From positions 1-42,790 of the forward strand of contig JALOPW010000014.1 of assembly GCA_025453675.1 (NCBI GenBank): a stretch of 42,790 nt of DNA. The letters are read 5' to 3'. Both the position numbers and the translations under genes were made by a program. The DNA is from Methanolinea sp. (GTDB lineage Archaea > Halobacteriota > Methanomicrobia > Methanomicrobiales > Methanospirillaceae). The notes beneath the pieces were generated by a model. The model did not search any database. It was not told the DNA's origin and saw nothing but the letters and a program-made list of their open reading frames with translations. Below, one piece after another: positions 1 through 42,790 of the stretch (position 1 is its first letter; the number at the start of each line of letters is the position of its first letter).

Positions 1-10
1 GGAAAAGGGA

Positions 11-39
11 GGCCACGGGTTCGAATCCCGTCGAGTCCA
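11..39 (+). pseudogene. tRNA-Ala 3' fragment (T arm and acceptor 3' strand)
   Basis: The 29 bases equal positions 292-320 of the intact tRNA-Ala. The D arm and anticodon arm are missing; bases 1-10 do not match a tRNA 5' half, so it cannot fold as a tRNA. Confidence 0.85.
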
Positions 40-248
40 TGGTTTTTTTCAGATTTTTAAAGGCGTTCGCGACCGAAGGTCGCGGTGGTTTCGAAAGGCG
101 AAGCCTTCGGTGGGGTAAGAGGGGCGGAGCCCTCGGTCCGCAAGAGGGGTGAAGCCCCTGGCCGGTGAAGAAAGCGAAACCATCGTTCAGCAAAACATAT
201 CTGGTACGGAGAAGAACAGAATAAGGCACATCTTCTGGTGTGTTCTGC

Positions 249-320
249 GGGCTCGTAGATCAGGGGTAGATCGTCACGTTTGCAACGTGAAGGCCACGGG
301 TTCGAATCCCGTCGAGTCCA
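249..320 (+). tRNA. tRNA-Ala (anticodon TGC)
   Basis: A complete 72-nt cloverleaf. The acceptor stem pairs 249-255 with 313-319, with one G-U pair. The anticodon arm carries TGC inside the loop TTTGCAA, the T arm has the TTCGAAT loop, and the discriminator base is A at 320. CCA is not encoded. The 3' end runs directly into a T7 run that may terminate transcription. This is the only intact tRNA in the repeat array. Confidence 0.95.
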
Positions 321-430
321 TGGTTTTTTTCAGATTTTTAAAGGCATTCGCGACCGAAGGTCGCGGTGGTTTCGAAAGGCGAAGCCTTCGGTGGGGTAAG
401 AGGGGCGGAGCCCTCGGTCTGGAAAAGGGA

Positions 431-459
431 GGCCACGGGTTCGAATCCCGTCGAGTCCA
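431..459 (+). pseudogene. tRNA-Ala 3' fragment
   Basis: Same 29 bases as 11-39 and as the 3' end of the intact tRNA-Ala, preceded by the same ten-base GGA-rich lead. It lacks a 5' half. Confidence 0.85.
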
Positions 460-498
460 TGGTTTTTTTCAGATTTTTAAAGGCGTTCGCGACCGAAG

Positions 499-524
499 CA
501 CGGGTTCGAATCCCGTCGAGTCCA
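499..524 (+). pseudogene. tRNA-Ala 3' fragment, shortest copy
   Basis: 26 bases matching the end of tRNA-Ala, fused directly to a truncated previous unit that stops at 498 inside its first trailer palindrome. The junction is what one would expect from slippage or unequal exchange between copies. Confidence 0.8.
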
Positions 525-618
525 TGGTTTTTTTCAGATTTTTAAAGGCGTTCGCGACCGAAGGTCGCGGTGGTTTCGAAAGGCAAAGCCCTCGGTCTGC
601 ATCCCCACTCTACCCGGA

Positions 619-960
619 TCAGTCGATCCAGTCCAGGAGTTTTCTGCCGGGCTCCGTCGCCTGCGACTTCCTCACTCTCACAGGCGGCGCTTTCACCACG
701 TCAGTGGGTCCTTCGAGATCCGCCACCTGCCCGAGATCTTTGTAGCCTGGGAGTATATCCTGTTCCCGGCGGAAAGAGATCTCGTCAGCAAGAATGATAG
801 AACTCGAGGAAGTTTTTGGGGGAGAGGGAGAGAAGAATTCGGGGATCCGTTCCTGTTCAGCGGGTGGAGAGTGACGTTTGAGTAAGAAATCGATATAATC
901 CTCAACCTCCCTCTGCAATTCCGGCGTAAGTTTGGAGATCTTCTCTTCAATCCCTGTCAT
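619..960 (-). CDS. DUF2281-type small protein
   Basis: 113 aa. Residues 1-28 contain LTPELQREVEDYIDFLLKR, the pattern of the DUF2281 family (short proteins in archaea and cyanobacteria, sometimes next to toxin genes and likened to antitoxins). The middle, about 30-60, is low-complexity and rich in Ser and Pro, and the C-terminus is basic. No toxin-like ORF is adjacent, so an antitoxin role is not supported here. It ends 21 nt beyond the tRNA-Ala repeat array and is the last gene of a minus-strand run after the aldolase. Function unknown. Confidence 0.75.
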   Translation of the reverse strand: MTGIEEKISKLTPELQREVEDYIDFLLKRHSPPAEQERIPEFFSPSPPKTSSSSIILADEISFRREQDILPGYKDLGQVADLEGPTDVVKAPPVRVRKSQATEPGRKLLDWID

Positions 961-1005
961 ATACGACTGACGCCCCCTTCTGCATTATGTCTGCACTCAA
1001 AGGTC

Positions 1006-1587
1006 TTATGCTCTTTGATTCCTCATTTGGGATGAGTAGAGGGACCTTTTTTTATCTCCGCGGGAGAGCAGCAATACCCGGCAGCTATGCTCCACGACGG
1101 AGGTGAGTATGTAAGCCTCTTCGAGGTTTTTCCCTCCGGTAAATGTACCGTGCCCCCTCACGATCGCGGCCCTGCCTTCCTTGAGGACCGCAGCCACATT
1201 CTCAGCCATCTCCATGCTTCCGGGCGCCCCGATGACCACCGGTATCACTGGGCAGCACATCTCCCCCTCGCTGTCCATGGGGATGATGCAATCCCTATAC
1301 AGGGAGATGGCGACGGCATATGGCGGGTGGGCATGCACCACCGCGTGATGGGGTGTGACACGGTAGACTTCCCGGTGCAGGCGGAATTCGCTGGATGCCT
1401 CCGGCGGGACTTTTCCACCCATAGGTACATACACAGGTTCTCCAGGAGAATCCAGGAATGATCCATTGCGGGTAATCGCAAATCCGGTCCCTTCCCGGAC
1501 GCTCATGTTCCCAAAATGTGCTCCCACAAGCCCCTCTCCCCAAAGCCTCCTGCCAATCCTCTGGAACTCCTCCTTTGGGTCAGTCAT
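1006..1587 (-). CDS. Class II aldolase/adducin family protein (FucA-like)
   Basis: 193 aa, normal for the FucA/AraD fold. This family cleaves sugar phosphates or related aldols using a zinc ion. Visible motifs are GAHFGNMSVR near the N-terminus, a zinc-type HAHPPYA at about 80-86 and the later GHGTFTGG around 144-151. In methanogens such enzymes are usually annotated as L-fuculose-phosphate aldolase, but the physiological substrate is not deducible here. It starts 24 nt after the F420:NADP reductase stop, so it is probably cotranscribed with that gene and thioredoxin. Confidence 0.85.
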   Translation of the reverse strand: MTDPKEEFQRIGRRLWGEGLVGAHFGNMSVREGTGFAITRNGSFLDSPGEPVYVPMGGKVPPEASSEFRLHREVYRVTPHHAVVHAHPPYAVAISLYRDCIIPMDSEGEMCCPVIPVVIGAPGSMEMAENVAAVLKEGRAAIVRGHGTFTGGKNLEEAYILTSVVEHSCRVLLLSRGDKKRSLYSSQMRNQRA

Positions 1588-1611
1588 GTGGATCTTATTG
1601 AAAAAAGATGA

Positions 1612-2262
1612 TTATCTGAACTGGATCCCGACATCACGCATCTTGTTGAAGCGTGCAATATTAAGCAGCAGGGGGGTCAGGCACTCCACCATGCAGGACG
1701 CCGCGAGAGGGCCTGCATTATAGGCCTGGACACGTGGCACGCTGTTGATCAGCTCCATCACCACCACCTTGGCTTCTGCGTCATCGCCGCAGACGGGGAT
1801 CGCAAGATCGAGCACCTCGTCAAGCGCCCGCCATTTGTTGGCGGCGACCGTGTTGAAAGCCGTGCACAGGCGTGCATCAGGCGGAAGGAGCCGCTTGATC
1901 ATCAGGGCAGCAGAGCCCTCCGGCGGGGGTATAAACATGAAATACTCCCGCTTCTCCATCGGGTTGACCGGGGAGACCACGATCTTCCCCGAGAGCCCGG
2001 TGAGCGTAGCAAGGGTGGGTTCCACGTGCCTGAACGGTATGGCCAGAATGATCACGTCCGACCTGTCCACCGCTTCCTGGTTGGTGTGGCCCTGGCAACT
2101 GCAGGGAAGTCCTCGCTTTTTCAGCAGATCCAGGCAGCATTCGCTGCTCTGCTGCGCCTTCTCCTCCTCCCTCGACCCGATGATCACCTCGTGGCGGGAG
2201 GAGAGACGCATGGCGATCCCCTCCCCGATGTCACCTGTTCCACCCACGATGCCGACTTTCAC
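1612..2262 (-). CDS. fno: F420-dependent NADP reductase
   Basis: 216 aa. The protein moves hydride between reduced coenzyme F420 and NADP, supplying NADPH for biosynthesis in methanogens. The N-terminus has the Rossmann motif GGTGDIGEGIA followed by IGSREEEKA, the NADP phosphate-binding segment typical of Fno, and a central AIPFRHVEPTL. Length matches the family (about 210-225). The start codon is GTG, directly abutting the thioredoxin stop, which indicates translational coupling. The thioredoxin neighbour suggests a shared redox role (inference). Confidence 0.9.
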   Translation of the reverse strand: MKVGIVGGTGDIGEGIAMRLSSRHEVIIGSREEEKAQQSSECCLDLLKKRGLPCSCQGHTNQEAVDRSDVIILAIPFRHVEPTLATLTGLSGKIVVSPVNPMEKREYFMFIPPPEGSAALMIKRLLPPDARLCTAFNTVAANKWRALDEVLDLAIPVCGDDAEAKVVVMELINSVPRVQAYNAGPLAASCMVECLTPLLLNIARFNKMRDVGIQFR

Positions 2263-2535
2263 TTATTCCACCAGCGGTATGAGCATGGATTGCAATGTCT
2301 CGGCACTGGTGACTCCTTCAAGACTTTGCATCACCTTTCCGTCCTTTTCGATGATGAGGGTGGGTACCACGCGGATACCGTATTTATTGGCCATCTCCAT
2401 GTGCTGATCCACGTCGATCTTCTTGATCTCCACCTTATCCCCCATCTTCTTCTTCAATTCCTCGAGGATGGGTCCCTGCCGTCTGCACGGTCCGCACCAA
2501 TCAGCGTAAAAATCCAGTAAAATCGGTCTGCTCAT
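2263..2535 (-). CDS. Thioredoxin
   Basis: 90 aa. A compact thioredoxin with the active site WCGPCRRQ at residues about 12-19 and the cis-proline segment VVPTLII. It reduces protein disulfides in the cytosol. I chose ATG at 2535 (MSRPILLDFY); a TTG four codons upstream would add MGIH but gives no better family fit. It is first in a run with fno and the aldolase. The electron donor is not encoded next to it; Fno-derived NADPH is a possible indirect source (inference). Confidence 0.9.
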   Translation of the reverse strand: MSRPILLDFYADWCGPCRRQGPILEELKKKMGDKVEIKKIDVDQHMEMANKYGIRVVPTLIIEKDGKVMQSLEGVTSAETLQSMLIPLVE

Positions 2536-2591
2536 GTGAATTCCCAAGACACTAAGTGGAGAAAAAAGAGAGATAAAGGTTTTTGTATGGA

Positions 2592-4046
2592 TTATTTGGA
2601 GAGGATCTCCTTGATTATCTCCCCATATGCAGGACGGGTCACCGCCACCCCGATCACCACGCCGATGATGGTGATGAGGGCAAAACCCCGCAGGCTGGAG
2701 AGATCCATGAGGGCCAGGGGGATCATCGCGATGATCACCGTAAACGCGGAGATCAGGATGATCCCGAGTGCCCTCACCAGGCGCTTTTTGTAGAGCGTGG
2801 GGGAGGGGACCTTTCCTTCGTGCAGGACCTCATCGGTGATGATCACCAGTTGATCGATCCCGGTACCCATGACCGCGATCAATGCGGCGATGGCTGCGAG
2901 ATCGAGCTGCTGGATGAGCGTGGCAATCCCGAGCAGGATCACGATCTCGGTGAGGTTGGTCCCGATCATCGGGAGCACAATGCTCGCTTCACGGTAGCGG
3001 TAATAGATGACCACTCCCACAGCAACGGCGGCGGCGATGAACGCAATCGCACACATCAGCCTGAAATAATCCGACATCCCGGCAGGGACATACCCGGACC
3101 CTGCAACCGAGACATCCACCGGGAGCGCACCTGCCCGGAGGTGGATCTCCAGGTTCTTTGCCGCATCGAGCCCTGCGGCACCGGGACCAGTGGATGCATA
3201 CAGTTGCCGGATGGGTTCTATGGCCAGTTTTGCGGCCAGGTCACCTGAGAGTGGAGCACTGTAGACCACGTTTCCGTCAAGGACCATATCAAGGAAGTGG
3301 GCATCAGGATTGCTCACTGCACCGGTGGCAATCGCACCCTGCTGTAACTTCCTGGCGCCATCCTCGGAGAGCGTGAATGAGACCCCCCAGGTGGTGCTCC
3401 CCGGAGGTTCATGGCTTGGAACCCCCACGCTGGTGATGGTTTCACCATAGAGGACATGCTCGGTCTCGTTCCCCGTCGTGTGGATGCGGATCTCGAATTT
3501 ACCCTGCTTGCCCACAATCTCCTTGGCCTGGGAGAGACTCACTCCGGCGAGTTCCACCCGGATATAGTGGGTCACCCCGGAGAGTCCGGTGAGGGGATTG
3601 ACCCGGGCATCCTTGGTCCCAAGTGCATTCAGCTTGTTCTCGAGGATACGTTTCACGTCATCGGCCGTCTCCCTTGAGACCCCCTGTTCATAAGAAGTGA
3701 GCCGTCCACCTGCAGCCGCGAAGGCGGATTCGAGTGTTTCCCGTGGGAAATAGCTGCGAATCTCCAGTTTGCCCTCGTCAATCAGGTACATCTCGGTATC
3801 GAGCTGCTTCTGGAGGTCTGACACGAACTGGTCCACGGGTTTGTCGGTCTCGAACCCTACTATTTCGGCCTTGAACTCCATCTGCAGCCAGGTCCCCTCC
3901 TGAAGGTCAAGTCCATACTGGAGGTTGGTGGTGAACTTGCCGTCCTCAAACCTTGGAGCGATGGCAATCACGGACGCCACCAGCAGGATGATCATGAGCG
4001 CGACCTGCCAGTGCTTCAGGCAGGCCATGAGTTTGCTGTCGCTCAT
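2592..4046 (-). CDS. secD: Protein-export membrane protein SecD
   Basis: 484 aa. SecD with SecF forms the accessory complex that drives protein export through SecYEG. The sequence shows an N-terminal membrane segment (about 10-30), the YGLDLQEG motif at the start of the periplasmic-type domain, and a C-terminal block of five hydrophobic helices with VMGTGIDQLVIITDE. The start is ATG at 4046, where it overlaps the secF stop (ATGA) and has GGAGGTG just upstream. The reading frame stays open to 4190, but that extension lies inside secF and is not protein-like. Confidence 0.95.
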   Translation of the reverse strand: MSDSKLMACLKHWQVALMIILLVASVIAIAPRFEDGKFTTNLQYGLDLQEGTWLQMEFKAEIVGFETDKPVDQFVSDLQKQLDTEMYLIDEGKLEIRSYFPRETLESAFAAAGGRLTSYEQGVSRETADDVKRILENKLNALGTKDARVNPLTGLSGVTHYIRVELAGVSLSQAKEIVGKQGKFEIRIHTTGNETEHVLYGETITSVGVPSHEPPGSTTWGVSFTLSEDGARKLQQGAIATGAVSNPDAHFLDMVLDGNVVYSAPLSGDLAAKLAIEPIRQLYASTGPGAAGLDAAKNLEIHLRAGALPVDVSVAGSGYVPAGMSDYFRLMCAIAFIAAAVAVGVVIYYRYREASIVLPMIGTNLTEIVILLGIATLIQQLDLAAIAALIAVMGTGIDQLVIITDEVLHEGKVPSPTLYKKRLVRALGIILISAFTVIIAMIPLALMDLSSLRGFALITIIGVVIGVAVTRPAYGEIIKEILSK

Positions 4047-4897
4047 TTTCCACCTCCCTTCAGTACGAACCATTTGATGATTCCTGCATTCGTTAGCCAG
4101 GTGTTCATCATGTCGATGAAAAGCCCGATGAGGAGCACCGTGGCAATCTCCCATATGACGGTGATCTGGCCTGCGAATGCGACCACCCACATGGCCGCAA
4201 CCGCGGCAATTGTGGTGGTCGTCATGATGATCCCGGTCTTGAATGCGCCGGAAAGCTTCTCCTCCAGTTTCCCCTGGCGTTTGAGGACCCTCATGGTGAG
4301 GAGGATGTCAGAGTCCACGGAATACCCGATCAACATCAGGAGGGCTGCGGTGGTGGGGAGTGAGAGGTCGATGCCCACCAGGCTCATCCCCGCCGCGGTC
4401 ATGACAATATCGGCGAATGCAGAGAGGACTACTGCCGCAGCTGGTACAAATGTGCGGAAGGCCAGGAATACCACCACGGTCATACCTATGAACGAGATGA
4501 TCAGGGCAACGAAGGCCTGCTGCTGCAGGGTCTGGCCAAAAGATGCACCGATCTGATCGATCTTGGCATCGGGGTATCGTGCGCTGATCAGTGAGGCCAG
4601 AGACTGCAGGCTGGCGTCATCCATGGGCCCGAACTTGAGATATTTCCCGTTGTTCACCCCTTCGCCCACCGAGAGCAGGGGATACCCGGGGAACGCGTTC
4701 TCCAGCTGCTCGGGGGTGTCGGTGGTAAAAAGGGTGACCGCCGTACCCCCCGAGAAGTCGATTCCCGGACGCACCGGCATCCCGATGGTGGCCATATTGT
4801 ATCCCAATATGGCAAGGGAGAGGATGAGGATGACCATGGGGATCATCACCATCTGCCGGGGGGTGTATTTGTTCACATCATAACCGATGAATCCCAT
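4043..4897 (-). CDS. secF: Protein-export membrane protein SecF
   Basis: 284 aa. Six predicted membrane helices, the extracytoplasmic motif GIDFSGGT after helix 1, and LIGYSVDSDILLTMR in the second helix block, all typical of SecF. The order secF then secD is the usual archaeal arrangement, reversed from E. coli. The two genes overlap by four bases and are almost certainly cotranslated. A possible TATA element lies at about 4911-4920 on the minus strand. Confidence 0.95.
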   Translation of the reverse strand: MGFIGYDVNKYTPRQMVMIPMVILILSLAILGYNMATIGMPVRPGIDFSGGTAVTLFTTDTPEQLENAFPGYPLLSVGEGVNNGKYLKFGPMDDASLQSLASLISARYPDAKIDQIGASFGQTLQQQAFVALIISFIGMTVVVFLAFRTFVPAAAVVLSAFADIVMTAAGMSLVGIDLSLPTTAALLMLIGYSVDSDILLTMRVLKRQGKLEEKLSGAFKTGIIMTTTTIAAVAAMWVVAFAGQITVIWEIATVLLIGLFIDMMNTWLTNAGIIKWFVLKGGGK

Positions 4898-5057
4898 AGC
4901 CCAGTACTTAGGCTATACAAGGGTAAAATCCTTCGGGATGTCGGAAATTATGGTTTCTTTGGGGATTCACACCGGCCGGGAATCCGAATACGCGCATTTC
5001 GTTGTGTATATATTCAGCACAGGGCGCGGACCCTCTTTAAAAGGAGGAAAAAAGAAA

Positions 5058-5070
5058 ATGCTTATATAAA
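5058..5070 (+). promoter_or_regulatory. Archaeal TATA box for the DUF2551 gene
   Basis: The stretch GCTTATATAAATC is close to the archaeal TATA consensus. Its centre is about 28 nt before the ATG at 5092, which predicts a very short or absent leader. A second TATA-like site (GTATATATTC) lies near 5005-5014. Confidence 0.6.
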
Positions 5071-5091
5071 TCTTATGGTGAGTACCAGCTC

Positions 5092-5406
5092 ATGAGATCT
5101 CCGCACGAGATCAAGGCTGTCATCGAAGGCCGCCTGCGGATGTACCTGTCCAGGGACCATACTGGTATCAGGCGGGCCATGCTGCAACTCTTTCTCAAAA
5201 TAAAAACCCTTACCATTGCAAGGATATGCGAGTATTTGAACCGGAGGTTCAAGATCAGTTACCATTCGGTGGCTGCGATGGTAGGCATCATCGCCTCCCG
5301 CATCGGGATTCTCCATGTCAACAAGAACCGGGAAGGCACCCACAGCGTCTACCAGCTCAAGGAGCAGTATGTTGACCTGGTGGCCAGGATCGTGGGAACG
5401 GCCTGA
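5092..5406 (+). CDS. DUF2551 domain protein
   Basis: 104 aa. It matches DUF2551, a small family known mainly from methanogens. Helical content and the segment ICEYLNRRFKISYHSVAAMVG followed by SRIGILHV suggest a winged-helix fold, so a DNA-binding regulator is plausible but unproven. It has its own strong TATA box. The next gene starts about 50 nt downstream. Acidic residues are few and the protein is basic, in keeping with nucleic-acid binding (inference). Confidence 0.8.
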   Translation: MRSPHEIKAVIEGRLRMYLSRDHTGIRRAMLQLFLKIKTLTIARICEYLNRRFKISYHSVAAMVGIIASRIGILHVNKNREGTHSVYQLKEQYVDLVARIVGTA

Positions 5407-5457
5407 ACCGTTCTCAACATAATTATTTTACCGTTTCCGGTCGATGTGGTGAGAATC

Positions 5458-5754
5458 ATGTACGTGAGACCAAATACCTCCACCCACCCGGAAGATATTG
5501 CCGTGAATGAAGACGTGGCGGAGTATATCAACAAGCGGGGGTGTGATTTCAGGATATGCACCTCCTGCGGAGGTCCGCTCCTCCTTCCCATAAGTATGAA
5601 ACCCCCGAAATCCACCGATCTCCAGGTCAGGGCGGGAGACCACACCATATTTATCTCCATCCACCAGGCACGATACCTCCATTCCATCCACCGGGGGATG
5701 CTTCCCATGTTCCTGGATCACATGGAAGATCTCTCATCAGGCCATGAGTTTTGA
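5458..5754 (+). CDS. Small CxxC protein overlapping archease, function unknown
   Basis: 98 aa. I do not recognise a named family. The protein has a single CTSCGGP motif around residues 34-40, which could bind a metal or be redox-active, and a C-terminal half with several His residues (SIHQARYLHSIHRG). ATG at 5458 is preferred because GGTGAG lies just upstream; GTG at 5446 or 5449 is possible. A weak TATA (ATAATTATTTTA, 5419-5430) precedes it. It overlaps the archease start by 11 nt, so the two are probably cotranslated and may act together with RtcB (inference). Confidence 0.75.
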   Translation: MYVRPNTSTHPEDIAVNEDVAEYINKRGCDFRICTSCGGPLLLPISMKPPKSTDLQVRAGDHTIFISIHQARYLHSIHRGMLPMFLDHMEDLSSGHEF

Positions 5755-6151
5755 GGAACTGGAGCATACCGCCGACGTGAAGATGAGAGTGAGAGCCGCG
5801 ACCCTGGAAGACCTCTTCTCCGAAGCCGGGCGGGCCCTGATGCAGGTGATGTACGGCCGCCCCGGCAAGGACGGCCAGACCCGCCGTATCACTGTCCGGG
5901 GTCATGACCTGGAGTCGCTCATGCATGCCTTCCTCTCTGAACTGCTCTTCATCACGGAGGTGGATGGGCTGGTGATCTCTGGCGCGGACGTCCGCATTCA
6001 CCAGGGAATTCTCGACGGAGAGGTCAGGGGTGAGCCGTTTTCGATAGATGCCCACAACGAAGGCCGCGGTGTTAAGGGGATCTCCTACTCGGGACTCTCC
6101 ATTGTCCATGATCAGGAGTATTATATACTGGATGTCATCTTTGATGTGTGA
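5744..6151 (+). CDS. Archease, RtcB activator
   Basis: 135 aa, standard archease length. Archease helps RtcB reach its guanylylated state and lets it turn over many times in tRNA splicing and RNA repair. The family signature is present from the N-terminus (FEELEHTADVKMRV) to the C-terminus (YYILDVIFDV), with acidic residues at both ends that bind metal in known archeases. The stop codon is directly followed by the rtcB ATG. The intron-containing tRNA-Met elsewhere in this window is a natural substrate for the pathway. Confidence 0.95.
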   Translation: MSFEELEHTADVKMRVRAATLEDLFSEAGRALMQVMYGRPGKDGQTRRITVRGHDLESLMHAFLSELLFITEVDGLVISGADVRIHQGILDGEVRGEPFSIDAHNEGRGVKGISYSGLSIVHDQEYYILDVIFDV

Positions 6152-7591
6152 ATGACCATGCTGCCAGGGATACAGAGGATGGGGGAATGCGAATGGCAGG
6201 TCCCGGTCGGGTATGTACCTGGTATGCGAGTGCCGGGGATATTCTTCCTCTCAGAGGCACTTGCCGGGACTCTGGAAGAGGGGGCAATCCAGCAACTGGC
6301 GAATGTCGCCACCATGCCTGGGATAGTGGCCCATTCTCTCGCCATGCCGGATATCCATTGGGGGTATGGATTTCCCATCGGCGGCGTGGCAGGGTTCTCT
6401 CTCGATGAGGGGGTCATATCCCCAGGCGGCGTGGGTTTTGATATCAATTGCGGGGTAAGGCTGCTCTCCACCCCCCTGAAGGAGGACGATCTCTGGAAGA
6501 GGAGGGAACTGGTAGAACGCCTGTTCCGGGCGGTCCCCACGGGGGTGGGGGGAAAGAGCACCCTCCGGCTCTCCGGCCGGGAGCTTGACGGGATGCTCCT
6601 GGAAGGGTCGGCATGGGCAGTGAGAGAGGGGTACGGCATTGACGAGGACATCCTGTTGTGCGAGCAGAACGGATGCATGAAAGAGGCGGACACCGCATCG
6701 GTCTCACAGAAAGCCCGCCAGAGAGGCATGCCGCAGAGCGGGACACTGGGGTCAGGGAATCATTTCCTGGAAGTCCAGGTCGTCAGTGAGGTTTATCACC
6801 CGGAAGCAGCTCGGGTATTCGGCATATTCCCTGGACAGATCTGCATCATGATCCACTGCGGATCCCGGGGACTGGGCCACCAGGTCTGCACCGATCATCT
6901 CCACACCCTGGAGGCGGCCACCAGGAAATACCAGATCATGCTCCCGGATCGCCAGCTGGCCTGTGCACCAATAGACTCTCCCGAGGGTAGGGCATACTTC
7001 GGGGCCATGGCAGCATCGGCAAATTATGCCTGGGCTAACCGCCAGGTGATCATGCACTATACCAGGAAAGTGATGGAGGACCTCTACGGGATACCCTATC
7101 AAGAGATGCACATGGTCTACGACGTGGCCCATAACGTCGCAAAGATCGAGGAGCATGTGGTAGGCGGGAAAAGGATGAAGGTCTGTGTGCACAGGAAGGG
7201 GGCGACGCGGGCCTTCGGTCCGGGCGCCCCGGATCTCCCTGCCGGGTATGCATCGGTCGGCCAGCCGGTGATCATACCGGGGAGCATGGGCACTCCCTCG
7301 TTCCTCCTTCACGGCACCGCCACCGCCATGGAGAAGACATTTGGGAGCACCTGCCATGGGGCAGGGAGGGTGATGAGCCGGACACAGGCCAAGAAGCGCC
7401 TCACAGGGAAGGAGGTCAGGGATGCCCTGGGTAAGGAGGGGATCATTGTGCGGGCACCGAGTGATGCAGCCATCGCTGACGAGGCCCCTGAGGTGTATAA
7501 GCCGAGCATCGAGGTGGTCCGCGTCGTGCACGAGGTCGGGCTCTCCCGCCTTGTGGCCCGGTTCGAGCCACTGGGGGTGATCAAGGGATGA
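6152..7591 (+). CDS. rtcB: RNA-splicing ligase RtcB
   Basis: 479 aa. It joins 2',3'-cyclic-phosphate and 5'-OH RNA ends with GTP and Mn2+, completing tRNA splicing. Signature stretches in order are GGVGFDINCGVRLL, GSGNHFLEVQ, HCGSRGLGHQV, YDVAHNVAKIEEH, HRKGATRAFGPG and TCHGAGRVMSR. The length fits RtcB without an intein, although several archaeal homologues carry one. It begins right after the archease stop and overlaps the next ORF by four bases (ATGA). Confidence 0.97.
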   Translation: MTMLPGIQRMGECEWQVPVGYVPGMRVPGIFFLSEALAGTLEEGAIQQLANVATMPGIVAHSLAMPDIHWGYGFPIGGVAGFSLDEGVISPGGVGFDINCGVRLLSTPLKEDDLWKRRELVERLFRAVPTGVGGKSTLRLSGRELDGMLLEGSAWAVREGYGIDEDILLCEQNGCMKEADTASVSQKARQRGMPQSGTLGSGNHFLEVQVVSEVYHPEAARVFGIFPGQICIMIHCGSRGLGHQVCTDHLHTLEAATRKYQIMLPDRQLACAPIDSPEGRAYFGAMAASANYAWANRQVIMHYTRKVMEDLYGIPYQEMHMVYDVAHNVAKIEEHVVGGKRMKVCVHRKGATRAFGPGAPDLPAGYASVGQPVIIPGSMGTPSFLLHGTATAMEKTFGSTCHGAGRVMSRTQAKKRLTGKEVRDALGKEGIIVRAPSDAAIADEAPEVYKPSIEVVRVVHEVGLSRLVARFEPLGVIKG

Positions 7592-8163
7592 GCGGGCGCT
7601 GCGGTCTTCTCTGGGACGAGAAGATTGTATTCTCGAGGTTTCTCGAGGAGTGTGGCCTCACCTGTGAACAGGTGACACCCCATCTCCTGGCAGCGCCCTT
7701 CTACAGGGGACGCTATGCAGCCCTGATTATTCCTACAGGTTTTGCGAATCCCACCTATTCACGGCTTCTGCCTGCGTTGAGGGCGTCTTCGGGCCGGATA
7801 CAGCGGTACATCGAGGGAGGGGGACGGCTCCTTGTCTTTGGTGCGGGAATCGATCGTACGGATGCCTATGATTGGCTTCCATTTGACGTGACCTACCGGC
7901 ACATCCACCAGAAGGGTGGCCTGGAATGCGTATCGCCTCACCGGTGTGCCTCCCTTTTTTCCGAGTATGACCCTTCATCCATCGAGTCTGACGGGTATTT
8001 TTCCGGCCACAGAGGGGAGGTCATTGCCAGGATGGGGGATGGTGCAGTTCTCATCAGGGGCAGCATGGGTGAGGGCGAGGTGGTAATTACCACCATCCAC
8101 GAGTATCCCTCCAGAGTGTTTCTCAAGGAATTCTGCCAGGGTTCTTCAGAAACATTATTGTGA
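7588..8163 (+). CDS. Glutamine-amidotransferase-like protein (BPL_N-like), no nucleophile seen
   Basis: 191 aa. The fold pattern (ALIIPTGFANPTYS, then a conserved turn IEGGGRLLVFGAGIDR) resembles class I glutamine amidotransferase-like proteins, including the N-terminal domain of some biotin-protein ligases. At the position where an amidotransferase has its cysteine (GxCxG) this protein has FGAG, so ordinary glutaminase activity is unlikely. It overlaps the rtcB stop (ATGA). It lies two genes upstream of birA, but sequence alone does not connect it to biotin. Function unknown. Confidence 0.7.
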   Translation: MSGRCGLLWDEKIVFSRFLEECGLTCEQVTPHLLAAPFYRGRYAALIIPTGFANPTYSRLLPALRASSGRIQRYIEGGGRLLVFGAGIDRTDAYDWLPFDVTYRHIHQKGGLECVSPHRCASLFSEYDPSSIESDGYFSGHRGEVIARMGDGAVLIRGSMGEGEVVITTIHEYPSRVFLKEFCQGSSETLL

Positions 8164-8195
8164 CAGGAAATCAGGGATTTAGTAAGGAACCGCTC

Positions 8196-8618
8196 ATGAA
8201 CCGCTACATCCTCTCTGTGGATTCCGGGCCGGAGGATCTCGAACCATTGGGACTGGCACTCCATAATCTTCTGAACAGACTTCCCATCACCGCCAGATCT
8301 CTCGAGCGGCCAGGGATACGAATTGAAGATGGGCGGGTGGTGGATAAGGATTACACCGGCCCCGTTCTCGAACGTGTATTGCAGGAGAACCGGATCCTCA
8401 AGGTCACTCCTGACATGGGGGTCTATAAGGGCGTCCCGGTGGTGGTTGGCCCCGTCAGGGATTCGGCAGGGGCAGTGATTGCGGCTATCGGGATCGTGGA
8501 TATCACCGGAATATTCGACCTGGCCACCCTGATGGAGCACCAGTCCGAGATTCTCAGACAGGTGTGCGGGAAGGACCCCTGCCCGCTCCCTGGAGAGCAG
8601 GTAGTGGCCAAAAGGTAG
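8196..8618 (+). CDS. DUF2111 protein
   Basis: 140 aa. It matches DUF2111, a family of uncharacterised proteins found in methanogens, with the recognisable run LEPLGLALHNLLNRLPITAR, DYTGPVLERVLQENR and GAVIAAIGIVDITGI. The fold looks like a small alpha/beta sensor domain with a hydrophobic core. ATG at 8196 has AAGGAA seven bases upstream. A GTG at 8160 overlapping the previous stop would add 12 residues that do not look family-like. It precedes birA by four bases, so the two are probably in one transcript. Function unknown. Confidence 0.8.
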   Translation: MNRYILSVDSGPEDLEPLGLALHNLLNRLPITARSLERPGIRIEDGRVVDKDYTGPVLERVLQENRILKVTPDMGVYKGVPVVVGPVRDSAGAVIAAIGIVDITGIFDLATLMEHQSEILRQVCGKDPCPLPGEQVVAKR

Positions 8619-8622
8619 TATC

Positions 8623-9600
8623 ATGTACGAGGCAGCGTTCAAGGTCCTGGAGGTGCTGGAGACCAGGGAGGGCCCGGTTCCGGGTGAGACTCTCAGCAAT
8701 ACCCTCGGGATCTCCCGCTCGGCAGTGTGGAAGCACATCAAGGAACTCATCAACATGGGCTATGAGATCACTGCCTCTCACCGGGAGGGATACCGGCTGA
8801 AAAAGAGCAGCAACCGTCTGCTCCCCTACGAGGTGCACAAGAAGCTAAAAACTACCTTCATGGGCATGCAGATGCGCTACTTTGAGAGCACCTCCTCGAC
8901 CATATGGGTGGGCAAGCAGATGGCACGCGAGCAGGACCCCCAGACCCTGCACGGAATGGTGATCATCGCAGAGCAGCAGACCGGGGGTATCGGAAGGCTG
9001 GGAAGAGCCTGGGTCTCCCCCCGCGGGGGTATCTGGGCCACCGTGATCCTCAAACCAAATATCCCCATCGACAGGGTCTTCATGATCACCATGGCCGGGG
9101 CTATCGCGATTGCCAGGGCGCTTCGGAAGGAATATGACCTCGGGGCCCTGATCAAGTGGCCGAACGATATCTATATCGGGGACAGCAAAGTAGCCGGACT
9201 TCTCCTGGAGCTCTCCGCCGAGGCGGACCGGATCCATTACGCGCTCCTTGGTGTGGGCGTGGACGTGAATGTCTCGCCAAATGACCTCTCGGCGGTCCCG
9301 AATTCCGTCACCTCCATCAGCCTGGAGGTGGGTCATGATGTGGACCGCCCGGTGCTGCTCGCACGTATCCTGAAGGAATTCGAGAGCCGCTACCTGCTCC
9401 TTGAAGCAGGCGAATACGAATCCATCGTCAGGGAATGGAAGAGCCTCTCCTGCACGTTGGAGCACAGGGTCCGGATAAATACCCTCAAGACCAGTTTTGA
9501 AGGCGAGGCTATTGATATTGATGAGTATGGGGCTCTCCTTATCCGCAAGGACAACGGGAAGATCGAACGGGTCATTGCAGGGGACTGCATCCAGCAGTAA
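8623..9600 (+). CDS. birA: BirA: biotin-protein ligase with repressor HTH
   Basis: 325 aa. Residues 1-60 are a winged helix (LSNTLGISRSAVWKHIKEL), about 75-260 the ligase core and 270-325 the C-terminal SH3-like domain. It activates biotin as biotinyl-AMP and attaches it to carrier lysines; the HTH form also represses biotin genes. The adenylate loop reads GGIGRLGRAW: the arginine matching E. coli R118 is kept, but the position of R116 is Ile. KWPNDIYIGDSKVAGLL is conserved. A matching operator lies 9 bases after its stop, and the only obvious biotin carrier here, PycB, is downstream. Confidence 0.95.
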   Translation: MYEAAFKVLEVLETREGPVPGETLSNTLGISRSAVWKHIKELINMGYEITASHREGYRLKKSSNRLLPYEVHKKLKTTFMGMQMRYFESTSSTIWVGKQMAREQDPQTLHGMVIIAEQQTGGIGRLGRAWVSPRGGIWATVILKPNIPIDRVFMITMAGAIAIARALRKEYDLGALIKWPNDIYIGDSKVAGLLLELSAEADRIHYALLGVGVDVNVSPNDLSAVPNSVTSISLEVGHDVDRPVLLARILKEFESRYLLLEAGEYESIVREWKSLSCTLEHRVRINTLKTSFEGEAIDIDEYGALLIRKDNGKIERVIAGDCIQQ

Positions 9601-9608
9601 CTATATTC

Positions 9609-9640
9609 TCGTCAACCATGAATTTATTTTAGGTTGACGA
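9609..9640. promoter_or_regulatory. BirA operator in front of bioY
   Basis: A perfect inverted repeat: TCGTCAACC (9609-9617), 14-nt spacer, GGTTGACGA (9632-9640). Arm sequence, arm length and spacing agree with the known BirA box (arms like TTGTAAACC and GGTTTACAA, spacer 14-16). The right arm ends on the A of the bioY ATG. A TATA-like CTATATTC (9601-9608) abuts the left arm and the spacer is AT-rich, so bound BirA would block either TBP or RNA polymerase. Confidence 0.85.
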
Positions 9641-10206
9641 TGCATCTCCGCCGGCAGCACGCCCTTTTCATTGCCCAGACAGGGGCATTTACCGCATTTC
9701 TAGCTGCCGGTTCATGGATCTCCATCCCATTCATCCCGGTTCCCCTCACTCTCCAGACCCTCTTCCTCTTCCTTGCCGGGGGGATCATGGGGAGGTACGC
9801 AGTGGCCCCGGTCTCACTCTACCTGGTCATGGGGGCCATGAACCTCCCGGTCTTTCACAGCGGCACCGCCGGCATCGGGGTGTTCCTGGGACCGACAGGC
9901 GGATACCTGGTAGGATTTCTCCCTGCTGCCCTCTTATCAGGGCTCGGCTTCGAACGAAGCTCATGGCTTCCCCGGTGTGCGGGGATGGCAGCCGGTCTCA
10001 CTTCACTCTATGCCTGCGGGGTTGTCTGGCTCTCCCTCTCTTCAGGCCTCACCCTCCCGGTGGCCATCCTCCTGGGGGCGGTCCCCTTCCTGCCCGGGGA
10101 TATCCTGAAGGCAGCCGTGGCATACACGGTAACCGGCCGGATTGCCCGCCTGAAGGGCAGGAGCAACCCACCCAACACATGCCAGGGATCCGGTGGGGAG
10201 AGATGA
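9640..10206 (+). CDS. bioY: BioY, biotin-binding S component of an ECF transporter
   Basis: 188 aa. Hydrophobic with about six membrane segments and the BioY signature IPFIPVPLTLQTLFLFLAGG near the N-terminus, then GPTGGYLVGF. It binds biotin with high affinity and is energised by the ECF ATPases and EcfT encoded next. ATG at 9640 is chosen; TTG at 9634 is an alternative but lies inside the operator. The stop overlaps the first ATPase start (ATGA). Expression is probably repressed by BirA when biotin is plentiful. Confidence 0.95.
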   Translation: MHLRRQHALFIAQTGAFTAFLAAGSWISIPFIPVPLTLQTLFLFLAGGIMGRYAVAPVSLYLVMGAMNLPVFHSGTAGIGVFLGPTGGYLVGFLPAALLSGLGFERSSWLPRCAGMAAGLTSLYACGVVWLSLSSGLTLPVAILLGAVPFLPGDILKAAVAYTVTGRIARLKGRSNPPNTCQGSGGER

Positions 10207-10895
10207 TTCATGTCACTGACCTTCGTTTCGGGATACTTGATATCCCTTCACTTATACTCCCTGCCGGGCACATAGTGGTGATTGGGCCCAATGGAAGCGG
10301 AAAGACTACGTTTTTAAGGCTACTGGCAGGGATGGAGGAACCTGTGCAGGGAAGCATTCTGTTGGAAGGAAAAGCCCCGGGGGAGACGCGAATCGGATGG
10401 GTGCATGAATTTCCAGGGCAAAACAGCCTGTTCATCCGGGTCGGAGAGGAGCTGGCCTCGCCGCTTCGGTTCCACCACCTTCCATGCGAGGGGATCTCCC
10501 GTAAGGTGAAGGAGATCGCAGAGCAGGTGGGGATATCCCACCTCCTGGACCGGGACCTTGCCACCCTCTCTGGGGGTGAGCAGGTGCTCACCGCACTGGC
10601 CACGGCCATGGTCTCAATGCCGAGGACCCTGATCCTGGATGAATGGGACTCGCATGTGGACGCCCTCACCGCAGGCATGCTGCAGGAGCAGCTCTCTCGA
10701 ATCGGGGTTCCCTTCGTCGTTCAGTGCACGCAGAACATTGACCTGGCGGCAGCTGCCGATACCGTGGTCTTCCTCTCCGGCGGCCGGGTGAAGGCATCAG
10801 GACCTCCCGGAGAGGTTTTTTCGGGATGCGAAGACTCCTGCTGGTACCCCCCTGCGTGGAGGTGCAGGGAATGGAACTTGCCTTTGATCAGGTAG
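10203..10895 (+). CDS. ecfA1: ECF transporter ATP-binding protein (first)
   Basis: 230 aa. One of two ATPases that power BioY. Walker A GPNGSGKTT at 28-36, signature LSGGEQ at 122-127 and Walker B LILDE at 143-147 are intact. ATG at 10203 overlaps the bioY stop and follows GGTGGGGAG. The frame is open far upstream through bioY, but that part is a shadow. The C-terminal 70 nt overlap an upstream extension of the next gene's frame, so EcfA2 is better started later. The residue after Walker B is Trp rather than the common Pro. Confidence 0.92.
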   Translation: MIHVTDLRFGILDIPSLILPAGHIVVIGPNGSGKTTFLRLLAGMEEPVQGSILLEGKAPGETRIGWVHEFPGQNSLFIRVGEELASPLRFHHLPCEGISRKVKEIAEQVGISHLLDRDLATLSGGEQVLTALATAMVSMPRTLILDEWDSHVDALTAGMLQEQLSRIGVPFVVQCTQNIDLAAAADTVVFLSGGRVKASGPPGEVFSGCEDSCWYPPAWRCREWNLPLIR

Positions 10896-11569
10896 CCATC
10901 AGGCGTGGCAGTAGTGATATCCGGGCATCAGGCCATTTTGGACCCGGCGTCCACCTGGTGAGCGGGAGGGTCGGTGCAGGTAAGTCCACACTGGCAGCCA
11001 TGGCTGCCGGACTCCTTATACCAACAGAGGGCAGGATCAGGAGGGAGGGGGTGATCACCTCGATGCTCTCCTTCCAGTTCCCCGAATGGCAGCTGACCGG
11101 GAACACTCTGCGGGAGGAGATTCGTTCCTATGGTGGAGAGGAGGATGATGTCCTTGCCCGGGCAGGCCTTGTCGGCCGGGGGGATGACGATCCACTTTCA
11201 TTGAGCCGTGGAGAACTGAAAAAACTCAACCTGGCCTGCATTTTTGGGAAGACCTGGGACCTGCTTGTCCTCGACGAACCGTTCGGGGCCCTGGATTGCA
11301 TCAGGAAGAGGGAGGTGTGCCGTTGGATCGAGGCCCGGAGATCCTCCATCGTGATCCTCTGCACTCACGAACAACATATCCTTCCCCGGATCGACGCACT
11401 CTGGGAATTCCAGGACCATCAGCTGATTTCCCGGGGCACAATCCCCGGGGCGTTCGCTGACTGGAACCTGGCCCCCACTGCCCTGAAAGCCCTCATTTCA
11501 CGCGGAATTATCCCTGCGAACATTTCAGAGAGAGACCTCCGGGAGGCGGCATGCAGGATCCAAGACTGA
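10871..11569 (+). CDS. ecfA2: ECF transporter ATP-binding protein (second)
   Basis: 232 aa. Walker A GRVGAGKST, the Q-loop region SFQFPEWQLTGNTLREEI characteristic of EcfA proteins, signature LSRGELKKL and Walker B LLVLDEPF. The signature has Arg in place of the second Gly (LSRGE for LSGGE), which is a mild departure. ATG at 10871 is supported by GGAGGTG at 10858-10864; the frame is open from 10826 but lacks a ribosome site there. It forms the ATPase pair with EcfA1 and overlaps the ecfT start by 19 nt. Confidence 0.92.
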   Translation: MELAFDQVAIRRGSSDIRASGHFGPGVHLVSGRVGAGKSTLAAMAAGLLIPTEGRIRREGVITSMLSFQFPEWQLTGNTLREEIRSYGGEEDDVLARAGLVGRGDDDPLSLSRGELKKLNLACIFGKTWDLLVLDEPFGALDCIRKREVCRWIEARRSSIVILCTHEQHILPRIDALWEFQDHQLISRGTIPGAFADWNLAPTALKALISRGIIPANISERDLREAACRIQD

Positions 11570-12204
11570 GGCTCTTTTCAGTAATGGTGCTCTCCATTAC
11601 TGCATTTTCAGGGGTGGTGGGGGCTCTTCTGGCCTTTCTCTGGTGGCTTGTATTCAGTGGAGGCCCCATTCTCCTCAAGCGCTCATGGTGGCCGCTCTTT
11701 GCGTTTATCCCCCTGCTTCTGGTCACTGCGGCCCTCTGGATCACGGGGGATGACTGGCTCCCGTACCTGTTGCGCCTGGGGGTGGTGATCCTGATAGCTA
11801 TCTTTGCCTACCAGGACCAGAAGCCTTGGGAGTTCATCCAGGTCTGTGCGTGGGCGTTCGGGTCCCGGACAGGGTTTGATATGGGGCTTGCCGGGGAGAT
11901 GGGATTTGGCTCCGTCCGTTACCTGGAAGAAGAGGTGCGACGGGTACGCCAGACCTATCTCCTGAAAGGGATCCCGGTTGGTGTCCGGACGCTCCTTCCG
12001 ATCTCATCAGGCCTGGTATTCGGGCTTCTCCGAAGGGCCGAGGAACAGGCCGATCTCCTTCTCGCGCGTGGATATGACCGGGGAGGTATGGCCTGTCCCA
12101 GGTTCTCCACGCCACGAGCGGATTCTGTTGCCGCAATAACCGCAATATTCGCGTGTATTCTGGCATTTATGCCGGTTAGAGAATTTTTTATACTTATACA
12201 ATGA
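11551..12204 (+). CDS. ecfT: EcfT, transmembrane coupling subunit
   Basis: 217 aa. Several N-terminal membrane helices (about 8-90) are followed by a cytoplasmic coupling region that contains RRAEEQADLLLARGYDRGG, the Ala-Arg-Gly motif by which EcfT contacts the ATPases, and a C-terminal helix. A Shine-Dalgarno GGGAGG lies just before the ATG. With bioY and the two ATPases this is a complete, dedicated biotin importer (group I-like layout), since no S component for another vitamin is nearby. Confidence 0.9.
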   Translation: MQDPRLRLFSVMVLSITAFSGVVGALLAFLWWLVFSGGPILLKRSWWPLFAFIPLLLVTAALWITGDDWLPYLLRLGVVILIAIFAYQDQKPWEFIQVCAWAFGSRTGFDMGLAGEMGFGSVRYLEEEVRRVRQTYLLKGIPVGVRTLLPISSGLVFGLLRRAEEQADLLLARGYDRGGMACPRFSTPRADSVAAITAIFACILAFMPVREFFILIQ

Positions 12205-12265
12205 AGGATTTAGAGGTTTAACGGTTGTCCGTCTGAAGAGCTGACGCCAAGCCCGGAGGAGCCCG

Positions 12266-14005
12266 ATGTGTGCTGCCAGTAAGAAGAAGATAGCCATCAC
12301 CGACACCACACTCAGAGATGCCCATCAGTCCCTGATAGCCACAAGGCTCCGCACAGAGGATATGCTTCCCCTGGCCCGGCAGATAGACTGCGTGGGGTTC
12401 TTCTCGGTCGAGGCCTGGGGTGGAGCAACGTTTGACTCCAGTATCCGGTTTCTCTCCGATGATCCCTGGGACCGGCTCAGGATGCTGAAGGAGGAGCTGA
12501 AGCGGACACCAATACAGATGCTGCTCCGGGGGCAGAACCTTGTGGGATACCGCCACTACCCAGATGACGTGGTCGACCGTTTTGTGGAGCGGTCCCACGC
12601 AAACGGAGTGGATATATTCCGGGTATTCGACGCACTCAACGATATCCGCAACATGACACGGGCAATGAAGCGGGTGAAGGAGACAGGAGCGCACCTTCAG
12701 GGGACTATCTGTTACACGACGAGCCCTGTCCATTCCAATGAACGGTTCGTGGAGATGGCAAAGGAACTCCATTCCCTTGAGTGTGACTCGCTCTGCATCA
12801 AGGATATGGCAGGTCTGATCATGCCAGGTGCTGCATATGACCTGATTACCGGAATAAAAGATGAAATGGATATCCTGGTCGATCTTCACTGCCATTGCAC
12901 CAGCGGTATTGCGCCGATGAGCTACCAGGCAGCGATCCAGGCGGGTGTCGATATCCTGGATACCGCGATGTCTCCCTTTGCGATGGGAACTTCTCAGCCC
13001 CCCACGGAGAGCGTAGTCGCGGCAGTCCAGGGGACCCCGCATGATACGGGGATCGATCTCCATGCATTGCGGGATGTGCGAAACTCCTGCATGAAAATCC
13101 GCGAGAAGTATGGAGGACTCCTGGACCCCATCTCCGAGCGCGTGGACAGCGACGTCCTCCTCTACCAGCTCCCGGGGGGGATGATATCGAACCTTGTCTC
13201 CCAGTTGAAAGAGCAGGACGCCCTGGACAAGCTGAATGCGGTGTTCGAGGAGATTCCACGGGTGAGAAAGGACCTGGGATACCCCCCTCTCGTTACTCCT
13301 ACCTCCCAGATCGTGGGAACCCAGGCGGTCTTCAATGTCCTGATCGGCGGAGACAGGTACCGGAACGTCACGAACGAGGTCAAGGACTACGTACGGGGAC
13401 TTTATGGAAAACCCCCCGGCCCCATCAGTGAGGAGATACGGAAGCTGATCATCGGGGACGAACCGGTTATCACGGTCCGTCCCGCGGACCTCCTGGAGCC
13501 GGTCTACGAGAAGATGAAGGCCCAGGCCCTTGCTGACGGGCTCATCAGGAAAGAAGAGGATGTCCTGACCTACATCCTCTACCCCGCCATCGCACCCTCT
13601 TTCCTCAAGGGGGAGCGGAAGCAGGAAGAGATCCCGGTGAAGAAAGCCCAGGTCTCCGAGGCCCCCCAGATCCCACCCTCCATGGAGGTCGAGGTGGACG
13701 GGGAAGTCTTTTCCGTGCGCATCATCTCTGTCGGGGGGAGCGCGGTTATCAGTGCGGCACCGGTCCAGGAGAAGATCCCGAGGGGCGACATCCAGGGCGG
13801 AGTCAAGTCCAACATGCAGGGTATGGTCCTGAAGATCCTGGTGAGCCGGGGTGCAGAAGTAAAGAAGGGCACCCCCCTCCTGGTGCTCGAAGCCATGAAG
13901 ATGGAGAATCCCATCCACAGCCCGGTGGACGGCAGGGTTGCGGATATTTTTGTGGATACAGGGGACACCGTCCAGAGCGGTGACGTGCTCCTGGTGGTGG
14001 AATGA
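12266..14005 (+). CDS. pycB: Pyruvate carboxylase subunit B (biotin-carrying)
   Basis: 579 aa. It carries the carboxyltransferase domain (DTTLRDAHQSL at about 12-22, carboxylated-lysine segment CIKDMAG, metal motif DLHCHCTSG), a linker, and a C-terminal biotinyl domain with LEAMKMENP, where the lysine takes biotin. With PycA it makes oxaloacetate from pyruvate, feeding the incomplete TCA cycle of methanogens. A sodium-pumping oxaloacetate decarboxylase alpha subunit has the same architecture, but the biotin carboxylase gene directly downstream and the absence of membrane subunits favour PycB. GGAGGAG precedes the start. Confidence 0.93.
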   Translation: MCAASKKKIAITDTTLRDAHQSLIATRLRTEDMLPLARQIDCVGFFSVEAWGGATFDSSIRFLSDDPWDRLRMLKEELKRTPIQMLLRGQNLVGYRHYPDDVVDRFVERSHANGVDIFRVFDALNDIRNMTRAMKRVKETGAHLQGTICYTTSPVHSNERFVEMAKELHSLECDSLCIKDMAGLIMPGAAYDLITGIKDEMDILVDLHCHCTSGIAPMSYQAAIQAGVDILDTAMSPFAMGTSQPPTESVVAAVQGTPHDTGIDLHALRDVRNSCMKIREKYGGLLDPISERVDSDVLLYQLPGGMISNLVSQLKEQDALDKLNAVFEEIPRVRKDLGYPPLVTPTSQIVGTQAVFNVLIGGDRYRNVTNEVKDYVRGLYGKPPGPISEEIRKLIIGDEPVITVRPADLLEPVYEKMKAQALADGLIRKEEDVLTYILYPAIAPSFLKGERKQEEIPVKKAQVSEAPQIPPSMEVEVDGEVFSVRIISVGGSAVISAAPVQEKIPRGDIQGGVKSNMQGMVLKILVSRGAEVKKGTPLLVLEAMKMENPIHSPVDGRVADIFVDTGDTVQSGDVLLVVE

Positions 14006-15477
14006 AATTCTTCGAGAAGGTCCTTATCGCCAACCGCGGGGAGATCGCCATCCGGGTGATGAGGGCCTGCCGGGAGCTCGATATCGAGACGGTGGCCATC
14101 TACTCCACCGCTGACTCCGATGCGCTGCATGTAAAATACGCTGATGAGGCCTTTCTTGTCGGGGAAGCTCCGCCGGCCAAGAGTTACCTCAACATGGAGC
14201 GGATCCTCGACCTGACCAAGAAGTCTGGAGCGGAGGCGATCCACCCTGGCTACGGGTTCCTGGCCGAGAACTACCGGTTTTCCAAGCTCTGCCACGATGA
14301 GGGGGTGGTTTTCATAGGCCCCTCATGGAAGACCATCCGTGCGATGGGGTCAAAGATCGAGAGCAAGCAGATGATGAGGGATGCCAACGTCCCGGTCCTT
14401 CCCGGTACCCTCGGAGGGATACTGGACCCGGAGCAGGCGAAATCGGTCGCCGCAGAGGTGGGCTACCCGGTGATCGTCAAGGCAAGCGCAGGGGGCGGGG
14501 GTATCGGGATGCACATCGTCCATGACGAGAAGGGGCTCGAGGAGGCGCTTGAGGCAGGGAGGCGGATCGCCCAGTCGGCGTTTGGAGACGCGACCGTCTT
14601 TATCGAGAAGTACCTGGTGAAGCCCCGGCACATCGAGTTCCAGGTGCTCGCCGATGAGCACGGGCATATCGTGCACCTCTATGACAGGGAGTGCTCTATA
14701 CAACGGAGGCACCAGAAGCTTGTGGAGGAGGCCCCCTGCCCCATCATGACCCCGGAACTCCGGGAGAGGATGTCTGCGTCGGCCATCGCGGTGGCGAAGG
14801 CATCTGACTACACCAATGCCGGCACGGTGGAGTTCCTCTACGCGGACGGAAATTATTACTTCATGGAGATGAACACCCGCCTTCAGGTGGAGCACACGGT
14901 GACCGAGCTGATCACCGGCCGGGATATCGTGAAGAAGCAGATCGCCATCGCCGCCGGGGAGTCGCTCCCCTTCGACCAGGAGGACGTGAGCATCAGGGGG
15001 CACGCTATCGAGTGCCGCATCAATGCGGAGGACCCGCTGAACAATTTCGCTGCCGATCCCGGCAAGATTCTCAGGTACCGCTCGCCAGGGGGTCCGGGGA
15101 TGCGGGTTGACTCGGGGATTCACATGGGTTACACCATACCCCCCACCTATGACTCCATGATCTCAAAGCTCTGTGCCTGGGGTGCCGACCGGAAGGAGGC
15201 CATAGCCAGGATGCGCCGGGCTATCTACGAGTACGTGATCATCGGGGTCAAGACCACCCTTCCCCTCCACCACGCCATCATGCACAACCGGCACTTTGCC
15301 GAAGGGGACACCCACACCCACTTCCTTCAGGAGGAGCACATGCAAAAGACCCTGGCCCGGTACGTCCGGGAGGAGGAGACCCGGATGCAGACGCTTGCCG
15401 CCTCCCTCCGACAGGGAAAGCAGATCGCTGCCATCACCGGGGCGGTAAATGTCTACCTGCAGGGCCAGAAGAAGTGA
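14002..15477 (+). CDS. pycA: Pyruvate carboxylase subunit A (biotin carboxylase)
   Basis: 491 aa. Biotin carboxylase: FEKVLIANRGEIAIR at the start, ATP-grasp loop KASAGGGGIGM, HIEFQVLADEHG, RECSIQRRHQK and MEMNTRLQVEHTVTE. It uses ATP and bicarbonate to carboxylate the biotin on PycB. It overlaps the pycB stop by four bases (ATGA), so expression is coupled. The order B then A, right behind the biotin importer, is notable because many methanogens have pycA first, often next to birA. Confidence 0.95.
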   Translation: MKFFEKVLIANRGEIAIRVMRACRELDIETVAIYSTADSDALHVKYADEAFLVGEAPPAKSYLNMERILDLTKKSGAEAIHPGYGFLAENYRFSKLCHDEGVVFIGPSWKTIRAMGSKIESKQMMRDANVPVLPGTLGGILDPEQAKSVAAEVGYPVIVKASAGGGGIGMHIVHDEKGLEEALEAGRRIAQSAFGDATVFIEKYLVKPRHIEFQVLADEHGHIVHLYDRECSIQRRHQKLVEEAPCPIMTPELRERMSASAIAVAKASDYTNAGTVEFLYADGNYYFMEMNTRLQVEHTVTELITGRDIVKKQIAIAAGESLPFDQEDVSIRGHAIECRINAEDPLNNFAADPGKILRYRSPGGPGMRVDSGIHMGYTIPPTYDSMISKLCAWGADRKEAIARMRRAIYEYVIIGVKTTLPLHHAIMHNRHFAEGDTHTHFLQEEHMQKTLARYVREEETRMQTLAASLRQGKQIAAITGAVNVYLQGQKK

Positions 15478-15506
15478 GGAAAAACACTCCCCCACTCGGT
15501 TTTTCC
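15478..15506 (+). terminator. Putative stem-loop terminator after pycA
   Basis: GGAAAAAC (15478-15485) pairs with GTTTTTCC (15499-15506) around a 13-nt loop, immediately after the pycA stop and 55 nt before tRNA-Met. Confidence 0.5.
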
Positions 15507-15561
15507 TTCAAAACAGAACCTTTAAGAGCGTAGAATACGTTTTAATTATGCACTTTTGTGC

Positions 15562-15676
15562 GCTGCGGTGGCCTAGCCGGTTAGGGCGCCAGACTCATAG
15601 GGTTTTGAGCATAGAACTGGACGCGCCCATCATCTGAGACATCTGGAGATCGTGGGTTCGGATCCCACCCGCAGCA
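15562..15676 (+). tRNA. tRNA-Met (CAT) with a 41-nt intron
   Basis: Acceptor GCTGCGG (15562-15568) pairs with CCGCAGC (15669-15675), discriminator A at 15676. The anticodon CAT is at 15596-15598. An intron spans 15600-15640, in the canonical place after position 37. A bulge-helix-bulge is visible: CTCA (15594-15597) pairs with TGAG (15635-15638), leaving 3-nt bulges TAG and ACA that are cut after the second base. The mature anticodon arm is CCAGA with TCTGG. A T6 run follows the gene. Elongator Met is favoured over Ile2 by the acceptor sequence, but CAT alone cannot decide. Confidence 0.9.
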
Positions 15677-15862
15677 TCCTGTTTTTTGGGGTGGACTTTC
15701 CAGGAATTCGGCAGTAAACACGTGCGAAGTTATTTTACGATTAGAAAGTGCAACAGAGGTCAATGTTCCATGGCCCTGCTGTATGAAGGTCTGTACACGG
15801 CCGGCCTGGGTCCCGTGACGGGGTTATCCATTTTATTTACATGAAAAACCGAATATCCCTGC

Positions 15863-17512
15863 ATGGTGACCGAGAGCATCCGCCGATACCAGGAAATTGT
15901 CAGAATTCTCTCAAAATATGGATTTGGTGCTTTCTTTTTGGAGGACATCTCCCCTGGACTCGCAAAGATGGACCTCCAGAAGCGTCTTCATCCCGAGCTT
16001 GAAGGGTATACAAAGTACGAACTGATGCGGTTTGCCATCGAGGAGCTTGGTCCTGCGTTTGTCAAATTCGGACAGATCCTGAGTACAAGAAGAGAAATGA
16101 TCCCGCCTGAGGTGTACGAGGAACTCATCAAGCTCCAGGACAAGGTTGCACCAGTACCTTACGAGGTCATAGAGCCCACCATTGTGCGCTATTGCGGGCC
16201 GGTGGAGGAGGCATTCCAGTCTTTTGAGCGGATACCCTTCGCTGCCGCGTCGGTATCTCAGGTGCACCGCGCAGTGCTCCACGATGGCACGAAGGTGGCG
16301 GTCAAGGTCCAGAGGCCGGGCATACGACGAAAGATCGAGGTCGACCTCCCAATCATGCGAAGGCTTGCGGAGCGGGTCGAGAAACTCGAACCCGATCTTG
16401 TGGTCTACAATCCCACGGGGCTTGTGGATGAATTTGTGACACAGATCTACAAGGAACTCGATTTTACGCAGGACGGCCAGAATGCCGATACCCTGAACCG
16501 GAACTTCAAGGACAACCCGAAGATCAAAGCTCCAAGGATTTACTGGGAATACTCCGGTTCCGAGGTGCTCACCATGGAGTTCATCGACGGGGTGAGGATC
16601 GACAACATCGAGGCGATTCGGGCGATGGGGGTTGACCCCGCGGCAGTCGCCGAGGCAGGTTTCCAGGCATACCTCCAGCAGATCTTCATTGACGGCTTCT
16701 TCCACTCAGATCCGCATCCTGGGAACATGATGGTGACCCGGGCGGGGGAACTTGTCTTCATCGACTTTGGGATGGTGGGGAGGGTGAGGCCGGAACGTCG
16801 CGACACGTTCATTCAGATCCTCCTCGCGTTCGTCAGTGCAGACGTAGACGTGCTGCTGGAGTCATTCGAGGCGCTCGGGATCAAGATCGAAGAGGAGAAG
16901 AAGGAGCAACTGAAGGACGAACTGTATTCGGTACTCCAGAGTTCGCAGTCTACTGATCTCGAACGGATGGACTTCGGGAGCGCGATGAGTTCGGCTCCCG
17001 ATGTACTGAACAAATACCGTGTGAGGGTTCCGTCGACGCTGATGCAGGTGCTGAAAGTGATCTGGATGATCTTCGATGTGGCGATCCTCCTTGATCCCAA
17101 GTTCAACTTCAATGCCCGGGTCAAACCCTACATGGAAGAGATCATCAGGGACCGGTACACATCAGAGAAGTTGTTGAAGCAGATCCCCCTTGCCATGATG
17201 GATCTCACGAAGGGATTTGTCGCACTGCCAAAGGCCATCAACAACGTGGTGACCAAAGTGAGTAAGGGCCAGTTCCAGTTCGAGATCACCTCCCAGGAGA
17301 TCTCGAATCTGGGGACCTCGATCGATGCTTCGACCGATAAACTGGTCATGGGGGTGATCATCGCGTCGATGGTAATCGGCTCGTCGCTTGTGCTCAATGC
17401 TCCCTTTATCTCCAGTTATACGCCCATATACTGGTTCGCGACCGTGATCTACATCTCGGCGGTCGCGTTCGCGGTCTTCTCCCTGTATACCATCATGAAA
17501 CGGAAGAGATGA
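15863..17512 (+). CDS. UbiB/ABC1 family atypical kinase
   Basis: 549 aa. Family hallmarks in order: FVKFGQILSTRR (KxGQ motif), the Ala-rich loop AAASVSQVHRA, VAVKVQRPG, KELDF, HSDPHPGNMMV and IDFGMVGR. Two hydrophobic helices end the protein (about 490-545), so it is membrane-anchored. UbiB-type proteins support isoprenoid quinone or lipid metabolism and act as ATPases rather than classic kinases. Methanogens of this group lack ubiquinone, so a role in isoprenoid lipid handling is the likelier option (inference). A TATA-like ATTTTATTTAC precedes the ATG. About 185 nt separate it from tRNA-Met, with no gene seen in between. Confidence 0.92.
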   Translation: MVTESIRRYQEIVRILSKYGFGAFFLEDISPGLAKMDLQKRLHPELEGYTKYELMRFAIEELGPAFVKFGQILSTRREMIPPEVYEELIKLQDKVAPVPYEVIEPTIVRYCGPVEEAFQSFERIPFAAASVSQVHRAVLHDGTKVAVKVQRPGIRRKIEVDLPIMRRLAERVEKLEPDLVVYNPTGLVDEFVTQIYKELDFTQDGQNADTLNRNFKDNPKIKAPRIYWEYSGSEVLTMEFIDGVRIDNIEAIRAMGVDPAAVAEAGFQAYLQQIFIDGFFHSDPHPGNMMVTRAGELVFIDFGMVGRVRPERRDTFIQILLAFVSADVDVLLESFEALGIKIEEEKKEQLKDELYSVLQSSQSTDLERMDFGSAMSSAPDVLNKYRVRVPSTLMQVLKVIWMIFDVAILLDPKFNFNARVKPYMEEIIRDRYTSEKLLKQIPLAMMDLTKGFVALPKAINNVVTKVSKGQFQFEITSQEISNLGTSIDASTDKLVMGVIIASMVIGSSLVLNAPFISSYTPIYWFATVIYISAVAFAVFSLYTIMKRKR

Positions 17513-17528
17513 GGGGAGGTGAGGAATC

Positions 17529-17714
17529 CTATCCCCGGGCCACGCTGATGAGGCGGTACCCAAAATACGAGAGGATGACACCGATGAGCAGTGCGATGAT
17601 TCCTGCCAGCTCTTCAACCCAGGGCATGATCTCAGGGATATTGAATATTAGGCTGATACCGGTCAGAATAAACAAAATTCCGACGAAAAGTGCGCCAAGT
17701 CCAAGGTAATCCAT
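17529..17714 (-). CDS. Small two-helix membrane protein
   Basis: 61 aa. Two hydrophobic helices (about 4-24 and 34-54) joined by a short loop with NIPEIMPWVEEL, ending in basic residues. ATG at 17714 has GGAG seven bases upstream; an in-frame GTG two codons earlier is the alternative. The gene ends 16 nt from the convergent UbiB-family gene stop. Small proteins like this are common in archaea, and nothing in the sequence gives a specific function. Confidence 0.65.
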   Translation of the reverse strand: MDYLGLGALFVGILFILTGISLIFNIPEIMPWVEELAGIIALLIGVILSYFGYRLISVARG

Positions 17715-17782
17715 ATCCACGCTCCGTTATGTTCAGCAAAAGTGGTCAATGTGTGTATATCAGTCTTTCTTTATCCCCCCCT

Positions 17783-18175
17783 TCAGAAGTGGATTTTCCT
17801 CTCTTCTGAAAACGGTATATCACATGACATTATCGCAATGCCTACACGGGCGTAGCCTGAGACACGGAGGTCGATTGATCGTTCCAGGACGAACTCCGAC
17901 AACGCTCCGATGGTCTCACTGTTCTGAATGACGACCGGAATATCGAGGGTGCTATGTCCCGGTGGAATCGAATGCCCTCCGTGTTGACCGCGTGCGACGG
18001 TCCGTGCTTTCCCCCCGACGATTCCTATTATGTCAAAGTCGATCTGTTCCACCGGGATCGCGACAGGATTGCCGTTTTCAAGGGTGACCGAGACCAGCAG
18101 GCCGATCTCTGACAAGGAAACATTTGTGACCGAAATATTCTCAATCTCAATCTTTGGTGTTCCGATACCGGCCAT
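17783..18175 (-). CDS. LEA14-like (WHy domain) protein
   Basis: 130 aa. An Ig-like beta-sandwich of the LEA type 2/WHy class: IEIENISVTNVSLSEIGLLVSVTLENGNPVAIPVEQIDFDI is the diagnostic pattern, repeated more weakly in the second half. Such proteins are linked to desiccation and stress tolerance and occur widely in archaea. There is no signal peptide, so it is probably cytosolic. ATG at 18175 follows GGGAGG; TTG at 18181 would add two residues. A 9-bp inverted repeat lies upstream (18232-18276). Confidence 0.8.
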   Translation of the reverse strand: MAGIGTPKIEIENISVTNVSLSEIGLLVSVTLENGNPVAIPVEQIDFDIIGIVGGKARTVARGQHGGHSIPPGHSTLDIPVVIQNSETIGALSEFVLERSIDLRVSGYARVGIAIMSCDIPFSEERKIHF

Positions 18176-18177
18176 AC

Positions 18178-18441
18178 TCAATCCTCCCTTCCTGGAATGT
18201 GAACAGACGCGGAATGCCGGATAGCACCTCCCCTGATATCTGGATTCAGGAAGATGTACGGTGTCATGATATCAGGTTCCTGTTTCCGGATGGTGCTCCT
18301 CATCGGGCCAATCCTCGTACAGTGACACGGGGGATGAAATAAGACGGTCTTGAACCTCTCCATTTCGTTATGGTATCTGACTGCCCTATATCCATATCGC
18401 GTGAGCCACCTGCAAGCTTCCCGGGTCATCTGCACGGTCAC
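18178..18441 (-). other. Doubtful ORF in the gap between LEA14-like gene and cofE
   Basis: 87 codons, rich in Arg, His and Pro, with no recognisable family. It ends three bases before the LEA14-like start, and that gene's ribosome site lies inside it. The 334-nt gap (18176-18509) otherwise shows only the inverted repeat CCTGATATC (18232-18240) and GATATCAGG (18268-18276). I list it so the gap is documented, not as a gene call. Confidence 0.2.
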
Positions 18442-18509
18442 CGTTTGTAGTATTTCCTCATGATTTTCAGGAACGGATTAAAGCATGCAAGTCCACGCAC
18501 GATTCCCTT

Positions 18510-19256
18510 TCAGGAGCATTCCCTCTTCAGCATCGCCCTTGTGAGATCCTCATCGGGGCGGAAATAGAGGTCATCGTGCCCTTTCCAGGTCCCACAGTTC
18601 CGGAAGACAACGGCTGGCACACCGTTATTGCTCTCACCCATCACAAAATTTGCGAATCCCGCGATCTCATCCACCACTGCCTCCTCGGTGATCTTCAGGA
18701 CATGGCCGAAGAGGTCCACATCCCCCCGGAAATCGCGGATCGCGGTCATCCCGCTCCAGCCGACCGCGTGACCGGTCTGGCCCCGCCGGAAGGACCGCCC
18801 GCAGGTGTCGGTGATGATGACTCCTATGGACTTCCCTGTTCTTTTCCGGATGGCATCCCGGACCTCTTTCGCCGCGGCCATAGGATCGGGAGGGAGCAGT
18901 ATGAGCATGCCGTCCTCGATGTTGCTCTGGTCGACCCCGGCACGGACACCAATATGGCCGCATGAGACCTCGGAGAGGACGAAGGGGTACTCGAGCAGGA
19001 CATCGGTGGAGGCATCGAGCACCGCCTGGATGAACCGGGGGTCCTCGCGTGTCCTCTCAGCGATACGGACGGCCCTCTCTGTCGGTGTGATCTCGGAAAG
19101 CCTTCTCGTGTATCCCTCTGCCTTTGAGTAGACTGAAGAGGCGATGCAGAGGATGTCCCCATCGGCAAACGTGGTCCGCTCGCAGATGAGGGCCGGGAGG
19201 TCATCTCCCTGGTGGATGATGGGGAGTCCCCTGACTCCCTCGACGTGGATTTGCAT
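18510..19256 (-). CDS. cofE: Coenzyme F420-0:L-glutamate ligase
   Basis: 248 aa, full length for the archaeal enzyme. CofE adds two glutamates to F420-0 with GTP, making the F420-2 used by methanogens. Seen are the N-terminal GVRGLPIIHQGDDL, LCIASSVYSKAEG, the central TDTCGRSFRRGQTGHAVG and the C-terminal GVPAVVFRNCG. It stands alone, with no other F420 biosynthesis gene nearby, although F420 is used by Fno at the left end of the window. Confidence 0.95.
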   Translation of the reverse strand: MQIHVEGVRGLPIIHQGDDLPALICERTTFADGDILCIASSVYSKAEGYTRRLSEITPTERAVRIAERTREDPRFIQAVLDASTDVLLEYPFVLSEVSCGHIGVRAGVDQSNIEDGMLILLPPDPMAAAKEVRDAIRKRTGKSIGVIITDTCGRSFRRGQTGHAVGWSGMTAIRDFRGDVDLFGHVLKITEEAVVDEIAGFANFVMGESNNGVPAVVFRNCGTWKGHDDLYFRPDEDLTRAMLKRECS

Positions 19257-19425
19257 GGTGGATGCCCATCTCTTTGTATGAAACGTACGGCAGGGGTGGC
19301 ATTGAACCTATTGTTTTTCGCAGGAGATGTGGCCTAGAAATGGATGGGGGTTGGAAGAGGGTTTCAATATTCACTTATCGATAGAGCATGATGTACCTGT
19401 ATTTTTACCAGGATAATGATTTTCA

Positions 19426-19620
19426 CTAAAACTTTTCAGGGAAGCTGATACGGAACCTGGTCCCCAGGCGCCCTTCCACCTGCATCTCTCCTCCTATCTG
19501 CCGGACGGGAGCGGTGACAAGCTGTAAACCGATCGTTGGGGTATTTACGATATCCAGCCCCTGTGGGAGCCCCACGCCGTCATCCCTGGCATCCAGGATG
19601 AACCGATGATCGGTATCAAC
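19426..19620 (-). pseudogene. Histidine-kinase ATPase domain remnant
   Basis: Only the last ~60 residues of a HATPase_c domain are present: ILDARDDGVGLP (G1 box), TIGLQLV (G2 region) and GTRFRISFP near the end. The N-box, dimerisation and sensor parts are missing. Upstream on the same strand (beyond about 19620) the frame runs into sequence that belongs to a different kinase fragment on the plus strand. The remnant is therefore a broken gene joined by a rearrangement. Confidence 0.75.
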
Positions 19621-19628
19621 GGGCAGGG

Positions 19629-19913
19629 GAAAGGGAGAAAGTGGCACTTGAGCAGATCTCCCGGATCCTTGAGGAGATGGCAACCCCGAATGACCAGATC
19701 AGAAATCCCATCCAGGGGATCGTGGGTTATGCAAGCCTCAATGGCGATGCCCGCTCGGAGAAGATTATTGACGTCTGCTTGCGAGTCAATAAGATTGTGG
19801 AAAAGCTTGACAAAGAATACCATGAGTCAAAGAAAGTCAGGTGTTACTTTGAACACCACGAGTGCATCTCCCAACCGTCAATCAGGGAGAAAAAGGTGGT
19901 GCGCCCAAGATAG
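19629..19913 (+). pseudogene. Sensor-kinase dimerisation-region remnant
   Basis: The frame reads ALEQISRILEEMATPNDQIR then NPIQGIVGYAS and KIIDVCLRVNKIVEKLDK, the pattern of the C-terminal signalling helix in Methanomicrobiales PAS sensor proteins. A stop at 19599 in the same frame removes everything upstream, and the only starts are a GTG at 19641 or later codons. A short independent protein of 90 aa is possible, but a leftover of a larger sensor is more likely. An intact receiver gene follows 41 nt on. Confidence 0.65.
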
Positions 19914-19954
19914 AATGCCGTGGCTGAATCAACGGAAAAACATCACGGAAACCC

Positions 19955-20320
19955 ATGGTAACCATTGCTATTGTTGATGACGACCCTTATATCGTTGAGA
20001 TATTTGCCCTCACGTTTGAAAGAGCGGGGTATTCCGTTCTTGCATTCACCAATCCTTTGATTGCGCTGGAGGAACTTCCCCTGCGGGAACCGGCACTTCT
20101 CATACTCGACCTGATGATGACCCCCATCACCGGGTTGCAGTTTTTGGACGATTGGAGGAAAATCAGGCGTGTTCGCAGTATCCCAGTGGTCATCCTCTCT
20201 GCCTGGGACGTATCGCCCGAGGACAGGGAGAAGTATGCGAAGGATATCACGAGGATCATCCGGAAACCGATACTGCCAAAAGTACTCATGGAGATCGTCA
20301 GGGAGCTGTGCGCGGGGTAG
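19955..20320 (+). CDS. Single-domain response regulator
   Basis: 121 aa. A complete CheY-like receiver: acidic pocket VDDDP at 7-11, phospho-acceptor Asp52 in LILDLMM, the Ser of VILSAWD and the Lys of RKPILP. There is no output domain, so it acts by protein contact or phosphorelay. Its original sensor seems to be the decayed kinase just upstream, leaving this receiver either orphaned or served by another kinase (inference). Confidence 0.9.
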   Translation: MVTIAIVDDDPYIVEIFALTFERAGYSVLAFTNPLIALEELPLREPALLILDLMMTPITGLQFLDDWRKIRRVRSIPVVILSAWDVSPEDREKYAKDITRIIRKPILPKVLMEIVRELCAG

Positions 20321-20501
20321 AAGTGATACGGCCGGCTCCCAGTCGCTCTTGCCTATATTCATGTGAGGCATTTCACCTCCTGTAAGAGAATCATAGTCAG
20401 CCATTCCAATTGAAGGGGAATCCGGACCGCATTCACAATAACCAGACGCTCCTGGCGCGCTTCCCCGAAACTGTGGCGTCCCGGAAACGCGGATAGCCTC
20501 A

Positions 20502-20639
20502 ATGAGGAGTACAGGTCAGGATCAGATGTGCCCAGATCTATCCTGCCCATATGCGAATCTCATGGTGGGGGAGGACCCGGAAAGGGCGTATCGCCCGGGA
20601 GAGAATGGGTGCGGTCCATGGTGCTGTTGGATTGTGTGA
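20502..20639 (+). CDS. Tiny Cys-rich protein (candidate)
   Basis: 45 codons from ATG at 20502, or 37 from ATG at 20526. It carries CPDLSCPYA at 10-18 and CGPWCCW at 37-43: five cysteines in paired clusters, which suggests a zinc or disulfide knuckle. GAGGAG sits at 20504-20509, ahead of the second ATG. Small CP..CP...C..WC proteins occur in methanogens, from memory, but I cannot name a family. The surrounding gap (20321-20863) shows no other clear gene apart from the open stretch at 20721-20888. Confidence 0.45.
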   Translation: MRSTGQDQMCPDLSCPYANLMVGEDPERAYRPGENGCGPWCCWIV

Positions 20640-20720
20640 CCCGCCTTCTATCCTACATGTCAAATCGAGGAAATATATGCTCATTTCCATGCATCCTGAA
20701 CCCGCGGGAAGCTGCAATAA

Positions 20721-20888
20721 AATCTGACTTTTTCGACTTCTCTAGAGGAGTATGTGGAAAAGTCCTATATTCCAGTTCAGAGAAAGGAGATTGAGCAACA
20801 TCCCATTACGAAGGAGAGGATCACCGGCTTATTCAACCAGGTGGTGTTCCCCGGAGGACCGGTATGCCAGTCAAGAAAGAGATCATAG
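20721..20888 (+). other. Protein-like open frame without a clear start, upstream of the PhoU-like gene
   Basis: A 55-codon frame reads LEEYVEKSYIPVQRKEIEQH followed by PITKERITGLFNQVVFPGG. Composition is protein-like, but there is no ATG and it overlaps the next gene's start in another frame. It could be the tail of a lost gene, an N-terminal part of the next protein disconnected by a frameshift, or chance. Confidence 0.25.
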
Positions 20889-22807
20889 AAGAGCTCGGCG
20901 AAGAGGGGTTGATACTCCCCGCGCTCGTAAATTCCGCGCTGGCCGCAAATGACCGGATCAAGTACTACTTCACCCTCCTCCAGACGGCCCAGGCGCGGGC
21001 AGAGAACCCCCATGCGGATTTCTCCAGCCTTCGGGTGGAGAGGGAGAGTGCCGGGATCGAGAATCCCCTCTATGACCGGGTGGTAGCTGAATCGGAGGTA
21101 TTGAGAGAGGGGATCTCCCATATCCCCCATGCCTCCCGCATCCTCGAAGAGATAAAAAACAGCCTCATGGAGATGGCGACCCCCCTCCTTTCCCGGGACA
21201 ATGCAGATGCAGTGGCCCTGGAGGAGCGGTTGCGGCTCCTGGAAAAGGGCATTCCCCCCGGTGAGGGTGACATTGTGGAGAAGAAGGTGATCGAGGCGAT
21301 CACTTCTGCTCACCAGGGAGACGGCGATACCATTCACATCCTGGTGATGGACATGCACCGGGCCCTGAACCAGCTGCAGGGAGAACTTGCAAGCGAGAGT
21401 ATTGACGGGGCTATGACCTACCTCCTCTCTGTCGAGGATAAAGACCTGGTCATGGCGTTCATGTCGGGTATCAGGCGCACTGCGCCCCTGAAGTTCGACC
21501 ATCCGGGCCTTGGGACCACCGCGACCAGGAACGGCCAAAAACTCATCCTCCAGAACGATATCGGGATGACTGACGCCCACGTGCTCGTGATCAACGTGGT
21601 GGACCGCTCCGCGACCGTCATCTATACCGATATCCATATGCCGAGGCTGCAGTTTTTCCAGAGCCTCTTTGAAGGCCAGGGGGTCACCTGGGGGGACACG
21701 CTCTCGAAGAAGGGAGCAGCCACGTTTGAAAAGAAGATTTACCACCTCTCCACCGGCACGTATACCGCATCAGGGAAGGATGACCTGGCCCGCTTCCTCG
21801 CATTCACCGGATCACGCCTGGTCTTTTTGATCGACTGGAACCGGGCCAGGAAGAGGCTCCGGAATTTCCTCCTCACCAAGGACGCAGTCGGTGTCCTGAA
21901 ATGGGCGGCAGACAACGACTTCGGGCACATGGGATTCCTCATTCTCGGCGGGGAGAAGATGGTGTACGACGCGCTGGAGATGACCTCCCGTGTCCCCATG
22001 CGCTACGGGGAGCCGCTCCACCAGATCCTGGGCCGTGAGAAGAGTATCGAGTATTTCCAGTGGGTACTCAGGGTCTCGACCACCGGGCTCCTCCAGAACC
22101 AGTCCCGCCTGCTCATCCAGGACGAGATCAAGGCCGAATTGCTGCGCTTCTTCAGATCGGCGCATGAAGGACTGATGGAGATCTGCGAGGAGCACGCGAC
22201 TCTCACCATCAGCGTGGCGACCATTGTCAGGGAGGCACTACAGCATATCCAGACTGGGGAGAACGGGGCATTCATCTCCAGGAGCGCCCAGCGGGCGAAA
22301 AGGTGGGAGAGCGAGGCGGACCTGGCCGTGACCAAGGTGCGCACTCTCTCCAGAAGGATAGAGAACGCCGATTTCTACTCCCAGCTGATCTTCACCGCTG
22401 ACGATGCACTTGACTTCCTGGAAGAGGCATCGTTCTACGTGACCCTGATCCCATCCGTCACCTCCTCGAGAAAAATCAACCAGTCCCTGGTGGAGATGGC
22501 GGAACTCGCGGAGAAGAGCGCACAGGAGTTCCTGAAGGCACTGATCGCCTCCCAGTATGTGTATAAGGGGTACAGCAGGGATGACATGCAGGAGTTTCTC
22601 CAGGCGGTGGACCATGTCCTTTCTCTTGAGCACCAGTCAGACGAGGCCCTGCGATTGGCCCAGAAGACCATCCTCGTAGAGTCCAGGGACTGGAAGGAGA
22701 TGCAGGTCTACGGCGACCTCGCCCGGACTATCGAGGAATCCACGAATTCGCTGATGAAGGCGGTGTTTCTCCTCCGCGACGATATCATGGAGAGGATGAA
22801 CCGCTAG
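20864..22807 (+). CDS. Large PhoU/DUF47-like protein with unknown N-terminal region
   Basis: 647 aa. Residues about 440-640 are all-helical with paired acidic and basic heptads (RWESEADLAVTKVRTLSRRI, LEHQSDEALRLAQKTI), as in PhoU/DUF47 proteins that regulate phosphate uptake. The first ~430 residues are soluble and mixed alpha/beta and match no family I recognise; there is no signal peptide or membrane segment. GGAGG precedes the ATG. It ends ten bases before the PPDK-like gene, and the two are very likely one operon. PhoU and a phosphohistidine protein together suggest phosphate or phosphotransfer control (inference). Confidence 0.75.
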   Translation: MPVKKEIIEELGEEGLILPALVNSALAANDRIKYYFTLLQTAQARAENPHADFSSLRVERESAGIENPLYDRVVAESEVLREGISHIPHASRILEEIKNSLMEMATPLLSRDNADAVALEERLRLLEKGIPPGEGDIVEKKVIEAITSAHQGDGDTIHILVMDMHRALNQLQGELASESIDGAMTYLLSVEDKDLVMAFMSGIRRTAPLKFDHPGLGTTATRNGQKLILQNDIGMTDAHVLVINVVDRSATVIYTDIHMPRLQFFQSLFEGQGVTWGDTLSKKGAATFEKKIYHLSTGTYTASGKDDLARFLAFTGSRLVFLIDWNRARKRLRNFLLTKDAVGVLKWAADNDFGHMGFLILGGEKMVYDALEMTSRVPMRYGEPLHQILGREKSIEYFQWVLRVSTTGLLQNQSRLLIQDEIKAELLRFFRSAHEGLMEICEEHATLTISVATIVREALQHIQTGENGAFISRSAQRAKRWESEADLAVTKVRTLSRRIENADFYSQLIFTADDALDFLEEASFYVTLIPSVTSSRKINQSLVEMAELAEKSAQEFLKALIASQYVYKGYSRDDMQEFLQAVDHVLSLEHQSDEALRLAQKTILVESRDWKEMQVYGDLARTIEESTNSLMKAVFLLRDDIMERMNR

Positions 22808-22817
22808 GAGAATGGTG

Positions 22818-24422
22818 ATGGCAGTAAAAACGTACCCCCGTCTGGTCACTTTCGGTTGCGGCTTCGAGGAGAGTGTCCCGGCCGAAGAGTTCGGCAACAA
22901 GGCCGCACACCTCGCAACCATTGCGTCCCTTGGGGTCAGGGTACCCCCCGGTTTCTGTCTCGGGGTGACCCTCTGCGAGGAGTACTTCGGGTCAGGTGAG
23001 ACGCCGCCTCCCGATCTCCCGGACCTCCTGAAGAATGGGATTGCCCGCCTTGAGAAGGCCACGGGGCTCTCGTTTGGCAGCAGCAGGAGGCCGCTCATCG
23101 TCTCGGTGCGGTCCGGCGCCCCGGTCTCCATGCCCGGGGTGATGGAGACCCTGTTGAACATCGGGCTCTCCCGGGACGCGGTGCGTGGCCTCATCTCCCT
23201 TTCAGGAAATCCGAAATTCGCCTGGGATTCATACCGGAGGCTGATCCAGAACTTCGGGGAGGTGATATGCCACCACCCACCCACCCTTTACAGGACAGCG
23301 CTTCGTGAGGTCATGGAGAGCGAGGAGGTGGAGGATGAGGTGGAGCTGGATGCACACTCTTTCCGTGAACTGGCCAATGAGTATGAAAGGATATTCGCCC
23401 AGAACGGGGGCGGAAAATTCCCCGACAGTGCCAGGGTACAGCTCGGGCAGGCGGCAGAAACAGTCATCCGATCCTGGGAAAGCCCCCGGGCAGAGGCGTT
23501 CCGGCGGCTCAACCTCATCCGGGAGGCCCGGGGTACCGCGGTCACCGTGCAGGTGATGGTCTTTGGAAATATGGGCTCCCGCTCGGGGGCAGGGGTGGCC
23601 TTCACCAGGAATCCATGGCAGGGACACAACCGTATTTTGGTGGATTTCAAGTTTGGAGCACAGGGTGAGGACGTGGTGTCAGGGGATCAATCCGTCAGCA
23701 CCCAGAACGAGTTCCAGGACGCGCTCCCCGAGGCCTTTGCAGAGCTGACGGGTATTGCAAAGACACTGGAATCGTACTACAAGGACATGCAGGACCTTGA
23801 GTTCACCATCCAGAACGGGGAACTCTACATCCTGCAGACCAGGAGCGGGAAGCGTTCCCCCTATGCGGCATTGAAGATCGCCGTGGACCTCTGCCAGGAA
23901 GGGGTGATCTCCCCGTCGGACGTGATCTGGATGCTCCGGGAGGTGGATCTCGATGCCATCTCAATCCAGAGGGTCCGGACCAGGGACCATCCCATCGCGG
24001 TGGGCATTCCTGCATCGGGAGGCGTTGCCGCCGGAGACATCGCACTCTCCAGCGCCCGTGCGGAGGAGATGGAGTCCCTGGGTCGGGAGGTCATCCTGGT
24101 CAGGGAGACCCCTTCCCCTGATGATATCCCCGGCATCAAGGCAGCAAATGCACTCCTCACTGCCAGGGGGGCCAGGACCGCCCATGCTGCGGTGGTCGCC
24201 CGGCAGATGGGAAAAGTCTGCGTGGTCGGATGCGGGAGCCTCGTCATAGACGAGGGCAGGCGGCGATGCCTGGTCGGCGGGCAGGAATTCAGGGAGGGGT
24301 CCAGGATCACCGTCGACGGGAATTCAGGGAACGTGTTCGCGGGGGAAGTGGAACACTCGTCTGAGCAGCCCCGCCAGCTCATTGCCATGGTGAGGGAGTG
24401 GGAGCGCTCCCTGCAGTTGTAA
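22818..24422 (+). CDS. PPDK-like protein lacking the PEP/pyruvate barrel
   Basis: 534 aa. The N-terminal ~370 residues are a pyruvate phosphate dikinase ATP-binding domain (VRSGAPVSMPGVMETLLNIG, SRSGAGVAFTRNPW, QDLEFTIQNGELYILQTR). Residues about 390-510 are the swivelling phosphohistidine domain with TARGARTAHAAVVARQMGK, acceptor His456. Full PPDK (about 870-900 aa) has a C-terminal TIM barrel that makes pyruvate from PEP; here the protein ends after the swivel domain. The phosphoryl acceptor must therefore be another molecule or protein. ATG at 22818 has GGAG at 22807-22810; ATG at 22812 is too close. Confidence 0.85.
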   Translation: MAVKTYPRLVTFGCGFEESVPAEEFGNKAAHLATIASLGVRVPPGFCLGVTLCEEYFGSGETPPPDLPDLLKNGIARLEKATGLSFGSSRRPLIVSVRSGAPVSMPGVMETLLNIGLSRDAVRGLISLSGNPKFAWDSYRRLIQNFGEVICHHPPTLYRTALREVMESEEVEDEVELDAHSFRELANEYERIFAQNGGGKFPDSARVQLGQAAETVIRSWESPRAEAFRRLNLIREARGTAVTVQVMVFGNMGSRSGAGVAFTRNPWQGHNRILVDFKFGAQGEDVVSGDQSVSTQNEFQDALPEAFAELTGIAKTLESYYKDMQDLEFTIQNGELYILQTRSGKRSPYAALKIAVDLCQEGVISPSDVIWMLREVDLDAISIQRVRTRDHPIAVGIPASGGVAAGDIALSSARAEEMESLGREVILVRETPSPDDIPGIKAANALLTARGARTAHAAVVARQMGKVCVVGCGSLVIDEGRRRCLVGGQEFREGSRITVDGNSGNVFAGEVEHSSEQPRQLIAMVREWERSLQL

Positions 24423-24442
24423 ACCCCCATGAAGGATGCAGG

Positions 24443-25804
24443 TCAGTGCTCCCTGCCCGGCTCTGAACCATCATCCTTCTCACGGTTCAGCCGGTACGAT
24501 GCGTATTTCATCAGCGGGTAGACCCCGTCAGTCATGGGATGCACCTCCATGAACCGGTTGAATTCATGGACAGTCACCCCGAGTCTCATGAGAAAGGACT
24601 GATAGGCGGCAATGATGCCGGCAGCTGGCCCGGCAGTGTACACCCCGTGGATATCTCCCGAACCTCTCGAGACGAGGATACTTGCCATCCCGGTCCGCCC
24701 GTTCGGCACGGACCAGAAAGTCCCCGGTCCAGCGGGGCCGGGGGTCCCGAATGCCACCTCGTCGTCGCTCTGATCTCCTTCGACGAACGCGTACTCCGAA
24801 GCGAGGTTCATGGACTGGGGGACGGGTATGCCATCCGGGGGAGGGTCACGTCCCAGGATGGAGGCGGCCGCCACCGTGCCTTCGTACCGGGCGACAGGGG
24901 TCAGGCAGCGCGAACCGGTCACATCCCCGCAGGCATATACGTCAGGATGGCTGGTGGCCATCGACCGGTCCACGATGATCCTCCCGTCCGCTCCCTTCAC
25001 GATCCCCGTGACCATGCTGGAGTTGGGGACCAGCCCCGCGGCCAGGAACACCCCGTCACAGGGGACGGGCACCTCACCCTCAGCGGTGATGAGTACAGCC
25101 CTGCTGACCATACCCTCGCCCTCCAGCCGGCTGACGCGACACCCCTCGTGGATCTGCACGCCGTCAAGATCTCTCTTCGCAAGGTCGCGGAGCCGCGGAT
25201 TGAGTTCCTTTAAAAACGTGCTGCGGACTGCAAGGTCCACCTCGGCTCCGAATTCCCTGAAAATAAATGCGAATTCGGCGGCCATAATTCCTCCGCCGAT
25301 CACCAGGAGGTGGTCAGGGACTTCCCGCATGGAAGAGAGGGCATGGGGATGATACACCCCCTGCAGGTGAATCCCCGGGATATCCGGGATCCGGGGAAGA
25401 GAACCGGTGGCGACGATGATCTTCTCTGTATCAACACGCTCCCCGTCCACGTACAGGGAATTTCCCTCTACCCTGCCCTCGCTCCCCTGCCAGACCTGCA
25501 CCCCGCAATTCCTGGTCTCTGCATCCAGGACCCTGGCGATTTTTTGTTGCACCGAGGCCATCCCGGAGAGAGTCTTTGGGAATGAGAATTGTGGGGACCG
25601 GTCCAGGATACCGAGTGATACCAGGGTCCGGGATTCGTGGAGATGCCTGGCGATATCGTTGAGAGCACACACTACCATGCAGCCATGGTGGAGACACTGC
25701 CCGCCGAGGCCCCCCTTCTCGACCAGGGCCACCTCCCTGCCGGCCATGGCCAGCTGCATGGCAGCGATCCGTCCTGCGGGCCCTCCGCCAAGAACTCCGA
25801 TCAT
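24443..25804 (-). CDS. FAD-dependent pyridine nucleotide-disulfide oxidoreductase
   Basis: 453 aa, size of dihydrolipoamide dehydrogenase. FAD motif GGGPAG at 6-11, redox cysteines in GGQCLHHGC (Cys37 and Cys42), NAD motif VIGGGIMAAEFAF, and YACGDVTGS for the second FAD contact. The C-terminal catalytic motif of lipoamide dehydrogenases, HPTxSE, reads HPMTDG, so the His stays but the Ser and Glu do not. No lipoyl-dependent dehydrogenase complex is nearby. It may be a different disulfide or persulfide reductase. The unknown gene upstream ends eight bases away, so they probably share a transcript. Confidence 0.85.
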   Translation of the reverse strand: MIGVLGGGPAGRIAAMQLAMAGREVALVEKGGLGGQCLHHGCMVVCALNDIARHLHESRTLVSLGILDRSPQFSFPKTLSGMASVQQKIARVLDAETRNCGVQVWQGSEGRVEGNSLYVDGERVDTEKIIVATGSLPRIPDIPGIHLQGVYHPHALSSMREVPDHLLVIGGGIMAAEFAFIFREFGAEVDLAVRSTFLKELNPRLRDLAKRDLDGVQIHEGCRVSRLEGEGMVSRAVLITAEGEVPVPCDGVFLAAGLVPNSSMVTGIVKGADGRIIVDRSMATSHPDVYACGDVTGSRCLTPVARYEGTVAAASILGRDPPPDGIPVPQSMNLASEYAFVEGDQSDDEVAFGTPGPAGPGTFWSVPNGRTGMASILVSRGSGDIHGVYTAGPAAGIIAAYQSFLMRLGVTVHEFNRFMEVHPMTDGVYPLMKYASYRLNREKDDGSEPGREH

Positions 25805-25812
25805 GGGCCGGA

Positions 25813-26784
25813 TCAGAAGATCTCCACGCCTTCGTCCATGGGTTCAGCCAGGACTTCTCCGGTATTGGCATTCACTTCCACGATCTTCTTCCCCCTCACC
25901 TGCCATATGGGGATGTATACCTGCTGCATCTGAAGCGCAATGTTCTTTTTGTCCGGTTTCATCACCCGCTCCTCGTAGGAGATGGCATCCCCGATCACCT
26001 GCTTGATCCGGATCTTCTGGGTCAGCCCGTCGATCACCCCTGCGACAACCTTCTCCATGGCCTCATCCCTTGTGAGGCGGGACTGCACGATCTCGGCACC
26101 CTGGGGGACCGCTGCCTCGACCACCGCTTTCCAGTCGGCATTCATGCTGTTCCCGTTAATGGCATTGATCCCACCGCTCCCCTCCGAGTCGAAGGGAACG
26201 CGGTGCTCCTTGTATACCTGTTCGCCAGAGCTCTGGTAGGAGTAGAGCCAGTAAGGCATGAACTTAAGGCTTGCCTGCCCCTGGATCCTGGCAATCTGTT
26301 CGGCAGCCTGCTTCTGGACCCTGATGGGAAGGTGAGAGATGACCATTCCCGTGGGCTCTTCTTCCTGTGCTGCCGGGACTCCCCTGCTCACGGGGGATGC
26401 GGTACTGATCCCTGGATGTTCCCTCTCTCCGTCAGAGAACGAGAGTGCCATGGGGCTGTCCAGTATCTTGTACAGTTCCGCCTCTCCCGAGTACCTGATA
26501 AACTCGTCACTTCCCCAGAGAATGCAATTTTCCGCGCGGATGCTGGTATTGAGGGAGAATAGGAGTTTTTTATACGTGATCTCCTGCCCCTCCCGCATCA
26601 GACGGTATGAAGCGCTATTATACTCCTCGATCTCTCCTGGATCATTGCTACACAATACCATCAGGTATTCGTTCTCCCGTTCGGCCAGGTCAAATGGATC
26701 CTCTAATGTGTTCACCGAAAAGCCTGCCGTCTCCAGGATAGACTTTATTGCATTTCTCGCCTTTTCCCGAACCTTTTCATCCAT
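25813..26784 (-). CDS. Conserved-looking protein of unknown function
   Basis: 323 aa, soluble, no signal peptide. I do not recognise a family. The first ~110 residues form an alpha/beta region with LMVLCSNDPGEIEEY and CILWGSDEF; 110-150 is a Pro/Glu-rich linker. The C-terminal ~170 residues include LKFMPYWLYSYQSSG and end with YIPIWQVRGKKIVEVNANTG, which resembles the strand-turn-strand of PepSY-like or related small domains. The two halves may be separate domains. It is the upstream partner of the disulfide oxidoreductase. Confidence 0.7.
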   Translation of the reverse strand: MDEKVREKARNAIKSILETAGFSVNTLEDPFDLAERENEYLMVLCSNDPGEIEEYNSASYRLMREGQEITYKKLLFSLNTSIRAENCILWGSDEFIRYSGEAELYKILDSPMALSFSDGEREHPGISTASPVSRGVPAAQEEEPTGMVISHLPIRVQKQAAEQIARIQGQASLKFMPYWLYSYQSSGEQVYKEHRVPFDSEGSGGINAINGNSMNADWKAVVEAAVPQGAEIVQSRLTRDEAMEKVVAGVIDGLTQKIRIKQVIGDAISYEERVMKPDKKNIALQMQQVYIPIWQVRGKKIVEVNANTGEVLAEPMDEGVEIF

Positions 26785-26850
26785 TCACCATTATATTTCC
26801 TTCATCTTATAGAACAATTTTTCTATTGAAAGGAGAGATTAGATGAACAG

Positions 26851-27597
26851 ATGAATCTCCCCCTCAAGTTCGTGCATACCCGGATAGAAGAGTATGCCAT
26901 GCAGGTGACCTTCGATCCCCGGGAAGGGAGAGGAACAGTGGTCTACAACCTGTCCCTGATAAAAAAGGCGGACCTCGAGTATGCCATCTCTGTCATGAAG
27001 GATGCCTTCAAGGCAGGGATATGTGTCAGCGGTCTCGTAAGGTTCATTGAGGAGGGCGCACCAGTGGGAGATTTCAGGGTCCCTCCGGGTCACTGTGCCA
27101 TCATCACCATGTGCAGCTCCACGCTTGACGGGGTCCTCCTTCGGAAAGGGGTTCCCTCGAATCCCATCGGGGGCGGGGTGGTGGAGATAGAGAGCCGCAT
27201 CCCAAGGCGGTTCACCCACATGATCCTGTACGAACATACCACCATCGATCCTCTCCAGGCCCTGATATCCCAGGAGATCACTTCGGTCAACGAGATGATG
27301 CGGCGGGGAAGCGGGAATATCCTCGCAAATATCCGGCAGTGCCACATGGAGGCCGAGAACCTGGTGGGGGAAGTGATCGATGACCTTGCAGGCAGCAGTT
27401 TCTCGGGGATCCTGGATGTCGGCCTTCCCAACACGCCTGCACTAGGAGTCACCGTAGACCCGCAGTACATGGGAATCGTGGCTCTCGGGGGTACAAATCC
27501 CATGGCTGCCATCAAGGAGGGGGGAGTCTTTGTGATGACCCAGGCCATCAAGGGGTTGATGGATGTGCAGGAGATGCAGGAGATACTTGAATTTTAA
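26851..27597 (+). CDS. Stand-alone NrpR regulatory domain (DUF128)
   Basis: 248 aa. The whole protein corresponds to the NrpR effector domain: VPPGHCAIITMCSSTLDGVL, GGGVVEIESRIPRRFTHMI, GVTVDPQYMGIVALGGTNPMAA. In methanogens NrpR represses nitrogen-assimilation genes and binds 2-oxoglutarate through this domain. The winged helix that normally precedes it is absent, so this is an NrpRII-type partner or a divergent sensor that needs another DNA-binding protein. It is convergent with the TrmB gene, their stop codons overlapping. Confidence 0.85.
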   Translation: MNLPLKFVHTRIEEYAMQVTFDPREGRGTVVYNLSLIKKADLEYAISVMKDAFKAGICVSGLVRFIEEGAPVGDFRVPPGHCAIITMCSSTLDGVLLRKGVPSNPIGGGVVEIESRIPRRFTHMILYEHTTIDPLQALISQEITSVNEMMRRGSGNILANIRQCHMEAENLVGEVIDDLAGSSFSGILDVGLPNTPALGVTVDPQYMGIVALGGTNPMAAIKEGGVFVMTQAIKGLMDVQEMQEILEF

Positions 27598-28367
27598 TCG
27601 GATACGACTTCGCACGCAGACAGGAGTTCCCAGTACAGCGTAAAAAATTTCACAAATCCTTTTGATTCTGAAAAGAGCGCAGTCGATCCCTCTTCGCTGG
27701 AGACCATGACCACCATGGCCCGCTTCTGATCCATCAGGAACACTCCTCCCGCAACTGAAGGGACTTTGATATTTTTCATGGATGCAGGGTGGGGTTTCAC
27801 GCACACTGAAATGACCTTTGGGAGGGGACCTTCCCAGCAATCTGTCACCACACGGATAGGAATGGACCCCTCCCTCTTGAGGAGTGCTGAAACGATCTCC
27901 TCCCGCAGGAATCCACCAAAAAACAGGGTGTCAATCGAACTCTCTGCCTGGTGGAGGAGGTCGATGAGCCGGGAGCGGATATTCTCGTCCCCATAAATGC
28001 TCCAGATAAGCTCCTGGTCACCGCGCTCCTTCGATGACCGGTCCCTGTAGATCCGGGAGAGCATCTTTTTGGCCCTGGCCGCATCTGATTCGACTGTCTC
28101 CAGCAGGTGGTCAATGCCATCCTCGGGGGCGATTGCTTCAAACCTCCTGGGCGTGGCATGCGAGACTGAGACCAGGTTCCTCTGTATGAGCCGGTCCAGC
28201 ACCGGGTAGACAGAAGCGCGTGGGACCCCGGAGATCTCGTGAATTTCAGTGGCAGTAGCCTCCGAGACTTTGAGGAGACCGATGTAGACCAGGGCTTCAT
28301 ATTTGGTGAGGCCAAGGGATTTGAGAGATTCGCTGAGAGTGAGATGGGAGGAGTGGGTATCGGCCAT
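27594..28367 (-). CDS. TrmB family transcriptional regulator
   Basis: 257 aa. Residues 10-80 form the TrmB winged helix (LKSLGLTKYEALVYIGLLKV, GVPRASVYPVLDRLIQRNLV), followed by a short coiled coil and a C-terminal PLD-like effector region (IRSRLIDLLHQAES) as in TrmB. TrmB proteins usually bind sugars and control transport or metabolism genes. It is divergent from the exported S-layer-like gene with only 64 nt between the start codons, and a 22-bp palindrome lies there. Autoregulation together with control of its neighbour is likely (inference). Confidence 0.9.
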   Translation of the reverse strand: MADTHSSHLTLSESLKSLGLTKYEALVYIGLLKVSEATATEIHEISGVPRASVYPVLDRLIQRNLVSVSHATPRRFEAIAPEDGIDHLLETVESDAARAKKMLSRIYRDRSSKERGDQELIWSIYGDENIRSRLIDLLHQAESSIDTLFFGGFLREEIVSALLKREGSIPIRVVTDCWEGPLPKVISVCVKPHPASMKNIKVPSVAGGVFLMDQKRAMVVMVSSEEGSTALFSESKGFVKFFTLYWELLSACEVVSD

Positions 28368-28375
28368 TACATACC

Positions 28376-28385
28376 ATTATATATG
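28376..28385 (+). promoter_or_regulatory. TATA box for the S-layer-like gene
   Basis: ATTATATATG, centred about 50 nt before the ATG at 28432. It predicts transcription start near 28405-28408, inside the palindrome. Confidence 0.6.
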
Positions 28386-28398
28386 GCAGAACCTTAAA

Positions 28399-28420
28399 TG
28401 TTGTTATAGCAATAACAACA
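28399..28420. promoter_or_regulatory. Palindromic operator candidate for the TrmB regulator
   Basis: TGTTGTTAT (28399-28407), spacer AGCA, ATAACAACA (28412-28420): nine perfect base pairs of dyad symmetry, placed over the expected start of transcription of the plus-strand gene and upstream of trmB. A 9-bp palindrome with a short spacer can appear by chance about once per window, so position is the main argument. Confidence 0.55.
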
Positions 28421-28431
28421 AGGGATATCCT

Positions 28432-29703
28432 ATGAATATGCGCTATATCGTAATTCTGGCCGTTTTAATCAGTTTGTTATGCGCACCTGTGATGGCGGAT
28501 GTCAAATACCTGACAGGGGATCCGGATCTCTCCGCATCCATGGCCGGAAGAAACGAGTTCTCTCCTGGCGAGGAGGTCGTGCTGAAGGTCAATATCGAGA
28601 ACCGGGGATTGATCGAGATGAAATTTGTCAGGTCGGGGATCGTAGAACGGGATGACCTCCCCAGCACCGCCAAACTGGTGAAGGCAGGCCTTTTTGCAGG
28701 CGATTCACCCCTGGTTATCAAGGCGGACCCCCAGATGGTGGGGGATATCCCGGGAGGAGAGACCGCCACCGTCTCATTCGCGGTGAAGATACCGGCAGAT
28801 GCGATGGCCGGAAACTACACCCTTCCTCTGCATGTACACTATCTCTACCTGAAGTACGCGGAACAGTACGGACAGGATGCCATCTCCTATACCTACAGGG
28901 AGATGGATGAAACCCTGGACCTTCCTATCAGGATCAGGCCAAAAGCGATGCTGGAAGTGACCTCCATCAGCGGCGAGCACCTGAATGCCGGAACAGAAGG
29001 CTACCTGGCACTCAACGTCAGGAACCGCGGGTCGGAAGATGCAAAAGATGCCGTGCTCAGGATCACAAGGAACGGGAACAGCCCTGTGATCCCGACCGAC
29101 AGCAGCCTGTTCGTGGGGGATTTTCCTGCAGGGGGCAGCCGGGAGGCCCGCTTCAAAGTGGCCATCTCACGCGATGCGGGTGAGGGGGCATATCCCCTGG
29201 ATCTCTCCTGCCTCTACACCAACAGTGAGGGTGATACCGTCAGCTCCGATCTGATGACCATCGGGGTGCCCGTGGGAGGAAAGATCCAGTTTTCGGTCGT
29301 TTCTCCCCCGTCAGTCGTGCATGCAGGGGAAAAACCGGTCATAGAAGTGGAGTACCAGAATACCGGGTCTGCCCTTGCAAGGCATGCCCAGGCCCGTATC
29401 AGTGCGGTGGATCCGTTCACCAGCAACGATGACTCCGCCTATCTGGGGGATCTTGCCCCCGGGGAGAAGGCCATTGCCCGGTATGAGGTCAACGTGGGCG
29501 CGGGAGCGACTGCCAAGGAATATGGGCTTGATTCGGAGATACGCTACCGCGATGCCCTTGACAACAGCGCCATCTCTGACACCATGAAAGTCCGTGTCAG
29601 GGTGGAGGAGGGCGGCATCTCCCCCCTGCTCATCGTGGGAATCCTTATCCTCCTTGCCTGTGCAGGGGGAGCGGGATATTATATCCTGAAGAAGCGAAAG
29701 TAG
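28432..29703 (+). CDS. Exported S-layer-like protein with CARDB-type repeats
   Basis: 423 aa. A signal peptide (residues 1-23, ending VMA) leads into about three Ig-like CARDB/COG1361 domains; phrases such as VNIENRGLIE, LNVRNRGSEDAKDAVL and VEYQNTGSALARHAQA mark their strands. A membrane helix follows (about 397-418), then KKRK, so the protein is anchored with its bulk outside the cell. AGGGAT lies before ATG at 28432. Proteins of this type sit in the envelope or accompany exporters. The divergent TrmB regulator and palindrome suggest that it is controlled by substrate. Confidence 0.85.
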   Translation: MNMRYIVILAVLISLLCAPVMADVKYLTGDPDLSASMAGRNEFSPGEEVVLKVNIENRGLIEMKFVRSGIVERDDLPSTAKLVKAGLFAGDSPLVIKADPQMVGDIPGGETATVSFAVKIPADAMAGNYTLPLHVHYLYLKYAEQYGQDAISYTYREMDETLDLPIRIRPKAMLEVTSISGEHLNAGTEGYLALNVRNRGSEDAKDAVLRITRNGNSPVIPTDSSLFVGDFPAGGSREARFKVAISRDAGEGAYPLDLSCLYTNSEGDTVSSDLMTIGVPVGGKIQFSVVSPPSVVHAGEKPVIEVEYQNTGSALARHAQARISAVDPFTSNDDSAYLGDLAPGEKAIARYEVNVGAGATAKEYGLDSEIRYRDALDNSAISDTMKVRVRVEEGGISPLLIVGILILLACAGGAGYYILKKRK

Positions 29704-29709
29704 ATCGAG

Positions 29710-30408
29710 ATGAAGGATTGGCGCAACCTCATCAGGAAGCCGGAGCTGAGGTACGCAGAAGACCTTCGATCCGTGCTCCGGGACCCGGACTGCCCCTGTA
29801 AGGGGCCCATATATTCGATGTACCGGGACCTCTCGTCCTCCCCTGGAGACCGGGAATGGATGGCTTCCTTTCGTATCCGCTTTGATATTACCTGCATCCC
29901 TGCCGGCACCCTGTGCGGGGAGCATGTGAAGACCAAGGGCCACTACCACCCGGAAAATTACGCCGGCGTTGGATACCCTGAGATATACCAGGTATTCGAA
30001 GGGAAGGCTCACTTTCTCCTGCAGAAGAGGGACCTGGCGGAGATCCTCCTTGTAGACGCAGAGGCAGGCGAAACCATGGTGGTCCCCCCGGGTTTCGGCC
30101 ATGTCACCATCAACCCCGGGTCAGACGAACTCGTGATGGCAAATATCGTCTCTGACGAATTTGCGAGCGAGTACCGTTTCTATGAAGATCACCACGGGGC
30201 CGCCTGCTATGAACTCTCGACAGGCAGGTTGGAGAAAAATCCGCACTATCCCCCCATGCCACCCCCACAACAAATCAGGGCACCACATTTCCTGCCGGGA
30301 TGCCCGTTCCATGGCCCGCTCTACGACCTTGTCCGGAAGCGGGATCTCCGCCTCGGTTTCCTCAATCACCCCGAACGATTCGGGGAATTCTTCACTCGAC
30401 AGCGGTGA
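29710..30408 (+). CDS. Cupin-type glucose-6-phosphate isomerase
   Basis: 232 aa. The archaeal cupin PGI interconverts glucose-6-P and fructose-6-P with a bound metal. Metal and substrate motifs TKGHYHPENY and GYPEIYQVFEG are at about 76-100, with VVPPGFGHVTINPG later. It starts six bases after the S-layer-like gene stop, so it probably shares that transcript. This makes a carbohydrate effector for the neighbouring TrmB regulator more likely. The 3' end overlaps nadE on the other strand by 17 nt. Confidence 0.93.
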   Translation: MKDWRNLIRKPELRYAEDLRSVLRDPDCPCKGPIYSMYRDLSSSPGDREWMASFRIRFDITCIPAGTLCGEHVKTKGHYHPENYAGVGYPEIYQVFEGKAHFLLQKRDLAEILLVDAEAGETMVVPPGFGHVTINPGSDELVMANIVSDEFASEYRFYEDHHGAACYELSTGRLEKNPHYPPMPPPQQIRAPHFLPGCPFHGPLYDLVRKRDLRLGFLNHPERFGEFFTRQR

Positions 30409-31138
30409 AGCCAGGCGGAGGAAGACGCTTGTGCTCGCTCGCCCTGACCATCCCGAGCACCTTCTCCTCCACTTCATTCTTGCTCTTCCACCCGGTGCGC
30501 GAGAGGGTTCTGAGTGCCGCGTCAATCTCCGCGTAGGTGAGTCCAATCTCCCTTTCATCGCTCTGCCCCGCCCATAACCCGGCAGAGGGGGGCTTTTTTA
30601 TCACCCTTTCCGGGAGGTCCATGGTCTCTGCCAGTGCAAAGATCTCTGTCTTGTAGAGATGGAGGATGGGCTGGATATCCGCGGCATTGTCCCCGTACTT
30701 GGTGCAGTACCCGAGCAGATACTCGGTCCGGTTGGAGGTTCCGCACACGAGCCTTCTGTCCCGGTTTGCATGGTAGTAGAGGACCGCCATACGGGTCCTT
30801 GCCATGAGGTTCCCCAGCAGGTACGGACTCTCGAAGTACCCTGGCATGGCCCGGTAGGCCCCGAGCATGGGATCGATACTGATGATTCGGGACTCCATGG
30901 AGAGTCGCCGGCATATCTCTTCCGCATCATGTATGTCCTCGCGGAGTGTCACGCTGCTCGGGAGGATCAGGGCAAGCACCCGCTCCCCTCCCACCGCCCG
31001 GCAGCACATAGTTGCGGCAACGGCCGAGTCTATGCCACCAGAAAGCCCAATCACGATACCGCTGCTCCCACTGCTCCAATAGGCATGCCGTATCAGCTGT
31101 TCTATCCTTCCGAGCGCACACCCGCAATCTTCGTCCAT
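30392..31138 (-). CDS. nadE: NAD+ synthetase (ammonia-dependent)
   Basis: 248 aa. The PP-loop SGGIDSA at 33-39 and the later CGTSNRTEYLLGYCTKYGD, PILHLYKTEI and KPPSAGLWAGQSDE identify NadE, which makes NAD from nicotinate adenine dinucleotide. No glutaminase domain is present, so it uses ammonia. It ends 17 nt inside the convergent isomerase gene and begins 17 nt after the K+ channel stop. Confidence 0.95.
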   Translation of the reverse strand: MDEDCGCALGRIEQLIRHAYWSSGSSGIVIGLSGGIDSAVAATMCCRAVGGERVLALILPSSVTLREDIHDAEEICRRLSMESRIISIDPMLGAYRAMPGYFESPYLLGNLMARTRMAVLYYHANRDRRLVCGTSNRTEYLLGYCTKYGDNAADIQPILHLYKTEIFALAETMDLPERVIKKPPSAGLWAGQSDEREIGLTYAEIDAALRTLSRTGWKSKNEVEEKVLGMVRASEHKRLPPPGFTAVE

Positions 31139-31155
31139 TCTGTTTCACCTCCCCT

Positions 31156-32865
31156 TCAAAGCATCCCAATAAACTTCTTGAGATCCCCGGGATATCCCAC
31201 CGCGATCAGCATGTCATGCTCGAGGATATGCTCGTGTTGTCCTGGCAGGATGATCGACCGGTCCCTCCCCTCTATTCCAAGCACCTTCACCCCGGAGGTT
31301 TTCTCCACCCGGGATACGGGCATTGTCCCGGGTCTCATGAACCGTTTTCTCACTACAAGCTGCCCGTTGGGGAGATTGAGGATGATGTAGACCGTATCCG
31401 CCAGGAGCACCCCTGCGATGACCTGCCCGCCAATGCTCGGAAGCAGGGCCACGTAATCTGCACCAGCACGATAGAGTTTCTCCACCGAAGAGGGCTCGTT
31501 GGCCCGGGCCAGGATTCTCAGCCCGGGATTGAGGTTCCTGGCCATCAGGGTGGTGAAGATGTTCAGGGCGTCGTCATTGAGTGCCACAATGCAGAAATCC
31601 GCATCCTCGATATGCGCCTGCGTGAGCGTCTCCTCGTCCTCGGCATTCCCCACCACCTCGCTGACCGGGTGAGGCTTCCGGTCAATCACGATACACTTGA
31701 TCCCAAGCCCGGACAGCTCCTCGTAGACAGAACCCCCCACATCCCCAAAACCGGTGATGAGCGCGAGGGTCCCCTCCTTCTCCCAGGGCAGGAACTCCTG
31801 CTCCACCATCCCCTGTATCCGGCTCATCCTGGTGACCAGGAAGAGCATGGTGGAGGTGTCCATCAATTCATCGAGACCAGGATAGAGGACATAATGCCCC
31901 CTCCTGGATAGGAGGAGGCAATATGCCTCGTACCTGGAGAAGAGGTCGAGGTCGCCCAGCCTCTTTCCTGCAGCCCTCGATCCCGGAAGGATGGGGATAT
32001 TGATGATCCGAAGGACGTTCTCAGGGATAAGTTCCCTCTGCCCGCCATTGCCCTCCACCACCGTCTCCTCGATGAGGGTGTCCACGTGAGAGGTGAGGGC
32101 TACGTGCCGGGCCAGGATCTGCCCGGTGACATGTTTTGGCGAGAGAACCACATCTGCACCGGCAAACCGCAGGTAGCGTTCGAAGGAGAGCTTGTCCACG
32201 ACGGCGATCACTCTACCCCTGGTCAGTTCCCTGAGCCCGAGCACGATGCTGGCAGTCATCCGTTCCTCCTCGCATACCACCACGTAACGTGAGTTCTTCA
32301 CCCAGGCATTGGACCAGGTCCCGGGATCGTGGTAATCGCCCCAGATCACGTATGCCCGCTTCCCAAAAAGCCCTGCAATCTCGAATGCCACCTCTTTTTT
32401 ATCCACCACCAGCACCAGCGGGAGGTCCGAGATCAGGAGGCTGTCCACCAATGCTCGGGTGAGGGGGCCATAGCCGATGATCACCACGTGCCCGGAGATC
32501 TTGTGGGCAATCTTTCTCGGCGGAGATGCCTGGAAAAGGGTACCGAGGTAGGGGACCAGCAGTAAGGGGATGATCATGAAGATGAGGATGACCCCTGTGA
32601 TCATCATCAGGATGGTGATAAGGATAGTGATCTGGTTGGAAAACGGCAGCAGGTCCCCGTAACCGACGGTGGTCACAGTCTCCAGGACAAAGAGGAGCGA
32701 GGTCGGCCACGTGATCGGCTTTCCCTCGAGGATGGGATAGGCATAGTGGAATATGGCGGTGTAGATGACGATCTGGGAGGCAAAGAGGAGAAAATAAAAT
32801 GCAATGGTCACCCGCTTGGATCCATGGACACGCCTCCAGACGATGCCTTTGCGGTCACGTGACAT
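31156..32865 (-). CDS. Two-TM potassium channel with tandem RCK units
   Basis: 569 aa. Helix 1 (19-41), pore with selectivity filter TVGYGD at 66-71, helix 2 (78-105). Then come two RCK units: the first with VVIIGYGPLTRALVDSLL (about 127-144), the second with LALITGFGDVGGSVYEEL near 370-390 and a TrkA-C-like end. The closest known designs are MthK and GsuK, in which RCK ligands (Ca2+, nucleotides) open the pore. Which ligand acts here is not visible. Its start overlaps the tRNA-thiolase stop by 11 nt. Confidence 0.9.
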   Translation of the reverse strand: MSRDRKGIVWRRVHGSKRVTIAFYFLLFASQIVIYTAIFHYAYPILEGKPITWPTSLLFVLETVTTVGYGDLLPFSNQITILITILMMITGVILIFMIIPLLLVPYLGTLFQASPPRKIAHKISGHVVIIGYGPLTRALVDSLLISDLPLVLVVDKKEVAFEIAGLFGKRAYVIWGDYHDPGTWSNAWVKNSRYVVVCEEERMTASIVLGLRELTRGRVIAVVDKLSFERYLRFAGADVVLSPKHVTGQILARHVALTSHVDTLIEETVVEGNGGQRELIPENVLRIINIPILPGSRAAGKRLGDLDLFSRYEAYCLLLSRRGHYVLYPGLDELMDTSTMLFLVTRMSRIQGMVEQEFLPWEKEGTLALITGFGDVGGSVYEELSGLGIKCIVIDRKPHPVSEVVGNAEDEETLTQAHIEDADFCIVALNDDALNIFTTLMARNLNPGLRILARANEPSSVEKLYRAGADYVALLPSIGGQVIAGVLLADTVYIILNLPNGQLVVRKRFMRPGTMPVSRVEKTSGVKVLGIEGRDRSIILPGQHEHILEHDMLIAVGYPGDLKKFIGML

Positions 32866-33748
32866 GGGTCACTTCCGAGAGTATCTGGCAGGACCGGCAC
32901 ACGGCCCCGCATGGCTCACCGCAACGCTCACATGCCTGCAGACCCCCTCTCTCCCCGGCCCCGAGACCTGCCAGTTCTTCCCCCAGGTTTACCAGGGCAT
33001 GGCGGGTTCCGGGATGATCCAAAGCATATGCGTTGAGCATCTGCCGCACTCCCGCCCGCAGGGCGTTGTGGGAGTAGGGACACCGCCCGGGATCGAGGTT
33101 TCCCGTCTGCAGGTAGGAATAGAGCGCAACCTCGCGCTCGGGGATGTGGAGGAATGGCCTGATCCGGGGCACCATCCCCTCTGTCGGCCGGGGACTCCGC
33201 AACAACCGTCCGCTGTCTCCCCGAAGCACGTTCATCAGGACACTCTGGGCCTCATCATCCAGGTTGAACCCGAGAGCCAGGCGGGTCGCGTGCTCCTCCC
33301 TTGCGACTGCATTCAGGAGGTGACGGCGAAGTACCCCACAATAGGAGCAGGAGAGGGCATCCCCCTTTCTCAACACTATATCGTCGATTGTTGTCCCGTA
33401 TCTCTCCCTGAAAGAGACCGGGATATGCGGGATGCCGAGATCCTCTGCCATCCTCCTGGCCACACCAGGATCGCGGTAGCCTGAGATCCCCTCGTCCACG
33501 GTGATGGAAATGAGATGCACATCCCTTCTCCGGGACAGGAGGGAATGGAGAAAATGCATAAGGGCACCGGAATCCTTCCCCCCCGACAGGGCTACGGCAA
33601 TGGTATCGCCCGGCAGGATCCAGCGGCGACTCCGTATGTCACGCTTCACCTTGGACTCGAGATCGGAAATAAAATGTTCCCGGCAGAGATGAAGGCCGGA
33701 ATATCGCTGGAATAATATGGCAGGGCGCCTGCACTTGCTACAGCGCAT
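32855..33748 (-). CDS. tRNA 2-thiolation protein (TtuA/Ncs6 family)
   Basis: 297 aa. N-terminal zinc ribbon CSKCRRPAI with LCREHF, PP-loop SGGKDSG, central CSYCGVLRR, GFNLDDEAQ, and a C-terminal zinc ribbon CERCGEP with CRSC. This class uses ATP to thiolate tRNA uridines (position 34 or 54). ATG at 33748 matches the usual start MxCSKC. The frame is open to 33808, which would add 20 unsupported residues. It is divergent from the RIO2 kinase gene, 53 nt apart. Confidence 0.92.
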   Translation of the reverse strand: MRCSKCRRPAILFQRYSGLHLCREHFISDLESKVKRDIRSRRWILPGDTIAVALSGGKDSGALMHFLHSLLSRRRDVHLISITVDEGISGYRDPGVARRMAEDLGIPHIPVSFRERYGTTIDDIVLRKGDALSCSYCGVLRRHLLNAVAREEHATRLALGFNLDDEAQSVLMNVLRGDSGRLLRSPRPTEGMVPRIRPFLHIPEREVALYSYLQTGNLDPGRCPYSHNALRAGVRQMLNAYALDHPGTRHALVNLGEELAGLGAGERGGLQACERCGEPCGAVCRSCQILSEVTHVT

Positions 33749-33801
33749 GGAGGATATCAGATCAACCTTTATCATCCGGATAGATAAATGGTGTAGCACA
33801 C

Positions 33802-34659
33802 ATGGCAATTTCTGCCGACCATATCCGGCAGCTCCATCCTTTCGAGATACGTATTCTGAACACCCTGGAGCGCCTGATGAGGACCTACGCCTGGGTCCCG
33901 CTCGAACTGATAAAAAAATCTACAGGTTTATCCGAATCAGAAGTCCTCTTCCGCCTGGGGCGTCTCATGGAGATGGGCATGGTGCGCTATGACGTGGTGC
34001 CCTACGAAGGGTACAGCCTCATCTTTGCAGGCTACGATACCCTGGCCCTCCTCTCCCTCACAAGGAAGGGGACCGTATCCGCCCTCGGGTCGCAGATCGG
34101 GGAGGGGAAGGAGTCCGTGGTGTACGAGGCCCTCGGCCTGGGGAGCGTAGCCCTCAAGTTTCACCACGTGGGACAGCGGTCCTTCCAGTCGGTCCGCCTC
34201 TCCAGGGAGTATCTCCCCGAAGAAGGCCATTGCCCCTGGATATTCGCCTCCAGGTTCTCCGCAGAGCGGGAGCACACAGCCCTGAAAAAGCTTTATCCCC
34301 GTGTGCGAGTGCCACTCCCCATCGACCGGAACCGGAATGTGGTGGCCATGGAGTTCATCCATGGTGTGAACATGCACCGCTGCCACCTGCAGGATCCAGC
34401 ATTCACTATGGAGGCAATCCTTACATCTGTCTCTCTCGCCTACACCCTGGGCGTCATCCATGCAGACCTCTCGGAATACAACGTGATGATAGACGGGGAC
34501 GAGGTGGTGCTGATTGACTGGCCCCAGTGGATAGCGCCCGATCATCCCAATGCCGGGGAGATCCTTGCCCGGGACGTAGGAAATATACTCCGCTACTTCA
34601 AGCGCAAATATAAGATCGAGAGAGACCTCGCGACTGCAATCGCCAGGGTGACCGGATGA
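33802..34659 (+). CDS. rio2: RIO2 family atypical kinase
   Basis: 285 aa. N-terminal winged helix (1-85) with ELIKKSTGLSESEVLFRLGR, then the RIO kinase domain: P-loop GEGKESVVYEA, ALKFHH lysine, HADLSEYNVMI catalytic loop and VLIDWPQWI metal loop. RIO2 acts in small ribosomal subunit maturation, and archaeal homologues are ribosome-linked. It overlaps the next gene start by four bases (ATGA). Confidence 0.95.
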   Translation: MAISADHIRQLHPFEIRILNTLERLMRTYAWVPLELIKKSTGLSESEVLFRLGRLMEMGMVRYDVVPYEGYSLIFAGYDTLALLSLTRKGTVSALGSQIGEGKESVVYEALGLGSVALKFHHVGQRSFQSVRLSREYLPEEGHCPWIFASRFSAEREHTALKKLYPRVRVPLPIDRNRNVVAMEFIHGVNMHRCHLQDPAFTMEAILTSVSLAYTLGVIHADLSEYNVMIDGDEVVLIDWPQWIAPDHPNAGEILARDVGNILRYFKRKYKIERDLATAIARVTG

Positions 34660-36608
34660 AGATCTTCGGGATCGATGTGATCAAGGGTTCGGTGAGGTCC
34701 AGGTCGAAGAGGCCGATGTATGCCCTGGTGGTCCTGTCAGGTCACGAGATCGAGAGCGAGTCAGAGGTATCGGGATTCCGACTTTTACGCCTGTTGAACA
34801 GAGAGAAGCCTGATATCCTTGCAGTCGACAGCCTGCAGGAGATATCGGTGGACCAGCATGACCTCTTCTCATTCCTCCAGGCACTCCCCCCGTCGGTCAG
34901 GCTTGTACAGGTAACGGGAGGGGAAAAGAAGGAGACGCTTGGGAAAGTGGCCAGCAGGTTCAATATCAGTTTCAACCGGTTCGATCCTTTTGACGAGGCC
35001 CGCACTACTGCCAGGGTGGCAGCCCTCGGTGCCGGCGCAGAAGTGATTGCATTTGAGAATGAGAGCGAGATCGTAGTCAGCAGGCACAGGTCGCCCGGGA
35101 AGGGGGGATGGAGCCAGAACCGCTACGTGCGGAAGATGCACGGGGCAGTCCAGGCAAAGGCCAGGGAGATAGTGATGGAGCTTATGGCGGCCGGTTTGCG
35201 GTATGAGAAAAAAGAGACCCGGGCTTTTGGGGGGTGCAGCAGGGTCTCCTTCACCGTGCAGGCCCCCCGCGACCAGGTGCCGGTATCCACCTACCGCGGG
35301 GCGGATGTGCAGGTGCGCATCTCAGGCAAGAGACTGGAGAGGATACGCTTTCGCCCCCTCTCCCGCAAGCCCCCCTATCTTATCGCAGGGATCGATCCGG
35401 GGACGACCACGGCCATCGCCGCCCTTGACCTTGACGGCAACCTCCTCCTGCTGCAGAGCTCCCGCCAGATCTCGATGTCAGGGGTGATAGAGGCCCTCTA
35501 CCATGTAGGGAAGCCGCTGATCATCTCCTCCGACGTGCACGAGATGCCGTTCTCGGTGGAGAAGATCCGACGGGCCTTCAATGCAGTTGCACATACGCCA
35601 AGGCAGGACATGAGCGTGGAGGCCAAGCACACCCTCACTTCGGGATTCGTCTACCAGAACGATCACGAGCGTGACGCGCTCTCCGCGGCACTGGAGGCCT
35701 TCCGCACATACCGGAACAAGTTCCAGAGTCTGCAGAAACGGGTTCCCCCGGGATACGATCTGGAGGAGGTGAGGGCTGGGATCGTCCGGGGTCAGTCAGT
35801 GGAACAGGTGATCGGGGATCTGAAGGAGAAGGGTGCTCCGGCCGAGGAGAAGGCCCCCCCGGTGGAGATGAATGCCGTGAGGGACGAGCGGCTCCGGATA
35901 CTGGACGGGACGGTGAAGAGGCTCCGGACCCTCGTGGCCGAGCTTCAGGAAGACCTCCAGAAGCGGGACCAGCAGGTGATACGCCTGCAGGAGCGGTTGA
36001 AGAGGGTCCGTTCCCGTCAGGACGAGCGTGTGCGATCAGACGCCGAGATGGTCAAGAGGGACGTGATCATACAGAACCTGAAAAAGAGGCTCCGCAAGGA
36101 GGAGAGGTCGAATACGACCCTTAAAAAGCGGATAGAGAGGATGAAGGAGTTTGACGAGGCCCTGCTCTCGGGAGAGACCATCCCGCTCAAGATCCTGCCG
36201 GCCCTCACCAGGGAGGGGGTAAAGACTCTCGCAGGGGAGATGGGGATCCGGGAAGGCGATGTCCTGTACCTCCCACGGGTCGAGGGGTTCGGGAAGAACG
36301 CGGCAAAGGACCTGGCACAGGCAGGGATAGCCGCTCTCCTGGTGGGGGAGTACGCCGGCGAGACCGTCGCCCCCCAGGTGGAGGCCGTCTTTCGCGAGTT
36401 TTCTCTCCCGCTTCTCACCGGGGGCCAGGTCAGAGTGGTGGTGAAGGGGAAGAAGGGAGCAGCAGACCCCCTCCAGTACCGGGCGGCACTGAAGCGGTGG
36501 GAAGAGTCCCAGGTGCTGTACGAGAAGGAGAAGAAGGGCCAGATGCTGGAGCAGATCTTCCAGGAGTACCTCACCGAGAGGGGAAAGGAGATGAAGAAAG
36601 TTGGATGA
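34656..36608 (+). CDS. DUF460 protein, RNase H-like fold with coiled coil
   Basis: 650 aa. The N-terminal part (1-230) and a second core (about 240-350) carry RNase H/actin-like pieces: IFGIDVIKG and IAGIDPGTTTAIAALDLDG. From about 415 to 510 there is a long charged coiled coil, and the C-terminal ~130 residues form another globular domain. DUF460 is nearly confined to archaea and is predicted to be a nuclease-like protein. It lies between RIO2 and ThiL, overlapping both, as part of a translation-linked run. No function is established. Confidence 0.9.
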   Translation: MKIFGIDVIKGSVRSRSKRPMYALVVLSGHEIESESEVSGFRLLRLLNREKPDILAVDSLQEISVDQHDLFSFLQALPPSVRLVQVTGGEKKETLGKVASRFNISFNRFDPFDEARTTARVAALGAGAEVIAFENESEIVVSRHRSPGKGGWSQNRYVRKMHGAVQAKAREIVMELMAAGLRYEKKETRAFGGCSRVSFTVQAPRDQVPVSTYRGADVQVRISGKRLERIRFRPLSRKPPYLIAGIDPGTTTAIAALDLDGNLLLLQSSRQISMSGVIEALYHVGKPLIISSDVHEMPFSVEKIRRAFNAVAHTPRQDMSVEAKHTLTSGFVYQNDHERDALSAALEAFRTYRNKFQSLQKRVPPGYDLEEVRAGIVRGQSVEQVIGDLKEKGAPAEEKAPPVEMNAVRDERLRILDGTVKRLRTLVAELQEDLQKRDQQVIRLQERLKRVRSRQDERVRSDAEMVKRDVIIQNLKKRLRKEERSNTTLKKRIERMKEFDEALLSGETIPLKILPALTREGVKTLAGEMGIREGDVLYLPRVEGFGKNAAKDLAQAGIAALLVGEYAGETVAPQVEAVFREFSLPLLTGGQVRVVVKGKKGAADPLQYRAALKRWEESQVLYEKEKKGQMLEQIFQEYLTERGKEMKKVG

Positions 36609-37467
36609 GCGGGATTTAAAGCGGGTGGTGATGGAGGTGGTGGGAAGAGACGCAGTACTTGATGACTGTGCCATCCTCCCCGACGGTGATCGGTTCCTGG
36701 TCTTCTCCACGGACATGGTGCACGCAAGCACCGATTTTCCGGCAGGGATGTCTGACTGGCAGGTGGGCTGGATGAGCGTGGCAGTGACGCTCTCGGATAT
36801 CGCGGCCATGGGTGCAGACCCGGCAGATATCCTCCTGGCTATAGGTCTTGATGACCCCTCCCGCCTGCGCCCCATACTGGAAGGGGCAAAAGAGTGCTGT
36901 GACACGTATGGTGCACGGTTTGCCGGAGGAGACCTGGACTGCCATCGGGAACTCACCCTGGTCAGCTCGGGAATTGGGTTCTCTGATCACCCGGTCCGGA
37001 GGGCCGGCTCAAGGGTGGGAGACGTGATCGGGATCGTCGGGATACCCGGGAGGGCCCAGGCCGCGCTTGAGGGGTTCCCCGCATATCGCGAGTACCTCTT
37101 CACCCCGCGTCCCCGGGTGGAGGAGGGACGCGCCCTGGCCAGATCCGGGGTCACGTCAATGATGGACGTGAGCGACGGGCTCCTTGTCTCTCTCTCTGAT
37201 ATGCTCGATGCGAACCGTTGCGGTTATGAAATAACTACGTCCAGGATACCGGGAATAGAGGGAATTCCAGGTGATGTCTCGCGGGATCTTGCCCTCCGGG
37301 GAGGGGGGGACTTCGGCCTCCTGTTCACCTGCCCCCCGGAGATCCTCCCCCTGTCCATTCCCGACCTGTTTGTCATCGGCCGGGTTATTGCTGAACCTGT
37401 AGTGAAGGTTGACGGGCGCCCTGCAACGATCCAGGGATATCAGCACCGCTGGGACGATGGATCCTAG
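36601..37467 (+). CDS. thiL: Thiamine-monophosphate kinase
   Basis: 288 aa. ThiL makes thiamine diphosphate. Motifs: LDDCAIL (metal-binding Asp pair), FSTDMVHASTDFP, MSVAVTLSDIAAMGA, DVSDGLL. The usual GGEDYELLFT appears as GGGDFGLLFT, a change at acidic positions that normally contact substrate; activity is probable but should be checked. The start is TTG at 36601, inside the DUF460 stop region; the nearby ATG at 36605 is in another frame. Convergent with the TPR lipoprotein gene, overlapping by four bases. Confidence 0.9.
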   Translation: MDERDLKRVVMEVVGRDAVLDDCAILPDGDRFLVFSTDMVHASTDFPAGMSDWQVGWMSVAVTLSDIAAMGADPADILLAIGLDDPSRLRPILEGAKECCDTYGARFAGGDLDCHRELTLVSSGIGFSDHPVRRAGSRVGDVIGIVGIPGRAQAALEGFPAYREYLFTPRPRVEEGRALARSGVTSMMDVSDGLLVSLSDMLDANRCGYEITTSRIPGIEGIPGDVSRDLALRGGGDFGLLFTCPPEILPLSIPDLFVIGRVIAEPVVKVDGRPATIQGYQHRWDDGS

Positions 37468-39440
37468 GATTGGATATAAGAGGGCCAGATCACACGCATT
37501 GCCTCTACCCTTCCGTGCTTGGCATCGGTGTCGTTGGGATTCAGCTCAAGCGCCCGGTCGAAGGACTTGATTGCCTCCTGGACACGCCCCAATTTTACCA
37601 GGGCATACCCGCGGTATGACCAGGCAAATGAGACATTTGGATCGATCGCAAGGATCTTATCATAGGTCTCCAGTGCCTTCTCAAACTGTCCGGTCCGGTA
37701 ATAGGCAACGCCCTGGTAAACAAGTGCCTCATGGTTGTTGGAATCGATCCCGAGCACCGTATCGTAGTTCTGAATGGCACCAAGGAAGTCGCCAAGTTCG
37801 ATCTGGATCATCGCTTTCCACAGAAGTATCTCAATATTGAATGGATCGCTTTCAAGTATACGATTATAGATGAGCATTGCCTCTCCTGGGCGTTTCACAG
37901 CGGCGAGTGCATATGCCTTTCTGATAAGGAGCGTCTGGTTCCCGGGATCTTTTCTCAACTCATTCTCGGTGATCAGGATTGCCTCCTCTCCTCTCCCAAG
38001 GCCTTGTAGGGCTGCGACTTTGTATACCCATGCCGCGGAGTTCTTGGGATCGATCGAGAGGACTCTGTCATATGCTTCAATGGCTCCCTGGTAGTCCTTT
38101 GCACCCTGGAGTGCGTACCCCTTGTTGAGCCAAAACTCAAGGGAGGCCGGGGTGATTGCAAGAGCTTGATCAAATGAGATGGAGGCATCCTGGAACATCC
38201 CCTTCTGGAGACGTGCCATCCCCTGGGTTGACCAGGCATATGCGTTGCGGGGATCAAGTTCAACTGCCCGCGTCGCATCCCTTAAAGCCTCATCATACTC
38301 CCCGAGGCGGAGGTAGGCCAGCCCCCGGTAAGCCCATGCAGGGGGGAATGCGGGTTCCAGGGTGATGGCCTCGTCAAGATCGCTGATTGCAACCTGGTAA
38401 CGGCCAAGGCTCAGATAGGAAAAACCCCTGTTGGTGAGTGCGGCCACATTATCAGGACTTGCATTGAGTGCCGATGAATATGCGTTCACCGCATCCTCAT
38501 AGCGCCCAAGTGCATTATAGGAAAAACCCTTGTTGTTCCAGGCTACGCTGTTCTGTGGGTCCAGTGCAATTGCCTTGTCCGCTGAATCAAGCGATTCATT
38601 GAATTTTCCGAGATTATTGAGCAGAAAACTCCTGTACGCCCAGAATGTCGCATTCTTGGGATCGAGTGCAATCGCGCGGTCATATGTATCTATGGCGGCA
38701 CTGGATCTTCCCATCGCCGACTGGATGGATGCCATATGGGAGATCAGCACGGTGTTGTTGGGCAAATACAGGAGTGCATACTCATACGCGGCAAGTGCCT
38801 CCTGATATTTCCCAAATTGGGAGAGGAGATCCCCCTTTGCGAACGCCGCTTCACCATAGGAAGGACTGATGTTGATGGCACCGTCGTATGCGCGAAGCGC
38901 CTGGTCAAATTCCTTCAGAGCGACGAGCACATCCCCGAGGTTCTTTGCAGCTGGTGCAAAGGTCTTGTTCGTCCGAAGAGCCATTGAGAACGCCGCGGCG
39001 GCATCCTTGTACCGCCCTTCCCGGGCCAGGGTCTCACCAACCCCGTTCCAGGCCATGGTGGCATTGGGTTCGAGAGCGATTGCACGATCGTATGCCTTTA
39101 ATGCCTCGTCATTCCTTCCCATATCGGCGAGGATATCACCCAGGTTGATCCAGACTGGCACAGGTGTGGGATCAAGGACCAGGGATTGATCATAAGACCG
39201 GAGTGCGTCTTCATTTCGTCCCATCAACTGCAGGATGTCTCCTCTTCCGGACCAGGCGGCGCTGTTATTGGCATTCAGAGAAATTGCCTCGTCATACATG
39301 GCGAGGGATTGGTTGAGTTCTCCCTTACCCTGCAGTTCCCTGGCCTTCTCCAGAGGATCTCCAGGTTGCGATGAGATGCACCCGGAAAGCGATATGCATA
39401 CCAGGACAAGGAGGAGTAAGAGCCAGAGATTGATCTTCAT
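37464..39440 (-). CDS. TPR-repeat lipoprotein
   Basis: 658 aa. Signal sequence with a lipobox (LSGC, Cys21), then about 17-18 tetratricopeptide repeats of 34 residues filling the rest of the protein, each with the pattern W.NKG...LG.Y..A...YD.AI.LDP. Such proteins are protein-protein scaffolds, here tethered to the outer face of the membrane. ATG at 39440 is the start of the hydrophobic signal; the frame is open to 39545 but that part crosses the terminator of the gene upstream. No partner can be named. Confidence 0.9.
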   Translation of the reverse strand: MKINLWLLLLLVLVCISLSGCISSQPGDPLEKARELQGKGELNQSLAMYDEAISLNANNSAAWSGRGDILQLMGRNEDALRSYDQSLVLDPTPVPVWINLGDILADMGRNDEALKAYDRAIALEPNATMAWNGVGETLAREGRYKDAAAAFSMALRTNKTFAPAAKNLGDVLVALKEFDQALRAYDGAINISPSYGEAAFAKGDLLSQFGKYQEALAAYEYALLYLPNNTVLISHMASIQSAMGRSSAAIDTYDRAIALDPKNATFWAYRSFLLNNLGKFNESLDSADKAIALDPQNSVAWNNKGFSYNALGRYEDAVNAYSSALNASPDNVAALTNRGFSYLSLGRYQVAISDLDEAITLEPAFPPAWAYRGLAYLRLGEYDEALRDATRAVELDPRNAYAWSTQGMARLQKGMFQDASISFDQALAITPASLEFWLNKGYALQGAKDYQGAIEAYDRVLSIDPKNSAAWVYKVAALQGLGRGEEAILITENELRKDPGNQTLLIRKAYALAAVKRPGEAMLIYNRILESDPFNIEILLWKAMIQIELGDFLGAIQNYDTVLGIDSNNHEALVYQGVAYYRTGQFEKALETYDKILAIDPNVSFAWSYRGYALVKLGRVQEAIKSFDRALELNPNDTDAKHGRVEAMRVIWPSYIQS

Positions 39441-39544
39441 CTTTAGAATTTCGACATGGAAGCTCTTAACATCTGTGGAACCTGCGGGTATCTTGGGATA
39501 CTCCCCAGGTTCATCATATGCTGATTCGATGAAAAAAGATTTCA

Positions 39545-39563
39545 TAGGGCATTTTCTGCCCTA
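39545..39563 (-). terminator. Terminator of the first secreted-family gene
   Basis: TAGGGCA and TGCCCTA make a perfect 7-bp stem around a 5-nt loop. On the minus strand it is followed by a T6 run (39533-39538), 25 nt after the stop of the gene at 39588. Confidence 0.75.
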
Positions 39564-39587
39564 CACCAGACTGTGGTTGATCAGGTC

Positions 39588-40517
39588 TCAAATCCTGCGC
39601 ACACCGGACTGGTAGCTCATCGACTTACTGAAGGACTCGATTATACCGGATGCGGTGGTCTTCTCTTTATACACGAGATCGCCGCCCTGCATGAAGCCAT
39701 TCGCAGGAGACAAGGCTCCCGTGTCAGGGTTGTAGAACATGCCGTTGTAGGTGATGCCACCGTTTATACCTGTGGGGAACACATTGCCAGTCCTGCCTTC
39801 CATGATGTGTGCATTGATCCAGGCGGCGGCAGAGCCCACCCCTGAGAGACCGACACTGTACTGCATTCCGACGGGTACATCTGCAGAGGCTGACACATGG
39901 CGCTCGTTTGCCCGGGTGATCATCGAGACCTGGGATCCGGTGAAGGAACTGCCCATCTCGACCACATTGCAGTATGCCGGGATGAAGCCGTTATCTCCAG
40001 TGGAGAACGGGCACATCATGCTGTTACCAGCAGACGACCCCTGGCTCGCTGCATCGAGCAGCAAACTCTCTGAGAATGTCGCTCTGCCGAAGGCATCATC
40101 AAACGACACGAAATCGAACTGCGTGGTCGTCTCGAAGTTGTTCTGGTTCGCCACCTGGTTCCCGGTGTTGAGGCTCACTACCTTGTCCCACTCGGTGTAC
40201 CCGTTGTCCGCCATTGTCTGTTCGCTGTAGGACATGGTATACTGCGTCTCAGGAGTCCAGAGTTGCGTAGTGGGATCGATAACCCCGTTGTCACCCACAT
40301 CATCGCTGTAATTATTCAGCGGGGGGTTGTTCCTCAGGTCCTGATTCGAAGATACCCAGACTCCCTCGGCACTATCGGTAAATGTGCCATAGACCACCAC
40401 ATGGGTGACCGTGGTGATCCCCTGCGTCTGACGGGTGGCTTCGACAGGGTCGTCGGCCATTACCATCCCTGAAAGGAGGATGAGCAAGGCAACTGCCACG
40501 ATTCTTAGTCTTTTCAT
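39588..40517 (-). CDS. Secreted protein, family copy 1 (long form)
   Basis: 309 aa. Signal peptide 1-22 (ending VMA). The first ~160 mature residues are unique (Asn/Thr/Asp-rich, surface-like). From about 180 on, the protein shares a domain with the gene at 40817: YCNVVEMGSSFTGSQVSM, LSGVGSAAAWINAHIMEGRT, FYNPDTGALSP and KEKTTASGIIESFSKSMS. I recognise no named domain. GGAGAGG precedes the ATG, and a TATA (40561-40570) lies upstream. Presumably an extracellular or envelope protein. Confidence 0.8.
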   Translation of the reverse strand: MKRLRIVAVALLILLSGMVMADDPVEATRQTQGITTVTHVVVYGTFTDSAEGVWVSSNQDLRNNPPLNNYSDDVGDNGVIDPTTQLWTPETQYTMSYSEQTMADNGYTEWDKVVSLNTGNQVANQNNFETTTQFDFVSFDDAFGRATFSESLLLDAASQGSSAGNSMMCPFSTGDNGFIPAYCNVVEMGSSFTGSQVSMITRANERHVSASADVPVGMQYSVGLSGVGSAAAWINAHIMEGRTGNVFPTGINGGITYNGMFYNPDTGALSPANGFMQGGDLVYKEKTTASGIIESFSKSMSYQSGVRRI

Positions 40518-40560
40518 TGATCCTCTCCTGTATTTTTCATTCCGGTACTCCCAGCATCAG

Positions 40561-40571
40561 ACTAAATAAAT
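40561..40571 (-). promoter_or_regulatory. TATA box for secreted-family copy 1
   Basis: Minus-strand TTTATTTAGT, about 48 nt upstream of the ATG at 40517, predicts a leader of roughly 23 nt containing GGAGAGG. The rest of the 299-nt gap (40518-40816) holds the terminator of copy 2 and no gene. Confidence 0.55.
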
Positions 40572-40756
40572 CGGTCTGTTGAGATAAATACTTTCTGAGA
40601 TGTGAGATGCCATGGGTATTATCTCATGAATTATTCTTTCCTGTTCAGGAATCTCGTTAGACCATTGACTGTTTTACACTACGAAATTCCCGGAAATGAG
40701 TGAGAATTACCCCGCTATGGAGAAGGACAATTGACACAGAAAATAAAACCCATTTT

Positions 40757-40781
40757 CAAAGACTGCCATCGGCTCTTTGAG
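40757..40781 (-). terminator. Putative terminator of secreted-family copy 2
   Basis: TCAAAGA (40757-40763) pairs with TCTTTGA (40775-40781), with an inner GCC/GGC stem. A T7 run (40789-40795 on the minus strand) lies before it, just after the stop codon at 40817. Confidence 0.5.
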
Positions 40782-40816
40782 TGAACGAAAAAAATTACAG
40801 TGATGATACCGCAGTC

Positions 40817-41269
40817 TCAACCCAGCACAGAGCTGCCACTGTTGCTCATCTGGATGCTCATCGTCTTACTGAAATCCTTTATTATGCCGGATGCGGTGGT
40901 CTTTTCCTTGTAGACAAGGTCAGTCCCCTGCATGAAACCGTTGTTTGGAGATATCCCCCCGGTGTCGGGGTTATAGAAGAACGGGCTATAGAGGGTTCCA
41001 CCGTTCAAACCTGTGGGAAATGCAATGCCAGTCCGGCCTTCCATGAGGTGTGCGTTGATCCAGGCAGACGCAGTACCCACTCCCGAGAGGCTGACACTAT
41101 AGTCCATGCCGACTGGATTTTGACTGGCAGTAGTGACCATTGATACACGGGAACCTGTGAAGGAGCTGCCCATCTCGGCCACATTGCTATAGGCCGGAAT
41201 GTAGTCAGCCATTGCGGTTCCGACAGTAAAAATTGCCAGGGCCAGTATGAGTAGAGTGTATTTTTTCAT
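40817..41269 (-). CDS. Secreted protein, family copy 2 (domain only)
   Basis: 150 aa. Signal peptide 1-21 (ending AMA), then directly the shared domain: YIPAYSNVAEMGSSFTG, LSGVGTASAWINAHLMEGRT, FYNPDTGGISPNNGFMQG and KEKTTASGIIKDFSKTMS. It shows that the domain can stand alone as a ~130-residue secreted unit, without the long N-terminal region of copy 1. TATA at 41319-41328 and a palindrome (41295-41309) precede it. Function unknown. Confidence 0.8.
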   Translation of the reverse strand: MKKYTLLILALAIFTVGTAMADYIPAYSNVAEMGSSFTGSRVSMVTTASQNPVGMDYSVSLSGVGTASAWINAHLMEGRTGIAFPTGLNGGTLYSPFFYNPDTGGISPNNGFMQGTDLVYKEKTTASGIIKDFSKTMSIQMSNSGSSVLG

Positions 41270-41294
41270 GTTCTCACGGTCCTATGAATGATGA

Positions 41295-41309
41295 ATATTA
41301 CAGTAATAT
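41295..41309. promoter_or_regulatory. Palindrome at the start of copy 2 transcription
   Basis: ATATTAC A GTAATAT, two perfect 7-bp arms around one base, lying about 25 nt downstream of the TATA box, where transcription should begin. Candidate operator; no equivalent is evident before copy 1. Confidence 0.4.
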
Positions 41310-41318
41310 CTTAAGTGG

Positions 41319-41328
41319 AATTATAAAG
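41319..41328 (-). promoter_or_regulatory. TATA box for secreted-family copy 2
   Basis: Minus-strand CTTTATAATT, about 54 nt upstream of the ATG at 41269. The wider gap 41270-41938 (669 nt) has no convincing gene. Besides this promoter it holds two hairpins, at 41744-41760 and 41831-41852. Confidence 0.6.
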
Positions 41329-41830
41329 ACTTTCTCCTCGCACTGCTGTGTTGTGGTAATCCAAACCACTCTCTGCAGAATCACTCCTCAAGATATGCGA
41401 TTATCCGCTCTGCAGATTCCACCCCTGGCTATCACCCGGTTTCCAGCCAGGAACAGGGAGAATGGGAATCATTCATGAGTGCCAATAGCGATTGGTGGTA
41501 TTGTGAGCCCAATTTCCGGGGCACTCTGGAATACATATCTGTTGTTGGTCTGCCCTATTTCCGCCATTTGATAATATGTTCAATATTCCAGGCATTTCTC
41601 AATACCTCTCAATGCCATCGTGGAAAAAAGGGCTAAAATTCCAACTTTATGAGGTGATTGTGAATAATGTCCATACCTTCCGGGCATTCCAACCTGAAAA
41701 AACTACATGATCCTCCTCGAGACACATGCATATGCGTTCATGGAAATGGCGCAGCCATTTTCATATTAACCGCCTATGACCGCCGTACGGTCGAGCATAC
41801 ATCAGGAAAAACACGAAGTGATTTTGGTAT

Positions 41831-41852
41831 GAAAACCGCAGCGGCGGTTTTC
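41831..41852. terminator. Strong hairpin downstream of the 17-residue-repeat gene
   Basis: GAAAACCGC (41831-41839) and GCGGTTTTC (41844-41852), nine perfect pairs with a 4-nt loop, 87 nt past the stop at 41939. A weaker hairpin (AAATGGC/GCCATTT) follows at 41744-41760. Either may end transcription of that gene. Confidence 0.4.
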
Positions 41853-41938
41853 ATCAGTGAGGCATGTGACCAGAAGGTATCCTGTGTGTTTCATTGGAAA
41901 AAAAAGAGTGGAAGTCCCCACTGTCTGTATTCTTCAGG

Positions 41939-42382
41939 TTATTCCCATGGAACTTTGAACACGTTTTGATCATAATACGACCAGGCGTGAATCAGTTCAG
42001 GTGTTTTGAATGCGTCTTCATAGGAAGACCCAATCGATGGAGTGATGGTAGGGGTCATAAATGGATCGTCATAATAAAACGACCATGCATGGGTCAGTTC
42101 AGGTGTTTTGAATGCATCTTCGTAGGAAGGCCACATCGCGGGTGTCAGGTTAGGGGTGGCGAATGCGTCTTCATAGGAAGGCCCAATTGACGGGGTGATG
42201 TTGGGGATCTTAAATGGGTCTTCATAGTAATACGACCATGCATGAGTCAGTTCAGGTGTTTTAAATACATCTTCGTAGGAAGACCCCATCGAGGAAGTCA
42301 TGTTTTCATACAGTGCAGATGCACCACCTATCATGAGTGAGAGAGATACAATGCCCAGTACCAGCCAGGTGATTTTTTTCAT
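41939..42382 (-). CDS. Secreted protein made of 17-residue repeats
   Basis: 147 aa. Signal peptide 1-23 (ending ASA). From residue 35, six exact 17-residue repeats and one partial fill the rest. Two flavours occur: SYEDAFKTPELTHAWSY and YYEDPFKIPNITPSIGP, both fitting [SY]Y[ED]DxFxxPx[LI]T. On DNA these are 51-bp units from 41975 to 42280. The protein is acidic, aromatic and Pro-rich, without Cys. ATG at 42382 has AAGGAGG at 42389-42395; the frame is open to 42499 but has no signal there. No family recognised. Confidence 0.8.
   Translation of the reverse strand: MKKITWLVLGIVSLSLMIGGASALYENMTSSMGSSYEDVFKTPELTHAWSYYYEDPFKIPNITPSIGPSYEDAFATPNLTPAMWPSYEDAFKTPELTHAWSFYYDDPFMTPTITPSIGSSYEDAFKTPELIHAWSYYDQNVFKVPWE
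41975..42280. repeat. Six 51-bp tandem repeats within the secreted repeat protein gene
   Basis: Units 41975-42025, 42026-42076, 42077-42127, 42128-42178, 42179-42229, 42230-42280 code one 17-residue repeat each. Alternate units are most alike at the DNA level, which points to duplication of a two-unit (102-bp) block. Confidence 0.8.
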
Positions 42383-42417
42383 GTGATTCCTCCTTGATGG
42401 GATAATGTACCCTTTCC

Positions 42418-42429
42418 AATAATAAATGC
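42418..42429 (-). promoter_or_regulatory. TATA box for the repeat-protein gene
   Basis: Minus-strand GCATTTATTATT, about 40 nt upstream of the ATG at 42382, leaving a short leader that holds AAGGAGG. Confidence 0.55.
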
Positions 42430-42655
42430 TTTTTCTCTGTCTTTTTTCACGATGGAAACGCGTGCAGATCACACAAGAAAAAAAACTGTGCCTCTCCATC
42501 CCATGGTTATCTTTTCATTTCAGAAAAATATCGAGAGAAGCAGATAAAACACGGTTCGCTCCCTCACTATGTGGGAGAAAAGTGTCAACCGATCTTTCAG
42601 AAAGAACAGAAATACCCTGTAGGACTACAACGGCAATAGAAAGAAGAAAATGTTG

Positions 42656-42676
42656 GGGGCTCTTTTTGGGAGCCCC
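42656..42676 (-). terminator. Terminator of secreted-family copy 3
   Basis: GGGGCTC (42656-42662) pairs with GAGCCCC (42670-42676), with a T-rich stretch beyond it on the minus strand. It begins 27 nt after the stop of the partial gene at 42703. The 42500-42655 stretch shows nothing else. Confidence 0.6.
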
Positions 42677-42702
42677 TGTGCTCATCTTACACTACTGGGA
42701 GT

Positions 42703-42790
42703 TTAGATGCGGCGGACGCCGTCCTGCACACTCATCGACTTGCTGAAGGACTCGATCACACCGGATGCGGTGGTCTTCTCCTTGTAGACA
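42703..42790 (-). CDS. Secreted protein, family copy 3 (C-terminal end only)
   Basis: The window ends inside this gene. The visible 28 residues read VYKEKTTASGVIESFSKSMS then VQDGVRRI and a TAA stop. They are nearly identical to the end of copy 1 (ASGIIESFSKSMSYQSGVRRI), so a third member of the family follows on the minus strand. Its length and N-terminal part cannot be known here. Confidence 0.8.
   Translation of the reverse strand, partial: VYKEKTTASGVIESFSKSMSVQDGVRRI

Follow-up and report, generated by a model that had tools for sequence, protein, structure and literature searches.

What does a PPDK-like protein phosphorylate when it lacks the PEP/pyruvate barrel? This question is raised by two adjacent genes in the window, a 42,790-nucleotide stretch of DNA from Methanolinea sp., which encode a large protein with a PhoU-like domain (hereafter the giant) and a short PPDK. 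A preliminary description of this DNA had proposed that the two could form a phosphotransfer device linking phosphate or energy status to metabolism, and had put the pair forward as a candidate for an undescribed system. We give nearly an even chance to the reading that the pair is a two-protein PPDK-type phosphotransfer enzyme, in which the giant would hold the site for the second substrate, perhaps polyphosphate or a related compound. The pairing of the genes, the absent barrel, the retained residues of the first half-reaction, the unassigned domain of the partner and the polyphosphate genes at some loci were computed; the acceptor we infer.

Conservation of the gene pair

Both reading frames stand as they were first given (Table 1). 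The gap between them is 4 nt, and this spacing, together with conservation, points to putative cotranscription. For the short PPDK, an alternative start is possible at ATG 22818, from which a GGAG at 22807-22810 is better spaced.

Table 1. Positions of the gene pair and its parts in the window.
Feature	Position	Strand	Basis
GGAGG, ribosome-binding-like site ahead of the giant	20853..20857	+	Sequence read; putative function
Large partner protein (giant), 647 aa	20864..22807	+	ORF, homologues
Giant N-terminal domain, ~430 residues, no known family	20864..22153	+	Alignment A3, AF2; boundary at 430 approximate
Giant C-terminal PhoU/DUF47 (PhoU_div) domain	22154..22804	+	Foldseek, PhoU_div matches, profile match, alignment A4
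Truncated PPDK, 536 aa: ATP-grasp (PPDK_N) and phospho-His swivel, without PEP/pyruvate barrel	22812..24422	+	ORF, domain matches
Catalytic His458 codon of the truncated PPDK	24183..24185	+	Computed from ORF start 22812

The proposed device would have been called into question by homologues that are rarely neighbours, and the opposite was observed. Homologues of the giant occurred in 33 of 199 genomes of the order, that of G146 being a weak, partial match. In all 31 order genomes where a short PPDK was detected, it came immediately after the giant in the same orientation, with gaps between the matches of 6–50 nt (175 nt in one genome with a broken giant). Across genome contigs there were 473 giant loci, and among the best 80 of these, which were used for the analysis, the short PPDK adjoined the giant in 77, in archaea and bacteria alike; the remaining three contigs ended first. 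The PPDK stop codon was in view in 71 of the 77 paired loci, and the two genes were also adjacent on two plasmids, one from an alphaproteobacterium and one from a betaproteobacterium. Carriers of the pair include Methanoculleus sp. (L104) and, on a plasmid, Methylocella tundrae. Of two wider bacterial samples, one with 345 genomes had a full giant in 1 of them and the other, with 369, had it in 2, centre genomes included; the two short giant matches examined from these samples were DUF47 genes. The mirror-tree correlation between giant and short PPDK was 0.83, which proves no contact because co-inheritance alone predicts a correlation.

Disruption affects a few giants (three frames in G117, an early stop in L132) and the barrel is gone, as would be expected of a decayed, functionless PPDK remnant; against near-strict pairing over archaea and bacteria and kept catalytic residues, we regard the chance of this as negligible. 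A pseudogene or truncation artefact is likewise unsupported, in view of the 77 paired loci and the retained catalytic residues.

The short PPDK and the missing barrel

As had been described, the PPDK-like protein combines an ATP site with a phospho-His domain and has no barrel. The domain search matched PPDK_N (PF01326, E 2e-38) and PEP-utilizers (PF00391, E 1e-20) and no further domain, and PF02896 was absent from both proteins of the pair. The TIGR01828 alignment covers positions 16-517 of 865, with a score of 535.7 bits that lies below the equivalog cut-off of 843 bits, and the sequence of a solved PPDK structure aligns with residues 9-512. The catalytic histidine had been placed at position 456, which is a conserved Thr; the histidine is His458, invariant in 25/25 truncated and 30/30 full-length PPDKs. 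The short PPDKs also keep R100, E330, Q342, R344 and T456 in 25/25 and K30 in 24/25 sequences, so that, judged from the alignment, the residues for ATP/Pi/His chemistry are nearly all retained. The replacement of D328 by Glu in 9 of the 25, at a position that is Asp in all 30 full-length PPDKs, counts against the two-protein enzyme. Full-length PPDKs share 38–44% identity with the short PPDK over the common part and have the same catalytic residues save D328 and K30, but they carry the PEP/pyruvate barrel and lie on the opposite side of one 100/100 branch in the tree, which separates the 25 short from the 30 full-length sequences.

That the pair instead makes PEP, as a split PPDK completed by a barrel encoded elsewhere, seems very improbable. 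The short protein is clearly PPDK-like to residue 512, and with a genome completeness of 94% a missed gene is possible; however, the only PF02896 match in this genome lies inside a PEP synthase frame, and no stand-alone barrel that would complete the enzyme was found in it or in the 53 carriers of the pair scanned for PF02896. Among the matches listed for these carriers, four were in frames shorter than 530 aa: two in one genome (G525; 464 and 493), one at a contig edge (G192) and one below threshold (G534). In addition, 17 carriers already encode a full-length PPDK.

The closest known systems are VadK and the two-component dikinases HpeHI/PpsAB. VadK (Rv1127c), published in 2026, is a histidine kinase of the truncated PPDK type from mycobacteria and other actinobacteria. 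It is reported to autophosphorylate its catalytic His422, a reaction characterised by dependence on ATP and Mg, and to act via contacts with enzymes; it is tied to methylcitrate-cycle enzymes, and its operon partner Rv1126c aids its solubility (PMC13400623). VadK and the short PPDK of the window alike consist of ATP-grasp and phospho-His domains without the barrel. They differ in that the window's protein scores 413 bits against NF004531 (PRK05878), under the equivalog cut-off of 456 bits, and in that the main text on VadK mentions neither PhoU, DUF47, polyphosphate nor archaea (PMC13400623). The claim of an undescribed system thus loses its truncated PPDK, a type already known from VadK, and keeps the partner and the pair: a literature search, with most subscription journals outside its reach, returned no description of either. 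Recurring in archaea and in bacteria, at some loci next to polyphosphate genes, the pair is a possible phosphate-transfer machine that has yet to be described.

On the retained residues and the precedents of VadK and PPDK, the short protein would react with ATP and phosphate to form phosphorylated His458, releasing AMP and pyrophosphate. Barrel-less PPDKs were recently shown to act as kinases in one lineage, and with the pair one can test concretely how such proteins select their acceptors.

The large partner as a candidate second-substrate site

With the whole giant as sole query, no family match exceeded the cut-off. The PhoU-like helices attributed to this protein are confined to its C-terminal ~210 residues, where Foldseek matched 3l39 (E 3e-4, TM 0.84 on target) as well as 2iiu, 4q25 and 2olt, and a profile match to 3l39 was obtained at E 1e-4. 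Pfam PhoU_div (PF01865) was detected at E<=0.01 in 21 of 26 giant homologues, the window's giant not among them. This domain shares with PhoU_div/DUF47 proteins the fold and the acidic residues (E482, D486, D513, D517, E589 and D593, invariant in alignment A4); two stand-alone examples beside a PHO4 transporter have 209 and 215 aa, whereas in the giant the domain ends a 647-aa protein.

The preceding ~430 residues remain uncharacterised, as had been noted: the AF2 prediction of residues 1-440 (pLDDT 85.7, pTM 0.79) had no match in the PDB at E<0.001, and a resemblance to YbjN/AmyR was weak. A cryptic barrel in this region found no support: the predicted secondary structure looks unlike a barrel and no barrel match appeared. 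Over 51 sequences with 45–63% identity to the window's giant, 45 columns of the N-terminal region were invariant (alignment A3), including H158, H165, H213, H239, H258, H355, D155, D232, D256, D324, R122, R261, R329 and K330. The locus represents a near-strictly paired gene unit of archaea and bacteria that contains a large, strongly conserved region without an assigned family or fold.

In the two-protein enzyme, the swivel domain would carry the phosphate to the giant instead of a PEP barrel; the N-terminal ~430 residues would form the second-substrate site, and the PhoU/DUF47 domain would bind or sense a phosphate compound. Such a division has a parallel in HpeHI, CreHI and PpsAB, in which ATP-grasp and phospho-His swivel chemistry is reported to be spread over two proteins, one with the substrate site, and there is no PEP barrel fold (PMC12167813). 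Turnover that needs both proteins, with AMP as a product, is characteristic of these dikinases. In those systems the swivel is part of the protein with the substrate domain, and a second protein, resembling PEP synthase, supplies the ATP-grasp; the window's pair differs in having ATP-grasp and swivel on one PPDK-like chain, and a partner that combines a PhoU/DUF47 domain with an N-terminal part for which no fold match was obtained. The idea of a phosphotransfer device gains from the near-constant pairing, the lack of a stand-alone barrel and the kept ATP/Pi/His residues, and what receives the phosphoryl group is put forward conditionally.

A PhoU-type domain is equally compatible with pure regulation. 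The short PPDK could act as a histidine kinase in the manner of VadK, with the giant as its protein target; the phosphorylation state of the PhoU-like protein would then control phosphate transport or polyphosphate enzymes, and no small-molecule product would form. Barrel-less VadK, with its reported autophosphorylation, enzyme contacts and operon partner (PMC13400623), is a precedent; stand-alone DUF47 genes adjoin PHO4-type phosphate transporters, and the six invariant histidines of the giant could be phosphate acceptors. We nevertheless consider such a relay somewhat unlikely, in that 45 invariant columns in ~430 residues at 45–63% identity would fit an active site better than a target site, and PPDK-type ATP chemistry would make a costly switch.

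Neighbouring genes and the possible acceptor

Polyphosphate genes (PPK1, Ppx or CHAD) occur in the flanks of 16 of the 80 loci and of 0 of 40 control loci, a difference whose Fisher value of 0.001 flatters the enrichment because the families were chosen after appearing beside the pair; PPK1 itself adjoins it in 8 of 80. The supposed link to phosphate or energy status receives some support from these neighbours, but the three families are absent from the examined flank in 64 of 80 loci, including that of the window's genome, whose PPK1 and CHAD are grouped on a different contig. An operon-like arrangement was found in three loci, with same-strand orders such as PPK1-CHAD-Ppx-giant-PPDK (L115) and CHAD-Ppx-giant-PPDK (L155).

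More weakly than the preceding steps, these neighbours suggest that the acceptor or donor would be polyphosphate or a related phosphate compound, in which case the pair could feed a phosphate pool or, in reverse, make ATP from AMP and PPi. PPK1 also acts through phosphohistidine; PP_kinase domains were found in neither protein of the pair by the domain search. In its specific form, which we judge rather unlikely, the pair would add one more kind of kinase linked to polyphosphate: a histidine phosphotransferase derived from PPDK, with a PhoU-containing partner that exchanges phosphate with polyphosphate (AMP + PPi + polyP <-> ATP + Pi). If true, AMP and pyrophosphate would thereby be coupled to a polyphosphate store, both in methanogens and Thaumarchaeota and in bacteria such as Accumulibacter. 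More broadly, the pair hints at an enzyme of polyphosphate or pyrophosphate metabolism that may have gone unrecognised.

Against a polyphosphate step stand the 64 unlinked loci and the 6 of 39 carriers without a PPK1 match, three of which are Thaumarchaeota. The genomes of L155 and L160, which are MAGs and may be incomplete, have Ppx beside the pair, and one has CHAD, with no PPK1 match, as would be expected if the pair can replace PPK1. Co-occurrence of giant and PPK1 over all 199 genomes (p 2e-7) mostly reflects phylogeny: within the window's family (25/26 vs 43/49, p 0.41) PPK1 is near-universal and the comparison therefore uninformative, and outside it p was 0.003.

The 64 loci without a polyphosphate neighbour would also suit a giant that acts on an organic metabolite with no relation to polyphosphate, binding and phosphorylating it in the way that HpeH treats phenols, the polyphosphate neighbours then reflecting shared phosphate-stress regulation only. 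Two-component dikinases for phenolic substrates are known (PMC12167813). This reading is improbable in our estimation: clustering of ORFs and flank Pfam scans revealed no pathway genes accompanying the pair across lineages. The hosts range from methanogens and Thiobacillus to Accumulibacter, with a methanotroph plasmid as well, and to our knowledge they have no evident organic substrate in common.

In an all-against-all clustering of neighbouring ORFs, most clusters consisted of ORFs antisense to the pair or of genes restricted to a lineage; the others were polyphosphate families, ABC transporters and comparably widespread ones. At 44 loci, all 116 upstream and 94 downstream flanking ORFs (210 in total) were scanned against Pfam, and among the matches listed, Ppx-GppA_III was counted at least six times, CHAD at least five and Ppx-GppA at least four, followed by PP_kinase and CYTH (at least two each) and PPK2 (at least one). 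Ribonucleotide reductase was as frequent as CHAD, with at least five occurrences upstream of the pair in related Burkholderiales, and among the matches listed for upstream ORFs only, it was ahead of Ppx-GppA_III (at least four).

The short PPDK and its large partner

Both reading frames of the pair lie where the preliminary description placed them (see table), the upstream one encoding a large partner of 647 aa and the downstream one a short PPDK of 536 aa. Four bases separate the stop of the large partner from the start of the short PPDK, and a GGAG motif overlaps that stop codon; the PPDK may instead start at the ATG at 22818, given that this codon is better placed behind the GGAG. The archaeal genome to which the window belongs, as contig C42, measures 1.84 Mb and is 94% complete; the closest named relatives were records titled Methanolinea and Methanoregulaceae.

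The short PPDK matched PPDK_N and PEP-utilizers, after which the chain stops, and was nearer to PPDK (TIGR01828, 536 bits) than to PEP synthase (104 and 83 bits for the best two models). Its residues 9–512 align with a solved PPDK, and identity to the fetched full-length PPDKs was 38–44%. R100, E330, Q342, R344, and H458 were kept in 25/25 truncated and 30/30 full-length PPDKs, K30 in 24/25 and 30/30, and T456 in 25/25 and 29/30, respectively; position D328 was Asp in 30/30 full-length sequences and Glu in 9/25 truncated ones. In PPDK enzymology these positions have catalytic roles. The phospho-histidine, earlier assigned to His456, had to be moved, as residue 456 is the conserved threonine and the histidine is residue 458. 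In a tree of these 25 truncated and 30 full-length PPDKs, rooted by midpoint only and with one long branch (sequence T_L207), the two groups were parted by a single 100/100 branch.

The large partner from the window alone had no family match above cut-off, and PhoU_div/DUF47 was matched in 21/26 of its homologues. Its AF2 model (pLDDT 87.5, pTM 0.64) matched PhoU-like structures over about 210 residues, bearing out the PhoU-like part proposed previously. Residues 1–440, modelled with 51 sequences (pLDDT 85.7, pTM 0.79), had no match in the PDB at E<0.001; weak YbjN/AmyR chains appeared with probability 0.35–0.69, and up to 0.90 in the search with the AF2 model of the large partner. In the N-terminal alignment, 51 sequences shared 45 invariant columns, of which six are His, and a Geobacteraceae homologue shared 43% identity over the whole length. 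A 334-aa protein of genome G146, weak kin of residues 77–318 (E 1e-12) without a PhoU domain, is possibly a free-standing relative of the N-terminal domain; no short PPDK was among the matches listed for that genome. Two disrupted copies of the large partner, with several frames or an early stop, reflect either sequencing error or decay.

Pairing, spread, and the search for a barrel

The large partner was matched in 33 of the 199 genomes of the window's order, including the weak and partial match in G146, which was excluded from pair counts. Among the matches listed (E-value no higher than 5e-134, stop-to-stop frames of roughly 530–900 aa, a criterion that a more divergent sequence could escape), at least 31 genomes had a short PPDK, each directly downstream of the large partner on the same strand; the sole counted large partner without one, in G166, stops 55 bases before its contig end. 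A scan of genome contigs yielded 473 loci encoding a relative of the large partner. Among the best 80 of these 473, which partly overlap the order search (same contigs), 77 had the short PPDK behind the large partner on the same strand, and the other three contigs end first; 6 of the 77 end inside the PPDK and 71 show its end. Rarely adjacent homologues, the refuting condition named in the preliminary description, are not what these loci show.

Archaeal titles among the loci were Methanolinea, Methanoregula, Methanoculleus, Methanosarcina, Methanolobus, Methanoperedens, and Thaumarchaeota, and bacterial ones Burkholderiales, Thiobacillus, Accumulibacter, Geobacteraceae, and Planctomycetota. 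In wider samples the large partner was rare (1/345 and 2/369 genomes, counting the centre genomes). Three plasmid records matched it, two over at least 80%, and in both of these the pair lay side by side, annotated as "DUF47 family protein" or "phosphate transport regulator" and "PEP/pyruvate-binding domain-containing protein". Such a scattered distribution, in which the two genes stay together, would be consistent with transfer of the pair as a unit. One locus titled Thermoleophilia bacterium (L119, isolate Chersky_299) had a methanogen-like pair (51% identity) adjoined by Ppx and CHAD, and is possibly a mis-binned archaeal contig.

The single match to the PEP/pyruvate barrel (PEP-utilizers_C, PF02896) in the window's genome sits inside a 756-aa frame with its own PPDK_N, which is therefore a PEP synthase; no separate barrel was found in this genome, in keeping with the earlier view of a PPDK without its acceptor domain. 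PF02896 was also searched in 53 carriers, of which 32 came from the order search and 21 belonged to the 39 genomes behind other loci. Its matches fell in frames as long as those of PtsI, PEP synthase, or PPDK with few exceptions, which among the matches listed were two frames of 464 and 493 aa in G525, a match at the edge of a contig in G192, and a match below threshold in G534. Seventeen of the fetched full-length PPDKs, two of them thaumarchaeal, stem from pair-carrying genomes, and the short PPDK is therefore not the sole PPDK of those hosts.

Polyphosphate genes and a possible second substrate

Clustering of flanking ORFs brought out CHAD, Ppx/GppA, and PPK1 families. HMMs made from these clusters themselves found at least one family in 16/80 loci (1.05 Mb) versus 0/40 control loci (0.61 Mb; Fisher 0.001), a comparison in which the families were selected after being seen beside the pair, the controls were surroundings of PEP-utilizers_C genes in pair-carrying genomes hand-chosen by the analyst, some genomes were used twice, and close relatives occur among the 80 loci. 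The other 64 loci had none of the three within the flank covered. A Pfam scan of 210 selected flanking ORFs around 44 loci, with Methanolinea-titled loci excluded, gave among the matches listed Ppx-GppA_III (4 upstream, 2 downstream), CHAD (3 and 2), Ppx-GppA (3 and 1), PP_kinase (2 upstream), CYTH and PPK2 (2 and 1, downstream), ribonucleotide reductase (5 upstream), and SBP_bac_1 and two hydrolase families (4 each). PPK1 lay 1.3–6.9 kb from the large partner in six order-search genomes of three families; 6/39 carriers searched for PPK1 had no match, and the genome of the window has its PPK1 and CHAD on a different contig from the pair. CHAD domains bind polyphosphate and often occur in operons of polyphosphate enzymes, according to excerpts of PMC6537752.

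With slightly less than even confidence, we read the pair as a PPDK-type two-protein phosphotransfer enzyme with its second-substrate site in the large partner, perhaps for polyphosphate or a related compound. The short PPDK would charge His458 using ATP and Pi, and the swivel domain would next visit the large partner, whose N-terminal part would hold the second substrate. Given that PPDK chemistry runs both ways (introduction of the VadK paper, PMC13400623), the pair could also form ATP out of AMP and PPi. Polyphosphate is the boldest part of this inferred mechanism, and a PPDK-derived His phosphotransferase exchanging phosphate with polyphosphate via the large partner (AMP + PPi + polyphosphate <-> ATP + Pi) seems unlikely. 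A pure phosphorelay between the two proteins is the strongest competing reading. In excerpts of PMC13400623, VadK, a mycobacterial barrel-less PPDK, is shown to autophosphorylate and has an operon partner, Rv1126c; HpeHI is presented as a two-component dikinase in excerpts of PMC12167813, and thaumarchaeal DUF47/Pit is the topic of PMC9239043, as seen from its excerpts. Literature searches aimed at the pair found no account of it.

Features of the window and of other loci carrying the large partner or its relatives
Location	Strand or placement	Feature	Basis
Window 20864-22807	+	Large partner, 647 aa	
Window 22812-24422	+	Short PPDK, 536 aa	
Window 24443-25804		FAD/NAD oxidoreductase	
Window 25813-26784	-	323-aa protein adjoining the oxidoreductase	No Pfam match above cut-off
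Window 26851-27597	+	248-aa protein, NrpR regulatory (NRD1_2) domain	DNA-binding domain: no match
L213:3665-4669 (G146:C33)		334-aa relative of the N-terminal part	
G117:C234:4173-6105		Disrupted large partner	
L132:8001-9887		Disrupted large partner	
L128	Same strand, before pair	PPK1, CHAD, phosphoesterase/Ppx_III protein	Pfam
L115	Same strand, before pair	PPK1, CHAD, Ppx	Pfam
L155	Same strand, before pair	CHAD, Ppx	Pfam
L119, L153, L160, L104		Ppx	Pfam
L116:6847-9417 (Methanosarcina sp. Ant1)	Just downstream of pair	CYTH, Ppx-GppA_III, CHAD in one protein	Pfam

Other neighbours of the pair

The FAD/NAD oxidoreductase was found close behind the pair in 10/80 loci and the 323-aa protein in 9/80. 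A ribonucleotide-reductase-like large chain lies upstream on the opposite strand in seven loci (L137, L139, L140, L142, L143, L147, and L150), within about 0.4 kb of the pair in five of them; it is the family that Pfam called in five of the scanned upstream ORFs.
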